From NCBI GenBank assembly GCA_008501825.1, contig QQUA01000006.1:62001-126000 (forward strand): a stretch of DNA of 64,000 nucleotides, read 5' to 3'. A program made the position numbers and the translations under genes. The notes under the pieces were generated by a model. The model worked only from the letters and a program-made list of their open reading frames with translations. It made no database searches and was not told the DNA's origin. Below, piece by piece: positions 1 through 64,000 of this stretch; positions within the stretch are counted from its first letter, which is position 1, and each line of letters opens with the position of its first letter. Source of the stretch: Planctomycetota bacterium. Lineage in GTDB: Bacteria > Planctomycetota > UBA1135.

Positions 1-1
1 G

Positions 2-382
2 TGGTCAAGAGAGCAAGAAGCTCTGGTAGAGCCGATTCGCCTGCTTCTCATCCTCAGCGTGACGACGGTGGTTTGGCTGACCACCACTTTTCTCACTCCG
101 CCGGTAAGCCGAAAGCATCTCACCGCCTTTTTCGAGGAAGTTCGCCCGGGTGGTTTTTGGGGCGACATTGACCTGGAAGCCGGTTTTCCGAAGTCTCGCA
201 TGAGCCGGGACCTCATTCTTTGGGGAACCTCCACCATGATGATTTTCGGATCCCTGTTCGGTTTGGGCTCCGCCTTGCTGCTACAAACCGGTGCCGCGGC
301 TTTGTTTTTGAGCTTGGCGGCGGCCGGTACGCTGGCCACCTACTATTTCATGCGCAAACCGGAACCCGATTGGCTGCAGTAA
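2..382 (+). CDS. Sodium:solute symporter family protein, C-terminal fragment
   Basis: The frame is open from the first bases of the window, so the gene begins upstream and only about 126 C-terminal residues are seen. They hold a membrane helix followed by the motif FLTPP, a short linker containing VRPGGFWG, and two hydrophobic segments before a short charged tail. The FLTPP...VRPGG pattern after a late helix is typical of the C-terminus of planctomycete-type SSF (Na+/glucose or Na+/solute) symporters. It would be an inner-membrane importer driven by sodium; the substrate cannot be told from this part. A GTG at 59 is an internal codon, not the start. Confidence 0.7.
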   Translation, partial: WSREQEALVEPIRLLLILSVTTVVWLTTTFLTPPVSRKHLTAFFEEVRPGGFWGDIDLEAGFPKSRMSRDLILWGTSTMMIFGSLFGLGSALLLQTGAAALFLSLAAAGTLATYYFMRKPEPDWLQ

Positions 383-468
383 TTTCGACCTGAAGCCGGC
401 CATGGTGCGGCAAGAGCCGCCCCTCAACGACGGTTTCCCGCCGCCCGGGATTCGATGCAACGCCTAAG

Positions 469-3400
469 ATGGGCGTCTTTCCCGGCAAGCACCGGCGCAT
501 CATGACCGAATCCCTGCCTCCCGTTTCTCCCGACTCTCAATCTGAGCTTCCGCTCCAAGCCGGCAAGCTTCAGCTTCAAGCCGATTTGGACCAGCGCCTG
601 AATTACGCTTTACAACAAAATGCAGTCCCGCTGGTTCGGCAACTACGCCTTGAAAACCTCGGGCAACAAGAATACGAAAACCTGAGCGTTCATTTATGGC
701 TGGAATCCGAACTATCGGAGCGGTTGGAACTGCGGATTTCCGGCCTGGCTCCGGGAGAGGTTTATCACCTGGATCGGGTTGATTTGGAACTGCGCCCGGA
801 ACGGCTGCTGCAACAACAAGAGCGGGAATCCACCCGATTGCTGGGGGAAGTTAGGACCGAAGATTCGATTCTGACCGAACAAAGCTGGCCGGTGGAAGTC
901 CTGGCTTGCAATGAATGGGCCGGCCTTCGCTCCCTTCCCGAGATGATTGCCGCCTTCGTGGCGCCGAACCATCCGGTGGTCATGGAGGTACTCCAGCGGG
1001 CAAGTCGTTATTTGGAAGAACAGACCGGAGACGGCGGCTTCAATGGATATCAGAGCAACCATCCAAGGCGGATCGGAGAAGTGGCGGCGGCGATCTACGC
1101 CGCCCTTCAAGATGCGGAGCTGAAGTATGTCATGCCTCCGGCCAGCTTTGAGGAAGAGGGGCAAAAGATTCGTGGCCCGGAAGAAATCATGCACAGCCGC
1201 ATGGGCTGCTGCCTGGATTTGTCGGCATTGTTCGCCGCCTGCTTGGAACAAGCCGGCATTCACCCGCTGTTGGTATTTATCCGCGGTCACGCCATGGTCG
1301 CTTGGTGGACTCGCCCGGATTCCTTTCCGGAACCGGCGATGGAAGACGGTTTAAGGTTGCGCAAGCGAGTGGATCTTGAAGAAATTCAAATCCTGGAAAC
1401 CACTGCCTTTACTTCGGAGGAACCAGTTTCTTTCCCCAGGGCTTGCGAATTGGCCCGAAAGCGAATTCAAGACCCGGAAGCATTCCAATGCGCGGTGGAC
1501 CTGCACGCGGCCCGAAAGCGGCAAATCCGCCCCCTGCCGCTTCGTGTCAGCCAAGAAGAATTTCACTTTCTGAACCAAGATCTAGCCGACCGCAAAGTCC
1601 AGTGGCAGGAACCGCCGGCCCATAAAGTCCCCATTACTTTGGAGGCGGAAGAAGAGCCGAAGGAACCGGAGATCGAGTTTGAGGAGGAAATTCACTCTGC
1701 GAGCCATGAACGACTTCGGCGTTGGAAGCGGCGCCTGCTCGATCTTTCTCTCCGCAACCGACTGATCAACTTCCGGGAAACCAAGAAATCGATTCCTCTA
1801 CTGTGCGCCGACCTGGCCGGACTTGAAGACGCGTTGGCCAGTGGGCGCCGGTTTCAACTCGCGGCCAAGCCGGACTTTTTAGGGGAGTCCGATCCAAGAG
1901 ATCCCCAATTGCACCTGGCCCAAACCGGGGAAGACGCTCTGGAAAATTTCCTGCAGGAAGAGTTGGCCGAAAGCCGCCTGCACTCTCGCTTAGGCGAAGA
2001 AGGATTGAACCAAAGACTGACCGAACTTTATCGGGCGGCCAGGCTGAGCATGGAAGAGAGCGGGGCCAACACTCTATATCTGGCTTTGGGTTTCTTGCTC
2101 TGGACCGACCCAGGGGACGACAAAATTCGACGCGCTCCGATTCTTCTCTTGCCCTTGCAGTTGGACCGTTTGTCGGTACGAGAAGGTTTCCGCCTTTCTT
2201 TGGCCGACGACGAGCCCCGAATCAACGTCACCCTATTGGAAAAATTGAGATCCGAGTTCGGCCTGGACGTCAGCAGCCTGCGGGAATTGCCTTTAGATGA
2301 AGCCGGCTTGGATTTGCGCAAGATCCTCAACGGCTTCCGGCGTGCGGTTCGCGATTTGGATCCCTGGGACGTGGAAGAGCAAGCTTGCATCGGCTTGTTT
2401 TCCTTTACCAAGTTCCTGATGTGGCTTGACTTGGAAGAGCGCAGCGACGCTTTGATGCAAAACCAAGCGGTCCGCTTCCTGGTGGAGCGTCCGGAAGAAG
2501 CCTTTGACGGCGATTCGCCTTTTCCAAAGTTGGAGGACCTGGACCAAACCAAGAAGCCGGATGAATTGTATTGCCCGCGAGAGGCCGACTCCTCTCAACT
2601 GGCGGCGATTTTGGCGGCGGAAGAAGGAAAGAGCTTCGTTCTGGAAGGCCCTCCTGGAACCGGCAAATCCCAAACGATCACCAACATGATCGCTCAATGC
2701 TTGGGACAGGGAAAACGGGTGCTATTCGTGGCCGAAAAAATGGCCGCTTTGAACGTGGTGAGAAAGCGTCTCGAGGGCATCGGCTTGGGACCGTTTTGCC
2801 TTGAATTGCATTCCAATAAATCCAGCAAGCGTCAAGTCTTGGAGCAACTGGAGGAAAGCCTCAAAGCCAAGCCGGGTAAGGGCGCCTCGCGATGGCAAGC
2901 GGAAGGGCGCAAGCTGGCCGCCTTGAGAGAGGAATTGAATGCCTTGGTCCACACGCTCCATCAACCACGTGAATTTGAAGAAAGCGTTTACGAGGTCACC
3001 GCCAAACTGATTGGCATGGCCGGTGAGCGGGAAGCCATCCCGCAGTTCGAGCACGACGGCTCGGTGAACTTTGAGGTTCTGCAAGAACTTCGCGAGAGCT
3101 TGGATCAATTGGCCACTGCCGCAGGAAGCTTGGGTGATTTGGCCAATCATCCCCTGAAGGCCATCGGTCTTTCTTCGTGGGAAACCGCCCTTCCCGATCA
3201 ATTCGTTGAAAAGATCGACGGAGTTCAAGGCCATTTGAAAGAGGCGATTCCCCACTTGCAAGCAAGTCTTTCTTCCTTGGCTTGGTCGAGTGCCGACGAT
3301 GCCCCGGAAAATGCCGCCAAACTGAGCCAGCAGCAATGCCGAAATCTGACTTCTTTTGTCCAACTATTATTGGACTCTCCCAATCCGCCAAGGAGTTTGC

Positions 3401-6400
3401 TGACGGAGCCCGGTTGGGATCAAATTCAAGATAAATTGCGCCACTGGATTTCCGAAGGTCGTCGCCTCCAGGAAATGAAGACTGGCATATTGCAGCGATG
3501 GAAGGACACCGCCCTCCAACTTGATCCCCAAGAATGGATCTCGGAACTGGAGAAAGCCCAAAACGCTTTCGCCCCGCTTGGTTGGTTGGCAAAGCGAAAA
3601 CTTAAGAAAGAAATCCTTCCTTATCGACGGCAATCCACTCTTCCGGAAGAAGCCAAGCTTGCTTCGGAATTGAGAGAACTGCTCCATTTCCAAGAGCAAG
3701 AAAAAAACCTGCTGGATCCCTATGGAGAAGCCAAGCGCCTATTTGGAGAAGCTTGGCCGGCAAAGGGAGGAGATTGGAGCGTCCTGGACCATCTGATCCA
3801 CTGGTGCGGCGAATTCAGGAGCATCATCATCCGCCTCGGGGGAGAAGATTCCGACTTACGACACCGACTGCGCGAGCGAGGGCTGTCCCTCGCTTTGGAA
3901 GAACGAGATTTGCTTGCACGACAAGCTCCGCTTGGCGACCGATTCCGCCAATGCCTGCAAAGTTGGACTAGATTTGAGCAAAGCCGAGACGCCTTGTTGG
4001 AATTTGCCGAGGCCGATCCCTGCCAAGCCTATGGTGAAGACGGAGAGGCCCATTATTTACCAACCGTGGAGCAAACCCTGCTTCTTTGGAAAGAACATCG
4101 GTCTGAATTGAGAGACTGGTGTCATTGGCGCCGGGTCCGGGACAAAGCCATGGCCAATCAACTGGCCGGAATCGTGCAGGGCTGCGAAGCCGGCGACTTT
4201 CCTCCGGAGGATTTGGATTCCGCTTTCGAGGAAGCCTTCTACGATTGGTGGCTGCGGGGGTTTACCGATCGTGAAGAGCGCTTGCGCAATTTCAACCGTT
4301 CCGAACAAGAGCGGCGCATCCAGCAGTTTCGCCACTTGGACAAGCAGCATTTAGAGCGCAGCCAATCCTTCCTGCGGCGGCAACTGGCCGAAAGAGTTCC
4401 GAAAACCGGGGATGCCGCTTCCCCCAATTCCGAAGTCGGAATTTTGCTAAAGGAGCTCCGCAAGAAAAGGCGCCACATGCCGATTCGGAAGCTGTTTCAG
4501 AAACTTCCAAACCTCTTGCCTCGATTGAAACCTTGCGTGCTGATGAGCCCCTTGTCGGCTTCTCAGTATCTGGACGCGGGCTTTCCTCATTTCGACTTGG
4601 TGGTTTTTGATGAGGCCAGCCAAATTCCGGTTTGGGATGCCGTAGGATCCATGGCTCGTGGAAAGCAAGTCGTGGTGGTTGGAGATTCGAAACAGTTACC
4701 TCCGACCAGTTTCTTTCAGCGAGTCGAAGACGACGACCTCATGGAGGACGATGACTTGGAAGAACTGGAAAGCCTCCTGGATGAATGTGTCGCCGCGCAA
4801 ATTCCAAGCATGTCGCTTCAATGGCATTATCGAAGCCGGCATGAAAGCTTAATCGCGTTCAGCAACTCCCATTATTACCGAAATCAGCTCTTCACCTTCC
4901 CTTCTCCATCGGAAGGCCGAAGCCAAGCGGGGGTTGATCTTCGGTGGATCGAAGGTGGGGTCTATGACCGTGGCAAGAGTCGCACCAATCAAAAAGAAGC
5001 CGAAGCCGTCGTCGAAGAAATCCTGCAACGCTTGGCTCAGGGGAAAAAGGCACCCAGTATCGGAGTCGTGACCTTAAGCATGGCTCAACAATTGCTCGTC
5101 GAAGATTTGCTGGACAAAGCCCGGCGCAAAAATCCTCGACTAGATCGCTTTTTCGGCCCGGAAGTGGAAGAACCTGTTTTTGTCAAAAACCTGGAAAACG
5201 TCCAAGGAGACGAACGGGATCTTATTCTGCTTTCGGTAGGCTATGGCCCTGATGCCAATGGAAAGGTCTACATGAACTTCGGACCTCTCGGCTGGGATGG
5301 TGGAGAGCGGCGCCTGAACGTGGCTATTACTCGAGCCCGGGAGCAAGTTCTGGTGTTCAGCTCCCTCCGGGCGGACCAAATTGATTTGGCTCGCACTCGC
5401 TCCATTGGAGTGCAGCATTTGAAAACCTACCTGGAGTATGCCGAACGAGGCCCGCAAGCCATCGCCGAATCCACCGGCAAGGAATCTCGTGCCGCTTTGG
5501 AGTCACCTTTTGAATCCAAAGTGCTACAAGGTTTGAAGGAACAAGGCTGGCCAGCGGATGCGCAAGTCGGCTGCTCCGGCTTTCGCATCGATCTTGCCAT
5601 TCGCGACCCGAAACAACCGGATCGGTATTTGATCGGACTCCTCTGCGATGGGGAGAATTACCGCCGGGCCCACACCGCCCGCGATCGAGAAAGATTGCGA
5701 GAAAGTGTTTTGGAGGGATTGGGTTGGCGATTACACCGCTTATGGTCCGCCGACTGGTGGCAGAATCCGGCCAAAGAATGGCGGCGGCTTCTCAGCCTCT
5801 TGGAAAAGACGGCTGCAGGAGAACCCGACCCAACGGAATCGGCGGCTGCCGATCTGCCGGACGAAATTTTGCCGGAAGAAATAAAGCGCCAAGAAATGGT
5901 TTCCGCCGGCGAGGAGCCTGAAGACTCCGCGCAAGCGGAAACCGAAGGTCAGCGATATGCTTCTGCCCTGCCCCAGGTGGAAGAGACCGAAATTCCTGCC
6001 CCGAGTCCCGATCCTCCCACCGCCAAAGCAAAGCCTTATCGCCGCCTGGAACTCCCAACCATGGAAGGTGCGGAAAAAGAGCTCCAGGAAAAGTTCTATG
6101 AACAGGGAAGTGGCTCCCGCCTTCAGCGAGACTTCCTCCGCTTGCTGGCCAAGGAAGGCCCCCTTCATCAAGACATCGCCTATCGCCGGTTGGCCGCCGT
6201 CTGGACTTTCGGTCGATTGACCGGCAAAGCCCGCCGCCGCATCCAAAAGATGGTTGACGCCTTACCGGAGGAAGACCAGCCCATTTACAAGGAGGACTTC
6301 CTTTGGCCGGCAAGGGCTAACCCGGAAGATTACCGATTCTTCCGCACGCCCCCTGAAGAAGACCCCAATCCTCGGACCGCTGGTGAAATTCCACCTGAGG

Positions 6401-6606
6401 AAGTGGCGAATGCGGCCGAATACGTCCTACAACAGAACTTGAGTTTGCCGGCTGCGGATTTAGCTAAAGAAACTGCCCGGGTATTTGGGTTTGCCAGCAT
6501 GGGCCGGCGAGTCCAAGAAGCCATGGAAGACGGCCTTCGGCTTTTGGTTCACCATGGCCGTGCCCGCCAAGAAGGAGAACAAATCTCCCTACCTGAAGAC
6601 CGCTAA
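469..6606 (+). CDS. DUF4011 superfamily-1 helicase with nuclease-like and DUF3320 domains
   Basis: This giant protein of about 2045 residues has several recognisable parts. Residues 240-280 carry a transglutaminase-like Cys...GHA segment (GCCLDLS and GHAMVAWW). A DUF4011 region starts near 415 (RRLLDLSLRNRLINF). The helicase core has Walker A GPPGTGKS near 727, Walker B FDEAS near 1380, GDSKQLPP near 1405, HYRSRHE near 1452 and NVAITRARE near 1615. A Vsr/DUF559-like nuclease segment follows from about 1677 to 1770 (FRIDLAI and CDGENYRRA), then a charged linker and a DUF3320-like end. Related DUF4011-helicase-Vsr proteins have been reported as antiphage genes, but no defence gene lies next to this one, so that role is inference. 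An ATG at 502 (residue 12) is an equally plausible start; neither has a clear ribosome site. Confidence 0.85.
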   Translation: MGVFPGKHRRIMTESLPPVSPDSQSELPLQAGKLQLQADLDQRLNYALQQNAVPLVRQLRLENLGQQEYENLSVHLWLESELSERLELRISGLAPGEVYHLDRVDLELRPERLLQQQERESTRLLGEVRTEDSILTEQSWPVEVLACNEWAGLRSLPEMIAAFVAPNHPVVMEVLQRASRYLEEQTGDGGFNGYQSNHPRRIGEVAAAIYAALQDAELKYVMPPASFEEEGQKIRGPEEIMHSRMGCCLDLSALFAACLEQAGIHPLLVFIRGHAMVAWWTRPDSFPEPAMEDGLRLRKRVDLEEIQILETTAFTSEEPVSFPRACELARKRIQDPEAFQCAVDLHAARKRQIRPLPLRVSQEEFHFLNQDLADRKVQWQEPPAHKVPITLEAEEEPKEPEIEFEEEIHSASHERLRRWKRRLLDLSLRNRLINFRETKKSIPLLCADLAGLEDALASGRRFQLAAKPDFLGESDPRDPQLHLAQTGEDALENFLQEELAESRLHSRLGEEGLNQRLTELYRAARLSMEESGANTLYLALGFLLWTDPGDDKIRRAPILLLPLQLDRLSVREGFRLSLADDEPRINVTLLEKLRSEFGLDVSSLRELPLDEAGLDLRKILNGFRRAVRDLDPWDVEEQACIGLFSFTKFLMWLDLEERSDALMQNQAVRFLVERPEEAFDGDSPFPKLEDLDQTKKPDELYCPREADSSQLAAILAAEEGKSFVLEGPPGTGKSQTITNMIAQCLGQGKRVLFVAEKMAALNVVRKRLEGIGLGPFCLELHSNKSSKRQVLEQLEESLKAKPGKGASRWQAEGRKLAALREELNALVHTLHQPREFEESVYEVTAKLIGMAGEREAIPQFEHDGSVNFEVLQELRESLDQLATAAGSLGDLANHPLKAIGLSSWETALPDQFVEKIDGVQGHLKEAIPHLQASLSSLAWSSADDAPENAAKLSQQQCRNLTSFVQLLLDSPNPPRSLLTEPGWDQIQDKLRHWISEGRRLQEMKTGILQRWKDTALQLDPQEWISELEKAQNAFAPLGWLAKRKLKKEILPYRRQSTLPEEAKLASELRELLHFQEQEKNLLDPYGEAKRLFGEAWPAKGGDWSVLDHLIHWCGEFRSIIIRLGGEDSDLRHRLRERGLSLALEERDLLARQAPLGDRFRQCLQSWTRFEQSRDALLEFAEADPCQAYGEDGEAHYLPTVEQTLLLWKEHRSELRDWCHWRRVRDKAMANQLAGIVQGCEAGDFPPEDLDSAFEEAFYDWWLRGFTDREERLRNFNRSEQERRIQQFRHLDKQHLERSQSFLRRQLAERVPKTGDAASPNSEVGILLKELRKKRRHMPIRKLFQKLPNLLPRLKPCVLMSPLSASQYLDAGFPHFDLVVFDEASQIPVWDAVGSMARGKQVVVVGDSKQLPPTSFFQRVEDDDLMEDDDLEELESLLDECVAAQIPSMSLQWHYRSRHESLIAFSNSHYYRNQLFTFPSPSEGRSQAGVDLRWIEGGVYDRGKSRTNQKEAEAVVEEILQRLAQGKKAPSIGVVTLSMAQQLLVEDLLDKARRKNPRLDRFFGPEVEEPVFVKNLENVQGDERDLILLSVGYGPDANGKVYMNFGPLGWDGGERRLNVAITRAREQVLVFSSLRADQIDLARTRSIGVQHLKTYLEYAERGPQAIAESTGKESRAALESPFESKVLQGLKEQGWPADAQVGCSGFRIDLAIRDPKQPDRYLIGLLCDGENYRRAHTARDRERLRESVLEGLGWRLHRLWSADWWQNPAKEWRRLLSLLEKTAAGEPDPTESAAADLPDEILPEEIKRQEMVSAGEEPEDSAQAETEGQRYASALPQVEETEIPAPSPDPPTAKAKPYRRLELPTMEGAEKELQEKFYEQGSGSRLQRDFLRLLAKEGPLHQDIAYRRLAAVWTFGRLTGKARRRIQKMVDALPEEDQPIYKEDFLWPARANPEDYRFFRTPPEEDPNPRTAGEIPPEEVANAAEYVLQQNLSLPAADLAKETARVFGFASMGRRVQEAMEDGLRLLVHHGRARQEGEQISLPEDR

Positions 6607-6662
6607 GCATTCTCACCCCTCCCCTGTCCTCCCCTGCCAACGGCCTTCCTTTACTTCCCGTC

Positions 6663-7637
6663 ATGACTGAAAACATCTTGGTTACCGGAGCTCAAGGTTG
6701 CATCGGCGCCTGGGTCGTCAAGACCATCTTGGATCGGGGCGACCGCCCCTTGGTATTCGACTTGAGTACCGATCACCGGCGAATCGCCGATTTATTGGAG
6801 CCGGATCAAATGGCTCAAGTTCGATTTTTCCAAGGAGACATCACAGACAACCGCACGGTACATCGAGTCTTGGAACAATCCGAAGCTACCAAGGTCATCC
6901 ACCTGGCTGGACTTCAGGTTCCTTTCTGTAAGGCCAATCCGATCTCCGGAGCCATGGTCAACGTGGTCGGCACCCTCAACGTCTTCCAAGCAGCGGTTAA
7001 GTGCGGCGTCACCAGAGTGGTGTACGCCAGTTCAGCAGCCGTCTATGGCCGGGAAAGCGGCGACCATCCGAGAAGCGAACAAGATCCGGCGGAAGCCAGC
7101 ACCCATTACGGTGTATTTAAAAGAGCGAACGAAGGCAATGCCCGCGTGTTCTATTTGGATGACGGTTTAGACACGGTTGGGTTACGCCCTTTAACGGTGT
7201 ACGGCGTCGGAAGGGACCAGGGACTGACCAGCGGGCCGACCTCCGCCATGAAAGCAGCCGTTCTGGGAAAACCATTTACGGTCGGTTTTCAGGGAGCCAC
7301 GGATTACCAATACGTTGGCGATACGGCTGCCACTTTTTTGCTTTGCGCTGACCAAGCCCCGTCGGGAGCCAAGATTTATAACCTCCACGGAGATTCGGTC
7401 GAAGTCCAGGAAATCGTCGACCTGATCCAAAAACACCTGCCCGAAGGCCAAACAGCCGACATCAGGATTTCCGGCCCGGAATTGCCGGTTCCTCCTGCCA
7501 TGAAAGATGACGCCTTGCGAGGAGACCTGGGGGAATTGCCCAGGACCTCCCTTTCGGACGGAATTCGCGTAACCATGGCACGTTTCGCTCGTCTGCACGA
7601 TGAAGGGCGCCTGGATACTCGAGACTTACCGACTTGA
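6663..7637 (+). CDS. NAD-dependent epimerase/dehydratase (extended SDR)
   Basis: This 324-residue protein has the extended SDR pattern: the nucleotide-binding TGAQGCIG at residues 8-15, a YASSAAVYG strand holding the active Ser, and the catalytic pair Tyr149/Lys153 (YGVFK). The family oxidises, epimerises or dehydrates sugars, often as sugar nucleotides, in the cytoplasm. The exact substrate is not readable. A C/T-rich leader of 56 bases separates it from the helicase gene, and no terminator is visible there. Confidence 0.8.
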   Translation: MTENILVTGAQGCIGAWVVKTILDRGDRPLVFDLSTDHRRIADLLEPDQMAQVRFFQGDITDNRTVHRVLEQSEATKVIHLAGLQVPFCKANPISGAMVNVVGTLNVFQAAVKCGVTRVVYASSAAVYGRESGDHPRSEQDPAEASTHYGVFKRANEGNARVFYLDDGLDTVGLRPLTVYGVGRDQGLTSGPTSAMKAAVLGKPFTVGFQGATDYQYVGDTAATFLLCADQAPSGAKIYNLHGDSVEVQEIVDLIQKHLPEGQTADIRISGPELPVPPAMKDDALRGDLGELPRTSLSDGIRVTMARFARLHDEGRLDTRDLPT

Positions 7638-7692
7638 TCGGAGATCTCGCCAAACCTGGCTGCCTCTTCCATCCTTTGAATTCGTTCCAACC

Positions 7693-7707
7693 TGGCACGA
7701 GGTTTGA
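7693..7707 (+). promoter_or_regulatory. Imperfect sigma-54 promoter-like element
   Basis: TGGCAC at 7693-7698, five bases, then TTGA at 7704-7707. The spacing fits a -24/-12 promoter, but the critical GC of the -12 box reads GA. It lies 45 bases before the ATG of the sensor kinase. It is either a weak or degenerate site for self-regulation, or chance. Confidence 0.25.
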
Positions 7708-7751
7708 ACGGAAGCCTAAACGGTAAGGGACCGAATCCGTCCCAAAGCCAC

Positions 7752-9323
7752 ATGTCTCTTCGCGCCCGTCTCTTCCTGTTCTTCACCGCCTTAGTGGCCC
7801 TGTTAGGGGCGGCTGAGTGGTGGCTGGTCGACACCCTGACCAAGGATTTGAGCGAGGAGCGGATTGAATCGGCGGTGGCGGTCGGCGGCTCCATCATGAG
7901 TCTCGTGGGTGCCGTCCCCATTGGCCCGGAGAGTTTGCCGCCAGGATTTCCAAATCAAGGTTTGGAGGGCCAAGGAGCTTGGTTCTTGAGTTCCCGAGAG
8001 AATGATTTGGATGCTCTGAAAACCAAGCTGAAACAAGGGGATCACTCTAGCTTGGCCGGATTGGAATCCGTTCCACCGGAGCTCAGGGACGAATTCCTGG
8101 CTGGTTTACAGAACGCCTTGGAAGTGATTTCATCCATGGATCCCCCGCCCAAGATTCAACCAGATTGGAACGGATGGAGCCAGTTTCCATCCGACGTAGT
8201 CATCTCCATCGGGAAGACCTCGGGATTCCTCCACGGAGCAGAGGATCCTTTGGTGCTTGAGGTCATGAATGCGGAGCACTTCCCGGCCTTTGGTCAAACA
8301 GCCGGGGATCACTCTCACCCAATAAAGCCAAAACCTCTTCGGGTCCCCCTCCCGATTCCGCAGGAAGGATTCGACCGGGCACTGGCTTCTTTTCGAACTC
8401 GCCTGCTCCTCGGCACGATCGCGATTTTGGGTCTAGGGCTCTCGATCGCCGCCTTCGTCACTCATCGTTTATCTACTCCATTACGGAGCTTGACGATTGC
8501 GGCCAAGCAATTGGAGCAAGGCCAATTGGGCACCACGATTCGAAATCAGGGAGACCGAGAGTTGGACGAGGTGGTTACCGCCTTCAACCGCATGTCCCAG
8601 CGCCTGAAGGTCTTGGACGAAGAAGCACAAAGCCTGCGAGAGCAAGCTCATTTAACCGAATTGGGAGAAGTCGCCCGGGGACTTGCCCATGCTCTTCGAA
8701 ATCCGCTGCACATGCTCGGCCTGGCGGTTCAATCTCTGGACCACCCGGATTTAGAAAAGGCTCACAGCAAAGAACGACTGCTGTCGATTCGGCACCAAAT
8801 CGAACGGATGGATCGGGCGCTCACCACTTTTCTTTCTTTGAGTACGGGAGGCTCTGGAGAAAGGGAAGCCGTATCCCTTGCCGCTCTCTGCCAAGATTTG
8901 GCTCTAGAAACCATGCAGGGAGCTTCGAATACACCCAAGATCTCGGTGATGACGGAAGGCAGGATCGGAGAAGTCCACGGCGTCCCGGCGGAACTTCGGG
9001 CCGTCCTCCACGTCCTGCTGGTCAATGCGGTGGAAGCGAGCGCTTCCCAAGACGAAATTCAGGTTTTGCTCCGCGAAGTCCCGGACGGATCCACCATTCA
9101 ACTGGAAGTGCTGGATCAGGGGCCGGGCCTTTCCGACGAACTCCTTAACAAACTGTTTACTCCACATCTCACGACCAAAAAGCACGGGGCCGGAGTCGGC
9201 CTATTCTTAGCCAAGCGCATCGTTCAGCACCGCTATGGCGGGGAAATCCAACTGCAGAACCGGCCGGAAGGAGGCGCCAGGGCCATTTTGAGATTTCCTC
9301 TCCACCAGCCAACAAAGACTTAA
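7752..9323 (+). CDS. Membrane sensor histidine kinase (NtrB/ZraS-like)
   Basis: Starting at the ATG at 7752 the protein has 523 residues. It has an N-terminal membrane helix (about 7-27), a periplasmic sensor region of about 190 residues, a second helix near 217-240, a HAMP linker, and a HisKA domain with phospho-acceptor His313 in GLAHALRNPL. The ATPase domain shows the N box (VNAVEAS), a DQGPGLS box and a GAGVGLFLAKR box. It probably senses an envelope signal and phosphorylates the regulator encoded three bases downstream. A TTG at 7704 would add 16 residues, but the hydrophobic start MSLRARLFLFF favours 7752. Confidence 0.88.
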   Translation: MSLRARLFLFFTALVALLGAAEWWLVDTLTKDLSEERIESAVAVGGSIMSLVGAVPIGPESLPPGFPNQGLEGQGAWFLSSRENDLDALKTKLKQGDHSSLAGLESVPPELRDEFLAGLQNALEVISSMDPPPKIQPDWNGWSQFPSDVVISIGKTSGFLHGAEDPLVLEVMNAEHFPAFGQTAGDHSHPIKPKPLRVPLPIPQEGFDRALASFRTRLLLGTIAILGLGLSIAAFVTHRLSTPLRSLTIAAKQLEQGQLGTTIRNQGDRELDEVVTAFNRMSQRLKVLDEEAQSLREQAHLTELGEVARGLAHALRNPLHMLGLAVQSLDHPDLEKAHSKERLLSIRHQIERMDRALTTFLSLSTGGSGEREAVSLAALCQDLALETMQGASNTPKISVMTEGRIGEVHGVPAELRAVLHVLLVNAVEASASQDEIQVLLREVPDGSTIQLEVLDQGPGLSDELLNKLFTPHLTTKKHGAGVGLFLAKRIVQHRYGGEIQLQNRPEGGARAILRFPLHQPTKT

Positions 9324-9326
9324 GTC

Positions 9327-10688
9327 ATGGCCAAAGCAACCATCCTTCTAGTCGAGGACGAGGCTCCGCAGCGTGCGTTGCTCCATCAAATGCTCCAGGA
9401 TGAAGGTTATGAAGTGGTTGAAGCCGGCAGCGCCGAACAAGCTTTGGAGTGTCTCCAGCAACAGCGATTCGATTTAGTGTTGTCGGACTGGAAGTTGCCG
9501 GGTGCCAACGGCATGGAGTTATTCCGAAACTTGCAATCTCAATGTCCGGAAGTCGCTTTCGTCATGGTCTCTGCTTACGGCACCATTGCTCGCGCCGTGG
9601 ACGCGGTACGAGCCGGGGCGGATGATTATTTAGCCAAACCCTTTACTCGAGAAGCCGTTCTCCTTTCGGTCGAAAGAAGCCTCCGGGCCCGCCGTTTGGA
9701 GGACGAAAACCGTCGATTGAACCAAGCCTTAAGCGAGCGGGACCGCCTAGTCGACATGATCGGGCGGGCTCCGGGCATGCAACGGCTCTATAGACAATTG
9801 GAGAAGGTTGCCGGTACTGAGGCCACGGTTCTTCTCTGCGGAGAAAGCGGAACCGGAAAGGAATTGGCTGCGCGAGCTCTGCACACCCTTTCCGCCCGAA
9901 ATGCTGGCCCCTTCGTCGCAGTCAACTGTGCCGCGATTCCCACTGGGTTGGCCGAAGCGGAATTCTTTGGAGCTTGCAAGGGCGCCTACTCCGGATCGGA
10001 TCGGGATCGCCCCGGTTATTTTCAAATGGCCCAGCAAGGAACACTTTTTCTAGACGAAATCGCTGAGCTTGCTCCTGATCTGCAAGCAAAACTACTGCGT
10101 GCCATTCAAGACAAAAAAATTCGCCGAATCGGGGGCAACCAAGAAGAGAATGTGGAGGTCCGGCTGGTTGCCGCGACCCACCGGAATTTGGAGGATGAAG
10201 TCGCTGCCGGCCGCTTTCGAGAAGATTTGTTCTATCGCCTGAACGTCCTGCAATTGCAGCTCCCGCCGTTGCGAGAACGAAAAGAAGACATTCCCCTTCT
10301 GGCGGACCACTTCCTGGACCTCTTTGCCAAACGACACGGAATCACCAAGCCCCGGCTCCCCACCGAAGCCCGCCGCCGTCTCTTGGACCATCCTTGGCCT
10401 GGAAACGTCCGCCAATTGGCCAATGCCGTGGAGAGAGCCGTCCTATTGTCCGAAGACGGACAGGTCACACCGTCGGACTTACCGGAACTTCCGGCGGCTA
10501 GCCAGGCCATCCACTTCAAATTGGACCCGCAAGGGATTCAATGGGAAGCTTTTGAGAAGGAGGCCCTTTCTCAGGCCCTGGAGCTCGCCGGTGGAAACCG
10601 TAGCCGAGCAGCCAGGCTTTTGGATTTGCCGTACAAGGCGTTTCTCTACCGGCTGGAAAAACATGGGATCTCAGGGCAAGCCCGCTAG
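9327..10688 (+). CDS. Sigma-54-dependent response regulator (NtrC family)
   Basis: The protein has 453 residues in three domains. The receiver domain has phospho-acceptor Asp54 (LVLSDWKLPG). The AAA+ domain has Walker A GESGTGKE near 171 and Walker B GTLFLDEI. A Fis-type helix-turn-helix ends the protein (GGNRSRAARLLDL). The sigma-54 contact loop reads GAYSGS at 219-224 where the family has GAFTGA, and the preceding residues are GACK where many relatives have GHEK. The start is three bases after the kinase stop, so the pair is surely one transcript. A strong sigma-54 promoter lies 98 bases past the stop codon, making the next operon the obvious target. Confidence 0.93.
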   Translation: MAKATILLVEDEAPQRALLHQMLQDEGYEVVEAGSAEQALECLQQQRFDLVLSDWKLPGANGMELFRNLQSQCPEVAFVMVSAYGTIARAVDAVRAGADDYLAKPFTREAVLLSVERSLRARRLEDENRRLNQALSERDRLVDMIGRAPGMQRLYRQLEKVAGTEATVLLCGESGTGKELAARALHTLSARNAGPFVAVNCAAIPTGLAEAEFFGACKGAYSGSDRDRPGYFQMAQQGTLFLDEIAELAPDLQAKLLRAIQDKKIRRIGGNQEENVEVRLVAATHRNLEDEVAAGRFREDLFYRLNVLQLQLPPLRERKEDIPLLADHFLDLFAKRHGITKPRLPTEARRRLLDHPWPGNVRQLANAVERAVLLSEDGQVTPSDLPELPAASQAIHFKLDPQGIQWEAFEKEALSQALELAGGNRSRAARLLDLPYKAFLYRLEKHGISGQAR

Positions 10689-10724
10689 CTCCCCAAATGG
10701 GGAATGAAGTCCTCATTTAGGGAG
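10689..10724 (+). repeat. Pair of mirrored 14-bp sites, candidate activator-binding sites
   Basis: CTCCCCAAATGGGG at 10689-10702 and CCTCATTTAGGGAG at 10711-10724. The second is the reverse complement of CTCCCTAAATGAGG, so the two match at 12 of 14 bases, in opposite orientation, 8 bases apart. They lie 61-97 bases upstream of the -24 box at 10786, where enhancer sites of sigma-54 activators usually sit. The same bases could fold as a stem-loop, but no T-run follows, which argues against a terminator. Confidence 0.55.
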
Positions 10725-10785
10725 GCTGCCCATGGCTGAGGCCGAAAAAATCCCCCGGGAAACCTCTTGCTGGCCTTGAAATCCG

Positions 10786-10801
10786 TGGCACGGAGCTTGC
10801 T
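10786..10801 (+). promoter_or_regulatory. Sigma-54 (-24/-12) promoter
   Basis: TGGCAC at 10786-10791, five bases, TTGC at 10797-10800, then T. This matches the sigma-54 consensus TGGCAC-N5-TTGCW with correct spacing. Transcription would begin near 10812, about 39 bases before the GTG of the next gene. The gene for a sigma-54 activator ends just upstream, and a pair of mirrored sites lies between. Confidence 0.8.
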
Positions 10802-10850
10802 AATGGAAAGGATCCAGATTGCCCAACCCACTTAGCTACCTGCTGCCATC

Positions 10851-11693
10851 GTGAAATCCCTCGCTCCCTTGCTCATTCTCCCGCTGGTCCTACAAGTCAC
10901 CCCCTCCTTGGCCATCGCTCAGGAAGCGCCCAGCGGAAAAGCCCTGTTCGAAGCTGCCTGTAAACACCTCCAAGCCGGTGGAGTCCAAGTCCAGGGCAAG
11001 GTTCATCTGGCCAAACAAGGCGGCCTGGGAGGCGGCCAAGTCATCGTAATCCAGGGTGGAGCGGAAGGTGGCGAGGCCTTTGAAGGAGATTTCGAAGCCT
11101 ATTTAGACCAAGAAGGACATCAAATCATAGTCTCGAAGTCCAAAATCCCCGGATTCGGGATTTATTTGGGCGGAGACCGCTTGGTCCAAGTGAACTACGA
11201 TCGCTCTCCGCTTCAGCTCAACGATCGATTGGGCGAATTCGAAGGCCTTTTGGATCCGTATCGTTTGTGGAAGTACGGGAAGAAAGCGGAATGGAAAGTC
11301 GAAGCCTTCAGCGAGACAGGAGCAAAAATATCCGCCAACATCTCCAAACGCCTGATCCCCAAAGATGGTAGTGGCATAGCTTTCGCATTCGGCCCCCAAA
11401 TCATGCGCATTGAATTCGAATTAAAGCTCGATGCCGGAGGCAAACCGGTCCAAGCCAAAGTCGCCATTGTCCGGAGTGATCCGATGGCTCATATTCGCGA
11501 GCAAATGGAAAATGGGGAACTGCAGGGCGGCTCCTCCATCGAAATTGGCGGCCCGCCACAGGTTAAGGAAGAAGATTTGAAGGAGGGCGATACCACTCGC
11601 TACATCCTCCGATTCAAGACCCAAGCTCCTTCACCCGGAATTCTGGCTTTCAAGAAAACGGTAACGACTTTGCAGGAAAGCCGGGAATTCTGA
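10851..11693 (+). CDS. Exported protein of unknown function, first gene of a sigma-54 operon
   Basis: The 280 residues begin with a clear signal peptide ending around AIAQEAPS (near residue 24), so the protein is exported. A Gly-rich segment (KQGGLGGGQ, QGGAEGGE) follows at about 58-77. The rest looks like beta strands with conserved-looking FEGLLDPYRLWKYGKK and an acidic end. It vaguely recalls periplasmic lipoprotein-carrier-like folds, but I do not recognise a family. The start codon is GTG. It lies right behind the sigma-54 promoter and its stop is one base before the next ATG, so it is co-transcribed with the toroid/propeller gene. Confidence 0.7.
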   Translation: MKSLAPLLILPLVLQVTPSLAIAQEAPSGKALFEAACKHLQAGGVQVQGKVHLAKQGGLGGGQVIVIQGGAEGGEAFEGDFEAYLDQEGHQIIVSKSKIPGFGIYLGGDRLVQVNYDRSPLQLNDRLGEFEGLLDPYRLWKYGKKAEWKVEAFSETGAKISANISKRLIPKDGSGIAFAFGPQIMRIEFELKLDAGGKPVQAKVAIVRSDPMAHIREQMENGELQGGSSIEIGGPPQVKEEDLKEGDTTRYILRFKTQAPSPGILAFKKTVTTLQESREF

Positions 11694-11694
11694 A

Positions 11695-13854
11695 ATGTTC
11701 CCGCTCCTGTTGATCTTATGTCTCACTCCTGTGAGACAAAGTCCCTCCAATCAAGAGACTGCCGGCGTCGAAGCGGCCATGGAGTTTTTGGCCGGCTACG
11801 TTCAAGAATGCCCGGCCCCGACCTCCCTATCCAGCGTTGCCGGCAATGATGCAGGTAAATTGGTGGTGGCTTTGTCGGTTGCCGGGATCTTGTTGGAAAC
11901 CTATCCGGAACGAGACGATTGGCAGGCGGCCCGGGAAGCCGTGCGAAGCAAACTTGGGTCCTTCCTGGCCGCCAAAGGTGCTTTGACCGGTGAAGCCTTC
12001 GGCGGCTGGATTTACCCCTTTCTCAGTTTTTATGTCCTCGAGCAAAGTCTACAAACAGAAGAAAGGGCGAATTCATTGCCTTGGCTCATAGAGCAAATTG
12101 AAGATAATCAAAATCGAGAAGGGGGATGGGGCCACAGCGGTTCAGCTCCACTTCAGTTTTATCCGTCCACCTTAATCGCCACCACGAATCTTGCCTTGTT
12201 CGCTCTAGGTTTAGCGGACCATTCCGGTTACGAGGTGGACCAGGAAACCGTGGCCGACGGCTTGGCTTTGATGAAAAAAGTGCAAGGGAAAGGCGGGGCC
12301 ATGCCCTATGGAGGACCGTTCTATCAAAAGGGTCACGAGGCGGGCCGTACTTCAGCGACCTTGCTGGCTTGGGCGAGCCAGGGTTTGCATCAGACTTCCG
12401 CTTTTCGAAAAGCGGCGGATTACTGTTGGCGGAACGCACGCTTTATCCCAAAGGGCCACGCCAGCCCCGCATTGCACGTTCTACTGGGAAGCTGGAGCTT
12501 TCATCATTTGGGCCCGAATGCGGCTCAGCGCTATCGCCAACAGGTTTTAGATCGGGTTCTCGCCGCCCAAAACCCTGATGGTTCATTCGAGGATATGGAA
12601 AGCTCCCCTGATTCTTTTTTGGCCATCGGGCCACAGAGTGCGGCGATCAACCGCGCTTATATCACTGCCATGTATACCGGTTCCCTGCTCGCCCCTAGAG
12701 TGAAGATCCTCCAAAGCTTGCCCCAATTTGAGCCATGGCAAGCACCCGAAGAAACCGAAGGCTTACCTTTCGCTGCGGAGGAAGTCCTTTGGGAGGTTCC
12801 GGCTCTTGGGAAAATTTCCCAATTGCTGATCTGCGAAGGAGATTTGGTTGAATTGAACCGGCAGGGAGGCCTCCGTTTCCGTAACCCTGACTCCGGTGAA
12901 ATTCTGGCCTCCCTAGAAGGAGAACCAGCCCCAGATGGCTTGGAAATCCAATGCCGAGCTTGGACTTTTCAAGACCGACTTTTCGTTTTCCAAAGCCACC
13001 ACCTTCCGGAAACCAAAGCACTCCCCTTCCACAACAAAAAGAGCGCGGATGAAAAGCAATATGCGGCGAAGCACTGGATACGCACTTATCGACAAAGGGC
13101 GTTGAACTGGTCTCTACCTCTTTCGGCCCGAATCATCGCTTTGGACTTTGGTGAAGGGAAGTTGGAGCTTTGGTTGGGTAACGGCAGTTTGTTGACCGTA
13201 GATTCCGAACAAGGTGAGATTCTAAATCGCCGACAAGCTCCGACCAGCTTTGTAAATAGTGCCCTCGTGGCCACGGGGATCAGCGAATCTATTTTGGTCC
13301 GCGAAGCCGACTTACTGCAACTGGACTCCGGCGGCTTCACGGTTTGGAAAATGAGGACCGTCGGCGGCCGCGGCTTGACACCTCCCGCTTGGACTAAAAT
13401 ACAGAAATACCCGAACGGTTTGCTTGCCGGAACCAGCCACGGCCAGCTGCAGATGCGGGATTTTTCCCATGGAGGCTTGCTCTGGCAGCGAAGCCTAGGA
13501 GGTTCCATTACCACGATTCTGAAACACGGCGAGGCGGCACCGGATTCCGATTCTTTGGCCTTCGCGACCACCAGCGACGGCCGCCTGCTTGGGGTTGAAA
13601 GAACAAGTGGTGAGCTGCGCTGGACCCAGTTCTTCAGCCAGGGCAACGAATGCAATCTGCCAACCGGCGCCCGATTCAACCGAAACGAAATCTGGCTGCA
13701 CCACCAGGAGCAGGACAGCCTATGGGTTTACCGTGCGACCGATGGTAAGCCTCAAGCTCGATATCGACTCCCGGCCGGCGGATTGTGGTGCCTGGACCAA
13801 AATCGGGTTTTCCAAAGATCCAGCCAAGGCCTGCTGGCTCTCCGCCGACCATAG
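11695..13854 (+). CDS. Exported toroid (terpene-cyclase-like fold) fused to a PQQ-type beta-propeller
   Basis: A 719-residue protein with a short signal peptide. Residues about 25-340 show repeats typical of the alpha/alpha toroid of squalene-cyclase/prenyltransferase-like proteins (NREGGWGHSG, QNPDGSFEDM). The second half (about 360-719) has strands like those of PQQ/WD-type propellers (RNPDSGEILASLEG, TSGELRWTQFF, RATDGKPQARYRL). Catalytic DxDD-type motifs of true cyclases are not seen, so a binding role is more likely. It starts one base after the preceding stop, so the two exported proteins are made together. Its biological role is unknown. Confidence 0.65.
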   Translation: MFPLLLILCLTPVRQSPSNQETAGVEAAMEFLAGYVQECPAPTSLSSVAGNDAGKLVVALSVAGILLETYPERDDWQAAREAVRSKLGSFLAAKGALTGEAFGGWIYPFLSFYVLEQSLQTEERANSLPWLIEQIEDNQNREGGWGHSGSAPLQFYPSTLIATTNLALFALGLADHSGYEVDQETVADGLALMKKVQGKGGAMPYGGPFYQKGHEAGRTSATLLAWASQGLHQTSAFRKAADYCWRNARFIPKGHASPALHVLLGSWSFHHLGPNAAQRYRQQVLDRVLAAQNPDGSFEDMESSPDSFLAIGPQSAAINRAYITAMYTGSLLAPRVKILQSLPQFEPWQAPEETEGLPFAAEEVLWEVPALGKISQLLICEGDLVELNRQGGLRFRNPDSGEILASLEGEPAPDGLEIQCRAWTFQDRLFVFQSHHLPETKALPFHNKKSADEKQYAAKHWIRTYRQRALNWSLPLSARIIALDFGEGKLELWLGNGSLLTVDSEQGEILNRRQAPTSFVNSALVATGISESILVREADLLQLDSGGFTVWKMRTVGGRGLTPPAWTKIQKYPNGLLAGTSHGQLQMRDFSHGGLLWQRSLGGSITTILKHGEAAPDSDSLAFATTSDGRLLGVERTSGELRWTQFFSQGNECNLPTGARFNRNEIWLHHQEQDSLWVYRATDGKPQARYRLPAGGLWCLDQNRVFQRSSQGLLALRRP

Positions 13855-13943
13855 CGCCGCTGAAGGGTCGGCCAACGGCGGCTTCCCGGTTTGGTCCATC
13901 CGCTACTTTGGAACCACCGGAATCCGTCCATCCCCGGCCAGCC

Positions 13944-15125
13944 ATGCGAAAAACACCCACTTGGCTCTCGACCCTGTCGATGTCCACAGCCTTCACTCTA
14001 GGGACGTCCATCTTGCTGGGGCAACAGCCTACCGCCGCTCAATTGTCGCGAGGCAAGGAACTCTATTTGGCTAATTGCGCCACCTGCCATGGCCAAAATG
14101 GGGACGGCAAAGGGGAACAGAGTGCCACGCTCGACCGCCCACCGCGCAGCTTTCAAGCCGGTGGTTTCTCCTTCGGCAACACACCCCTCGCTTTGTTTCG
14201 AACCATCAGCCAGGGGATCCCCGGCACTCCTATGCCGTCCTTTGCCAGCGCTTTTTCGGAACAGGACCGCTATGCCCTGGCTCATTACATTCGCTCCTTG
14301 GGACCTCCAAGTCACATAGATGCGAGCGGAAGCCGGTTGACCGTGAACCAGCTTCCCCTGATCGTTCGAGGAAAACTTCCAGCGATTGCTGAAGGTGCCA
14401 ACCCAATTCCCCGGGGCCTTCTAGTAGGAACCACCGACGGTTTAAGTTTCGAATATCGGGTGGACGACGTCCGCCTTCTTGGGATCCGCCAAGGTGCCTT
14501 CGTCGATCGAAAGGATTGGACCGGGCGTGGGGGAGATGCCCTGCAACCCTTGGGTCATTTAATCGACCTACGAGCCAAAGGCAAACCCAAGTCCAGCTTT
14601 TCAGCTTTGGGAAGGGAGTGGGAAGAAAGCGTTCCCCTCCAAGCCCGCTTCGCCGGAACTTCGATCCAGGGCAAAGAAGCTTTTTTGCACTACCGCCTGT
14701 TGGATTCCGAGGGCCATACTTTGGCTGAGGTCGATGAAAGTCCATCCGGATTGGCCCTTTCGGCCGGCTCCGGATACCGCCGGCGGTATCAATTACGCGG
14801 TGGAGCAGCGACTTCCTCCATCTTGCTTCGGTTGAGCGGTTCGCCCTACCACGAATTGAAGCGGGTTCAGCCCGTGGCCACGGCCGACCCTGAAAAAGAG
14901 CAAAGCAACGACCGCTGGTGGGTTCGAGATCGAGGCGATGGATCTTTTGAAGTTCTGGTGGTGAAGACTCCCGGCCAAGTTCCTCAAACACCCACCATGC
15001 CGGAGGGACTTCATCTCATGCAGGTACTCCACCCGAATGAAACCGTACAAGTAGAGATTTGGGTGATCCTTACCCACGGATGGACCGAGGATCTCCGGGA
15101 CCAGTTACTCCAGGAAATCCGTTAA
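13944..15125 (+). CDS. Exported c-type cytochrome with extra C-terminal domain
   Basis: From the ATG at 13944 the protein has 393 residues: a signal sequence, then a class I cytochrome c domain with heme motif CATCH at residues 45-49 and a likely axial Met97 in GTPMPSF. Residues about 130-393 form a second domain (LVGTTDGLSFEYRVDD, then a Trp-rich end) that may resemble the heme-binding domain of ethylbenzene-dehydrogenase-like proteins; this is uncertain. The open frame reaches back to 13785 inside the preceding gene, but only 13944 gives a signal peptide. It probably carries electrons in the periplasm and may belong to the sigma-54 operon upstream, 89 bases away. Confidence 0.8.
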   Translation: MRKTPTWLSTLSMSTAFTLGTSILLGQQPTAAQLSRGKELYLANCATCHGQNGDGKGEQSATLDRPPRSFQAGGFSFGNTPLALFRTISQGIPGTPMPSFASAFSEQDRYALAHYIRSLGPPSHIDASGSRLTVNQLPLIVRGKLPAIAEGANPIPRGLLVGTTDGLSFEYRVDDVRLLGIRQGAFVDRKDWTGRGGDALQPLGHLIDLRAKGKPKSSFSALGREWEESVPLQARFAGTSIQGKEAFLHYRLLDSEGHTLAEVDESPSGLALSAGSGYRRRYQLRGGAATSSILLRLSGSPYHELKRVQPVATADPEKEQSNDRWWVRDRGDGSFEVLVVKTPGQVPQTPTMPEGLHLMQVLHPNETVQVEIWVILTHGWTEDLRDQLLQEIR

Positions 15126-15131
15126 GGGAAA

Positions 15132-18100
15132 TTACTCCTCTACTTCGAACTGGATCTCCCCGGAGTAGATTCCTCCGGACCAATCTCCTTTCCGCCGCGC
15201 GAACCGGTTTACGTCGGGAAAATACATCCTGAAGTAAGCCGTGTACCTGCCCGGTTCCAGGGCAGCCTGATACACCACAGGATGCTCCATGGTTTTCCCT
15301 GATTCTTGCAGCAGTCCAAAAGAGGCCGATGAAAGCACAATCTCTTCCCCTGGCAAGAGTTCGTATCGATCGACTTCCACCGAGGAGGCATACCAATTCA
15401 AAGTAATGTCCACAAAACCTTCTCCTTCCTTGCGAATCTTCAAATTATCGTATTGCCGCCAAGGGCTGGATTCAAAGTTGATCGGCTCCTTACCGACGTT
15501 GCGCAAGACAAACTCCAAAGGTATTTGGTCCCCGGCCCGATAGGGCCCCTGTTGATTGGGGACGTGCAATCCGACTTGCAAGCCCTTTCTCTTTTTCCCC
15601 CACTGGATATTTCTTTCGTCATTCGGGTTCGGTTTTCTCCCGGTGTGAACCACTCTTTGGCTTGCCGCTGCGGACAACACCAAATCCAAGTCCTTGGTCC
15701 ATTCTTTCACGGTGATCTTGTTTTCGCCGGAAGTCAAATCCGCCACCAAAACAAGCCGAACGGTCCCGGGTTGACTGTAACTCACTATTTCTGAAGTCCA
15801 CTCCGGCTGGCCGGGAGCAATGCGAGCTTTAAAACGCCCCTTCCAATGAACCGGGACGCCGGAGAGTTCAAAAGTGCCAAAGGCGTCTGCAATGTCCGTG
15901 TCCAATACACTGCTGGAAGGAGGCAAGGAATCTCCCGTAATCGAGACTGGCCGAATCGGAAGAAGGCGCCCCTTTTCATCTAACAGCACCCCCTGCAAAC
16001 TCACCGAAGGAACCAGGACGAAGTCGATCCTCTGCGCCTTCTTCGGCAAAATCAATCGTGAGCGAATTTGCTCCAAGCTGCCCCAGGGCGTGTCTTCCTG
16101 CGGCAGTTCATCAGCAATCAGGCAATCTCCCGCCATACCCAGATTCAGTTCGGCAAAGCCACTTTTGATGACCGAAATCGTGGCGGCCTGAATTCCCGGG
16201 CCCCGCATGGCGGCGGAAAACTTCAAACGATAACGCCCGTCGGCGTCGGTTTGGACTTCTCCCGAATTCCTTAAGGTTCCAACTCCGGTAAAGGCGCGGA
16301 TGATCGCTCCTTGAACCGGTCGGCCTGCGGAATCCAAAACCCGACCTTGAACTTCATAAGGGTGCTCGCTCGGCGGCGAATCAGGAGTTTGAAGTTCCAA
16401 GTCCCCAAATAACCCGCCCGGATGACCCTTCAACGACGGAGGATCTTTGGCCACCACCGAGGCTGGCATGACCACGGCCGTGACCCTCTGGTCGATCCCC
16501 AGCTCGTCAATCCGAACCCTTGCGGAAACTCGCGAGCAATCCACCGAATAGGTCAGACTTCGCACTTGCCCCGGGATGGAGAACCGCTGCAGTTGCAAAG
16601 ATTTTTGCTCCGCCTCGGTGATGGTCAAATCCCCCTCAAATAAACCACTGGCGACGGCTCTTCGCGTCTCTTTTTGTTCCAATCCGGGAGCGGATAGGTG
16701 GAATCCCGCTTTGGCATCCGGAGTATCGAGGCGCTTTCCGTTCCGAATCCAAACCGCCGGGGCCATGGCAATGGTCATCTTTTGTTGGCGGAGAAAGCGC
16801 CGGCCAAATTGGAACCAATTCGGCTTCCCGGTGATCCAAGGTGAATATGAAAAGGACTCGGTCTGGTCATCAACGCCGGGCCGGAAGATAAAACGATGCC
16901 CAACTTTGGCATCCAACAAATCGGCGGCTTTGACGGCTTCCTCAAAGGAAGTGAAAGGACCCCCTTGAATGCCGTTGACGATAATCATCCACTTTCCTGG
17001 ATACCGTTCCCTCCAGGTGCTGTGAACTTGGCGATAGGCTTTCTGATTCATCGCCCTAGCTTCTTCCAGATTCCAAACCTTCGAATCCTGACGGATTTCG
17101 ACCGGATCCGCTGCGCCGGCGGTGGCGGTGGCTTTGGGAGCAATCATCAAGCCGGCCATGACCGCCATGACCAGGAAGGCAGCCCAAGTAGATACCGGCC
17201 AAGGTTGGCGGAAGGACCTGTCCTGGCCGCTCAATCGTCGAATGCGGCGCACCAGACTGCCTCCGTCAGCGGCGGCCACCGCCCACGGCAAGCCTTGACG
17301 ACGTCTTTCCAGGCGCTCCAGCGCACGCAAGTAGGGCAAACGATCTTCCGTTACGGCAACGACCATGTCGTCGCAACAGCGTTCTCGTTCCTCACGGACC
17401 ATCCGGCTCATCCACCAAACTGCGGGATGATGGAAGAAGAGCGCTTCCAGGAAGCTTTGCATGAGATTGACCACAGGATCCCAACGACGCAAGTGAGCCA
17501 ATTCATGGCAAAGAATGCTTTCAATTTCCCGGGGAGGAAAACCCGTCAGCGCCGAAACGGGAATCAAAATCACCGGCCGCCATATGCCGAGCACCATTGG
17601 CACGGTGGCCTTCGCCGAAGCAAAAACAGGCACCGGCCTAGGCAAGCCAAGGCGCTTGGCTAACCCTGAGACCATGAGTTGAAGCGAATGAGGAACCGGT
17701 TCGGTGGCCGAAGCCTTCAGCTTTCGAACCGTCCACCATCCCAACCAAGGTCGCAGGGACATCAACAAGGCCCCGCAAATCCAGATTCCGGCCAACCAAG
17801 GGAGCCAGGGGTTGAGCCAAGCCTGCCACCGGGAGCGCCGAGAAGGTGCTGGGGTATTCAATCTCGCAGCTCCAATTGCATCGGAACCAACAGAGTCATC
17901 CACGGACCCCAATTCAAAGGCATCCGGATTGGAGGGGAAAACTGGCTGACTCACGCTCGCTTGCATCAATCCAAAGACGTTTCCTGTTCCATGGTCCAGG
18001 AAATACCGCCAACTGATCCAAGGCGTGGTGAAAGCCAGCAGCAAGGCCACGCAACCCAAGCCATACCGGAGCCGGGCTTTTCGCTCCGGGACCACCCAGA

Positions 18101-18200
18101 GAGCCACTTTCAAAATCCCGGCAATGCAAAGAAGTTGCCAAAAGGAATGCAGCAAGACCCAGCCCATGGCTTGCAGAAACTCTTGATCGGGCCACCTCAT
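15132..18200 (-). CDS. M56 (BlaR1/MecR1-like) membrane metalloprotease with long outer domain
   Basis: The 1022-residue protein has an N-terminal membrane part with about four helices and the zinc motif HELAH at 232-236, followed by WMSRMVREERERCCDD, as in BlaR1-type peptidases. After the last helix (about 340-360) comes a region with a carboxypeptidase-regulatory-like beta domain (YEVQGRVLDSAGRPVQG) and a further beta-rich end (PLEFVLRNVGKEPINFES). By family logic it senses an outside signal and cuts or releases the BlaI repressor encoded just before it; the two overlap by four bases. No penicillin-binding sensor domain is seen, so the signal is probably not a beta-lactam. Confidence 0.88.
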   Translation of the reverse strand: MRWPDQEFLQAMGWVLLHSFWQLLCIAGILKVALWVVPERKARLRYGLGCVALLLAFTTPWISWRYFLDHGTGNVFGLMQASVSQPVFPSNPDAFELGSVDDSVGSDAIGAARLNTPAPSRRSRWQAWLNPWLPWLAGIWICGALLMSLRPWLGWWTVRKLKASATEPVPHSLQLMVSGLAKRLGLPRPVPVFASAKATVPMVLGIWRPVILIPVSALTGFPPREIESILCHELAHLRRWDPVVNLMQSFLEALFFHHPAVWWMSRMVREERERCCDDMVVAVTEDRLPYLRALERLERRRQGLPWAVAAADGGSLVRRIRRLSGQDRSFRQPWPVSTWAAFLVMAVMAGLMIAPKATATAGAADPVEIRQDSKVWNLEEARAMNQKAYRQVHSTWRERYPGKWMIIVNGIQGGPFTSFEEAVKAADLLDAKVGHRFIFRPGVDDQTESFSYSPWITGKPNWFQFGRRFLRQQKMTIAMAPAVWIRNGKRLDTPDAKAGFHLSAPGLEQKETRRAVASGLFEGDLTITEAEQKSLQLQRFSIPGQVRSLTYSVDCSRVSARVRIDELGIDQRVTAVVMPASVVAKDPPSLKGHPGGLFGDLELQTPDSPPSEHPYEVQGRVLDSAGRPVQGAIIRAFTGVGTLRNSGEVQTDADGRYRLKFSAAMRGPGIQAATISVIKSGFAELNLGMAGDCLIADELPQEDTPWGSLEQIRSRLILPKKAQRIDFVLVPSVSLQGVLLDEKGRLLPIRPVSITGDSLPPSSSVLDTDIADAFGTFELSGVPVHWKGRFKARIAPGQPEWTSEIVSYSQPGTVRLVLVADLTSGENKITVKEWTKDLDLVLSAAASQRVVHTGRKPNPNDERNIQWGKKRKGLQVGLHVPNQQGPYRAGDQIPLEFVLRNVGKEPINFESSPWRQYDNLKIRKEGEGFVDITLNWYASSVEVDRYELLPGEEIVLSSASFGLLQESGKTMEHPVVYQAALEPGRYTAYFRMYFPDVNRFARRKGDWSGGIYSGEIQFEVEE

Positions 18201-18592
18201 GCGTTCCCCTCCTTGGCTTCCAAGTCCTCAATGAGTGCTCTTATCTCAGTTAAATCCTCTGATTCGGCTTCCTTGCTGGATAGTGCCTGCAACACAAGTG
18301 CTTTCAGAGAGCCTCCGTAAACCGTGTCCACCATCCGCCGCAGCATTTTCCTTTGCACGACCGGGCGAGTATGGGCGGCTTGAAATACTTGAGGTCGCAC
18401 CGAATCGTCCCGCGCCACCAATTGCTTTTCCAACATGACTCCCAACATCTTTACGGTGGTGGAATAGTTGGTGCTTTTCATCGCTTGAAGCGCTTCGTGA
18501 ACTTGTCGGGCGGTGGACGGACCCCGTTCCCACAAAATGCGCAGGATTTGTAATTCAACTTCGGTCGGTTCGCTGGCAGGAGGTCGAGACAT
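18197..18592 (-). CDS. BlaI/MecI/CopY-family transcriptional repressor
   Basis: This 131-residue protein is a typical BlaI family member: a winged helix (EPTEVELQILRILWERG then TARQVHEAL and STTVKMLGVMLEK) and a helical dimerisation end (LKALVLQALSS). It would bind as a dimer to an inverted repeat and repress its own operon until the M56 protease inactivates it. The stop overlaps the protease start (ATGA). Two dyads lie over its predicted promoter. Confidence 0.9.
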   Translation of the reverse strand: MSRPPASEPTEVELQILRILWERGPSTARQVHEALQAMKSTNYSTTVKMLGVMLEKQLVARDDSVRPQVFQAAHTRPVVQRKMLRRMVDTVYGGSLKALVLQALSSKEAESEDLTEIRALIEDLEAKEGNA

Positions 18593-18658
18593 GAAAGTAC
18601 TCCGAATTGACTTCCCAGGAGTTCGGGGCCGGAGACCGACCTTGTGAGGGAAGCAGCT

Positions 18659-18678
18659 TTAGCGAAATCCTTCGCTAC
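18659..18678. promoter_or_regulatory. Candidate BlaI operator 1
   Basis: AGCGAA at 18661-18666, four bases, TTCGCT at 18671-18676: a perfect 6-bp inverted repeat with TT before it. On the minus strand it lies at the predicted transcription start of blaI. It differs from the usual BlaI core TACA-N2-TGTA. Confidence 0.6.
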
Positions 18679-18684
18679 TCCCCC

Positions 18685-18713
18685 ATTCTTGGCGAATTCT
18701 TTCGCTAAGTCAA
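18685..18713 (-). promoter_or_regulatory. Predicted promoter of blaI-M56 operon
   Basis: On the minus strand TTGACT (18713-18708), a 17-base spacer, and AAGAAT (18690-18685). The -35 box matches 5 of 6 and the -10 box 4 of 6 of the sigma-70 consensus. Operator 2 lies within the spacer and operator 1 just downstream, the layout expected for an autorepressed promoter. Confidence 0.5.
18689..18708. promoter_or_regulatory. Candidate BlaI operator 2
   Basis: GGCGAA at 18691-18696, four bases, TTCGCT at 18701-18706: the same dyad as operator 1 with one changed base, centred 30 bp away, about three helical turns. It fills the spacer between the -35 and -10 boxes of the predicted blaI promoter. Confidence 0.6.
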
Positions 18714-18773
18714 GGCCCGAAGCTCGATTTCTCTCGTTACCCCCCCCTTGCCCCCCTCAGTACATTGGAAACC

Positions 18774-18811
18774 GGCCGAAAGAATCGGCGGGCCTCGCCA
18801 ATTTTTCGGCC
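18774..18811 (+). promoter_or_regulatory. Long hairpin in the leader of the propeller/DUF1080 gene
   Basis: Bases 18774-18783 pair with 18802-18811 (ten pairs including one G-T), then after one mismatch and one bulged C, GGCG at 18787-18790 pairs with CGCC at 18796-18799 around a five-base loop. It ends 19 bases before the ATG at 18831. No T-run follows on either strand, so it looks like a leader structure and not a terminator. Confidence 0.5.
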
Positions 18812-18830
18812 AAATCACCGAATCAACCCC

Positions 18831-21815
18831 ATGACCCTCCTCCTTCTGCTCAGCCTCCTCCTGAGCCCCCAATCCGGCCAAGAGGAAGATTATTACCGAG
18901 TCGATTATCTCGAGCCTCCCGCCGGAGCCATTGTGGAGGTGGGCGGAATGGACTTTCTCCCGGATGGGCGGCTGGCGGTCTCCACTCGCCGGGGTCAGGT
19001 TTGGCTGGTGGAAAATCCGTTGGCCGAAGACCCCAAGCAAGCCCGCTTTCAACTATTCGCCGAAGGCTTGCAGGAGGGCTTGGGCCTCAAGGTGGTGGAG
19101 GGTGAGATTTACATCGTGCAAAGAGGGGAACTTTCGCGCCTGATCGACCTGGACGGCGACGGGCGCTGCGATCGCATCGATTGCCTACAAAACGGCTGGG
19201 GCCTTTCCGGAAACTACCATGAATTTGCCTTCGGCCTGCCGGTGGACGCAGACGGCAATTTTTACGTTAGCTTGAACGTGGCCTTTTTCTCGCCGAAGTG
19301 GTGGGCCGGAAAAGCTCCGGTTCCCTACCGCGGTTGGGTCTTGAAAATCTCTCCTCAAGGGGAGATGACTCCTTTGGCATTCGGTTTACGCAGTCCCTGC
19401 GGCATCGGCTTGAACGCTGAAGGAGATTTGTTCGTGACCGACAATCAGGGAGATTGGATGCCGGTATGCCCCCTGTTTCACATCCAGGAAGGTGGCTTTT
19501 ATGGACACCCGGCTTCCCTCGATTGGACGCCGGCCTACCGCAAAAGTTTGACTTTGGCCAGCGACACGATTCCCAGCGCTCACCCGAGGCGTCCCGCGGC
19601 TCTTTGGATTCCCTACAAATGGTCGCGGTCTACCGGCAATATGGTCCCGGACATGACCGGAGGTCGATTCGGACCTTTCGACAAGCAACTTTTCCTTGGG
19701 GAAGTCACCAATGGCATGGTGCTCCGCGCCGACCTGGAAAAGGTCCGGAGAGAATATCAAGGAGCGGTTTGGCCCTTCCGCCAAAAAGTTGGCTCCACTT
19801 GCCGGGTCCGATTTGCCGAAGACGGCACTTTATTCTGCGGCATGACCAACCGGGGTTGGGGTGGCTTGGCCCCGGGCCATGGCATTGCCCGCGTCCGCTG
19901 GACCGGGAAGACCCCTTTAGAAGCCTCGGAAGTGCGTTTGCAGCAAGACGGCTTTCGCATTCGTTTCACCAAAGCTTTGGACCCGTCAAGCGTAGATCCC
20001 AATCAATTCCTGATCGAACAATATGATTACGACTATTGGTGGGAGTACGGCTCCCCCGAAAGGCACACTGAAAAGGTCGTCCTTTCCGCCATAAGCCTGG
20101 AAGAAAACCAGCACGTCCTTCGTTTGTTTACCGCTGGAATGAAGCCAGCACGGGTGGTCCGGGTGATCACCCCCGGCCTGCGTGCCGAAGACGGAAGCCC
20201 TTTACTGCACCCGGAATTTGCATACACCTTGAATCAATTTCCACAAGGGCCGCTCACGGAGGAGCATATTGCCAAGATCGTGCCCCCGCCTCCTCCTCGG
20301 GACATCGAATTGGAGGGTTGGATGCGTTTGACCTGGGCGGATGCCATGGATGCGTGGCAATGCGAAGGCTGGCAACTTTGCGATGCCGAGATCGACCTCA
20401 AGCATCCGGAACAATTCAAAACCATGCCTGGAAACGGGGCCTTAATCAACGTAGGCAAAGGCCCTTCCTCCAATTATCAAAGTCGATACTCCTTCTCAGA
20501 TATGGAACTGGAGTTGGACTTCATGCTTCCCCGAGGCGGAGAGTCCGGCATTTACCTCATGGGCTGCTATGAAATTCAATTGCGCGATCAAAGTTCCCAA
20601 GGCGACCCAGCAGCCTCCGATTGCGGCGGCGTGACCCCCTCCGGCTCGTGGCCCGGCCGTCCTCCGGCAATCTCGGTTTACCAAGGCCCGGGAGTTTGGC
20701 ACAGCCTCAAGATTCGCTTTGAGGCGCCGCGCTTCGATCACGACGGCAGCAAAAAGCGCAACGCCCGCTTATCCAGAGTCATTCTTAACGATACGGTCAT
20801 TCACCAAAACGTCGCGCTTCCCGGGCCAACCGACGGCGCTCCAGTTTCATCGGAGCGGCCGTTTGGCCCGATCGTCATTGAAGGAACGTCAGGACCGGTC
20901 GCCATTCGCGGTGTGATGGTGAAACCCATTCACTCACAAAAGGATGAAGATGGTTGGGTGGACCTCTTCAATGGAGAAGACTTGGACGGCTGGAAAACCA
21001 GCGGCAAGGCGAATTGGAGCGTGGAAGACTACGCCATTATCGGGCAAGGAGACATGGGGCACCTTTACAGTCCCCGAAACGACTATCGGAACTTTGAATT
21101 CCGAGCCAGGGTCAAGATTAACGACGGCGGAAACTCAGGAATGTATTTCCGGACCGCCTACGGTGAGGGCTGGCCCAAGGGATATGAAGCTCAAGTCAAC
21201 AGCAGTTTTCCAGATCCCCAGAAAAGCGGCTCCCTTTATGGATTGGCCCCGATCAAAGTCCACTTGATTCCAACGGATACTTGGTTCACCCAATACGTCC
21301 GGTGCGTTGAGGAGCCGGAGGGAACCCGGATCAGCATTCGAATTAACGACATTTTGGTCAGTGAGTATCTGGACAAGGAAAGGCGCCATGCTTCGGGGCA
21401 TTTCGCCTTGCAACAACATCACCAGGGCTCGGTAGTGGAATACATGGACGTGCAGGTTCGAGAAATCCTCGGGCTGCAGCCCTCCGATCTATTAGGTCGC
21501 TGGACTTCCGGCCCTGCAGAAAGCCGACAGGTTCTGGTTTTTCAAGAAGACGGCAAAGGAGAGTGGATCTTCCAAACACCGCAAGGAAGCTCAAGCCTTG
21601 AAGTGACTTGGACATTGGATGCTTCGGTTCTGCCCGCCCGATTGGACATCGGAGGCATCCATCAAGGACCGCTTCGAGGCATGACCTTGTTCGGGATCGC
21701 CAAACTGGAACATGGCGCCCTTTTCCTGGACGCCGAGCCGGCCCCACAGGACTCCAATGGTGATGCGACGCGCCCACGGGAGTTTTCCGCCGAGACATTG
21801 AAGTTTCAGCGCTGA
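18831..21815 (+). CDS. Exported sugar-dehydrogenase-like propeller with two DUF1080 domains and a TIGR03067-like end
   Basis: From the ATG at 18831 there are 994 residues: a signal peptide; a six-bladed propeller of the glucose/sorbosone dehydrogenase type (about 20-400, with PDGRLAVSTRRGQVW, GLRSPCGIGLN and TDNQGDWMP); a first DUF1080 lectin-like domain (about 490-700, GGESGIYLMGCYEIQLRD); a second (about 705-880, WVDLFNGEDLDGW and GGNSGMYFRT); and a C-terminal domain (about 890-994, LLGRWTSGP) like a planctomycete TIGR03067 domain. Some DUF1080 proteins act on 3-keto-glycosides. One chain could therefore bind or oxidise a sugar and then cleave it; that is inference. The frame is open from 18765, but the signal peptide fixes the start. 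Confidence 0.82.
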   Translation: MTLLLLLSLLLSPQSGQEEDYYRVDYLEPPAGAIVEVGGMDFLPDGRLAVSTRRGQVWLVENPLAEDPKQARFQLFAEGLQEGLGLKVVEGEIYIVQRGELSRLIDLDGDGRCDRIDCLQNGWGLSGNYHEFAFGLPVDADGNFYVSLNVAFFSPKWWAGKAPVPYRGWVLKISPQGEMTPLAFGLRSPCGIGLNAEGDLFVTDNQGDWMPVCPLFHIQEGGFYGHPASLDWTPAYRKSLTLASDTIPSAHPRRPAALWIPYKWSRSTGNMVPDMTGGRFGPFDKQLFLGEVTNGMVLRADLEKVRREYQGAVWPFRQKVGSTCRVRFAEDGTLFCGMTNRGWGGLAPGHGIARVRWTGKTPLEASEVRLQQDGFRIRFTKALDPSSVDPNQFLIEQYDYDYWWEYGSPERHTEKVVLSAISLEENQHVLRLFTAGMKPARVVRVITPGLRAEDGSPLLHPEFAYTLNQFPQGPLTEEHIAKIVPPPPPRDIELEGWMRLTWADAMDAWQCEGWQLCDAEIDLKHPEQFKTMPGNGALINVGKGPSSNYQSRYSFSDMELELDFMLPRGGESGIYLMGCYEIQLRDQSSQGDPAASDCGGVTPSGSWPGRPPAISVYQGPGVWHSLKIRFEAPRFDHDGSKKRNARLSRVILNDTVIHQNVALPGPTDGAPVSSERPFGPIVIEGTSGPVAIRGVMVKPIHSQKDEDGWVDLFNGEDLDGWKTSGKANWSVEDYAIIGQGDMGHLYSPRNDYRNFEFRARVKINDGGNSGMYFRTAYGEGWPKGYEAQVNSSFPDPQKSGSLYGLAPIKVHLIPTDTWFTQYVRCVEEPEGTRISIRINDILVSEYLDKERRHASGHFALQQHHQGSVVEYMDVQVREILGLQPSDLLGRWTSGPAESRQVLVFQEDGKGEWIFQTPQGSSSLEVTWTLDASVLPARLDIGGIHQGPLRGMTLFGIAKLEHGALFLDAEPAPQDSNGDATRPREFSAETLKFQR

Positions 21816-21816
21816 G

Positions 21817-21837
21817 AACTACTCGCTCTCAGTAGTT
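21817..21837 (+). terminator. Hairpin at convergent gene ends
   Basis: AACTACT at 21817-21823 and AGTAGTT at 21831-21837 form a perfect 7-bp stem with a 7-base loop, followed on the plus strand by TCTTTC. It lies directly after the plus-strand stop and includes the stop codon of the converging gene. Confidence 0.5.
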
Positions 21838-23666
21838 TCTTTCACCAACTTCAGCTTGCCATCGCGGAGAGTCATGGCGGCGGAATAGATCCCAAGCCGC
21901 TGGCGGCGCCACCATCGCCCGTGACGGCGCTCGGCGGAGGAGCCAAAAGAGTAGCGGTACAAATGGCTGCGCACCTGCTTCGGTGGATCTTCATTCCAGA
22001 CGCCTTCAGCCAAAAGAGAAGCTACTGCGGGAGAGCCTTCCAGAATCCGTTCTAGGAAAGAATAAAACCACGATTCTCCCGAAACGGGCGCACTTGCGGC
22101 AACGGCCATGCTCCAATCCAGACGGGGAATGTGAAAGGTGGCGAATTTCGGCGGTTCGAAAACGGCTCCCGGTTTAAAGAGAAAGGCGATCTCCTGCCAG
22201 GACTCTCCGTCTGCGCTTCCTTCCACCACGATTTCCAATCGCTCAGCCGGAATTTCCGCGAACAGACCGTAACGATTTATGGACCGCAAGGTTTGCAGAG
22301 CCCGATCCACCTTGGCAAGCGGGGTTGGAGATTCGATATTCGAAAGGCGCATCCCTTCCGCCGTCAAGGTATAAATCAGCACTCCCGCGGCAACGAAACC
22401 AATCCAATTTTTGTACCAGGACCGAGGTTCTTCAAGAGTTCGCGTTTCAGCAATCCCTCGGTTCTTGCGGACATCAACTTCTAACAGGGGAAACAGCAAC
22501 AGCAAATTCAAAAGTGGAAAGAAACCATAGTTTCCGCTCAAAGCGAAGCCGAGGAAAAGGAATAGTAGAAGGCCCACTCCCATCCTTCTCACGCGACGAG
22601 GCCCGAGAATTAGCCACGGAACCAACATCTCCGCAATCAAAATAATTGCCGTGGCCGCTCGCTGGAACCAAGCCGGGAAAGAGTGCCAATACCAAGAGAT
22701 GTGATGAGGAAGAGGTTGGGTTACAAAGTGGTTTTCCAAAGCAAGGAAGTGGCTCCAGGCGGGATCGCCGCCGGTCCACTTCATCCACCCGGAGAAAAAT
22801 ACCAAGCGGAACAGGAGCAGGCGCAAACACCAATGCCCTAGCCGATTGGGGGAATCAGGGCAGTGCAGCCGCCGTCCCGGCGGAGCCCAAAATATGGCCA
22901 GCAACGTCGTTTCCACTAGGAGGGCATCCCATTGGAAATCCATGAACTCGGCCCCAACTTGGTAGATGGACAAATAGGCCGCCCACAAAATCAAAAGTTG
23001 AATCCGAGGATACCAACCAAGGAGCAATAGGGTGGCGCTGCCACAGCCTAGCGCCAGCAAGAAAGACAAGCCCCAATCGGATGGCAATCCGTGCAAGAGG
23101 GTCGGTACTTGCCAAAAGGCAGCTCCTCCCATTTCAGCCCGATGAACTGCCAAGGCTTCGGACCATGGCCGCAAGCCCTGCTCCCCAATCAGTCCTTCGG
23201 CCTGAACCCAAAAGGAAATCAGCGCTACAAGATGAATGACCGCTAAGCCCCGGAGGAACCACGGCCGACTTTTTTCAAAATTAGCTCGACGAAGCGTCGG
23301 ACCAACCAGCCACCGCATCAAGCTAGAAACGAGGACCCGATTCCGGGCAACCATGGCGTAAATCCAATGCGACAGCCAAGCAAACGGTGGGAAATGACGG
23401 TACCACCACCAGGCCGTCCCCTTTCCGGGAACGAGCGCCGTCGCTCGAAAAATAGCTTCCGCACCGGTGCTGACCGATCCATCTTGGTTCACAAAGTGGA
23501 TGGCTTTGGCTAAGGCTTCTGGCGGCAAATGAGGAAAGTCATCTCCTGCGGTTTGAAACGGCCGGCATTCCAGCCGCCCATCCCAATCCGAGATCCAGCG
23601 GTCCACCCAGGCACGGCAATAGCCGCATTGACCGTCAAATAAAAGAACGGGAAGCTGTGCTTTCAC
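21819..23666 (-). CDS. DCC-family thiol oxidoreductase fused to a lipase maturation factor-like membrane protein
   Basis: In 615 residues, the first ~125 form a DCC/DUF393 thioredoxin-like domain with FDGQCGYC (Cys14, Cys17). The rest matches the lipase maturation factor (LMF) pattern: a multi-helix membrane part with FQWDALLVETTLLAIF, FRLVFFSGWMKWTGGDPAW and TQPLPHHISWYWH, then the late soluble part with RYGLFAEIP, EIVVEGSADG and ILEGSPAVASLLA. LMF proteins assist folding of secreted lipases. The fusion puts a CxxC redox domain on the same chain. The start is GTG. The gene ends three bases from the converging propeller gene. Confidence 0.8.
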   Translation of the reverse strand: MKAQLPVLLFDGQCGYCRAWVDRWISDWDGRLECRPFQTAGDDFPHLPPEALAKAIHFVNQDGSVSTGAEAIFRATALVPGKGTAWWWYRHFPPFAWLSHWIYAMVARNRVLVSSLMRWLVGPTLRRANFEKSRPWFLRGLAVIHLVALISFWVQAEGLIGEQGLRPWSEALAVHRAEMGGAAFWQVPTLLHGLPSDWGLSFLLALGCGSATLLLLGWYPRIQLLILWAAYLSIYQVGAEFMDFQWDALLVETTLLAIFWAPPGRRLHCPDSPNRLGHWCLRLLLFRLVFFSGWMKWTGGDPAWSHFLALENHFVTQPLPHHISWYWHSFPAWFQRAATAIILIAEMLVPWLILGPRRVRRMGVGLLLFLFLGFALSGNYGFFPLLNLLLLFPLLEVDVRKNRGIAETRTLEEPRSWYKNWIGFVAAGVLIYTLTAEGMRLSNIESPTPLAKVDRALQTLRSINRYGLFAEIPAERLEIVVEGSADGESWQEIAFLFKPGAVFEPPKFATFHIPRLDWSMAVAASAPVSGESWFYSFLERILEGSPAVASLLAEGVWNEDPPKQVRSHLYRYSFGSSAERRHGRWWRRQRLGIYSAAMTLRDGKLKLVKETTESE

Positions 23667-23702
23667 TTTTCAATTCGCCCGCCGCAAAGAAGAGGCTGCA
23701 TA

Positions 23703-24572
23703 ATGCAAGCGGTGACCCCCATGAAATGGAACTTCAAACCGGAACTCGTCTGTCTGTTCGGTCAACCGGTAGCGGAAAATCCGACTCAACACATGATCGA
23801 GGCGGCCTTTCGCCATCATGGATTGGATTGGAGGTACGTCACGATGGAAGTGGCTCCAGAGCAGCTGGAAGCCGCCGTGGCCGGTATGCGGGCCATGGGC
23901 TTTCGGGGTGGAAACTGCACCATTCCTCATAAGGTAGCGGTCCAAAAGTATCTAGATCGGATCGGCGAGTCTGCCTCTCTGATCGGGGCGGTGAATTGCA
24001 TCGTTCGCCAAGACGACCTCCTGGTGGGAGAAAACACTGACGGGAAAGGCTTTTTACAGTCCCTCCGCGATCTTCAAGAGCCGCGGGGGCGCCGAGTCAT
24101 GATGTTCGGAGCTGGCGGTGCCGCTAGAGCTATCGCCGTCGAATTGGCCTTGGCCGGAGTCGAGCACATCCAAATCTGGAATCGAAGCGAGGCCCGGGGC
24201 CGGGAATTGGTCGATCTCCTTCATCAACGGACCGACGTAGCTGCCGATTTCCATTCCTGGCAACAAGATGCCCCCATTGACGCATCCGTCGACGTCCTGG
24301 TCAATGCCACCTCAATTGGGTTATTCCCCCAGGTGGACGAGCGTATTCCGTTAATTGAAAAGGACTTAAGGGAAAACCTCATCGTCGCGGACGTGATCCC
24401 CAACCCGCCCCAAACTCGCCTGATCCGGGAGGCACGCTCCCGAGGTTGCCAGGTTTTGGACGGCCTGGGCATGTTGGTCAACCAGGGCGTACTGGGCTTC
24501 CGCTATTGGACCGGGGTCGATCCGGACCCTGCGATCATGCGGGCGGCCTTGGAAGAAGTCTTCGGCACCTGA
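23703..24572 (+). CDS. aroE: Shikimate dehydrogenase
   Basis: This 289-residue cytoplasmic enzyme reduces 3-dehydroshikimate to shikimate with NADPH in aromatic amino-acid synthesis. The N-terminal substrate domain holds NCTIPHK with the catalytic Lys near 77 and GENTDGKGF with the catalytic Asp near 113. The cofactor domain has FGAGGAARAI, and VNATSIGL and GLGMLVNQGVLGF follow as in the family. Length is normal. A second ATG at 23721 (residue 7) is also possible. It reads away from the DCC/LMF gene with 36 bases between the two starts. Confidence 0.95.
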   Translation: MQAVTPMKWNFKPELVCLFGQPVAENPTQHMIEAAFRHHGLDWRYVTMEVAPEQLEAAVAGMRAMGFRGGNCTIPHKVAVQKYLDRIGESASLIGAVNCIVRQDDLLVGENTDGKGFLQSLRDLQEPRGRRVMMFGAGGAARAIAVELALAGVEHIQIWNRSEARGRELVDLLHQRTDVAADFHSWQQDAPIDASVDVLVNATSIGLFPQVDERIPLIEKDLRENLIVADVIPNPPQTRLIREARSRGCQVLDGLGMLVNQGVLGFRYWTGVDPDPAIMRAALEEVFGT

Positions 24573-24642
24573 CCCGTGGCGCTGCCGACGGCATCCGGCC
24601 AATATCCCCGAGGGCCGGAGGTCGGGGCTATCTTGAACGGCC

Positions 24643-27600
24643 ATGATCCTCCCCCTTTTCCTGGCGCTCGTGGCCTGCCCCCGCGCCCCCCAAGAAGGGT
24701 GGCAGCCCTTAATTCAGGGGCGAAGTATGCCGGGCTGGACTTCCCATGGAACCGCCAGCTTCAAGTGGCGGGATGGATTGTTAACGGCAACCTCCCGGGA
24801 CCGGACTTTAAGTTGGCTGGTTTACGAGCATCCGTTCGGAGATTTCCAACTGGAGGTTGAGTTCAAAGCCATTCGGGGCAATTCTGGAATTCAGTTCCGA
24901 AGCCGACATCCGTCCGGCCGCCCCATGGTGGGTTTACAAGTGGAGATTGACGCCGATCCTCAAGGGGCCAGCGGCGGCTTATACGACCAAAGCCGGCGCG
25001 GTTGGTTACAGGCTCCCAGCAAGGAAGCAAGCGAAGGTTTTCAAGCGCGTGAGTGGAATCGATTAAGAGTTCGATGCCAGGGCGACCACGTTCAAACCTG
25101 GCTGAATGATCGACTCGCCGCCGATTTCCGCGACTCCGCCGCCCTGGAGGGTGTTTTGGCCCTTCAGGTTTTTGGCGCTGGGACGGAAGTTCACTTTCGC
25201 AATTTGCGGATTTTGGATTTAGGACGAAGCCGTTGGCGCACTCTCTTCAATGGTGAAAATATGACCGGCTGGCGGCCGGTCGGCGGTGGGCGCTGGGAAT
25301 TAAAAGACGGTGTGTTGCTCGGCCTTCATGAGAAGAAGGATCCAGATTACGGACACCTGGTTTTCGAGGAAGTCCTGGGAGACTTCACGGCTCGAGTTCG
25401 TTTCCGAGCCCGGATGGGTAATAGTGGTTTGTATTTCCGGGCCGAGGAAGCCGGCGCCAGCGGCATGAGCGGCATGCAGGCGGAAATCGATCCAAGGCGG
25501 CGAACTGGAGGCTTGTATGAAACCAACGGCCGGCAATGGATCATCATTCCCAATGCGGAGGATTTGGAAGCTTGGTTTCGTGCCGGTAAATGGAATTTAC
25601 TCACCGTCTCGGCCCACGGCCCAAACCTTCACGTAGCCTTGAACGGCCGCCAGACTGCCGCTCTGTTCGATGACAAGGGGCGAAAAAGCGGTCGCCTGGC
25701 TTTGCAATTGCACGGGAGTGAGGACGTTTTCCTGGAAGTCGCCGAAGTGGAAATCCTGGAAAAGGATCGATCTTTGCAAGTTCTCCCTTCCACTCAGGAG
25801 TTTAAAGATTCCCGCTTGGAATCTGTGGTCACTTTGGAAGGCGTCCACCCGTGGTATCCGACCTCCGATTCGGAATCTTGGCAGAAACGGTCGCAAGAAC
25901 TCCGGCGGCAAATCCTGGTCGCTGCCGGTCTATGGCCGGAACCGCCGCGGATGGCTGTGGAAGCCAAAATCCATGGAATGGTGGTTCGCCAAGGCTACAC
26001 GGTGGAGAAGGTTTATTTTCAAAGCCTGCCCGGGCATTACGTCACCGGCAATCTCTATCGGCCGATCGGTCCTCCTGGCAAAAAGCCCGGCATCCTCAGC
26101 CCTCACGGCCATTGGACCCATGGCCGCTTTTTACAACGCACCAAAGCCGATGCTGAAAAGGAAATCGCCGCTGGGGCGGAGAAATTCCTAACCAATGCCC
26201 GCTATCCGCTGCAAGCACGCTGTGCCCAATTGGCCCGGATGGGTTGTATCGTGTTTCACTACGACATGGTCGGTTACGGTGATTCTCAAGCTCTATCTCA
26301 TGGAGCAGGATTCGAAGACGCCGCCGCCGGCTTGAGGGGGCAAAGTGCGTTCGGACTGCAGACGTTGAATTCAATCCGAGCGCTGGACTTCTTGGAGGCT
26401 TTGCCCGACGTCGATCCCGATCGCTTAGGGGTCACAGGAGCCAGCGGAGGAGGAACTCAAAGCTTCATCTTGGCGGCGATCGATCCTCGCATTCAGGCGG
26501 CTTTCCCTGCAGTGATGGTTTCAGCCGACATGCAGGGAGGTTGTGTATGCGAAAACGCTCATCACTTGCGGGTCGATACCAGCAACATTGAATTGGCGGC
26601 TCTTATCGCTCCACGGCCCCTTGGACTGACCGGGGCGAATGACTGGACCTTGCACTTGGAAGAAAGAGGCATTCCGCAGCTAAAAGCTCTTTATCAAGCC
26701 TTGGGAGTGCCGGAGAACTTCGAGGCTTGGGTACATCCGGAATTCGGCCACAATTACAACCAAGTCTCGCGGGAGCACCTTTACGCGTTCATGAATCGCC
26801 ATTTGCATCTCGGCCTGCCCGAACCGGTTGAAGAAAGCTCGATCGAACCGATACTTCCCGGAGACTTGAGCGTATTCGATGAAAGCGAACACTCTGTACC
26901 CAAAGATTCCATAACTGCAAGCGGGGTGCGCACGGTATTGGAAGCTTGGTCGAATCAGCAGCTAAATCGCCTTAGTCCTCGGACTCAAGCCGACTGGGAA
27001 ACCTTTCAAAGCGTCATTGGCGGAGCTTTAAAAAGCATGTTGCACACCCGGCTTCCGGAGCCGGGCACGATCGAAACCCAAGATCTTGGAAAAGAAAACC
27101 GCGATGGCTTTCAGTTTCAAAAACTAGTGCTCCGCCGCGTCGGCTATCAAGAAGTGATTCCAGCCGCCCTGCTGATGCCGGAGGAATGGAACGGCCGCCT
27201 CATCGTCGCCGCTTCCCCGGGAGGAAAAGAAGATTTCTTCCGCTTTCGACAAAGGACGATTTTGGATGTCAAACCGATTCTTGAGACGGGAACCGCTCTG
27301 CTGATGCCAGATTTGTTCCTAACCGGCGAACTGGCGGACTCTGCACCCCAACTACCGATCGATTCGGCCCGGCACTCCCGCTATGACGGATACAGCTACG
27401 GCTATAACCGCACCCTCATGGCTCATCGAGTTCACGACTTGCTGATTTGCCTGGCTTTCGCACGAGATCTCCCTGGAGTTCACAGAGTAGATCTTTTCGG
27501 CCGCAACCAATTCGGCTTGGTTGCTTTGCTGGCTCGTGGACTTGCCGGCGACGCCGTGAACAAAACGCTGGTGCATTGGCCGATGGATTTTCGGGACGTC

Positions 27601-27825
27601 CAGAGCACGAACGACCCGAGCTATTTGCCCGGAGCGGTCCGCTATGGAGACGTAACCGCCTTTGCCGCTCTTTGCGCTCCCCACCCCTTGCGGTTGATTA
27701 GTGACCGCAGCTTGCCGAACCTCTGCCAAGAAACATACCTGGCCGCCAATCACCCGCTGGAGATTGGAGTATTCCGAAATCAGGACTGGGCGGAGGCTCG
27801 AACCTGGTTCCACCTGCCGAATTAA
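24643..27825 (+). CDS. Exported DUF1080 x2 plus tandem alpha/beta hydrolase protein
   Basis: The 1060-residue protein starts with a short signal peptide. Two DUF1080 domains follow (about 18-190, with NSGIQFRSRH; and about 195-380, with LFNGENMTGWRP and NSGLYFRAEE). Then comes an alpha/beta hydrolase (about 400-740) of the acetyl-xylan-esterase-like type with ILSPHGHW, nucleophile Ser near 600 in GASGGG, acid near GANDWT, and His near 702 in FGHNYN. A second hydrolase-like half (about 800-1060) has FGRNQFGL where GxSxG is expected, so it lacks the serine. It probably acts on glycan or acyl-sugar substrates outside the cytoplasm. Confidence 0.82.
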   Translation: MILPLFLALVACPRAPQEGWQPLIQGRSMPGWTSHGTASFKWRDGLLTATSRDRTLSWLVYEHPFGDFQLEVEFKAIRGNSGIQFRSRHPSGRPMVGLQVEIDADPQGASGGLYDQSRRGWLQAPSKEASEGFQAREWNRLRVRCQGDHVQTWLNDRLAADFRDSAALEGVLALQVFGAGTEVHFRNLRILDLGRSRWRTLFNGENMTGWRPVGGGRWELKDGVLLGLHEKKDPDYGHLVFEEVLGDFTARVRFRARMGNSGLYFRAEEAGASGMSGMQAEIDPRRRTGGLYETNGRQWIIIPNAEDLEAWFRAGKWNLLTVSAHGPNLHVALNGRQTAALFDDKGRKSGRLALQLHGSEDVFLEVAEVEILEKDRSLQVLPSTQEFKDSRLESVVTLEGVHPWYPTSDSESWQKRSQELRRQILVAAGLWPEPPRMAVEAKIHGMVVRQGYTVEKVYFQSLPGHYVTGNLYRPIGPPGKKPGILSPHGHWTHGRFLQRTKADAEKEIAAGAEKFLTNARYPLQARCAQLARMGCIVFHYDMVGYGDSQALSHGAGFEDAAAGLRGQSAFGLQTLNSIRALDFLEALPDVDPDRLGVTGASGGGTQSFILAAIDPRIQAAFPAVMVSADMQGGCVCENAHHLRVDTSNIELAALIAPRPLGLTGANDWTLHLEERGIPQLKALYQALGVPENFEAWVHPEFGHNYNQVSREHLYAFMNRHLHLGLPEPVEESSIEPILPGDLSVFDESEHSVPKDSITASGVRTVLEAWSNQQLNRLSPRTQADWETFQSVIGGALKSMLHTRLPEPGTIETQDLGKENRDGFQFQKLVLRRVGYQEVIPAALLMPEEWNGRLIVAASPGGKEDFFRFRQRTILDVKPILETGTALLMPDLFLTGELADSAPQLPIDSARHSRYDGYSYGYNRTLMAHRVHDLLICLAFARDLPGVHRVDLFGRNQFGLVALLARGLAGDAVNKTLVHWPMDFRDVQSTNDPSYLPGAVRYGDVTAFAALCAPHPLRLISDRSLPNLCQETYLAANHPLEIGVFRNQDWAEARTWFHLPN

Positions 27826-27848
27826 CTCGACAGCGACTATTTCCGGCC

Positions 27849-28415
27849 ATGGAACGGGTCTTAGTCATTGGAGCCTCCTGCGCCGGCAAAACCACCTTTG
27901 CCTCGAGCCTGGCCAAGCGGCTTCAATGTCCTCACGTCGAATTGGACGCTTTGTATTGGGGTCCAAACTGGACCGAGAGGGACAGCTTCCAAGAAGAAGT
28001 AGAACGGGCTTCCCAAAAAGATCGATGGGTTATCGAGGGCGGTTATTCCATGGTTCAAGAACTGCTTTGGACTCGAGGAACCGATCTCATCTGGCTGGAT
28101 TTCCCTTTCTTTTTGGTTTTTCTAAGGGCCATCAAGCGAACGTGGCGCCGCTCGGTTTCCAAGGAAATTCTCTACAATGGCAATCAAGAGAATTTTTTTC
28201 GCGCCTTTTTCACCCCTGACGGCATTCCCTGGTGGGTCATACGCAGCTACGCCAGGAAAAAGAAACACTGGGCCGTCAGCATTCAACGCCCGGAATATGC
28301 TCACTTAAGAATCCATCGATTTCACCGGCCCGAATTTGCCGAAGCCTTTCTTCGCTCCTGTGGAAGCTCGAGCACGTCCGTTTCACCTGAAAAGGAATTT
28401 GATTCCACCGCTTGA
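27849..28415 (+). CDS. Small P-loop kinase-like protein (adenylate-kinase/topology-modulation type)
   Basis: A 188-residue soluble protein with Walker A GASCAGKTT at residues 8-16, HVELDALYWGPNW, RWVIEGGY and a LIWLDFPF strand. This is the pattern of the FlaR/topology-modulation group of small adenylate-kinase-like P-loop proteins. Their natural substrate is not firmly known; nucleotide binding is safe, phosphotransfer is inferred. It follows the DUF1080/hydrolase gene by 23 bases and may share its transcript. Confidence 0.78.
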   Translation: MERVLVIGASCAGKTTFASSLAKRLQCPHVELDALYWGPNWTERDSFQEEVERASQKDRWVIEGGYSMVQELLWTRGTDLIWLDFPFFLVFLRAIKRTWRRSVSKEILYNGNQENFFRAFFTPDGIPWWVIRSYARKKKHWAVSIQRPEYAHLRIHRFHRPEFAEAFLRSCGSSSTSVSPEKEFDSTA

Positions 28416-28420
28416 AAATC

Positions 28421-28441
28421 GGCATCAACTTTGTTGGTGCC
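28421..28441 (-). terminator. Intrinsic terminator of the YheT-type gene
   Basis: GGCATCAAC at 28421-28429 pairs with GTTGGTGCC at 28433-28441 (nine pairs, one G-T) around a three-base loop. On the minus strand the stem is followed by GATTTTC. The stop codon of the minus-strand gene lies in the stem, and the converging gene ends six bases away. Confidence 0.6.
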
Positions 28442-29408
28442 AGGGTGTAAGTTCGCACCAATAGGCCCTTTCATTCGGGGATTTTTGCATGAAGGCCACG
28501 TGGCCGCCGCGGTCAGTTATCCGAATGCGGCAATGAGGGTTGCTCTTAAAAACCGGGTCGTCCAAGGGCTCTGCCGGAACGAATGGATCGTCCCGACTGT
28601 GGACCAGCAGCGTGGGAACTTGAATTTTGTGTGCCACCTTAAGCGCCGACGCTTCCAGGTAGTAGTGAGCCGCATCTCGAAAACCGAAGGCAGGAGCGAC
28701 GATCTGCTCGTCGAAATCGCGGACCGAACGCAATCCTTTCATCCCCCCTTTCGGAAACAGATCTGGAAAGTGTCGATGTTTGCGGGCATAGATTTTCCTC
28801 AACTTCCGCATGAAATACTGAGTGTAGATCGGACTGAAACGGCAAGTTTCCAGTGCCCTGGAGGTTTTGGTCAAGTCCACTGCGGGAGATACGGCCGTGA
28901 TTCCTTTGACCCCATCCGGAAATCGATCTTCCCAGGCGGCGGCCATCCGCAACACCATATTGCCCCCAAGGGAAAAGCCGATAATTTGCAAGTGGCGCAC
29001 CCCGAGCTCTTCCAACAGCCAATTTACAGTGGCTTCAGCATCGTCGTACATGCCGCCGTGAAACAAACCCGGCGTATCCGCCTCCGTTTCTCCATGGTTT
29101 CGCACGTTGATCCGCACCGTGGCCCATCCCATGCGGCGGGCGTGGTCAGCACTCAAACGAATGTAGGAAGCCTCGGCATCTCCACAAAATCCATGGAGCA
29201 AAACCAACGTCGGTTGTTCCGAACTCGGCTTGCCGTTCACGATCAAGCGAATCGTGGTTTCCCGGTCAACGGGTAGGCGGTGCTCCCATCGCTGCTGGCG
29301 CAAGGCCGGCGTAGCCCACGGCCAGATCGAAGTGGCCATGGTCATCAAATCCGGCTGCTGTAACCAACGGGGCGGCCGGTAGGGGGGAAATTCGGGTTTC
29401 CTCGACAC
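28425..29408 (-). CDS. Alpha/beta hydrolase, YheT family
   Basis: 327 residues with the YheT order of motifs: VLLHGFCGD, NVRNHGETE, nucleophile elbow GFSLGGN, LLVHSRDDPFVP with the acid, and GGHVAF with the catalytic His. These cytoplasmic or membrane-associated esterases act on carboxylic esters; the true substrate is unknown. The start is a GTG at 29408; no in-frame ATG is better placed. An intrinsic terminator overlaps the 3' end. Confidence 0.85.
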   Translation of the reverse strand: MSRKPEFPPYRPPRWLQQPDLMTMATSIWPWATPALRQQRWEHRLPVDRETTIRLIVNGKPSSEQPTLVLLHGFCGDAEASYIRLSADHARRMGWATVRINVRNHGETEADTPGLFHGGMYDDAEATVNWLLEELGVRHLQIIGFSLGGNMVLRMAAAWEDRFPDGVKGITAVSPAVDLTKTSRALETCRFSPIYTQYFMRKLRKIYARKHRHFPDLFPKGGMKGLRSVRDFDEQIVAPAFGFRDAAHYYLEASALKVAHKIQVPTLLVHSRDDPFVPAEPLDDPVFKSNPHCRIRITDRGGHVAFMQKSPNERAYWCELTPWHQQS

Positions 29409-29471
29409 CGCCCATACTATAAAGGGGTGACTCCATTCCGGCCGTCAAGCCTCCTGACCCAAAGCCAGCGA

Positions 29472-30698
29472 ATGCGTAGCCTGCTTCTCCTCTTTGTTTT
29501 GCTAGCTTCCAGCCCAGGACTCGTCGCTCAAAAATCAGCGGTTCCGCCGGAGTACAAGCTCTTCCCACTTGATTTTTCAGCGGGAAAAGGCCCTCGAGGG
29601 GTTTTCTGGTTCGACGATTGGTATTCCCTGGAAAGCGTGGATCCGGAAAAAATATGGGAAGTCCGCGCCGATACCTACACGACACAGGCAATTCGTATTA
29701 GCAATGATCGTAAAGTATTGGGAACGCTGACCGCTACCGCCGAAATCGGCCCATTTCCGACCCGACCTATGTTGTGGAATTTGAGCGTCCGGGGTTTTGC
29801 AGGCTCGCTCCTGAAGTTCAACCCAGATTTGAAAGTGCCCAAATCCGTTCGGTTTCATTTAATTTCCGATGGAGGGGTATTTGCTGGACACCGGCTGGTT
29901 CAGGGTCGCCCCCGACCTTATTTGTTTTCTCGAAAAGGATTGCTCCGACCTTTGTATGAAACGCCGTGGCAAGACTGGAAGCCCCTTGCCATGAGTTCCA
30001 CCGCCCTGCTGGTGGGCTTGCATCGGGAAGGAAAGAAATGGGACGGCAAAGCTTCCTTGGTCCTCTATGAATTTCACCCGAGTCAAAAACATCGTCACGC
30101 GATTTTAGATTTGGAAATCACCCCAAGAAAAATCACCAAATTCGGTTGGCTTATTGGAGAAACCGGCATGCCTGAAGATCGCGGCGGTCGCCCGGTGGTC
30201 TTCGGTCCCGTCCTTCATTCAAGAAAGCTCCGCCGGCAGGAAGCTTTGGAAGAGCTCCAGCCCCTGAAATGGTCTGGACCTCGTCAAGCGGAACTCCATG
30301 GAATCAACGACCGGCGAGATTTGGCCGGAGCGGTGGCGGCGGGAGGCGGCTGGCGAGCCTGCCTCTGGAGTGGGAAGCAATGGAATCCCCGGGACGAAGA
30401 AGTCGGAGCCCATCCGCAAGTTTTTGACGATCGGCTTGGGGACAGCGTCGCGTTGGACATTAACGAGCAAGGAGTGGTCGTTGGAATCGCGGGAAAGCGA
30501 TCTGAGTCAAGTCCCTACGGCGTTCAGGGCCGGGCCGTGGTTGGGGATCAGGGGCGCCTATATGACCTGAATGGCCGCGTCCGAGCCAAGGGTTGGGTTT
30601 TGCATTCCGCGGTGGACATCAACGAGCAAGGCTGGATCGCTGGCCAAGGCAGCTTTGAGGGAAAAGCCCGCGGTTTTGTTTTAAAACCCGCCCGCTGA
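29472..30698 (+). CDS. Exported HAF-repeat protein of unknown function
   Basis: From the ATG at 29472 there are 408 residues beginning with a signal peptide (RSLLLLFVLLASSPG...AQ). Near the end there are two repeats built around DINEQGVVVGIAG and DINEQGWIAGQG, the HAF (probable extracellular) repeat. The middle is beta-rich. Such proteins are common in planctomycetes and have no known activity. The frame stays open from 29427, but that start lacks a signal peptide. A TATAAA lies at about 29417, yet no good -35 goes with it. Confidence 0.7.
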   Translation: MRSLLLLFVLLASSPGLVAQKSAVPPEYKLFPLDFSAGKGPRGVFWFDDWYSLESVDPEKIWEVRADTYTTQAIRISNDRKVLGTLTATAEIGPFPTRPMLWNLSVRGFAGSLLKFNPDLKVPKSVRFHLISDGGVFAGHRLVQGRPRPYLFSRKGLLRPLYETPWQDWKPLAMSSTALLVGLHREGKKWDGKASLVLYEFHPSQKHRHAILDLEITPRKITKFGWLIGETGMPEDRGGRPVVFGPVLHSRKLRRQEALEELQPLKWSGPRQAELHGINDRRDLAGAVAAGGGWRACLWSGKQWNPRDEEVGAHPQVFDDRLGDSVALDINEQGVVVGIAGKRSESSPYGVQGRAVVGDQGRLYDLNGRVRAKGWVLHSAVDINEQGWIAGQGSFEGKARGFVLKPAR

Positions 30699-30741
30699 AA
30701 CCAAGCCTACACTGGGGTAAGGCCTGAAGGCCTCAAACCCC

Positions 30742-32316
30742 ATGAACGCGGATTCCTCCTCCCTCCTCCCGCTACAGGAATGGGCGGTTCAAGTCCATCC
30801 CGACGACAATGTTGCCGTGGCCAAGCGTCCCCTTCCCGCAGGCCTGCAAATGAAACTGCCGTCTGGAAGGGCGCTGCAACTCAATCACGAAGTCAAACCC
30901 GGACATCGATTCGCCTTGATTGCCTTGGGTAACGGTGAAAGGGTCCGCCAATACGGCCAACCGATCGGAACTTCAAAAGGCATGGCCGCTGGCGATTGGG
31001 TAAGTCACGGCAATATGAGTGACGAAATTCCGGTTGTTCGGGATTTACCCAAAGACTTTCATCGACCGGCACCGCAGCAGCTTGACCCGGATCAATGTCC
31101 AAAGTTTACCGGGATCTTGCGGCCGGACGGCCGGGTCGGAACTCGCAACTTTTTGCTTATCGTTCCCACCAGCATGTGCGCCAGCCATGAAGCCGTCCAA
31201 ATCGCCACCTTGGCCGAATTTCGACTATTGGAGAACGGTGCCTACGAGCATGTAGACGGCGTTGTGGCCATTCCGCACAACAAGGGCTGCGGTTGCTCAA
31301 ATGGCAACAATATTGAAGTCCTGTTGCGCACGCTGGCGAACTACGCAGCTCACCCGAACGTTGGTGGCGTTTTATTCATTGACCTCGGTTGTGAAAAGAC
31401 CAACATGGAGCTGCTGGACGCATATTTGAAAAAGAAAGGTGGCTTGGGTTGGAACAAACCGCGCCATTGGATCGGCATTCAAGAAGTCGGAGGTACGCAA
31501 GCGGCGGTGAAAGCCGGATTCGAGGCGGTGGAAGCCATGCTACCGCAGGTCAATGAAGCCAACCGCAGCCTACAGCCAGCTTCAGCCTTGACCCTGGGAG
31601 TGAAGTGTGGAGGTTCCGACGGTTTTTCCGGTTTAACCGCTAACCCGGCTTTGGGTCGAGCCGCCGACGAATTGATTCGTTGCGGAGGCACCGTGCTGCT
31701 CACCGAAGTGCCTGAATTCTGTGGCGCTGAGCACGTTCTCGCCCACCGTGCCAAAGACGCAGAAACCGGGCAAAAGGTTTATGAGATGGTGGATTGGTAT
31801 CAACAACACGCCGCCCGAGTCGGCGCCCAACTGGCCATGAACCCATCTCCGGGAAACATTGAGGGCGGTTTGTTGAATATCGCCATTAAATCTCTTGGAG
31901 CCATTGCCAAAGCCGGTAACAGTCGAGTGGAAGGAGTTACCGATTACGCCCAGCCGCCGAAAACTTCCGGCTTGCACTTAATGCAAGGACCGGGTTACGA
32001 CCAAGAATCCACCCCAGGCCTGGTGGCTGCCGGAGCCCAGGTGGTCGTGTTTACCACCGGCCGTGGAACGACCATCGGCAATGCAATCGCTCCTGTGATC
32101 AAACTAGCTTCGAACAACGAAGTCTTCGAGCGAATGAACGAGGATTTAGACCTGTCAGCCGGAAGCATTTTGGATGGTGGTGAATCCCTGGACGACGTTG
32201 GCCAGCGAATTTTCGATCATGTGGTGAACGTAGCCGCCGGCAAAGTCATGGCCAAAGCTGAAATCAACCGTCACCGGGAATTTCAAGTTTGGGCGGAAGC
32301 CTCCGTCAGCCTTTAG
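30742..32316 (+). CDS. UxaA/GarD-family sugar-acid dehydratase
   Basis: The 524 residues carry both parts of the family: an N-terminal SAF-like domain (about 10-110, with GTSKGMAAGDWVSHGNM) and the dehydratase core (GILRPDGRVGTRNF, HNKGCGCSNGNN, LGCEKTNMELLD, KCGGSDGFSG). Members remove water from altronate, galactarate or similar sugar acids to give 2-keto-3-deoxy acids, using a metal ion in the cytoplasm. Which acid is used cannot be decided. A zinc dehydrogenase follows 13 bases later, so the pair likely works on one sugar acid. Confidence 0.9.
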   Translation: MNADSSSLLPLQEWAVQVHPDDNVAVAKRPLPAGLQMKLPSGRALQLNHEVKPGHRFALIALGNGERVRQYGQPIGTSKGMAAGDWVSHGNMSDEIPVVRDLPKDFHRPAPQQLDPDQCPKFTGILRPDGRVGTRNFLLIVPTSMCASHEAVQIATLAEFRLLENGAYEHVDGVVAIPHNKGCGCSNGNNIEVLLRTLANYAAHPNVGGVLFIDLGCEKTNMELLDAYLKKKGGLGWNKPRHWIGIQEVGGTQAAVKAGFEAVEAMLPQVNEANRSLQPASALTLGVKCGGSDGFSGLTANPALGRAADELIRCGGTVLLTEVPEFCGAEHVLAHRAKDAETGQKVYEMVDWYQQHAARVGAQLAMNPSPGNIEGGLLNIAIKSLGAIAKAGNSRVEGVTDYAQPPKTSGLHLMQGPGYDQESTPGLVAAGAQVVVFTTGRGTTIGNAIAPVIKLASNNEVFERMNEDLDLSAGSILDGGESLDDVGQRIFDHVVNVAAGKVMAKAEINRHREFQVWAEASVSL

Positions 32317-32329
32317 CCGTTGCCTCACC

Positions 32330-33490
32330 ATGTCCGAGAGCATGCAAGCCAGCATTCTCCTAGCGCCCGGTCGAATGGAAATTCAATCCGTTCCCGTTCC
32401 TGATTTGGCGCCCAACGAGGTTCGTTTACGCACGACTGCGGTTGGCCTTTGTGGTACCGACTTCCATATCTATTCCGGGGCGGCCAATTATAACTTGGAT
32501 CGGTCCGGGCGCCCGGTTCCGCTTGAGCGGCATCCGCAAATCTTGGGACACGAAATTTGCGGAGAGATTGTGGAATTGGGAAAGGACGTCCGAGACTTGA
32601 AAGTCGGCGATCGCGTTATCGCCGACCAAGGTTTAAATTGCCTCAGTTGCAATCGGGAAGTTCTTTGCGATTTCTGCCAAAGTGGCGATTCACACCAATG
32701 CGAATTCTATCGAGAACACGGAATCACCGGCTTGCAAGGAGCTCTGGCCGAGTACATCAATCTGCCTTCGGTCAACGCAATTGACATGAAGCCAGGTTTG
32801 CCCCAGGCCCACGCCGCCTTGACCGAGCCCCTCGCCTGTGTTCTGCACACGGCCGACGTCATTCAAAGGGCGTCCAGCAGATTCTCTCTTCAAGCGGATG
32901 ATCCAAGCCGCCGAGTCCAAACTGTTTTAATCTGCGGAGGAGGACCGGCCGGCCTTTTATTCCTGCAATTCCTCAGACGGGTTCTCGGCTTTCAGGGAGA
33001 AATCGTGTTAAGCGAGTTGCAGCAAGACAAAAGGCAATTGGCTGAGGCCTTCGGGGCGAAGGCGGTAAACCCAAGGGAGGTTCACCTTGCCGAATACTTG
33101 CGCGAATTGACTCAAGGCCGGCAAGCCGAGCTGATTTTTGAAGCCACCGGCTCAGGTCCGTTGTTTCTGGATTTACCCGGCTACATGCGCCGTCAGGCCA
33201 CCTTGGTCTTATATGGACACGGCCATGAAGGGGTCGGCCTTGAAAGCCTAAACCAGGTGCAGTGGCGAGAGCCCACCATGCTCTCCCCCATCGGCGCTTC
33301 CGGAGGCTTCGAGCTCGATGGCCGACCGTCCGTTTATCAACGTTCCCTGCACATGATCGAGGACCATCAAATCCTGGTGGAACCCCTGATCAGTCACAGC
33401 TACCACGGGCTGAAAAGCGTCCCCGAGGCATTTGGAGGGGACCACCGCAAGCCCGGCTATGTGAAAGGAGTGGTTTTGATGGAATCCTAG
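32330..33490 (+). CDS. Zinc-dependent medium-chain alcohol/polyol dehydrogenase
   Basis: 386 residues with the MDR pattern: catalytic zinc site around Cys41 (GLCGTDFH) and His74-Glu75 (ILGHEICGE); a cysteine cluster at 104, 107, 113, 116 and 124 for structural zinc; a TEPLACVLH helix; and NAD-binding LICGGGPAGL. It oxidises a sugar alcohol or sugar-acid hydroxyl in the cytoplasm. It is 13 bases behind the sugar-acid dehydratase and surely in the same operon, probably supplying or using its substrate. Confidence 0.88.
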   Translation: MSESMQASILLAPGRMEIQSVPVPDLAPNEVRLRTTAVGLCGTDFHIYSGAANYNLDRSGRPVPLERHPQILGHEICGEIVELGKDVRDLKVGDRVIADQGLNCLSCNREVLCDFCQSGDSHQCEFYREHGITGLQGALAEYINLPSVNAIDMKPGLPQAHAALTEPLACVLHTADVIQRASSRFSLQADDPSRRVQTVLICGGGPAGLLFLQFLRRVLGFQGEIVLSELQQDKRQLAEAFGAKAVNPREVHLAEYLRELTQGRQAELIFEATGSGPLFLDLPGYMRRQATLVLYGHGHEGVGLESLNQVQWREPTMLSPIGASGGFELDGRPSVYQRSLHMIEDHQILVEPLISHSYHGLKSVPEAFGGDHRKPGYVKGVVLMES

Positions 33491-33529
33491 TTCCCCCCTG
33501 CTATATTACATTGTCGAGTTTTCACCTCT

Positions 33530-34075
33530 ATGGCACCCATGAATACCTCAGATGTTCCCCCTGAGTCCGACCAAGAAGTTCCTTGGAATGAACTCATTCA
33601 ATGGATGGAGAACGACCTTCGCCCTAAACTCCTCCGCACTCTGCCGCCCGGTGGTAAGGTCACCGCGACGTCCATACTAGGAGAAGCGTTAAGAATCGCC
33701 GCTGTTCGTCAAAAAGACTTAAAAAAGAATCTATTTTCCATGAAAGCCTTTCTCCACAAAACAGCATTATGGGTACGAAAAGACAAATTCCGCAAAGCCG
33801 CGGCAAAACGACGAAATCCTGAGTTTGGCTCCATTATCAGCCTAGGATCGATTGACCCCGGCCAGGAAAATCCGGAAACTTTCGGCATCCTTCTTTGGGA
33901 AGCTGTAGATCAGCTGCCTAGGTCACAATCATATTTACTTAGGAATTATTACCTCGAAAACCGAAGTATGCAGGAAATTTCCCGACTCAGCGGTGAACCG
34001 GTTCATCGGGTAGAAAAAGAGTACGATCAAGCCCTGCAAGCTTTAGGAAGAATTATTGGAATCCATGACCACTAG
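33530..34075 (+). CDS. ECF-type RNA polymerase sigma factor (planctomycete group)
   Basis: 181 residues with an ECF layout: region 2 (about 45-90, containing SMKAFLHKTALWVRKDKFRKAAAKRR) and region 4 (about 120-175, LPRSQSYLLRNYYLENRSMQEISRLSG). The N-terminus (GKVTATSILGEALRIA) is like planctomycete ECF factors found next to protein kinases. It overlaps the kinase gene by 11 bases, so the two are translated together. A TATATT at 33502 may be part of its promoter, but no -35 box at normal spacing is seen. ATG codons at 33530 and 33539 are both usable. Confidence 0.85.
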   Translation: MAPMNTSDVPPESDQEVPWNELIQWMENDLRPKLLRTLPPGGKVTATSILGEALRIAAVRQKDLKKNLFSMKAFLHKTALWVRKDKFRKAAAKRRNPEFGSIISLGSIDPGQENPETFGILLWEAVDQLPRSQSYLLRNYYLENRSMQEISRLSGEPVHRVEKEYDQALQALGRIIGIHDH

Positions 34076-37000
34076 CCCGCCAGTCCACCCAAATTCTCCA
34101 ATTCCAGATCAGGGGAAATTTCTCAATCATCGGTATCAGCTCCAAGAAATCCTCGGAGGTGGGGGCCAAGGTCTAGTCATTGCTGCCTATGATCATCAAA
34201 ACAAAACGAAAGTGATAATCAAAACGCCTCGTCAAGCTTGTAGTTGGGAAGCCTTATATCGGTTCCTGTACGAAGCTGATCTAACTCTTCCGGAACACCA
34301 CAACTTAGTGCGAATTCGAGATCGACTGGCGATAAATGGCCGACCGTATTTGGTTCAAGATTTCCTTGAGGGGCGTTCTCTTTCAGATCTTTTGAGTTCG
34401 GTGGAACTCCGACAGAAGCCGGAAAATTCCGCCGAAAATCCCTGGTTTTCGATCAAGTTGCGCCCCCTCGCTGCAGCAAAATCCATCGCGGAAATCAGTG
34501 AAGGCGTTGAGACATTATTGAATCACGATTTCATTCACCGGGATCTGAAACCATCCAATATGATCTTCGATCCAAAAGGCCGAACCACTCTGGTTGATTA
34601 TGGGTTGCTGCAAAGTCGAAGTCATCCCGGCGTTACGCAAACAGGAGTCGCCTTGGGATCGGACGGCTTTATGGCTCCGGAACTGAAAATTGGAGAAAAA
34701 TCATCATCAAAATCCGAAGTGTACGCCCTCGCCATTAGCCTGTGGGTGTTACTCTGCGGTCGCTTTCCCCGGCGGCATTCAAGTGGGATCTTGCTCCAAA
34801 ACAAGCGGATTCCCAAACCACTGACTCCATTGCTTACAAAAGCATTGGAGGCCAATCCGAAGCACCGGCTCCATCACCCTCGGGTTCTAGCCAGGCTCCT
34901 CCGAAAATGGCTGCATTCTCCTGAAGAGCCTCCGTTGACCAAGAGTTGGCAAGATGCTTGTCGTCATATCTTCCTTCGCCACCGCCTAACCATCTCTTCC
35001 TCGATTGCCTTGGGCGCCTTCCTGTTCGCGGTTATCATGTGGAGAAACTATTTGAATTCAGAAAGCGTCAAAAGACAAATTTACGATAATTTGATTAACG
35101 AATTATCCGGAATGAACGATGCTGCAGAAACCTGGTTACCAAGAGACGAAGGCCACGCCAAAGAAATCCTACTCCAGCTAAGAAGATTGGATTCTCCGGC
35201 CACGCAGGCTACCCGCGACCTGAAATACAAAGTTACATCCTGGAGCCTAAGAAAAGGAACTTATGAAGATCTGGCCGAATTCACCGACTTTGACCTAAGG
35301 GAAGCGCTGAAAGCAAGTATTGACGACGGCTTTAACGAGTTTTGGTGGGGACTGGCCACGACAATGATCACAAAACCGAAAAAGCCTCTTGAAAAATTCG
35401 AAAGATATCGGCACTTTTGGCCTCACAAGCAAAACTTATTCGATGAGGTCAATTACGTAGCTCATAAGTTTTCCAGCGCCCCGGACGCTTTCCCAGGGAA
35501 CATCCTCTGCCCCGTTCACACAGCCCAGGGCAAGCTCGGATTTCTTGCGGTAGATTCCGATGGAAACTTAATTTGGAGATTGGGCATACTTAAGAATCAT
35601 AGCAGGCGAATTTCCTCACCCCGTAAATTTGATTGGAAGGATGCTACCGTCTTTGCCACGGCTTTTTTGAAGAATTCATCGATTGGAGCCTCTTTATTGA
35701 TTGACCTTCACATAGGCTCCAAACATGACGCTTTTAACATTAAGCGGGCAGGACTTTACATACTTCCACTCGATAGCCCGGAATCCATTGAGCTCGTTCA
35801 CCCTCACAGCCCTCTTTCATTCTGCTCTTCAAATCATGGAATGGCGGTTGCAAATCTAGACAACGATGCCGAGGAAGAAGTCCTCATTACATTACCGCAA
35901 GGAAACCGCGAAATCCTTCTCTTTGATGGATCCCCTCAAGGTTACGAAGTCCGGACTATTTCAAGGAATACTGCAGATCCAAGAGCCATTCAATTAACTC
36001 CAAGCGAAGATGGCTTTCAGTGTTGGGTCGCTTATGGTCTTTACTCCTGCTCACCAAAAGCATTTCGACTGGAGAAACTTCACTTCTCAAACCTCAGCAA
36101 ACTCCCAATCCTTCAATTGAGTCGCCTGCAGGGCTCGTTCTTTGATCTTAATATTATCCGTGGCTGGCCGATGGATTTCGCCGCTAGTTTTGGCTTCATA
36201 AGTGCCTCAAAAGAATTCGGCCATTCGAATGCGCATTTTCGCCAACTGGAATCTCACACATTTTCACTTGACCCTCACAAGGATCGGGAGAATCATTTGC
36301 TCTTCCGCTTGCCTTCAAGTCCGAATATCATTTCCAGTACAGAACTCCTCTCATTGGATCTAGATGCTAATGGAAGAGATGAACTCTACTTAACCCATTC
36401 GGATGACAACGGCTCTCTTCATTTTATTATTTTTCTAGACTCGGACCTAAAAAGCCGGTGGCTGCCTGTCAAGTTAGGTGGCTCAAAATTGTACTCAAGC
36501 CGCTTTATCGGAAAGAGCGGAATTGCCGATACTTTAGCATGGAATAATAAAAAATGCCCACGGTACTCAATGCTCAGCGGCCGATTATATCAAAGTAGGT
36601 ATTTTCCTGAGGCAACAACACCTATTACTCAAATAATCTATCTAGAGAGAGGAATGGCTCCTGAGGCTCGAATGGAAACTTCAAAATCTACTCTTTCGGG
36701 TAAATTTCAGGTCCAAGGAGGCGACATCAACAGTGTCGGATTTCTTCGATTTGGTTACCGAACCGGAAAACAATGGCGGACCTTCCCTCAAAAGCTTCAG
36801 CTCTTTCTATCTGGAGGGGCAGGTCTAGAACAATTCGGTGTTCATCTGAGCTTGGGCCCCATGAATAATCCGGGAATTCCAGTTCAGAGTGAAACGGTTA
36901 TCCCAGGCCGCTGGTATCGAATAGATTTGAAGCAAAGCGATTCGACCGTGACCCTTTCCTTGTCCCACAATCAAAAACAGGTGTTTTCGCCTGTCGCACT

Positions 37001-37136
37001 ACCCCTATTCGACGACGCCTCGAAAATTGATCAACTGGCTTGGTGGTGGGAATCTCAAACAAAGGAAGTCGTAGAGAAGGCGGATCAAGACAATCGACTT
37101 CATATAGAATGGATTCCGTTGGAAGCGGAAGAATAA
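34065..37136 (+). CDS. Membrane Ser/Thr protein kinase with FG-GAP-like outer domain
   Basis: From the ATG at 34065 there are 1023 residues. The cytoplasmic kinase has a Gly-rich loop GGGGQG near 31, Lys53, catalytic HRDLKPSN near 158 and DYG (in place of DFG) near 176, then SDGFMAPEL. A membrane helix lies at about 308-326, so the other ~700 residues are outside the cytoplasm. They include FG-GAP/VCBS-type blades (VANLDNDAEEEVLIT, LDLDANGRDELYLT). The pairing with an ECF factor suggests it switches the sigma factor in answer to an envelope signal. Base composition is visibly AT-richer than in neighbouring genes. Confidence 0.88.
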   Translation: MTTSPPVHPNSPIPDQGKFLNHRYQLQEILGGGGQGLVIAAYDHQNKTKVIIKTPRQACSWEALYRFLYEADLTLPEHHNLVRIRDRLAINGRPYLVQDFLEGRSLSDLLSSVELRQKPENSAENPWFSIKLRPLAAAKSIAEISEGVETLLNHDFIHRDLKPSNMIFDPKGRTTLVDYGLLQSRSHPGVTQTGVALGSDGFMAPELKIGEKSSSKSEVYALAISLWVLLCGRFPRRHSSGILLQNKRIPKPLTPLLTKALEANPKHRLHHPRVLARLLRKWLHSPEEPPLTKSWQDACRHIFLRHRLTISSSIALGAFLFAVIMWRNYLNSESVKRQIYDNLINELSGMNDAAETWLPRDEGHAKEILLQLRRLDSPATQATRDLKYKVTSWSLRKGTYEDLAEFTDFDLREALKASIDDGFNEFWWGLATTMITKPKKPLEKFERYRHFWPHKQNLFDEVNYVAHKFSSAPDAFPGNILCPVHTAQGKLGFLAVDSDGNLIWRLGILKNHSRRISSPRKFDWKDATVFATAFLKNSSIGASLLIDLHIGSKHDAFNIKRAGLYILPLDSPESIELVHPHSPLSFCSSNHGMAVANLDNDAEEEVLITLPQGNREILLFDGSPQGYEVRTISRNTADPRAIQLTPSEDGFQCWVAYGLYSCSPKAFRLEKLHFSNLSKLPILQLSRLQGSFFDLNIIRGWPMDFAASFGFISASKEFGHSNAHFRQLESHTFSLDPHKDRENHLLFRLPSSPNIISSTELLSLDLDANGRDELYLTHSDDNGSLHFIIFLDSDLKSRWLPVKLGGSKLYSSRFIGKSGIADTLAWNNKKCPRYSMLSGRLYQSRYFPEATTPITQIIYLERGMAPEARMETSKSTLSGKFQVQGGDINSVGFLRFGYRTGKQWRTFPQKLQLFLSGGAGLEQFGVHLSLGPMNNPGIPVQSETVIPGRWYRIDLKQSDSTVTLSLSHNQKQVFSPVALPLFDDASKIDQLAWWWESQTKEVVEKADQDNRLHIEWIPLEAEE

Positions 37137-37236
37137 CAAATAAAGTTTTGTAATTTTTTCCTTAGAAGGAACCCAAACCTGCCATTTAAGGAGTAGGGCG
37201 GCAACTCGCCGTCACATCCTCGAACTGGAAAGAGAA

Positions 37237-38211
37237 ATGCTTCGACTCCTCTTGCTGTTCTCTCTTTTAATTTCGTCGGCCAGTGCTCAAACTTGGCAGG
37301 CAGATCAGCCCCTGAACACCGAAAGAGCCAACTTCGCCCTGGTCTCCGTGGGAAGTTCACTCCTTGCCATTGGAGGAACCAGTGATCCTTCCGGATCCAC
37401 GGCCCTGGCCAACCTGGAGATCTTGGACACTTCCACTCCTCTTGCCCAATGGAGTGTCCGTAATTTTCCACCTCAGGTGACCCCAGTTTACGGTGCCGCC
37501 TGTACTGTTCTTGACGGTTTCGTTTTCCGGTTCGGCGGCATCGTCGGTTCCGGCTTCGCGCTGACGGACGAAGTCTGGCGTTATGATCCTAGTACGGACA
37601 ATTGGACCGCCATGACTTCCATGCCAACTCCAAGATGTCTTCAGGGAGTTTTCCAAGCGAATGGCTTGATTTATTTAATCGGTGGTCGAGAGCCGGGCTG
37701 GACTTTCAAAACGGACGTCTGGATTTATGATCCGAGTAAAGAGGATGGGAATCCCAGCCTAAGCCCGTGGAGCAACGGCGCTCCAATGCCGGAAGCCTGC
37801 GAGCCCTTCGTTCTTGGCTACAAAGGAGACGCATATCTCTTGGGCCGCTACACCGGAGCCAATGAAGTAGAAAAGGAAATCTGGAGATACCGAGCCAGCG
37901 ATGACCACGGAAACACTACTTCCGCTTGGTGGACCGTTGGTCAGATTCCTTCAAACGACTTCGGTTATGCTTGGGTACGGCATCAAGATAATGTGTTCCT
38001 CGTCGGTGGGCGTACGGATTCGGCCGGCCACGCCGCTAGGGTCGATACAGTCCACGCGCTCAACCTGAATAACCTTCAGTGGACTATGGGGCCGGTTTAC
38101 CCATTAGCCGTAGATGGCATGCAACTGGCCAGTGTGGGGGGCATCCTCTATGGTGCCGGCGGAATGCTAACTGGATCTGATTTTACTGCCAACGTCTACC
38201 GCCTTCAGTAA
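37237..38211 (+). CDS. Exported Kelch-repeat protein
   Basis: 324 residues with a signal peptide (RLLLLFSLLISSASAQ) and several Kelch-type blades with the usual GG doublet and later Tyr/Trp (LIYLIGGREPGW, VFLVGGRTDS, EVWRYDPSTDNWT). It should fold as a beta-propeller outside the cytoplasm. Ligand unknown. A purine-rich GGAAAGAG lies just before the ATG. It follows the kinase gene by 100 bases and may be part of its regulon. A strong hairpin lies just downstream. Confidence 0.82.
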   Translation: MLRLLLLFSLLISSASAQTWQADQPLNTERANFALVSVGSSLLAIGGTSDPSGSTALANLEILDTSTPLAQWSVRNFPPQVTPVYGAACTVLDGFVFRFGGIVGSGFALTDEVWRYDPSTDNWTAMTSMPTPRCLQGVFQANGLIYLIGGREPGWTFKTDVWIYDPSKEDGNPSLSPWSNGAPMPEACEPFVLGYKGDAYLLGRYTGANEVEKEIWRYRASDDHGNTTSAWWTVGQIPSNDFGYAWVRHQDNVFLVGGRTDSAGHAARVDTVHALNLNNLQWTMGPVYPLAVDGMQLASVGGILYGAGGMLTGSDFTANVYRLQ

Positions 38212-38226
38212 ACCTCCATCGTTTAG

Positions 38227-38261
38227 GAACCCCCTTCCGCTTTGAGGCTGGGAGGGGGTTC
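38227..38261 (+). terminator. GC-rich hairpin after the Kelch gene
   Basis: GAACCCCCTTCC at 38227-38238 pairs with GGGAGGGGGTTC at 38250-38261 (11 of 12 positions) around an 11-base loop. No T-run follows, so termination is likely but may need Rho. Confidence 0.5.
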
Positions 38262-38320
38262 AGCCAATTCCACCGGCGAATTCTAGAGGGTCTTGCAGCT
38301 CCCCCTATACTTCAGGGGCC

Positions 38321-39043
38321 ATGAAGGTCTCTTTGTTCGTGACCTGTCTCGTGGATCAGCTTTGGCCCTCGGCCGGAGTCGCCGCGGTGGAAGTCTTGCG
38401 CCGAGCCGGATGTCAAGTGGAATTTGACCCCGAGCAAACTTGCTGCGGCCAACCGGCCTTCAATTCCGGCTACCGCGAAGAAGCCCGCAAGGTGGCTCGG
38501 CATTTCCTGAATGTCATGACGAAAAGTTCGGCGGAAGCCATCGTGTCGCCTTCAGGCTCCTGCGTGGCCATGGTTCATCACTTGCCCAAATTATTCGAAG
38601 GCACTCCAGATCATGGGGCTGCGGTGGAAGTCGCCGAAAGAACTTTCGAATTGGGCAGTTTTCTGGTCAAACGTCTCGGCATCGAGGATCTCGGCGCCCA
38701 ATATGCCGGCCGGTTGAGCTGGCATGATTCCTGTCACGGTTTGCGGGAGCTCGGCATTTATGAGGAACCGCGCCGCTTGTTGCGCCGAGTCCAAGGAGTC
38801 GAACTCATCGAGCTTCCCACTCACGACAGTTGCTGCGGCTTCGGCGGGACGTTTTCTGTGAAACACTCCGATATTTCCGTCGCCATGCTGGATTATAAAT
38901 TACAGGCCTTGCAGGATCAAAACGTGGACGCCCTGGTGGGCGCAGACGTGAGCTGTCTCATGCAAATCCGAAGCCGATTGCAACGGCGCGGCTCCAAAGT
39001 TCAGACTTTCCATCTCGCCGAAATTCTGGCTTCCCGGGGTTAA
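38321..39043 (+). CDS. lutA: L-lactate dehydrogenase complex protein LutA (Fe-S, CCG domains)
   Basis: 240 residues with two cysteine-rich CCG motifs: TCCGQPAFNSGY near 46 and DSCCGFGGTFS near 170. With LutB and LutC it oxidises L-lactate to pyruvate in the cytoplasm without a flavin LldD enzyme. The next gene starts one base after its stop. Length and motif spacing are normal for LutA/YkgE. Confidence 0.93.
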   Translation: MKVSLFVTCLVDQLWPSAGVAAVEVLRRAGCQVEFDPEQTCCGQPAFNSGYREEARKVARHFLNVMTKSSAEAIVSPSGSCVAMVHHLPKLFEGTPDHGAAVEVAERTFELGSFLVKRLGIEDLGAQYAGRLSWHDSCHGLRELGIYEEPRRLLRRVQGVELIELPTHDSCCGFGGTFSVKHSDISVAMLDYKLQALQDQNVDALVGADVSCLMQIRSRLQRRGSKVQTFHLAEILASRG

Positions 39044-39044
39044 T

Positions 39045-40481
39045 ATGGCCATTCATCACTTGGAAAGTGTGTTTTTTAGGGAAAAAGTCGCGGAAGCGCT
39101 GGAAGACCAAACTCTTCGAGGTGCGCTCCAAAACGCCACTGGCTTGTTCCGCCAACGTCGCCTCGCCGCAACGGCAAGCTTGTCCGATTGGGAAAAACTC
39201 CGCGACCAGGCTCGGGCAATCAAGGCAGAAACCCTGACTCATTTGGATCATTATTTACCGGAATTCGTTGCGAAAGCGGAATCCAACGGCATCAAGGTCC
39301 ATTGGGCTCGGGACCATCAAGAAGCTTGCCAGGTGATCAGCCAGTTGGTCTCGGAAAAGCAGGCTCGCCGGATCGTAAAGAGCAAGAGCATGACCACCGA
39401 GGAAATCGGCCTGAATCACGTGCTCGAAACGGACGGCGCCGAACCCATCGAAACCGATCTTGGCGAATGGATCATTCAACTTGCAGGAGAAACCCCCTCT
39501 CACATCATCGTGCCTGCGATTCATAAAACTAAGGCCCAGATTGCCGACTTATTCGTTGACCAATTATCCATTGAACCCACCCAGGACGCAGAGGAGCTCA
39601 CCAAAGCAGCCAGGCGGATCTTGCGTCACCATTTTGCCCAAGCCGATATGGGCATCAGCGGAGTGAATTTCGCCATCGCCGAAACTGGCTCGATCTTGAT
39701 CTTGGAAAACGAAGGCAACGCGCGCATGAGCACTTCGTTACCCAAGGTCCACCTCGCCGTCATGGGGTTGGAGAAGATCCTCCCGCGGCTTGCCGACCTC
39801 GAGGTTTTCTTGAGGCTGTTGCCAAGGTCGGGAACCGGCCAGCACTTGACCAGCTATCAATCCATTCTCAGCGGCCCGAAAAGAAATCCAGACCAAGAAG
39901 GGCCGGAAGAACTTCATTTGTTGATCTTGGACAACGGCCGGAGCGCGATCCTTGCCGAAGAGATTACCCGGCAGTCTTTGGCTTGCATCCGGTGCGGCGC
40001 CTGCCTGAATGCCTGCCCGGTTTACCAGCAAATTGGAGGCCACGCTTATGGCTCCGTTTATCCGGGACCGATCGGAGCCATCATCACGCCCCAATTAGCC
40101 GGTCTTTCCGAGACCAAAAACCTCCCTTATGCTTCTAGTTTGTGCGGAGCTTGCCGCGATGTCTGCCCAGTGAAGATCGACATTCCAGAAATCTTGCTTC
40201 ACTTGAGAGCAAAGTCGGTTGAGGCTCATGAGAATGGCAAAGAAGCCAAAGGATTCCGAATGTGGGCCTGGATCAACCGCAGCCGCTTCCGCTTCGTTTG
40301 GGCTCATCGCCTGGCTCGCCTCGGCGGCCGCATTTTTATGAAGAACGGCCAGCCCCCACAATGGTTGCAACGGAGAGCTCCTGTCTTGGGTGCCTGGGCA
40401 AAGCATCGACAAGTACCGACTTTGGCAAAGCGCTCCTTCCGCGAAATCTGGAAAAAAGAACTCTCCCGCAAACAACCATGA
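39045..40481 (+). CDS. lutB: L-lactate dehydrogenase complex protein LutB (ferredoxin-type)
   Basis: 478 residues. The N-terminal DUF162-like part (KSKSMTTEEIGLN, AIAETGSILILENEGNARM) is followed by two 4Fe-4S clusters: CIRCGACLNACPVY near 314-327 and CGACRDVCPVK near 366-376, and a basic C-terminal end. It passes electrons from lactate to the respiratory chain. Its stop overlaps the LutC start (ATGA). Confidence 0.94.
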   Translation: MAIHHLESVFFREKVAEALEDQTLRGALQNATGLFRQRRLAATASLSDWEKLRDQARAIKAETLTHLDHYLPEFVAKAESNGIKVHWARDHQEACQVISQLVSEKQARRIVKSKSMTTEEIGLNHVLETDGAEPIETDLGEWIIQLAGETPSHIIVPAIHKTKAQIADLFVDQLSIEPTQDAEELTKAARRILRHHFAQADMGISGVNFAIAETGSILILENEGNARMSTSLPKVHLAVMGLEKILPRLADLEVFLRLLPRSGTGQHLTSYQSILSGPKRNPDQEGPEELHLLILDNGRSAILAEEITRQSLACIRCGACLNACPVYQQIGGHAYGSVYPGPIGAIITPQLAGLSETKNLPYASSLCGACRDVCPVKIDIPEILLHLRAKSVEAHENGKEAKGFRMWAWINRSRFRFVWAHRLARLGGRIFMKNGQPPQWLQRRAPVLGAWAKHRQVPTLAKRSFREIWKKELSRKQP

Positions 40482-41137
40482 CGCGCAACGAAGAAGCCAA
40501 AGAGGCGATTTTGCAACGAGTCGGTCAAGCCTTGAACGGAGGAGGAGTCCGTGCGCCGAGAAAACATCCGATTACTGACCAGCACTATGCCGGACGCCCC
40601 CAAACCGACCTTGATCTTGTCTCTTCCTTTCAAGAAAAGCTTGAATCGGTAGGTGGAAAAGTCATCCGTGCCCAGAACCTGGAACAGGCGTTCAATGAAC
40701 TATGGTCTATTTGTCAGGAACGGGGCATACGAAATTTGGCCTGTTCGGATGCTCCCTCCTTTCGGGATTTGACGGATCAGGCTCCAGAGGGTCTGGAAAT
40801 CTTGGACTTTCCGCATGAGCAGGCGGAACTGCTTGAAGCGGAAGCCGGTTTATCCGAGGCTCAGTTGGGCATTGCCGAAACGGGAACCTTGGTCTTGGAT
40901 GGAGAGCAAGAAAACCATCGTCTCACGTCTCTGGTCCCTCCGGTCCACATCGCCTTTCTATCCAGCAAGAACATAGTTCTTCACCTGGGTGAAGCTCTTT
41001 CCCGCGCTCAACAGGCTCGGTCCTTTCCCCGCACACTTACTTTCATTACGGGACCGTCAAGGACCGCGGACATTGAACTCACCCTTGTGGTCGGCGTCCA
41101 CGGCCCTCGCGAGCTCGTCGTCTTCCTGCTGCCCTAA
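40478..41137 (+). CDS. lutC: L-lactate dehydrogenase complex protein LutC (DUF162)
   Basis: From the ATG at 40478, which overlaps the LutB stop, the protein has 219 residues with the DUF162 pattern (LGIAETGTLVLDGEQENHRLTS, VVLHLGEA-like strand, FITGPSRTADIE, LVVGVHGPRELVVFLL). The open frame runs back to 40262 inside lutB, but that part is a shadow. Its TAA shares two bases with the stop codon of the converging gene. Confidence 0.93.
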   Translation: MTRNEEAKEAILQRVGQALNGGGVRAPRKHPITDQHYAGRPQTDLDLVSSFQEKLESVGGKVIRAQNLEQAFNELWSICQERGIRNLACSDAPSFRDLTDQAPEGLEILDFPHEQAELLEAEAGLSEAQLGIAETGTLVLDGEQENHRLTSLVPPVHIAFLSSKNIVLHLGEALSRAQQARSFPRTLTFITGPSRTADIELTLVVGVHGPRELVVFLLP

Positions 41138-42114
41138 TTGGATTCATCCGGAGAGCCCCTGACCTCCAATCCATGGGATGAACAAAGGACTTCTAGTTCG
41201 CGCAAGAATTCTCCGGATCGATCTTGCAAATCCCTTTCCAGAAGGTCCCATTCCCAAAATTGCTCCTGAATGAATTTCGGCGGCGGAGGGATAAGCCCTT
41301 TGGAGAAACAAGCCTGCCCCATGGCTGAGGACCAAACCTCTTGAACCGCCTCAAGGCTTGCTCTTTCAATCAAAAACTCTTGCTGCAATTGGATGACCTG
41401 ATTTTTCAAACGGTTAGGGATTCCCTCGCGGTTCGAATCGGCCAAGACTTCGCCCAAAAGAACCTCCGGAGGAAATCGCTCAGGATTCGAGCGAACATCC
41501 AACGAGTTGGGAGCAACGTAACCTTCATCTCCAGGATCTCCGGTCTTTGACTTCCAACTCGCCATTTGAGTGAGGATATCTCCAGCACACTTCAAAACCT
41601 CCGGAGAAAGAGTTTGAAAAGGATAAGCCTGATAGTCTTCACCAAGTAGTTCAGTTGCTTCGGACACCTTGCTCAAGAAAATCTGGAGATTGGCGGGCTC
41701 TCCATAGATGGACAATACTTGCTCATAACTAGCATCGAACTGCTTCGAGGCCATGGCTACAAAGTAGTCCACCAGCTCCTTATCTTGAAACCAATGTTCT
41801 CCCGCCCCCTCAACTCCTGCAAATGGAATCCCTCCTTTCTGGTACTTCTTCCGCCAAGTGGAAATCCGCTCTTCCATGGATTCGGATTCTGAAAATTCCT
41901 TGAGTTTGACGGACTCCCTCAATCTGCGGCCAACCGATGGTTGAGATTCAGTCTCTCCTTCGTTCATAGGGATTGGATCTTGAAGGGAAGAGGCGCCAGC
42001 AACAGCCACTTCAGCTTCACTCGAGGAGGACTCCGGCCTTTGATTCAAAAAAACGACCAAGCCAACTAAGCCGATGCCGAGAATGGCAAAAACTAGAAAT
42101 TTAGTTGTCTTCAT
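41134..42114 (-). CDS. Membrane-anchored protein of unknown function
   Basis: I do not recognise a family. With the ATG at 42114 the protein has 326 residues: a single N-terminal membrane helix (about 4-23), a Ser/Glu-rich linker, then a soluble, mostly helical, acidic region with many Trp, Gln and Glu residues. AGAGGGA seven bases upstream supports this start over the longer reading from 42195. It has no hint of catalysis. It lies between lutC and the ATC-hydrolase-like gene, in an AT-richer stretch. Confidence 0.6.
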   Translation of the reverse strand: MKTTKFLVFAILGIGLVGLVVFLNQRPESSSSEAEVAVAGASSLQDPIPMNEGETESQPSVGRRLRESVKLKEFSESESMEERISTWRKKYQKGGIPFAGVEGAGEHWFQDKELVDYFVAMASKQFDASYEQVLSIYGEPANLQIFLSKVSEATELLGEDYQAYPFQTLSPEVLKCAGDILTQMASWKSKTGDPGDEGYVAPNSLDVRSNPERFPPEVLLGEVLADSNREGIPNRLKNQVIQLQQEFLIERASLEAVQEVWSSAMGQACFSKGLIPPPPKFIQEQFWEWDLLERDLQDRSGEFLRELEVLCSSHGLEVRGSPDESN

Positions 42115-42236
42115 GAACATTCCCTCTATGTCAAGCCAACCGGATGATGGCTCAATTCCTTTCGGAAGAGTTCGCCACCAAAAAACCAGTTTCATTAACC
42201 AAATTGTATATTCCGAAGCTTTAACACTTCATGAAA

Positions 42237-42902
42237 TTATCTGGATTCTTGAAATAGAATGTGAAATTTACAGGAAGCATCTCCCGAGGCCAGCATCTCA
42301 GGACGTTGAAGCTCATAGGGATTAGTAGGATCTTGGAAAAAGCGCGAGTCTGCCTGGCAAAAGAGGGAAGATAGGTGGGGCCGCTCTATGGCTTGCGCCA
42401 ACTCCACAAAGCGACATCGATGGACCTTGAAAGCAAAGCTGGCTGAATCGGTTGAAACGTCTTCGGTTTCTGCATTAAAGAAAGCACTCAATGCTTTTTC
42501 TCCCAGCTCCATTCTTTGGAAATCGGACTTGTTTTGCCACTCCTCCGCTGAAACTGGAGGAAAATTCCAAGCCAGAAATCGAGCCCCGCTCTCGGCCACG
42601 ATCTCGCCAAGAATCCTTTCAATTTTGTTCGGCTCACATTTCAAGTCAAATTTGAGAACATCCTCCAATATGGGAACGGGCCGAAATTGCCGCCGGCTTA
42701 ACTTTTCCTGTTCGCTTTTGGGAGACCCCAAATTTGCCTTTCTCATAGGATCGTGCAATACGGCCCTACGAAATGAATGAAAGAGAAGTCGGATACGATC
42801 CCACCAAGAAAAATGAGCTTTCAAGACTCTCCAGGTGGTCGGCACGGCCTCCTTGCGTTCGAATCGCTTGAGCCGACGAAGATCGGTGGATCTTTGATTC
42901 AC
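42237..42902 (-). CDS. L-2-amino-thiazoline-4-carboxylate hydrolase-like protein
   Basis: 221 residues. The C-terminal half has the pattern of the ATC hydrolase family: HRCRFVELAQAIERPHLSSL, LFCQADSRFF and a final GDASCKFHIL. Known members open the thiazoline ring on the way to cysteine, but most relatives are uncharacterised. The first 60 residues are basic and may touch the membrane. The start overlaps the stop of a two-helix membrane protein by four bases, so they form an operon. Confidence 0.6.
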   Translation of the reverse strand: MNQRSTDLRRLKRFERKEAVPTTWRVLKAHFSWWDRIRLLFHSFRRAVLHDPMRKANLGSPKSEQEKLSRRQFRPVPILEDVLKFDLKCEPNKIERILGEIVAESGARFLAWNFPPVSAEEWQNKSDFQRMELGEKALSAFFNAETEDVSTDSASFAFKVHRCRFVELAQAIERPHLSSLFCQADSRFFQDPTNPYELQRPEMLASGDASCKFHILFQESR

Positions 42903-43180
42903 TTTTCTCTACGGGGAATCCCTCGAAGGCCCGGTACCGTGACACCGAGATACAAGGCGAATCCGGCCACGATTAACCAAAACTCCATGGCATACAATCT
43001 ACGGGTAACCATCAGCTCGAGGGGAACATCCTGGGCCTGGGCCCCCAGCGGCCCAAACCCCTGTCCAGGCAGGCGAACTTGGAAAACCTGCCAGCCGGCG
43101 TAGGCCATTCCCTGCACAAAAAACAAGATGATGGCCCAATGAAGGATTCGGTATCGCAGCGGCCTCATTCCATCCATCAT
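42899..43180 (-). CDS. Small two-helix membrane protein
   Basis: 93 residues with two membrane helices (about 13-32, HWAIILFFVQGMAYAGW; and about 65-84, FWLIVAGFALYLGVTV) joined by a Gly/Gln-rich loop, and a basic tail (RREK). No known family. Its last four bases overlap the start of the ATC-hydrolase-like gene, suggesting a membrane partner. Alternative ATG starts at residues 2 and 5 exist. Confidence 0.55.
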   Translation of the reverse strand: MMDGMRPLRYRILHWAIILFFVQGMAYAGWQVFQVRLPGQGFGPLGAQAQDVPLELMVTRRLYAMEFWLIVAGFALYLGVTVPGLRGIPRREK

Positions 43181-43229
43181 AAGGGATGGAATATCTGGCA
43201 GTCTCGAGATTCACGCCTTCGGCGAAGTC

Positions 43230-43802
43230 TCAATTTCTAGCCATCGCTTGAATCTGAGAATAGCGAAAACATCCGACCTCGTGATCATTCACCATGCCCA
43301 CCGCCTGCATGAAGGCATAGCAAATTGTACTTCCGACGAAGTTCATTCCCTGTTTTTTGAGGGCTTTACTCAGGGCATCGGACTCGGGAGTGGTTGCTGG
43401 GATATCGGATAGTTTCCTGAATCGATTCTGCTTTGGCTTTCCTTGAACAAAGCCCCACAGGAAGGCGTCAAGAGAGCCATGTTCGCGTTGGATTTCTAAA
43501 GTCGCTTTTGCGTTTCGAACCGCCGAAGCAACTTTCAATCGATTCCTCACGATACCCGGATCTTGCAACAGTTTGTCTATCTTGGATTGACGGAATCGGG
43601 CGACTTTGGCCGGGTCGAAGCCAGCGAAGACTTGACGATAACGATCTCTCTTCTTCAGGATGGTGTCCCAACTCAAGCCAGCTTGTGCGCCCTCCAACAC
43701 AAGAAATTCGAACAATTTTTGATCATCGTGAAGCGGAACTCCCCATTCATGATCGTGGTAAGCCACCGCCAAATCATTTTTGGCCCAAGCGCATCGTTTC
43801 AT
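43230..43802 (-). CDS. tag: DNA-3-methyladenine glycosylase I
   Basis: 190 residues that follow Tag from end to end: KRCAWAKND, YHDHEWGVP, LEGAQAGLSW with the active Glu, LKKRDRYRQVFAGFDP and the final NDHEVGCFRY. The zinc ligands seem to be Cys4, His16, His174 and Cys178, one shorter than the E. coli numbering. It removes 3-methyladenine from DNA. It stands alone between the small membrane protein and the methyltransferase gene. Confidence 0.95.
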   Translation of the reverse strand: MKRCAWAKNDLAVAYHDHEWGVPLHDDQKLFEFLVLEGAQAGLSWDTILKKRDRYRQVFAGFDPAKVARFRQSKIDKLLQDPGIVRNRLKVASAVRNAKATLEIQREHGSLDAFLWGFVQGKPKQNRFRKLSDIPATTPESDALSKALKKQGMNFVGSTICYAFMQAVGMVNDHEVGCFRYSQIQAMARN

Positions 43803-43831
43803 GGTCTCCCTCTAACAAAGAAAGGCGTTGA

Positions 43832-44605
43832 TTACTTAACAGCTAAGTACTCGCTGAACACTCCTAATGTTCGCCTTCGTCCGACGGATCGAAAGCCGGC
43901 TTCTCGGAGAGCGTTCTGAATTGTTTCAGGATTCACGCAATGTTCGATGGTATCCCAATAGTATTTCATCAATGTTTGAGCGTCTCGGCCACCACCCAAA
44001 CGAGCCACCATCGGCACCCAAAACCTCAAGTATACTTTTAACGCTACGAATCCTAATTTCGATTTTGGAGGCGTAATTTCTAGAATCAAGATCCGCCCAT
44101 TCGGAGACAAGACTCGGCGATATTCCGCAAAGGTCCGCCGAAGATCGGTCACGTGCCGCAAGGCATAGCCCATGGTCAACACGCTGAAACTGTCATCGGC
44201 GAAGGGCAGGAATTCGGCTCGCCCCTGCAAAAGGTGGGGCAGGCCCTTCTGAGATGCTTGCCGCAGCATTCCCTGACTGGGATCCAATCCTAAAGCCAAT
44301 CCTTGCGTTCCGGCGAATCGGCTTCCGTGGTGGGTCAAAACCCCGGTCCCGCAAGCCACGTCGAGATAGCGATCTCCCGGCTTCAGCCCGGTTCGGCGAA
44401 GGGCTTGTCTTCGGTACCAATGCCCAGATCCGAAGCTCATGATCTGATTGATCCAATCATAATGCCTGGCGGATCGGTCGAAATACTCCTGAACGCCTTG
44501 CTTGCGCTCCTCTTCATTTTGGTGGTAAGAAGCCAAAACCGGGTGAGGGCGTATTTCCTCCGCATCTTGTTGCTCGAACCGGTTTTGGTTGCTGGTGGAG
44601 GGCAT
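43832..44605 (-). CDS. MenG/UbiE-family quinone methyltransferase
   Basis: 257 residues with a SAM-binding fold: YFDRSARHYDWINQIMSFG, then DVACGTGVLT, AEFLPFADDSFS, GYALRHVTDL and RVLSPNGRILILEI, and a YYWDTIEHCVNPETI stretch. The family makes the last C-methylation of menaquinone or ubiquinone. The N-terminal ~35 residues are extra and polar. Which quinone is used cannot be told. Confidence 0.85.
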   Translation of the reverse strand: MPSTSNQNRFEQQDAEEIRPHPVLASYHQNEEERKQGVQEYFDRSARHYDWINQIMSFGSGHWYRRQALRRTGLKPGDRYLDVACGTGVLTHHGSRFAGTQGLALGLDPSQGMLRQASQKGLPHLLQGRAEFLPFADDSFSVLTMGYALRHVTDLRRTFAEYRRVLSPNGRILILEITPPKSKLGFVALKVYLRFWVPMVARLGGGRDAQTLMKYYWDTIEHCVNPETIQNALREAGFRSVGRRRTLGVFSEYLAVK

Positions 44606-44698
44606 AAAGACACTATAAAGCCTCGACGACTTAAGGGCGCCGGCCTTCGGTTAAGATTGAGCGAGAATCGCCTTCACCTCCCCCCCACACACGGAGCC

Positions 44699-46192
44699 AT
44701 GCGTACCCCGCTTTCACTTTTTTCCTATCTGCTAATACTCGCTTCAACAGTTTCGGCCCAATCCGCCCAGTTGGATTTCGCTCCCGAGCAACCCTACGAA
44801 TTGGCAGGAGCTCAGCCTCGGGATGCAGAGGTTCGTGACTTTGATCGAGACGGTGATTTGGATATCGCCGTATGCGCTCAAGCGGACTTTGAGATCAGTG
44901 TGCTGCTCAACGATGGCAACGGCAACTTCAGTCACGATGAACCGTTCCACACTGGAGTACGAAGCTGGGGAATGGGCAGTGGAGATCTGAACGGGGACGG
45001 ATGGTTCGACCTAGTGGTAACCGATGGAGAAAACCAGGCTACCGCCGTCGAAGTCTACCTGGGAGACCCCAATAACCCTGGCAAATTCCTCCAAGCACCC
45101 ACGATCCATGCCGGAAGATTTCCGATCGATGCGTTGATGGACGACTTTAACGGCGACGGCCTTCAGGATTTGGCTGTGTGCAACAACGTCCTTTATGGCT
45201 TAACCATTTTCTTGGGAAACGGAGATGGAACTTTCGGCCCTCCTTATCATGAACCAAGCTTGGCCGGCTTTTCCTCCAACCGTATCGCCAAGGGAGATTT
45301 CAACGAAGACGGAATTGTTGATTTGGTTTTAGGAGGATTCTCTTCCATTCGCCTGGCTTTGGGGGCTGGTGACGGCACCTTTCCGACTCTGGCCTCACCC
45401 TCGGGTTCGGGAAGATCCGTAGCGGTCGCCGACTTCAACATGGACGGTCATTTGGATGTGGCCGGAATTTATATTTACACCGGGGACGGCTTTTTAAGCC
45501 TAGGAGACGGCCAGGGTGGGTTCCTTGGATCCATTCCGTTCGATGCCGGAGATTGGGGATTGGATTTAGCCGCGGAAGATTTCAATTTGGACGGAATCCC
45601 CGACCTTGCCGTAGCGGCGGACAACTTCCATCAAGTGCAAGTGTTCTTAGGGCGCGGCGACGGGAATTTGGAGCCTCTTCAAGCTTTCTCCACCGGCCCT
45701 GAGCCTCAGGTTTTGGCCGCTGGAGACTGGGATGGAGACGGCTGGATCGACTTAGCCGCCCCGTACCGGAATTACGGACAAACGGCCTATATCTCCGTTC
45801 TGCTCAATCAGAGCCCGGTGGAACCTTGGCAACTTCTCGGCCACGCCTTAAACGGCGCCGGTGGACAACCCTTATTGCGAGGATCCGGAGTCGCCAGCGC
45901 CGGAGGAACTTTGTTATTGGATTTGGAAAACGGCGCCGCCGGAGTTCCTGCCGGGACGGTAGTGGGTTTGCAGAGCAATTATTCTCCTCTATACGGAGGC
46001 ATTCTGGTTCCCGCTCCTGACTATATATTTCAAGGGCTCAATACCGATAACGCCGGACAACTTACCCACGGCTTGAACCTACCCCCCAACACACCTGCGA
46101 ACATGGAATTATTTTTTCAAATCTGGATGCTCGATAACGCGGGAGTTCAAGGCTACGCCGCGAGCAATGGCTTGATGGTCACGACGTGGTAG
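44699..46192 (+). CDS. Exported FG-GAP/VCBS-repeat protein
   Basis: From the ATG at 44699 there are 497 residues with a signal peptide and about seven FG-GAP/VCBS blades bearing calcium-type loops (DFDRDGDLDIAV, DLNGDGWFDLVV, DFNGDGLQDLAV, DWDGDGWIDLAA). A C-terminal domain (about 370-497) is Gly/Asn/Leu-rich and ends LDNAGVQGYAASNGL, as in many planctomycete secreted repeat proteins. It should be a calcium-binding propeller outside the cell. The frame is open from 44303, which is only a shadow of the opposite gene. Confidence 0.82.
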   Translation: MRTPLSLFSYLLILASTVSAQSAQLDFAPEQPYELAGAQPRDAEVRDFDRDGDLDIAVCAQADFEISVLLNDGNGNFSHDEPFHTGVRSWGMGSGDLNGDGWFDLVVTDGENQATAVEVYLGDPNNPGKFLQAPTIHAGRFPIDALMDDFNGDGLQDLAVCNNVLYGLTIFLGNGDGTFGPPYHEPSLAGFSSNRIAKGDFNEDGIVDLVLGGFSSIRLALGAGDGTFPTLASPSGSGRSVAVADFNMDGHLDVAGIYIYTGDGFLSLGDGQGGFLGSIPFDAGDWGLDLAAEDFNLDGIPDLAVAADNFHQVQVFLGRGDGNLEPLQAFSTGPEPQVLAAGDWDGDGWIDLAAPYRNYGQTAYISVLLNQSPVEPWQLLGHALNGAGGQPLLRGSGVASAGGTLLLDLENGAAGVPAGTVVGLQSNYSPLYGGILVPAPDYIFQGLNTDNAGQLTHGLNLPPNTPANMELFFQIWMLDNAGVQGYAASNGLMVTTW

Positions 46193-46204
46193 GCCACTCT
46201 TTCC

Positions 46205-46636
46205 TTACCGTCGAACCAGCAAGACTCCGGCCACCAAGAAGCCAATTCCGGTCAAGCGCACCCAATCTACCGGCCGGCTTGGCATCCCAAACCAGCCGAA
46301 GTGATCGATAAATACGGCGGCCAAGCCTTGGCCCAACACCATCAGGGCAACTGCATTACCGGCTCCGATCTTTGGAAATACAAAAGCGAGGCAGGCGATG
46401 ATGATAAAGCCGAATACCCCGCCCAAATACAACACCCACGGCGTTTGAGCAGGAAACCAGGGACCCTTGCTACCCTGGGCCAGGTAAAGAATGATCGTGG
46501 CGATCAGGACCACGGCGGAATTAAAAACAAGCGCTGGCCCCAATCCGGTTTTTTGGCTCAGCATGCCATTGGCTGCTCCTTGGAAAGCCGCAGAGAAACC
46601 GGCCGCCATGGCCAGAGCCCACCAGACAAGGTTCAC
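46205..46636 (-). CDS. DMT-superfamily YdcZ (DUF606) transporter
   Basis: 143 residues with four to five membrane helices (FSAAFQGAANG, VFNSAVVLIATIILYLA, YLGGVFGFIIIACLAFVFP, GFLVAGVLL). The layout GAANGMLSQKTG is typical of the small YdcZ/DUF606 members of the drug/metabolite transporter group. The start overlaps the FAD subunit gene by four bases, so it is translated with the molybdenum hydroxylase. It may move its substrate or product; direction unknown. Confidence 0.78.
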   Translation of the reverse strand: MNLVWWALAMAAGFSAAFQGAANGMLSQKTGLGPALVFNSAVVLIATIILYLAQGSKGPWFPAQTPWVLYLGGVFGFIIIACLAFVFPKIGAGNAVALMVLGQGLAAVFIDHFGWFGMPSRPVDWVRLTGIGFLVAGVLLVRR

Positions 46637-47466
46637 GAGGGCACTTCTCCCAACCGCAAGAATGCTTGCAGTAAGTTCGCCGAGACAGCTCTTCGGTAGG
46701 CGGCGGTTGATCGCAGGTCGTCAATGGGTTGAATATCCGATTGCAAAGCCTGATGCAGGATTTCTCTCGGTGCTCCTTCCTCCCAGGCCCTTTCCGTCCG
46801 GCTCAGACGAATCACCGTAGGAGCCACGCTTCCGGCGGCCAGGCGGATGGATTCGCCTTGATGCAAACCCGCCATAACTACCTTGGAAATTGCTTGAGCC
46901 GCTCGAGTCCCGATCTTTCGAAACCATTGGCGACCCTGCAAAAGCGGCAGCTCAATGGCAATCAGCAGTTCCTCAGGCCTTCGGAGACTGGTCCGATAGC
47001 CGGTGTAAAAATCCAGAAATGAAACGCGCCGCGTCTGCTCCAAGCTTCGAAGCAAAAGAACCGCTTCACAAACCGCAAGGATAGGAAGACTATCCCCTGC
47101 GGGTGAAGCGTTGATCACGTTGCCTCCTAAAGTGCCTCGGTTTTGAATTTGAGGCCCTCCGATTTCCGCCGCCGCCATGACCAGCATGGGAAAGTGCCGC
47201 TGACAGAATTCTGATTCCCGAATTTCACGAAATGTAGTTAAAGCGCCAATACGCAAGACATCGTCACGAAGCTCAATTCCGCGGAGAGGCTTCAATCCAC
47301 CTAGATTAAGGAAGTTTCTGCCCGGCGGTTGACCAGCATTGAGCATTACCATGAGGTCAGTACAACCCGCCAAAGGGACGCAATCCGGCTTCTCTGACAA
47401 GATCTCCAAGGCATGTCGAAGAGACGTAGGATCCTGCACCTCGAGTTCGGAAAGAGCCGCTCTCAT
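46633..47466 (-). CDS. Molybdenum hydroxylase FAD-binding subunit
   Basis: 277 residues with the CoxM/XdhB pattern: LAGCTDLMVMLNAGQ, RIGALTTFREI, and the FAD motif QNRGTLGGNVINASPAGD, then a C-terminal oxidoreductase domain. It passes electrons from the 2Fe-2S subunit to NAD or another acceptor. It overlaps the iron-sulphur gene before it and the transporter gene after it by four bases each. Confidence 0.9.
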   Translation of the reverse strand: MRAALSELEVQDPTSLRHALEILSEKPDCVPLAGCTDLMVMLNAGQPPGRNFLNLGGLKPLRGIELRDDVLRIGALTTFREIRESEFCQRHFPMLVMAAAEIGGPQIQNRGTLGGNVINASPAGDSLPILAVCEAVLLLRSLEQTRRVSFLDFYTGYRTSLRRPEELLIAIELPLLQGRQWFRKIGTRAAQAISKVVMAGLHQGESIRLAAGSVAPTVIRLSRTERAWEEGAPREILHQALQSDIQPIDDLRSTAAYRRAVSANLLQAFLRLGEVPS

Positions 47467-47891
47467 AATTCCGCCCCTTTCACCGCCCGAAAGATCGCCT
47501 CATAGCCGGTACAGCGGCAAAGATTGCCGGCTAGTGCTTCCTGCACCTCTCGCCGGGAAGCTCCCGCTTGAATTACCGAGGCGGCCATAATCATGCCGGG
47601 AGTGCAAATCCCGCACTGGGAACCGTTTTCCTTCACAAAAGATTTCAGCAGCGGATGCTGGTCCTGTAGGGATTCAATCGTATCAACGCAACGCCCCTTC
47701 ACTTGGACGACCGGAATCAAACAGGCATTCGCCGGTTGCCCATCCAACAGAACGGTGCACGCCCCACATTCTCCCTCGCCACAGCCTTCCTTGGTCCCGG
47801 TTAAGCCGAATTCCTCCCGAAGCAAATCCAATAAGCGCTTCATAGGAGGAGCTTCCACTTGCACCTGTTTTCCATTCAGTTGGAAATGCAT
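47463..47891 (-). CDS. Molybdenum hydroxylase 2Fe-2S subunit
   Basis: 142 residues with both cluster motifs: plant-type CGEGECGACTVLLDG near 37 and the second cluster CGICTPGM with NLCRCTGY. The family carries electrons from the molybdenum subunit to FAD. Its start lies 16 bases inside the large-subunit gene. Confidence 0.93.
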   Translation of the reverse strand: MHFQLNGKQVQVEAPPMKRLLDLLREEFGLTGTKEGCGEGECGACTVLLDGQPANACLIPVVQVKGRCVDTIESLQDQHPLLKSFVKENGSQCGICTPGMIMAASVIQAGASRREVQEALAGNLCRCTGYEAIFRAVKGAEL

Positions 47892-49984
47892 TGGACCTCC
47901 TGTACTCGTTCCGGGGTAACGGGCAATTCAGAAAAGCTAAGTCCCATGCTTCGCAGCGCGTTCACAATGGCCGGTCCGGCCCCATCCATCGGCAGTTCGC
48001 CAACACCCTTGGCCCCGAACGGACCATTGCGGTAGGGATTGTCCACAAACATCGTTTCCATTTCAGGTACGTCCATGGCTGTGGGGATAATGTAATTGGT
48101 CATGTTGGCATTTTGCATTTCCCCGTCCTTCATTCTGACCTCCTCCAAAAGAGCAAAGCCAAGAGCTTGCAAACTGCCCCCTTCCACCTGCCCGGCTGCA
48201 AGAGTCGGATGAATCGCTTTGCCGATGTCCTGGACCGAGGTAAATTTGATTGGGCGAATTTCGAAGCTAATTGGATCCACTTCAATTTCGATTACATTAC
48301 AAGCCCAAGCATAGGCTCCGTAAGCATCCCCTCGATAGCGTTGCTCGTCCCATTGGATTTCCGGAGGTTTCTGGTATTTCTCATGAAGCCGCAAGGCTCC
48401 GTGCTTGAGAAAATAGGCTTGCGGACTCAATCCATTCAGTTTCTTTTTCAGCCGGCGAGCACACCTTTCCAACAAACCCCCGACCACCATGCAAGTTCTG
48501 GAAGCTACGGTAGGGCCGGAATCCGGAACTTCTGCAGTATCCACCGCAGCTATGGAAATTTGTTCAAGAGGCACGCCGGAAGCCTGAGCCACGATTTGAG
48601 CCAGAACCGTTCGAGTTCCTTGGCCGATCTCAGTGCTTGAACTAAGGACCCGGACCCCCTCCGCCGAAACTTCCAAAGCAACTTCAGAGTCGAGGTAGAC
48701 CTCTCCAGCTCCGGTAAAGCCTGCACCATGAAAGAAAAGAGCCAATCCAAGACCCCGGGAGGATCCCTGCAACTCCTTTCTCCTGCGGCGAAAATCGGTT
48801 CGCTCCAAGGCTTCCCGAAACACCTGCTCGGCGCTGCAGTCCGAATCCAATCGCTGCCCGGTGGCCATCGTGTCCCCAGGGCGAAGCAAATTCATGAACC
48901 GGAAATCCACCGGATCCAAATTCAAGGATTCAGCAAGGAAATCAGCGTGAGCCTCGGCAGCGAAGAGTGTTTGAGGAGCCCCGAAACCTCGAAAGGCTCC
49001 GTTAGGAGGGGTGTTCGTCTTCACCACCCTGCCGCGAATACGAATGTGCTCGCATCGATAGGGACCACTTGCATGCAGAACTCCCCTGGAAAGAACGACA
49101 GGGCTTAGAGTGGCATAGGCTCCTCCGTCAAGGATGACTTCGATGTCCATAGCCAAAATGCGCCCATCCTTATCCAAGCCAGTTTTATGCCGGACAATCG
49201 AAGGATGCCTCTTCGTCGTAGCCGTCAGATCTTCTTCGCGATCATAAATCATCTTTACCGGCTTCCCAGCCTTTAAGGCCAACAAGGCTGCGTGGCCGGC
49301 AACTATGGATGGATATTCTTCTTTGCCGCCGAAGCCGCCTCCAGTCTCCGCCTGCCTGATTCGAACTTTTCCAGGAGGAAGCCCAAGAAGTTCGCACAAT
49401 GCCTTTTGAACGTAATACGGGCATTGCAACGATCCCCAGATGGTAATTCCCTCTTTCTCTGGAATGGCAATAACTCCCTGGGGCTCAATATACATTTGCT
49501 CCTGGTGACCGGTTCGATACTCCCGCTCGAGAACGACCTCCGATTGAGCAAATCCGTCGTGAATGCTTCCCTTTTCAATCAGAATTTCATGAAAGCATTT
49601 TCGAGCCTTCCGAGGGTCAAAGATCGGCCGGGATGGAGCACATTCCACTTCCCACTTCACTTTCCAGAGAGCTTCCCTGTTCCGGTGAGCAATCAAGCGG
49701 ATCGGTTCATGCGGGTGCTGGACCCGATCCCATGCCAGCATCGGCTGGTCGTTTTGAATTAAAGCGTGGCGGTTCTTTCCCGGGATGTCGCCCGCGCCAA
49801 CCACTACATATTCCGAATCCGGCAATTCCAATTTCAATGACAAGATCTTTCCCGAAGCCTGAGTGGATCGCAAGGTTCTGCCATAAAGCATCCCGGGGAA
49901 GTTCAAATCGTCGATGTACTTCGCCCGGCCTTGAACCTTGAGATCTCCGTCAAGGCGGGGAACGTTCGAGCCAACAACCGTCAT
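47876..49984 (-). CDS. Molybdenum hydroxylase catalytic subunit (xanthine dehydrogenase family)
   Basis: 702 residues of the CoxL/XdhA type: N-terminal KVQGRAKYIDDLNFPGML, then QAETGGGFGGKEEYP, NGAFRGFGAPQ, and the active-site Glu in GAKGVGELPMDGAG. It holds molybdopterin and hydroxylates a carbon next to a ring nitrogen or an aldehyde. The substrate may be xanthine, nicotinate or another heterocycle. No XdhC-like maturation gene is next to it. It leads the four-gene minus-strand operon. Confidence 0.9.
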   Translation of the reverse strand: MTVVGSNVPRLDGDLKVQGRAKYIDDLNFPGMLYGRTLRSTQASGKILSLKLELPDSEYVVVGAGDIPGKNRHALIQNDQPMLAWDRVQHPHEPIRLIAHRNREALWKVKWEVECAPSRPIFDPRKARKCFHEILIEKGSIHDGFAQSEVVLEREYRTGHQEQMYIEPQGVIAIPEKEGITIWGSLQCPYYVQKALCELLGLPPGKVRIRQAETGGGFGGKEEYPSIVAGHAALLALKAGKPVKMIYDREEDLTATTKRHPSIVRHKTGLDKDGRILAMDIEVILDGGAYATLSPVVLSRGVLHASGPYRCEHIRIRGRVVKTNTPPNGAFRGFGAPQTLFAAEAHADFLAESLNLDPVDFRFMNLLRPGDTMATGQRLDSDCSAEQVFREALERTDFRRRRKELQGSSRGLGLALFFHGAGFTGAGEVYLDSEVALEVSAEGVRVLSSSTEIGQGTRTVLAQIVAQASGVPLEQISIAAVDTAEVPDSGPTVASRTCMVVGGLLERCARRLKKKLNGLSPQAYFLKHGALRLHEKYQKPPEIQWDEQRYRGDAYGAYAWACNVIEIEVDPISFEIRPIKFTSVQDIGKAIHPTLAAGQVEGGSLQALGFALLEEVRMKDGEMQNANMTNYIIPTAMDVPEMETMFVDNPYRNGPFGAKGVGELPMDGAGPAIVNALRSMGLSFSELPVTPERVQEVQCISN

Positions 49985-50020
49985 CCGAGTACGGTAGCAG
50001 AGGCCGGAGCCGCTTCCAAG

Positions 50021-51598
50021 TTAGGGCAGAATCCGGATCATGCGATGAGCGGAGAATTCTTGACCGAACATATCCCGGCTTCGCACTTGCAGTTCCTTAA
50101 GTCCGGGAGAAATGGTTTTTGGAATGACCCCTTGCCACAAGTGTCGGCACGTGGACGGTTCCGGCAAATCCCTCCCCGGCTTTGGCTTCAACCGAAGCTC
50201 CCTCTGGCGAACCGCCGTGAACCATGGGTCCGGCTTATTCACCTTTTTCATGGTCTGCCACGGCCCTTGATCCAGGCGGAATTCCACCGTAGATTTTTCC
50301 GAGCCAGCGAAGACGTTTACAAAAAACTTCGCAGGTAGATCAATGCCGACGGATAAAGCTTCCGGAGCTTCAATATTCATCTGGTATTCCGCGGGACGGC
50401 GAGCCGCTCGAAACTCCAGGCGATAATCCTGGCCGTCAAAATGAAAAATGCTATACCCGTTGGGAGCCCCATCCGACATCGTGGCGTGAGGAACTCCGGT
50501 TTCGTCCAGGGCTCCACCCCACCAACTGCCGCAAGCCGTCACATTGACTATGTGATGATGAGGTTCAGGTCGATCAAAGCCATCCTTGGTGCCGAGAAAG
50601 CGATGGTACATGGTATGAGTGTGCGCCGAGATCGAAACGGTGTACGGAAATGGCTCGAGCAAATCCAGCAGCTCCCCGCGGTTCTGTACTGCATGCAAGG
50701 GAATGTGCATACAAACCATAATCAGCTCGTCTTGTTTCACCCGGCGCAAATAATTGCCGGCGAAATCGAGCACTTCCCGGGTAAATCGACCGTTGTATTT
50801 AGGCTTGTCACCCTCTTGAAACCAGAGAACGTTGTCCAGTACCAAAAAATGGACCGGCCCCCATTGGAAGGCGTAATTTGCCGGCCCAAAATGTCGAATA
50901 AACGTCTCATTAGCCCAGGAATCTTCCGGCGCTCCCCGGTTGACATCATGATTACCGACGACGTTGTACCAGGGGATTCCAATCGAAGACAGAGCCGCGC
51001 TAAGGGGTTCGAACAAAGCAAGATTGTCGAACACCACGTCCCCCAACGTCACCCCGAAGGCTCCAGGGAAATCGATCAGCCCTTCAATGATGTCATGGGT
51101 AATGAAATCAACCTCCCGCTGATTTCGAGGCTGGGTGTCTCCAAAGAAAAGAGCTTGAAAAGAATCGGGCTCTTCCTGCTGATACAAGGGAAAGTCGATT
51201 TGATCCGGCAAGGGCCCGGTCGGGAGAATGCCGGGAAAGCGACTGGCGCGGGAACCTTCCGGCCGGTGCAGATAGAAGAACTGCGGGCGTCGGTGCCGGT
51301 CCAAGGGCGGCATCCAATTTCGCGGTTTCAACACGAAGATTTCATCTCTCGGTTCTACTGCGATCCGATAGCGGCCATCTGAATCGGTTTCGGCAATCTG
51401 TCGCCCGTTGGAAACACCAACGCCTGGAATTCCGGGCTCCCCGTCATCTCGGCTCCCATCACGGTCGAGATCATGAAAAACCACTCCTGTTGCTTGTAAT
51501 GGCTCCTCGACCTGAGTTTCGAAGTCCAGCGAAAGCCAGCCCAAGGCGAGAGAGGCGGCCCCACAGGTGAGCAAGGTCAAGGGAGTGAAGAAACTCAT
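50021..51598 (-). CDS. Exported calcineurin-like metallophosphoesterase
   Basis: 525 residues: a membrane or signal segment (LLTCGAASLALGWL), a SdrD/Cna-like beta domain (VVFHDLDRDGSRDDGEPGI), the metallophosphoesterase core with FFGDTQP, TLGDVVFD, VVGNHDVN, MVCMHIPLH and SISAHTHT, and a beta-rich C-terminal domain (about 390-525). Two metal ions are expected. It acts on a phosphoester in the periplasm or outside the cell; substrate unknown. Confidence 0.85.
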   Translation of the reverse strand: MSFFTPLTLLTCGAASLALGWLSLDFETQVEEPLQATGVVFHDLDRDGSRDDGEPGIPGVGVSNGRQIAETDSDGRYRIAVEPRDEIFVLKPRNWMPPLDRHRRPQFFYLHRPEGSRASRFPGILPTGPLPDQIDFPLYQQEEPDSFQALFFGDTQPRNQREVDFITHDIIEGLIDFPGAFGVTLGDVVFDNLALFEPLSAALSSIGIPWYNVVGNHDVNRGAPEDSWANETFIRHFGPANYAFQWGPVHFLVLDNVLWFQEGDKPKYNGRFTREVLDFAGNYLRRVKQDELIMVCMHIPLHAVQNRGELLDLLEPFPYTVSISAHTHTMYHRFLGTKDGFDRPEPHHHIVNVTACGSWWGGALDETGVPHATMSDGAPNGYSIFHFDGQDYRLEFRAARRPAEYQMNIEAPEALSVGIDLPAKFFVNVFAGSEKSTVEFRLDQGPWQTMKKVNKPDPWFTAVRQRELRLKPKPGRDLPEPSTCRHLWQGVIPKTISPGLKELQVRSRDMFGQEFSAHRMIRILP

Positions 51599-51672
51599 AA
51601 AAATATCTTAAGAGCCCTGCGAAGTGATTAGGATGAAGGCTTCCCGAAGTTCCTTTCGTCTGGGAGAACGCG

Positions 51673-52377
51673 ATGCAAGGTGGAAATCAAATCGACCCGC
51701 TCGCCTCCATGGATCTACAAATGGGGGGCAAGGATTGGAAACCCACTCCTCACGGTCGATTCATGGGCGAGGTTCTGGCTGAAACCGACTTTCTGAAGGA
51801 TAAGGAAGTCCTGGAATTGGGGGCGGGGATTGGCAATCACACCATCTTGCTGCTTCAAAAGGAGGTCAAGCACCTAACGGCCACCGAAATCCTGCCGGAA
51901 TTGCTCGAATCGGCCAAAATTAACGTCGAGCGCAACTTGCCGCCGCCTTTGCCGATTGACTATCGGGTAGCGGATTGGTTGGATTTGGACGGCAAGTTTG
52001 ACGCCATCGTCACCAATCCTCCCTTCTGCAAGAGCGGAAAGCAGAATCGCCGCTATTTCATCGACTCGCTGATATTGGACGGGCATAAGCACCTACACCC
52101 GAACGGAGAGCTGGTGTTCGTTCAGTCTTCCATGGCGGATTTGGACAAAACCGAATCCCGCTTACGCGAAAACGGTTATGAACCGGAGATTTTGGGCCAG
52201 CAATCCGGCCCATTTCGGGATTACTACTTCGAGGACGCCAGCTTTATGCGGGAAATCCAGGAGGTTCCCAACGGCTTTTACGTCGAGAACGGAGTTCATT
52301 ACGAGACGCTCTCCGTCATTCGCGCCGTCCTCCAGCCGTTTTCTCCGCCGGAAGGAGCTCATATTTTCGAGCCGTAG
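51673..52377 (+). CDS. Class I methyltransferase (MTS/RsmC-like)
   Basis: 234 residues with a SAM-binding motif ELGAGIGNHT, ATEILPELLE, and NPPF in IVTNPPFCKSG, which marks N-methyltransferases acting on bases or amide nitrogens. The target (rRNA, DNA or protein) is not clear. GGGAG about six bases before the ATG is one of the better ribosome sites in this window. Confidence 0.8.
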   Translation: MQGGNQIDPLASMDLQMGGKDWKPTPHGRFMGEVLAETDFLKDKEVLELGAGIGNHTILLLQKEVKHLTATEILPELLESAKINVERNLPPPLPIDYRVADWLDLDGKFDAIVTNPPFCKSGKQNRRYFIDSLILDGHKHLHPNGELVFVQSSMADLDKTESRLRENGYEPEILGQQSGPFRDYYFEDASFMREIQEVPNGFYVENGVHYETLSVIRAVLQPFSPPEGAHIFEP

Positions 52378-52429
52378 CGGAGTCCGCTGGGCCCAAGCAA
52401 GGCGCTCAGTGCAAGCGCTTCAGCTTGCT
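52376..52429 (-). terminator. Stem-loops at convergent gene ends
   Basis: AGCGG at 52376-52380 pairs with CCGCT at 52384-52388, and a larger stem is made by AGCAAG and GCGCT (52396-52406) with AGCGC (52414-52418) and CTTGCT (52424-52429). The first includes the plus-strand stop codon, the second the minus-strand stop. No T-run is present, so their role as terminators is uncertain. Confidence 0.35.
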
Positions 52430-53431
52430 GATTCTGCCTAGGGAAAGCCAATCCATGACGTACAGGTTGCCGTTTTGATCAAAGGCAGCACTGTGCGGCG
52501 CCAGGAAGAAGCCATCCTTCCACAGGTCTCTAGGAATTCCATTGCGCGCCCGTAGCTTCGGATCCGGTTGATCCCCCAGGTGGGCAATGAGTTGGTCTTT
52601 CGAATCTAGCAGGGTGACCCGTCCGGCCAAGTCGGCCACGACCATTTCCGTTCCATGCTGGTAGGTCCCGCACGGCCGGCGAAAATGCTCTCCAACCAAA
52701 CCCTTGTATTCGCCGTCTAAACTGAAGTATTGCAAGCGGTGGTTTTCACGGTCTGCCACCAAGAGCACCGGCGGATTTCGGCGAGTATCCAGCCACAATC
52801 CGTGGGGAGTTCGCATCTTACCCGGCTCGGTTCCCGGACCGCCAAAGGACTTCTGATAGTTGCCTTCCGAATCGTATTGGTGGACCCAACTCTTGCCGTA
52901 GCCGTCGGCCACGAAGAATGAGCCATCAGGAGCTACGGCCACCGCAGTCGGGCGGTATTCCCCGGCATTGGCGTAGTGCCCGGATTCTTCCGGATAACCC
53001 CAGCGGCGAAGAACTTTCCCATCCAAATCGGTTTTGATGACTTCGTGGCGCCCGATGTGGGCTAGCAACAGTCGCTCCTGGCCGTCCTCTTCGAACAGGC
53101 ACATGCCATGAAGTCCGCCCTGAAATTCCTTTCCCCAAGATTTCAAATAATTGCCGTCGGCATCCAGAATCACCACGGCATGGGCGGCGTCGGTGTTTAC
53201 CAATACCCGACCCTTTTTATCCACAACGATGGAGCCGTGGGTATTTCCCAGCTTCATACCTTCCGGCAATTTCAACCAATCCTGAATCCAGGAATAGCGA
53301 TGCTTGCCTTTTCCAACCACCACCGGTTCCTGCTTTGGCAGATCTGCGGAAAGGAAGCCGATCGAGCCGGCCAGTAAGGCCAAGCTCAGCCAGGAGGAAA
53401 GATTCTTCTTTTGGAGGAGGGAAGTTTTCAT
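52406..53431 (-). CDS. Exported NHL-repeat six-bladed propeller protein
   Basis: 341 residues with a signal peptide (LSLALLAGSIGFLSA) and NHL blades (HGSIVVDKKGRVLVNTD, PTAVAVAPDGSFFVADGYG, VLLVADRENHRLQYFS, SAAFDQNGNLYVMDWL). The fold is like peptidylglycine lyase or sugar-binding propellers; no active site is evident. It begins one base after the stop of the thioredoxin-like gene, so they are one transcript. Confidence 0.82.
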   Translation of the reverse strand: MKTSLLQKKNLSSWLSLALLAGSIGFLSADLPKQEPVVVGKGKHRYSWIQDWLKLPEGMKLGNTHGSIVVDKKGRVLVNTDAAHAVVILDADGNYLKSWGKEFQGGLHGMCLFEEDGQERLLLAHIGRHEVIKTDLDGKVLRRWGYPEESGHYANAGEYRPTAVAVAPDGSFFVADGYGKSWVHQYDSEGNYQKSFGGPGTEPGKMRTPHGLWLDTRRNPPVLLVADRENHRLQYFSLDGEYKGLVGEHFRRPCGTYQHGTEMVVADLAGRVTLLDSKDQLIAHLGDQPDPKLRARNGIPRDLWKDGFFLAPHSAAFDQNGNLYVMDWLSLGRISKLKRLH

Positions 53432-53432
53432 T

Positions 53433-54392
53433 CTAGGATTTCACCTTCGGGCGGCGATTGGAATGGAAGGCGTTCAAGATTGTCCGTTGCTCTTCTGCGG
53501 TCAAGGCAACTGCCATTTTCTCCAGAACTTGCCCGAAGGCGTGAACTTCTTCTTCAGTATACGGGCAGCCCAAATTTCCTTTGGGCCCGTCGCTGGTCAA
53601 CAAGGCCTCCCCCTTGGGATTTAGAAACACGAACCAAGGGATGCCTCCGGACTTTTGCCGCCGGTACCGGTTCATGATTTCTTTTCCGCCCAAGGTTCGG
53701 TCAATGTCAATTTTCAATACGACGAAGTCCTTTGCCATCAAGGGAGCAATTCCAGCTCTTGCCAGGGTATCCTCCAACTTATGGCACCAACCGCACCAAG
53801 GAGCCCCAAAACTTAGAAACAGCTTTTTGCTTTCCTTCTCCGCCCGTTTCAACCCTGCAGCGAGGAGGGATTCAGCTTTCAAGTAAGGAGCCTGGTGTTT
53901 CTCAAGAAACGCCATGACCTTCTTCGGGTCATGGCCAGATTTTCCCTCGGCCTCGACTTCAAAGCCGGCCGTTTCTTGGTTTTGAACTACCTTTCCGTTC
54001 TGGTCCAAGACGGTCAGGAATGGAATTCCCGAAGATCGCAGGTCCGCACCGAACTTTTTTACCAGATCCATATTTTTGTCAAATCGGCCGACATCCACCT
54101 TCACGACTTCATATTCATACAAAATCTTCCGTCGCAGCTTCCCGTCTGTTTGCATGGTATGGTCCAACTTCACGCACCAACCACACCAATTGGCCCCCCA
54201 TTGAATCAAAACTCGGCTGTTATTGCGCTTGGCTTTCGCCAAAGCGGCGGAAATCTGTTTGCCGGCGTCGGCTTTTTCATCATAAACCGATTTCTCCGAC
54301 TTCGTTTCCTGACCGAAAGTAGCTGCAAAAGTGCCGAGCTCGGCGGGAAGCACCGGAGACGCAAAAAGGAGCAGGAGGTGGAGGCCGATCAT
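53433..54392 (-). CDS. Exported protein with two thioredoxin-like domains
   Basis: 319 residues: a signal peptide, then two thioredoxin-like domains, each with a WCGWC active site (Cys70/73 and Cys199/202), followed by strands carrying GIPFLTVLD and GIPWFVFLN. It probably makes or breaks disulphides in the envelope. A single protein with two identical CGWC sites is uncommon. It is the first gene of a pair with the NHL protein. Confidence 0.85.
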   Translation of the reverse strand: MIGLHLLLLFASPVLPAELGTFAATFGQETKSEKSVYDEKADAGKQISAALAKAKRNNSRVLIQWGANWCGWCVKLDHTMQTDGKLRRKILYEYEVVKVDVGRFDKNMDLVKKFGADLRSSGIPFLTVLDQNGKVVQNQETAGFEVEAEGKSGHDPKKVMAFLEKHQAPYLKAESLLAAGLKRAEKESKKLFLSFGAPWCGWCHKLEDTLARAGIAPLMAKDFVVLKIDIDRTLGGKEIMNRYRRQKSGGIPWFVFLNPKGEALLTSDGPKGNLGCPYTEEEVHAFGQVLEKMAVALTAEEQRTILNAFHSNRRPKVKS

Positions 54393-54451
54393 GGCAGTTC
54401 CTGGGAGGGATTTCAGGGCCGAGAGGCGTAGAGGGGAGTATAACCGGGATC

Positions 54452-55351
54452 ATGACCTCTCCCCTCCCACGTCGCCGTTTCTTGAAAATCGGAAGTACGG
54501 GCTTGGCCGGCGCCTTTCTTTCTCCCCCGGCGATAAGGGCTGGCTCTGAATCTCGGCAAAGTCCGGCGGCGGAGGAGCGATTGTTCCGACTTGGCTTGGT
54601 GACCTATAACATTGCCAGGCATCTGGATTTGGAAGCCTTGCTGCAAGCCTGCGAACAGCTTGGTTATGAAGCCCTGGAACTTCGCTCCACTCACCGCCAC
54701 GGCGTAGAGCCCAGCTTGAGGGCGGAGGAAAGGCAAAGTGTTCAATCACGATTTGCGGCTTCCAGCGTTAAGTTGATCTGCCTGGGCTCGGCCTGCGAAT
54801 ACCATGACCCTCGCCCCGAGGTGGTCAAAAAGAACATTGAAGAAACCAAAGCCTTTCTTGGCCTTGCCCATGATTTGGAGGTCCCGGCGGTAAAAGTCCG
54901 ACCCAACGGACTTCCGAAGCAAGTCGACGAAAGGACCACCTTGCGTCAAATTGCCGAGGCCTTGAGAGAATGCGCCGAAACGGCGGAAGGCTTGGGAGTT
55001 CAAATTTGGGTGGAAGTTCACGGACGCGGAACCGCGGAACCAGAGCGCATGCAACGGATATTGGATTGGTGCGATCACCCTGCTGTCGGCATCACGTGGA
55101 ACAGCAATCCGCAAGATGTGCGCAATGGATCCATACGTCCGGCGTTCGACATGCTAAAACCTTGGATTCGCAACGTCCATCTCAAAGAACTCTATTCCGG
55201 TTACCCGTACCGTGAATTGTTCTCCGCGCTCCGGAGTATCGGATACTCAGGATTTACTTTGGCGGAGATTGCGGGAAGTACCGATCCCCATCGCGTGTTG
55301 CGGTACTTTCGGGCTCTATGGCAAGAGCTATCGCAGCCGAGCCAAAGCTAA
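54452..55351 (+). CDS. Tat-exported sugar isomerase/epimerase-like TIM barrel
   Basis: 299 residues starting with a twin-arginine signal (PRRRFLKIGSTGLAG). The rest is a xylose-isomerase-like TIM barrel (YEALELRSTH, VKVRPNGL, IWVEVHGRGT, VGITWNSNPQDV, NVHLKELYSGYPY), with likely metal ligands Glu and His in those strands. Related proteins act on sugars and on 3-keto-glycoside breakdown. Substrate unknown. It reads away from the thioredoxin-like gene. Confidence 0.82.
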   Translation: MTSPLPRRRFLKIGSTGLAGAFLSPPAIRAGSESRQSPAAEERLFRLGLVTYNIARHLDLEALLQACEQLGYEALELRSTHRHGVEPSLRAEERQSVQSRFAASSVKLICLGSACEYHDPRPEVVKKNIEETKAFLGLAHDLEVPAVKVRPNGLPKQVDERTTLRQIAEALRECAETAEGLGVQIWVEVHGRGTAEPERMQRILDWCDHPAVGITWNSNPQDVRNGSIRPAFDMLKPWIRNVHLKELYSGYPYRELFSALRSIGYSGFTLAEIAGSTDPHRVLRYFRALWQELSQPSQS

Positions 55352-55365
55352 CCTAAGTCGTCCCT

Positions 55366-56145
55366 CTACAAGCGCAAAAGCGTTAAGCCGCCATCCAAGG
55401 TCAAAACCTGGCCGGTGGCATAGGGGAGATCCCCTCTCAATAAAGCGGCCACGGCTTTGCCCACGTCTTCCGGTTCTCCCCACCGCGGCTCCAGAAGGAT
55501 TCCATCGCCAATCAGGCGATTGTATTTCTCTTTTACTCCGGCGGTCATGTCGGTCTGAATGATTCCCGGTTGAATCTCGAATACCGGTATCCCATCTGCG
55601 GCCAAGCGGACGGCAAACAATTGCCGAGCCATGGATAAAGCTGCTTTGCTCATGCAGTAGTCGCCTCGTTCCGGGCTGGCGACTCGAGCCGAAACGGAAC
55701 TGATGAATACGATGGCAGGTCGCCGCCGGGGCTCAGCTCTTCTTTGGTCCAACATCCAGCGGGCAACGATCTGCGTCAGAAAATAGGGTCCCTCCAGATT
55801 CACGCGCATCAAGTCGCGGAAGCTTTCCAAATCAGCTTCCAACAAGTCCATTCTCTTTGCCGGAGCAATTCCCGCATTGTTAATCAAAAAGTCAAGGCGA
55901 CCGAAGAATTGATGAGCGGCATCTAAAAGTCTTGTCCTGCCCTTTGGGGTTCCAAGATCGGCGCTCTGATATCGGACTTCTACGCCGGTCTCGGCCAATT
56001 CTTCGATCACCGGAGCGACTTCACGAGCAGGCTTGCGGCCATTTAAAAGCAGGTGAATACCTTCAGACGCCAGAGACCTTGCAATGCCGAGCCCGATCCC
56101 TCGAGTTCCGCCGGTAACCAAAGCCACAGGTTCGGTAAACTTCAT
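55366..56145 (-). CDS. Short-chain dehydrogenase/reductase
   Basis: 259 residues of a classic SDR: cofactor motif TGGTRGIGLGIA near 12, NNAGIAP, SSVSARVASPERGDYCMSKAA with catalytic Ser, Tyr and Lys, and IQPGIIQTDM. It reduces or oxidises a ketone or alcohol with NAD(P). Its start overlaps the stop of the GH88 gene by four bases, so it may act on a sugar product of that enzyme. Confidence 0.88.
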   Translation of the reverse strand: MKFTEPVALVTGGTRGIGLGIARSLASEGIHLLLNGRKPAREVAPVIEELAETGVEVRYQSADLGTPKGRTRLLDAAHQFFGRLDFLINNAGIAPAKRMDLLEADLESFRDLMRVNLEGPYFLTQIVARWMLDQRRAEPRRRPAIVFISSVSARVASPERGDYCMSKAALSMARQLFAVRLAADGIPVFEIQPGIIQTDMTAGVKEKYNRLIGDGILLEPRWGEPEDVGKAVAALLRGDLPYATGQVLTLDGGLTLLRL

Positions 56146-57668
56146 TTAGGTTGCTCCAACGGTCCAAAGAATCGGTACGGGCTCTGCTTTTGGGCAAGTC
56201 GCTGCACCAGCAAAGCCAGCTCTCGAAAGTGATAATCTCCCCACATGCAACTTTCCCCCATGGGAACAGCAGCATTTTCATTTTGGAAATCCCAACCTGC
56301 TGGACGATGATACAGAGCGTGCAGCAACAATCCTTGGTGAGCAGGTGAAGAACTTAGATACTCCTGACCCAAGAGGCTTTCAAAAATTGTCAACCCAGCC
56401 TCCGCCCACTGATTTTCCTGCTGTCGGTGCTGGCGCAGGAACGAACCTAGCCGTATGAGCCCCTGTGCCGCAATAGCGGCGGCGGAGCTATCGACAGGTT
56501 CAAAGGAGTTGTTCGGCTCCGCCGGTCGATCCCACCATGAACCCAATTGATAAAGCGACGGTGCCATCGTATCCCAATAAGGAATTCCATCGGTCGGGGA
56601 TTGCTGAACGTAATGTTTGGCACAAGCCAGGGCCGCTCGCAAGAATTCATCTTCCACTTCCTCTCGACCCCCAAAGGATTCCAGGGCTTCATCGGATACA
56701 ACCTGGAGGAACTCCAATTGTTCAGCAAAGCCCAATAGAACCCAAGCTTGCCCTCGAGTCCAGGTGGAAAAGGGAGACCAACCTTGTTGCGTACCCGGGC
56801 AACGATATCGCCCGGAATCAACATTAAACAAAGACTCGTGAGCCACTCGTCCGGCTTGGTCGTAAGCATCCCTTCCCTCGCCGAAATAAACTGCAAACTT
56901 GGATGTGGCCCGTGCGTGGAGGATTAACCTCTGCAAAAGAGAGATCGACTGATCCCCCTCCTCCAGCAAAGGTTGTCCCAAGCGGTAAGCAAGGGCCAGA
57001 GATCGCAACGAACGCATGGTATCGGCAAAGAGAGAATGCCGCCCATTGAATGAATAGATAAAACCTTCCTTATCGTTCAATTGCGTCCACCGGCGGGCTT
57101 GGACCGCCCCGCTAACTCTCAATGCCTGCTCATAGAAGGCACGTTCCCACTTCTCTTCGCCGATACGGCCTTCATTCATCAAACGCCAAAGGTTTCCGAA
57201 AGTGCTGACGATCTGAAACCCGTGATCATGAACCCCCATGGAGCTGAGATGCACTTGCATCGGGCCCAACACGCCATGGCGGCCAATTTCCAGAAATTCC
57301 TGTTGGCTGCCTGCATCGAATTGGAGCAAGGCCGAACCATATCGAAATCCTTCCGTCCATTCGGTCCAACTTTGATTCTGATAAATCCCCTTGGCAGTAA
57401 ATACCAAAGCTCCTTCAACGCCCAGATGGCGTTCCTCGATAGCCCGAATCTTCGCCGCGGAAAGCTCCCAAAAGCTCTGCAAAGCCGGAAGGAAGTCACC
57501 TGGTTTGATTGCTGCCCGGGGTTCCAGCATGGCCCACCATCCTAGCGCCATCCCAAGAGCCGGCTCTAGCAGAAAAATAGCAGGGAAACGAGGTTTTCGC
57601 TTCCCCGCTTCATCCCAGGAAGGGCGATCAACGGCTTCATCAATGAGTGAGCACCGAAGACCGGCCAT
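56142..57668 (-). CDS. Glycoside hydrolase family 88-like protein
   Basis: 508 residues, with an alpha/alpha barrel pattern of GH88 (unsaturated glucuronyl hydrolase): MGVHDHGFQIV with a likely catalytic Asp, ADTMRSLRSLALAYR, YRCPGTQQGWSPFSTWTRGQAW, and PVDSSAAAIAAQGLI with the second Asp. It splits unsaturated uronic acids from lyase products. The first ~40 residues are not typical, and the start may be later, such as ATG at residue 40. It is overlapped by the SDR gene. Confidence 0.78.
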   Translation of the reverse strand: MAGLRCSLIDEAVDRPSWDEAGKRKPRFPAIFLLEPALGMALGWWAMLEPRAAIKPGDFLPALQSFWELSAAKIRAIEERHLGVEGALVFTAKGIYQNQSWTEWTEGFRYGSALLQFDAGSQQEFLEIGRHGVLGPMQVHLSSMGVHDHGFQIVSTFGNLWRLMNEGRIGEEKWERAFYEQALRVSGAVQARRWTQLNDKEGFIYSFNGRHSLFADTMRSLRSLALAYRLGQPLLEEGDQSISLLQRLILHARATSKFAVYFGEGRDAYDQAGRVAHESLFNVDSGRYRCPGTQQGWSPFSTWTRGQAWVLLGFAEQLEFLQVVSDEALESFGGREEVEDEFLRAALACAKHYVQQSPTDGIPYWDTMAPSLYQLGSWWDRPAEPNNSFEPVDSSAAAIAAQGLIRLGSFLRQHRQQENQWAEAGLTIFESLLGQEYLSSSPAHQGLLLHALYHRPAGWDFQNENAAVPMGESCMWGDYHFRELALLVQRLAQKQSPYRFFGPLEQPK

Positions 57669-57679
57669 CGGCCGACAAA

Positions 57680-57737
57680 GGGCGGAATAGCGGAGCCGGC
57701 AGTGCGGGAGCGAGTCCCGACACTGACGACTTCGCCC
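57680..57737. other. Structured intergenic element
   Basis: CAGTGCGGGA at 57700-57709 pairs with TCCCG at 57715-57719 and CACTG at 57721-57725, with one bulged A and a five-base loop. GGGCG at 57680-57684 can pair with CGCCC at 57733-57737 around it. It lies between the divergent GH88 and hydrolase genes. No T-run follows. Confidence 0.35.
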
Positions 57738-57890
57738 TAGAGTGAGAGGCTTTCCACAGCCGATGAAAGGTGATCACTTGGAAAAGAGCTCGGAGACCGA
57801 TCCCCGCCACCTTCTCAGACCGCAAACCGCCTCCCGGCGTTACCGGAAATTCCAAGAAATAAAGTTTCCTGCCCTCGTATCCTGGGGGGC

Positions 57891-58775
57891 ATGAGCCGCC
57901 TCTCTCTCGAAATCGCTCCTTGGATCCGGACGGCATCCATTTTGCTCCTTGTCGGCTGCCAAAGCCAAGCTCGTTTGCCGGAGGCAGGGGCCGGAGTCTT
58001 TGAAGTCAACCAGGAAGTGAAGCTTGCTTATCAAATCCAGGGAAGCGGCTCCCCCACACTGCTCTTCCTTCATGGCTGGTCTTGCAACCAAAGCCATTGG
58101 CGCCACCAGGTTCCTGCTTTCGTCGAAGATCACACCGTCATTACCGTCGACCTCGCTGGACACGGAGCTTCCTCCACCACCAGAGACCGCTGGACCGTTC
58201 CCGATCTCGGAGCCGACGTCGCCGCGATGGTCAAAGGATGGAATTTACAAGACGTCATATTGATCGGCCATTCCATGGGCGGCCCTGTGGCGGCGGAGGC
58301 GGCCGCCAGGATTCCCGATCGAGTCCTCGGAATTATCGCCGCCGATACCTTTCACAACGTGGAAACGAAGCTGGATCCTGAGGCCATGCAGCCTTGGATA
58401 GAAGGCATGGAAGCCGATTTCCAAGGATTCTGCCAACAATTCCTCGACGCCATGTTTGCTCAACAAGCCGACCCTGAATTAAAGGAAATCATCTCCGCAA
58501 GCATGATGGAAACCGATCCAAACGTGGCGATCGGTTTAATGAAATCCTATTTTGATTTCAGTTTGAGTGACTCCGTGAAAGCTTGCCCGGTGCCGATTCG
58601 TTGCATTAACGCCATGCAACCGAAAACCGAGTTTGAAATCAATCGCAAGTACGGAGACTTCGATGCGGTCCTCATGGAGGATGTGAATCACTTCCTGATG
58701 TTGGAAGAGCCGGAAGCCTTCAACCAGCATCTCCGCCGCTGGGTTAACGCCTTACAGGAACGGGGATCGAATTAA
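57891..58775 (+). CDS. Lipoprotein alpha/beta hydrolase
   Basis: 294 residues with a lipoprotein signal (LLLVGC, Cys23) and a hydrolase fold: LLFLHGWSCNQSHW, VDLAGHGASS, nucleophile elbow GHSMGG, and VNHFLML with the catalytic His. It would sit on the envelope and cut an ester or similar bond. Substrate unknown. Its stop converges with the GH2 gene 11 bases away. Confidence 0.82.
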   Translation: MSRLSLEIAPWIRTASILLLVGCQSQARLPEAGAGVFEVNQEVKLAYQIQGSGSPTLLFLHGWSCNQSHWRHQVPAFVEDHTVITVDLAGHGASSTTRDRWTVPDLGADVAAMVKGWNLQDVILIGHSMGGPVAAEAAARIPDRVLGIIAADTFHNVETKLDPEAMQPWIEGMEADFQGFCQQFLDAMFAQQADPELKEIISASMMETDPNVAIGLMKSYFDFSLSDSVKACPVPIRCINAMQPKTEFEINRKYGDFDAVLMEDVNHFLMLEEPEAFNQHLRRWVNALQERGSN

Positions 58776-58797
58776 CCGAAGGACGCTCATTCTTCGG
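58776..58797. terminator. Hairpin at convergent gene ends
   Basis: CCGAAG at 58776-58781 pairs with CTTCGG at 58792-58797; G-T and A-T pairs extend the stem inward to about eight pairs. It lies between the two converging genes and may act both ways. No T-run. Confidence 0.35.
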
Positions 58798-59080
58798 CGG
58801 GGGCATTCCATTCGACCAAACCCCAATCGATGAATTGCCCCCCTCCCGTTTGTCGGCAGTGAATGGCCACCAGGTTGTCGCCGGCTCGCAACGCCTTCCT
58901 GGATTCAGCCGTCAGTGGATAGAATTGATAGTCCGTGGTGTACCCGGAAGCCTGGAAGACAGGAAGCCCGTTTAAGTACACTTCCACGTCTTCATCATGA
59001 TGGATCCTCATGGCCAGCTTCGCTTCCGGTATGCTTTCCAGATGAAAATTGCGCCGTAGCCAAATTTCCGATTCGCTCCA
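58787..59080 (-). pseudogene. C-terminal remnant of the GH2 gene behind an in-frame TAA
   Basis: This stretch continues the same reading frame as the GH2 gene after its TAA at 59081-59083. It reads on without another stop for 97 codons (WSESEIWLRRNFHL, then VEVYLNGLPVFQASGYTT and GGGQFIDWGLVEWN), the normal end of this enzyme family. A single base change, for example GAA to TAA, would explain the break. It may be a true nonsense mutation, a read-through site or a sequence error. Confidence 0.7.
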
Positions 59081-61036
59081 TTAAGTTCCCACCACGGCCC
59101 CAGGTGTACCCCCAGTGCCGAAACCGCCTTTAGCCGAACTCCAGGACGAATCGGAAAAATCGACTTGATACCAAGCCGACTCAGGCGCCTTCAAGCAATA
59201 GCGCCAAAGCTGGGGTTCTCGCTCTGAAGTGGCCACGAGGATTTCAACTCTGGGAATCGGGCGATAGAGGCTTTGATGAGCCTGAAACAGCGCATCAGGA
59301 TCCATCTTCAGGACCGCCCGGTCATAGGTCAGCAAGCCGTTGACTTCAACTTCCACATCCGTGGTCTGAGTGTAAACCGCCGCCGACAAACCCGGCTCGG
59401 CGATCAGCCAGGTGAGTTGTTCGACCTTTTGCAAATAAGCCGCCTGCAGGCTGTCTCGATCAGTAAATGAACGATAGCCCCAATTTCCTTCTTGGAGCCA
59501 GGTGTGGTTCTTCACCGGCAAACCCAAGCCACCAAATTCCCCTAAAACGGCGGCGCGACTCGCTTCCGCTGGCGGACTTGCCGGGCCAGGGTAAGCATGA
59601 ATGTCATGAGCATCGCCGACAGGAAAATCATGCCAGCCACTGGCGCCAATGACCAAACGGCTTGGATCCAAAGCCTTCAATTTGGCCACCGTGTCCGCCG
59701 TTTGAAACTGTCCCCAGCCTTCATTAAAGGGGATCCAAACCACTACGCTTGGATGATTCCTCAAGGCTTCGACGATGCGTTGTAGCTCCAGGTGGAACTG
59801 AGCCGCCGACTCCGGGCTTCTGTCGATTTCCTTTTTTCCTCGAGGAACAGAAGCGTCGCCGCTCGGCATGTCCTGCCAGACCAGCAAACCCAAACGATCA
59901 CACCAATAGTACCAACGTTGCGGCTCCACTTTGACGTGTTTGCGCACCATGTTGAAGCCAAGTTCCTTGGTTTTCTCCAAATCGAAGCGCAACGCTTCAT
60001 CGCTTGGAGCCGCATAAAGGCCGTCCGGCCAAAACCCTTGATCCAGCAAGCCATATTGAAACAGGAATTCGTTATTCAAAAATATCCTGGCCACTCCATT
60101 CGAATCCTGCTCCACTGAAATCTTGCGCAAACCAAAATAACTTTCCACTCGATCGACCCACCCACCGTTCGCCTCTAAAACCACCTTCAAATCATAGAGA
60201 AAAGGACTGGATGGAGACCATGGCTTGGGATTCGGTAAAGCTAACTCAAGAGTATCGTTAGCGGAACCTTCGGCAATGGCAACCGGCCGCCCTTTGTCCA
60301 AAACCGCAACTCGAACCTTACCGGTTTCGGCGATGGCCTTAACTCGAACCGCAGAACGATCCAAATTCGGCTGCACTTGCAACTTCCGAACATAAACCTC
60401 GGGTACCGGTTCCAACCAGACGGAAGCCCAAATTCCTGAACTGGGTGTGTACCAAATGCCTTTGGGTTCAGATACCTGCTTGCCACGAGCTTGCGTTCCT
60501 GAATCGGTCGGGTCCCAAATCGCCACGGTCAATAGCTGCTCTTCACCAGAGGTCAAATGATCTTGAATTTCGAAACTGAAAGGGTCGAAGCCACCGAAGT
60601 GCTCGCCAAGTTTGTGGCCGTTCAACCAAACCCGAGTTCGCCAATCTGCAGCCTGGAAATGCAAAAGTAGCTTGCCTGCCCGCCAATTTTCCGGAACGAC
60701 GAAGCGAGACCGATACCAAAGTTCCTGATCCGAACCCAGTTGCTTGCCAAGCCCGGAAAGGGCGGATTCGACCGGAAACGGCACCAAGATCCTATGATTG
60801 AACTCCTTTGGCGGAGAGTTTCCAAGAGCTTGCCACTGGAAATCCCAAAGCCCGTTCAGGCTTCGCCACTCTCGCCGCCGCAATTGGGGTCTAGGGTACT
60901 CCTGATGAACCCGACCTGGGGTCACTTGAGCTCCCCAGGAAGTCATGAGCCTCCCCTTTGCCGGCTGCCAATCCGTCGCCGTCGAGTCTTGGGCAAAAAG
61001 AGGAATCCAGGTTCCGAGGAGGAGGAAAAGGAGCAT
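59081..61036 (-). CDS. Exported glycoside hydrolase family 2 protein, ended early by a stop codon
   Basis: 651 residues with a signal peptide (LLFLLLGTWIPLFAQ), the GH2 sugar-binding domain (WRSLNGLWDFQWQ, FQAADWRTRVWLNGHKLG), the immunoglobulin-like domain and the TIM-barrel with acid/base Glu near 438 (WIPFNEGWG) and nucleophile region TQTTDVEVEVNG near 557. It acts on beta-galactosides or glucuronides in the periplasm. The chain ends at TAA after GTPGAVVGT, in the middle of a beta domain whose rest lies in frame downstream. All catalytic residues are before the break, so it may still work. Confidence 0.85.
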   Translation of the reverse strand: MLLFLLLGTWIPLFAQDSTATDWQPAKGRLMTSWGAQVTPGRVHQEYPRPQLRRREWRSLNGLWDFQWQALGNSPPKEFNHRILVPFPVESALSGLGKQLGSDQELWYRSRFVVPENWRAGKLLLHFQAADWRTRVWLNGHKLGEHFGGFDPFSFEIQDHLTSGEEQLLTVAIWDPTDSGTQARGKQVSEPKGIWYTPSSGIWASVWLEPVPEVYVRKLQVQPNLDRSAVRVKAIAETGKVRVAVLDKGRPVAIAEGSANDTLELALPNPKPWSPSSPFLYDLKVVLEANGGWVDRVESYFGLRKISVEQDSNGVARIFLNNEFLFQYGLLDQGFWPDGLYAAPSDEALRFDLEKTKELGFNMVRKHVKVEPQRWYYWCDRLGLLVWQDMPSGDASVPRGKKEIDRSPESAAQFHLELQRIVEALRNHPSVVVWIPFNEGWGQFQTADTVAKLKALDPSRLVIGASGWHDFPVGDAHDIHAYPGPASPPAEASRAAVLGEFGGLGLPVKNHTWLQEGNWGYRSFTDRDSLQAAYLQKVEQLTWLIAEPGLSAAVYTQTTDVEVEVNGLLTYDRAVLKMDPDALFQAHQSLYRPIPRVEILVATSEREPQLWRYCLKAPESAWYQVDFSDSSWSSAKGGFGTGGTPGAVVGT

Positions 61037-61111
61037 GGGAAACGATCATAAATCCAATGGCCTAAAGAGGGTTAATAGATAAGCGGATCCCGTCCGATAA
61101 AGGCCCAAGGG

Positions 61112-63301
61112 ATGCGAACCATTGCCTGGAAGGGCCTCATTCGGCGGATCTTCGAGCCTGAGGCCAACGCCCAAGAATTTCAAGGAGAGCTCCGGGAGCG
61201 CTGGCGTAAATACCTACCTACGCTGAGCTTGCTCGCGGTTGTTGGCTATTTAGTGCCATCAATATTCGAATTCATCTTGGTGGTCGGCGGAGTAGACCTG
61301 CCATTGGCCGCGGTAATGCCCTACCGCCTGTTCAGCACTCCATATTTCCTCCTGGTGGCATGGTTGGCGATAAAACGCCCTCAGGTAAACCCCTTCTTCT
61401 TAACTTATAGCTCTTTTCTATTATTCGCCTTTTGCCACGGCCGAGTGTCCGGGATCTACGACAGCTCGATGGGATACCCGATATACGTGGCCTCCGGCTA
61501 CCTCACCATTTCCGTCACCGGATTCTTCCCCAATCGCTGGTACCGGGCGCTGGCTTTCGCCATGACCGTAGCGATTTTCTATAGCGCCGGTTTCCTTTCC
61601 ATCGGCTTTTCAGCTTCGGCCGGCATCATGGAATATTTCCCCATCCTCTTCGTGGTGTTGACTGGCCCCATGGTGGCCACTTTCGGTGCCAGCACCCTTG
61701 AGCGGGAAATGAGAGCCTATTACAAGGCGAGTCTGGCCAAATCGGAATTCTTGGCCAATATGAGCCACGAAATTCGCACTCCCATGAATGGAGTCATGGG
61801 CATGGCAACGTTATTGGAAGACACGGAATTAAATCAAGAACAATCCGGCTACCTCAAGACAATTTCGGAATGCAGTGAAAGCCTGCTCTCCATCATTAAC
61901 GACATTTTGGATTTCTCCAAGATTGAGGCCGGCAAGCTTCAGTTGGAGGAGGTGGAATTTTCACTCTTGGAAACCTTAGAAGGTGTTACGGAAGTCTTGG
62001 CCAGCCAAGCCCATGGCAAAGGCTTGGAAATTGCAGCCCACGTCGAACCGGAGGTCCCGCAAAACCTGATTGGAGACGCCGGGCGGTTGCGGCAAGTATT
62101 GACCAACCTTATTGGAAACGCGGTGAAGTTCACTCATCAGGGAGAAGTCATCAGTCGTGTAAGCCTGGTGGAGAAAGATCAGAACGAGTTGTGCCTGCGC
62201 TTTACGGTGGAGGACACTGGCATCGGAATCAGCGATGAAGCCCAGCAAAGGCTATTCAATGCCTTTTCGCAGGCCGATACCTCCACCACGCGAAAATTCG
62301 GCGGCACCGGTTTGGGTTTAGCCATCAGCCGCCACCTTTGCCACATGATGGGTGGAGAAATCGGTGTTTACAGCCGCCCCGGTAACGGAAGCACTTTCTG
62401 GTTTACGGCCAAATTCCAAGTCGGCTCACATGTCCACGATGCAGACCGATCAAATCTCCATCCGCTCCAAGGCATGGAGGCTCTTGTAATCGACGATAAT
62501 GCCACCAACCGTTGCATCCTCGAACATATGCTACAAAGCTGGGGCATGACCGTACGTACGGCTTCGGACGGCTATCAGGGTCTGGACGCCATGCGCATGG
62601 CTCAAGCCGATGGAAGACCGATACCGTTGGTTTTGCTTGACATGCAAATGCCGGGGATGGACGGCGTCCAAACCTTGGAAGCCTTTCAACGCCAGCAAGG
62701 CTTGGACTTTCCCAAAGTGCTCGTCCTGACCAGCATGGGCATTACGGAACGAACCCAAGCCGCCCTCGCCGCAGGGGCCTCCCATTGCCTTACCAAACCC
62801 GTCCGCCGGGAATACTTGCGCTCTACCCTTCTTAATTTGGTTGGGAAGCCGGCCACCTCTCAGGCTCCAGCCAAGAGAAAACTGAGTGAGGGGCGGCGCA
62901 AGGAAGGGAAAATCCTGGTGGCGGAAGACAACGCAGTCAATCAAAAACTGGCATTAAAGCTACTGGAGAAGATGGGTTATCAGGCCGAGGTTGCCGGCAA
63001 TGGGGCAGAGGCGGTGGCCGCGGTGCAAAAGGGCCACTTTCACCTTGTTCTGATGGATTGCCAGATGCCGGTCATGGACGGCTACGAAGCCACGCGCCAA
63101 ATTCGGAACCTACAAGGGCAAGCCGGGTCCATCCCGATTGTGGCGATGACCGCCAATGCCATGGCAGGAGACCGAGAAAAGGCTCTTGCCGCCGGCATGA
63201 CGGACTATTTGGCGAAGCCGGTTCAACCTCATCTTTTGCGCGAGGTCTTGGATCAACTCTTGCCTTCCAAAGTGGAGGATCCGGTTCCGCCTGAAGCCTG
63301 A
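61112..63301 (+). CDS. Hybrid histidine kinase with two receiver domains
   Basis: 729 residues. About 35-200 is a membrane sensor of roughly six helices. Then come HisKA with phospho-acceptor His219 ([13 protein letters not shown]), an ATPase domain ([27 protein letters not shown]), a first receiver with Asp510 ([11 protein letters not shown]) and a second with Asp649 ([11 protein letters not shown]). No Hpt domain is on the chain, so a separate transfer protein is needed. AAGGG lies right before the ATG. It is divergent from the GH2 gene. Confidence 0.92.
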
Positions 63302-63336
63302 TTTCCCGAATGCGGTAGGCTGCGGGGAGCCTCGCC

Positions 63337-64000
63337 ATGCTGGCCTCCGCCCTCCTCCTTCTTCTTGCCCAAGATCTTCAGCCGCCTACAACCGATTCCG
63401 GTGGTGGAAATTTGGGCCTTCACGCCCTGGAAATCGACGCCGGTTGGGAGAATCTGCTGGTTCCTGACCTTTCCAGAATGTGGAAAAGTCAAAGGAGCGG
63501 AGCCGCTCCGGGCGCCGGTTGGGAATTCGAAAACGGAGAGCTTCACCTGATTCCTGGGAGTGGGGATTTGGTCACCCGGCGTCAGTTTTCCGACATGGAG
63601 TTGGAGTTTGAATGGCGTATCGCCCAAGGGGGAAACTCCGGTATCAAATACCGGGTGACCACCGACCCCGCTCTACCCTCCTTGTTGGGTTTGGAATATC
63701 AGTTGTTAGATGACGGCGCCTTCCCGCAGATTCATCCGGAACATCGCTCCGGAGCTTTGTACGACATTCAACAAGCCACGGCCCCCTTTTCCGGCGTAGC
63801 TGGAAAGTACTACCGAGGTCGCATCGTTCATCGCAACGGTTTGGTGGAACATTGGGCCGACGGAACGCGCCTCCTTCGTCTGCAAACGAGCACGGCATCC
63901 TGGATCGAAAAAATCAAGGCCAGCAAATTTCAAAATAACTCGGCCTTTTTGAATGCACCTCAAGGTCCGATCGGAATTCAGGATCACGGTTCTGAAGCCT
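63337..64000 (+). CDS. Exported DUF1080 protein, 5' part (cut by window end)
   Basis: The reading frame from the ATG at 63337 is open to the end of the window (221 codons). It has a signal peptide (LASALLLLLAQ) and one DUF1080 domain with the family's marks: WEFENGELHLIPGSGDL, NSGIKYRV, GLEYQLLDDG, SGALYDIQQA, HWADGTRLL and GIQDHGSEA near the cut. It is a likely 3-keto-glycoside hydrolase in the envelope. It begins 36 bases after the hybrid kinase stop, perhaps on the same transcript. Confidence 0.85.
   Translation, partial: MLASALLLLLAQDLQPPTTDSGGGNLGLHALEIDAGWENLLVPDLSRMWKSQRSGAAPGAGWEFENGELHLIPGSGDLVTRRQFSDMELEFEWRIAQGGNSGIKYRVTTDPALPSLLGLEYQLLDDGAFPQIHPEHRSGALYDIQQATAPFSGVAGKYYRGRIVHRNGLVEHWADGTRLLRLQTSTASWIEKIKASKFQNNSAFLNAPQGPIGIQDHGSEA

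Follow-up and report, generated by a model that had tools for sequence, protein, structure and literature searches.

Planctomycetota and Bacteroidota are rich in BlaI/M56 systems, but most knowledge of these comes from staphylococcal resistance. For BlaR1/BlaI, inactivation of the repressor by the activated protease is established. The operator of BlaI and MecI has the core TACA-N2-TGTA, which gives a half-site of N1 T2 G3 T4 A5 when the bases are numbered outward from the centre. The cop box of CopY is RNYKACANNTGTMRNY, or N1 T2 G3 T4 M5 R6 N7 Y8 in the same numbering (PMC7253601). Motifs that lack TGTA were described by DAP-seq and EMSA for BlaI_0696 and BlaI_1845 of Clostridium thermocellum, both of which have very small regulons (PMC8457756). 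Correlation of binding motifs with protein sequence has been carried out for the GntR and IclR families (PMC4494728, PMC8222616). Neither TTCG operators nor a BlaI recognition code was found in the open literature that was searched.

The window, the whole 64-kb stretch of Planctomycetota DNA that was analysed, contains a blaI gene whose end is overlapped by 4 nt by an M56 metalloprotease gene (Table 1). By profile and alignment, the window BlaI belongs to the BlaI/MecI/CopY family. It matches Penicillinase_R (PF03965) with an E-value of 2e-23 and 83.2 bits against a curated cut-off of 22.6, and the structures 2g9w, 1sd6, 1okr and 1sd4 with E-values from 5e-15 to 2e-11; in the MecI alignment, its residues 44, 47, 48 and 52 correspond to MecI K43, R46, T47 and R51. 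TACA-N2-TGTA is not universal among the relatives surveyed, and a predicted operator without TGTA is therefore no bar to membership. The score against CopY_TcrY is 35.7 bits, below the cut-off of 122, and the C-terminal CxC of CopY-type proteins is not present, as the 131 residues include no cysteine.

As with BlaR1 and MecR1, the gene directly after blaI encodes an M56 metalloprotease with an HExxH motif, here HELAH, in a domain scoring 106.8 bits against PF05569. It differs from them in having a long C-terminal part with CarboxypepD_reg and no detected penicillin-binding sensor: no transpeptidase match was found in the window protein down to an E-value of 1, and its score against blaR1_generic is 75 bits, below the cut-off of 400. 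Since no penicillin-binding domain was found, the signal is probably not a β-lactam. The blaI-M56 arrangement is similar in six related loci. M56 genes that follow blaI genes of the window type are very long, encoding from 788 to 2588 aa (L352-L357), and the C-terminal parts of these long proteins are candidate sensors or effectors.

Table 1. Features of the blaI locus, in window coordinates
Feature	Position	Strand or placement	Basis
blaI, 131 aa, BlaI/MecI/CopY-family repressor (PF03965)	18197..18592	minus	domain profile; MecI/BlaI structures by profile
M56 metalloprotease gene, 1022 aa, HExxH, CarboxypepD_reg in C-terminal part	15132..18200	minus	domain profiles
Recognition helix, codons 42-55, NYSTTVKMLGVMLE; specificity residues N42, S44, V47, K48, V52	18428..18469	minus	MecI alignment and covariation
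Proximal dyad TAGCGAA-ATCC-TTCGCTA, TAGCGAAATCCTTCGCTA	18660..18677	over expected blaI start	sequence; kept in relatives
Distal dyad TGGCGAA-TTCT-TTCGCTA, TGGCGAATTCTTTCGCTA	18690..18707	fills -35/-10 spacer	sequence; kept in relatives
Predicted blaI promoter, TTGACT (18713-18708), 17 nt, AAGAAT (18690-18685)	18685..18713	minus	consensus match only

The earlier note had described two dyads on the blaI promoter, centred 30 bp apart, one filling the 17-base spacer between TTGACT and AAGAAT and the other covering the start. Both dyads lie at the positions it gave (Table 1), and a promoter scan agrees with the placement by consensus match. TTGACT-17-AAGAAT fits the consensus at 9 of 12 positions, where shuffles give an expectation of 0.0, and is the single promoter-like site in 18560-18860; it is σ70-like, points to blaI and would have the proximal dyad start near +1. 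The core as a single match is close to chance level; the pair is unusual. GCGAA-N4-TTCGC with up to one mismatch occurs 4 times in the window against 4.5 expected, and exact copies number 20 in the whole genome against 15 for a reversed control. The blaI-promoter pair is the sole pair of identical-arm 5-bp dyads (gap 0-10, 16-70 bp apart) in the 64 kb, while a Markov null gives a mean of 0.125 such pairs for any gap and 0.0 for gap 4.

The half-site of the window, read outward from the centre, is N1 N2 T3 T4 C5 G6 C7 T8. The predicted operator shares the register of the cop box and departs from it at positions 2-3. It resembles the BlaI/MecI and CopY operators, which are dyads, often two, at the promoter from which the repressor itself is expressed with its operon; T4 and Y8 of the cop box are kept, and C5 and G6 fall within its M and R. 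It differs from them in having T3 rather than G3 and no fixed base at position 2, so that TTCG replaces TGTA, and in the outer C7 T8. No TACA-N2-TGTA dyad was found on the window blaI promoter, where CGAA-N4-TTCG stands instead. The dissimilarity to the classical core that the earlier note pointed out is thus correct, yet BlaI motifs without TGTA had already been reported (PMC8457756). The C. thermocellum sites likewise form a set of two inverted repeats in front of the operon that encodes the repressor, but they consist of GTCTAT repeats 5 nt apart (G3 T4 C5, with an odd centre) and not of TTCG.

The dyads are retained in relatives. A DNA-only pattern of two GCGAA-N4-TTCGC dyads 6-34 bp apart matched 10 of 392 genomes of the phylum, against one match for the reversed pattern. 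In six of these ten, including that of the window, the pair lies upstream of a blaI gene encoding the helix YSTTVKML[SAG]VM; the search of related genomes that the earlier note proposed thus arrived at window-type blaI genes unaided. The matches at L179, L180, L186 and L188 are not beside blaI and were taken as noise. Completed by protein searches, the window-type set comprises 33 blaI genes with this helix. An exact CGAA-N4-TTCG lies within 300 bp of 31 of them, with at least two copies at 30; it is absent from all 33 coding stretches used as a control. The two genes without a dyad are L379, which is cut by the contig end, and L380, for which only about 200 bp of upstream sequence is available. 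The dyads are therefore present beside the orthologous blaI genes, on which the earlier note had made its claim depend.

A sister subfamily with the helix TTxLKxxQIM carries TACGAA-N4-TTCGTA (inner part ACGAA-N4-TTCGT) and is present in Bacteroidota, Acidobacteriota, Myxococcota, Verrucomicrobiota and Planctomycetota. Eighty loci from these phyla and others were retrieved with T[VTA]LK[LFM][ML]Q[IV]M as the helix pattern. An exact CGAA-N4-TTCG was found in 69 of 101 genes examined and two or more in 46, most of the others having one mismatch. Same-order relatives, at 36-48% identity, mostly have one to three upstream ACGAA-N4-TTCGT dyads. The sister type shares the core CGAA-N4-TTCG and the pairing of dyads with the window, and it occurs in the same genome as a paralogue (L055) with TACGAA-N4-TTCGTA and the blaI-M56 order. 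It differs at bases 7-8, which are mostly T-A rather than C-T, and in having Leu47 and Gln51 where the window type has Val47 and Ser, Gly or Ala51. Relative to the sister type, the window BlaI is diverged in two respects, its helix, NYSTTVKMLGVMLE, and bases 7-8 of its operator. The genome as a whole has eight full blaI genes, at least seven of them with promoter dyads, and the cores differ.

Tight helical phasing of the paired dyads is not claimed: spacings cluster overall at 21-24, 29-33 and 41-44 bp, and in the window type they are spread over 21-33 bp. In many sister loci (e.g., L101 and L110), operators and promoter hexamers look fused. At L101, L110, L116, L118 and L143, the distal dyad ends in a -35-like TTGA and the proximal dyad in a -10-like TATA, about 21 bp apart.

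Pairing of helix and operator extends across the family. For a sample of 295 distinct BlaI proteins, dyad pairs were called with no reference to the protein sequence, and 147 of 293 exceeded the 99% threshold from shuffled sequence. When all protein columns were compared with 10 operator positions, the highest mutual information was found for residue 52 with base 3, 48 with base 5, 47 with base 7 and 44 with base 7. These residues correspond to MecI R51, T47, R46 and K43, all of which are on the published list of DNA-binding residues (PMC2954202); Arg51 is described as sequence-specific in BlaI (PMC3506622). Over 106 helices, residue 52 tracks base 3 (Arg or Lys with G; Ile, Val or Leu with T), residue 48 tracks base 5 (Lys or Arg with C; Thr with A), and residues 42, 44 and 47 track base 7. 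Counted over distinct helices, T3 accompanies Ile, Val, Leu or Met at 52 in 64 of 69 cases and G3 accompanies Arg at 52 in 27 of 29; C5 accompanies Lys or Arg at 48 in 64 of 65. In the window-type genes, Asn42 is accompanied by C7 in all 110 half-sites and Thr42 by T7 in 11 of 20.

The association of residue 52 with base 3 holds outside the superclade of the window (Fisher p 2e-6), and it can be seen in contrasts such as AYNTVQT..NIL with TTAGG against AYNTVQT..GRL with GTAGG, or QIM with TTCG against QKM with GTCG. Applied to 137 genes outside the set from which it was made, 60 of them with a qualifying dyad, the 52/48 rule gave the correct core in 56 of the 60 (shuffled maximum 39) and the correct base 3 in 59 (shuffled maximum 47). 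The sequences are related and hence not independent. In a tree built with the helix masked, the class of residue 52 changes only about six times; the branches with strong support give just two independent pairs, both as expected in direction, a number too small for that test to reach significance by itself. Exceptions to the code exist, e.g., L326, L335 and L320. It is likely that one face of the recognition helix carries a simple residue-to-base code throughout the BlaI/MecI/CopY family (52 to 3, 48 to 5, and 42/44/47 to 7), that lineages with many BlaI-M56 switches rely on this code to separate several paralogous switches in one genome, and that most BlaI operators could therefore be predicted from sequence.

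L217 (G377) and L219 (G460) have QKM for QIM and TACGAC-N4-GTCGTA for TACGAA-N4-TTCGTA, a natural switch of one residue and one base. Another subfamily, VQNTVQAFLR[TLI]M (L022, L044, L090-L097), has single dyads of GCTTAA-N4-TTAAGC or C3 variants of it; the latter occur mostly with Thr52, possibly a further letter of the code.

The neighbouring BlaI very probably uses the dyads as its operators, and their position and conservation fit autorepression. One BlaI dimer would occupy the dyad in the -35/-10 spacer and another the dyad over the start, and the bound repressor would shut off the blaI-M56 operon. The membrane M56 protease, on sensing its signal, would then inactivate BlaI, by analogy with BlaR1/BlaI, and release the operon. 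The operator would depart from TACA-N2-TGTA because the window BlaI has a changed recognition helix: V52 (MecI Arg51) is expected to go with T3 instead of G3, K48 (MecI Thr47) with C5 instead of A5, and N42, S44 and V47 with C7-T8. The sequence, its conservation, the reciprocal pairing of helix and operator, their covariation and the out-of-sample prediction are observed; binding, repression, proteolytic release and the signal are inferred. We give this account as a whole a probability of about 0.9.

The dyads have been placed only upstream of the gene and binding by BlaI is itself predicted, which leaves room for binding by some other regulator under whose control blaI-M56 operons happen to be. 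Operator bases track BlaI helix residues across many families and phyla, however, and a third party would need to co-vary with BlaI, making this very improbable. Still less credible are leader RNA hairpins, acting as an attenuator or riboregulator. The proximal dyad, if transcribed, could form a 7-bp stem with a 4-nt loop, but the distal dyad, being placed between the -35 and -10 elements, would not be part of the transcript, and the arms are constrained base by base, co-varying with the protein. Chance palindromes might be suspected from the near-chance level of single GCGAA-N4-TTCGC in the genome; this reading has a negligible probability and is refuted by conservation, the pair being nearly absent from the null and kept at 31 of 33 orthologues.

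BlaI operators thus remain the preferred reading, and the site adds a new variant to the operators of the BlaI/MecI/CopY family. The earlier note had proposed a new operator class for a BlaI/M56 switch. A non-TGTA operator for such a switch is strongly supported by conservation; the term class goes too far for a site in register with the canonical one, which is one of several variants in the family set by helix residues. The family-wide code is more interesting than the single variant. With a residue-to-base rule, the operators and regulons of many uncharacterised BlaI proteins could be predicted. Such a rule would explain how one genome separates about eight BlaI switches and would yield a set of small repressors whose operators are distinct and predictable. 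The usual practice of searching for TACA-N2-TGTA alone is also corrected.

The divergent gene at 18831 encodes a 3-keto-disaccharide hydrolase (DUF1080) domain, with a weak match to a PVC-type heme-binding domain at the N-terminus. The dyad pair lies 124 bp upstream of its likely start, a distance in keeping with co-control, which the earlier note had suggested. This is not borne out: the neighbour of blaI differs among the six related loci, so that no DUF1080 neighbourhood is conserved across the relatives examined, and it differs again at the genome's own blaI paralogue; the one promoter-like site detected there is directed at blaI; and the genome showed no further copy of the pair between genes. 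Co-control is unlikely, and the DUF1080 gene is probably a bystander. A genome-wide regulon of GCGAA-N4-TTCGC was also rejected, as counts are about those of the reversed control and the best other site is within a likely gene. Close to the divergent gene (18831-21815) is a 1060-aa open reading frame (24643-27825), the N-terminal half of which resembles, by eye, two tandem DUF1080-type domains, followed by an esterase-like part.
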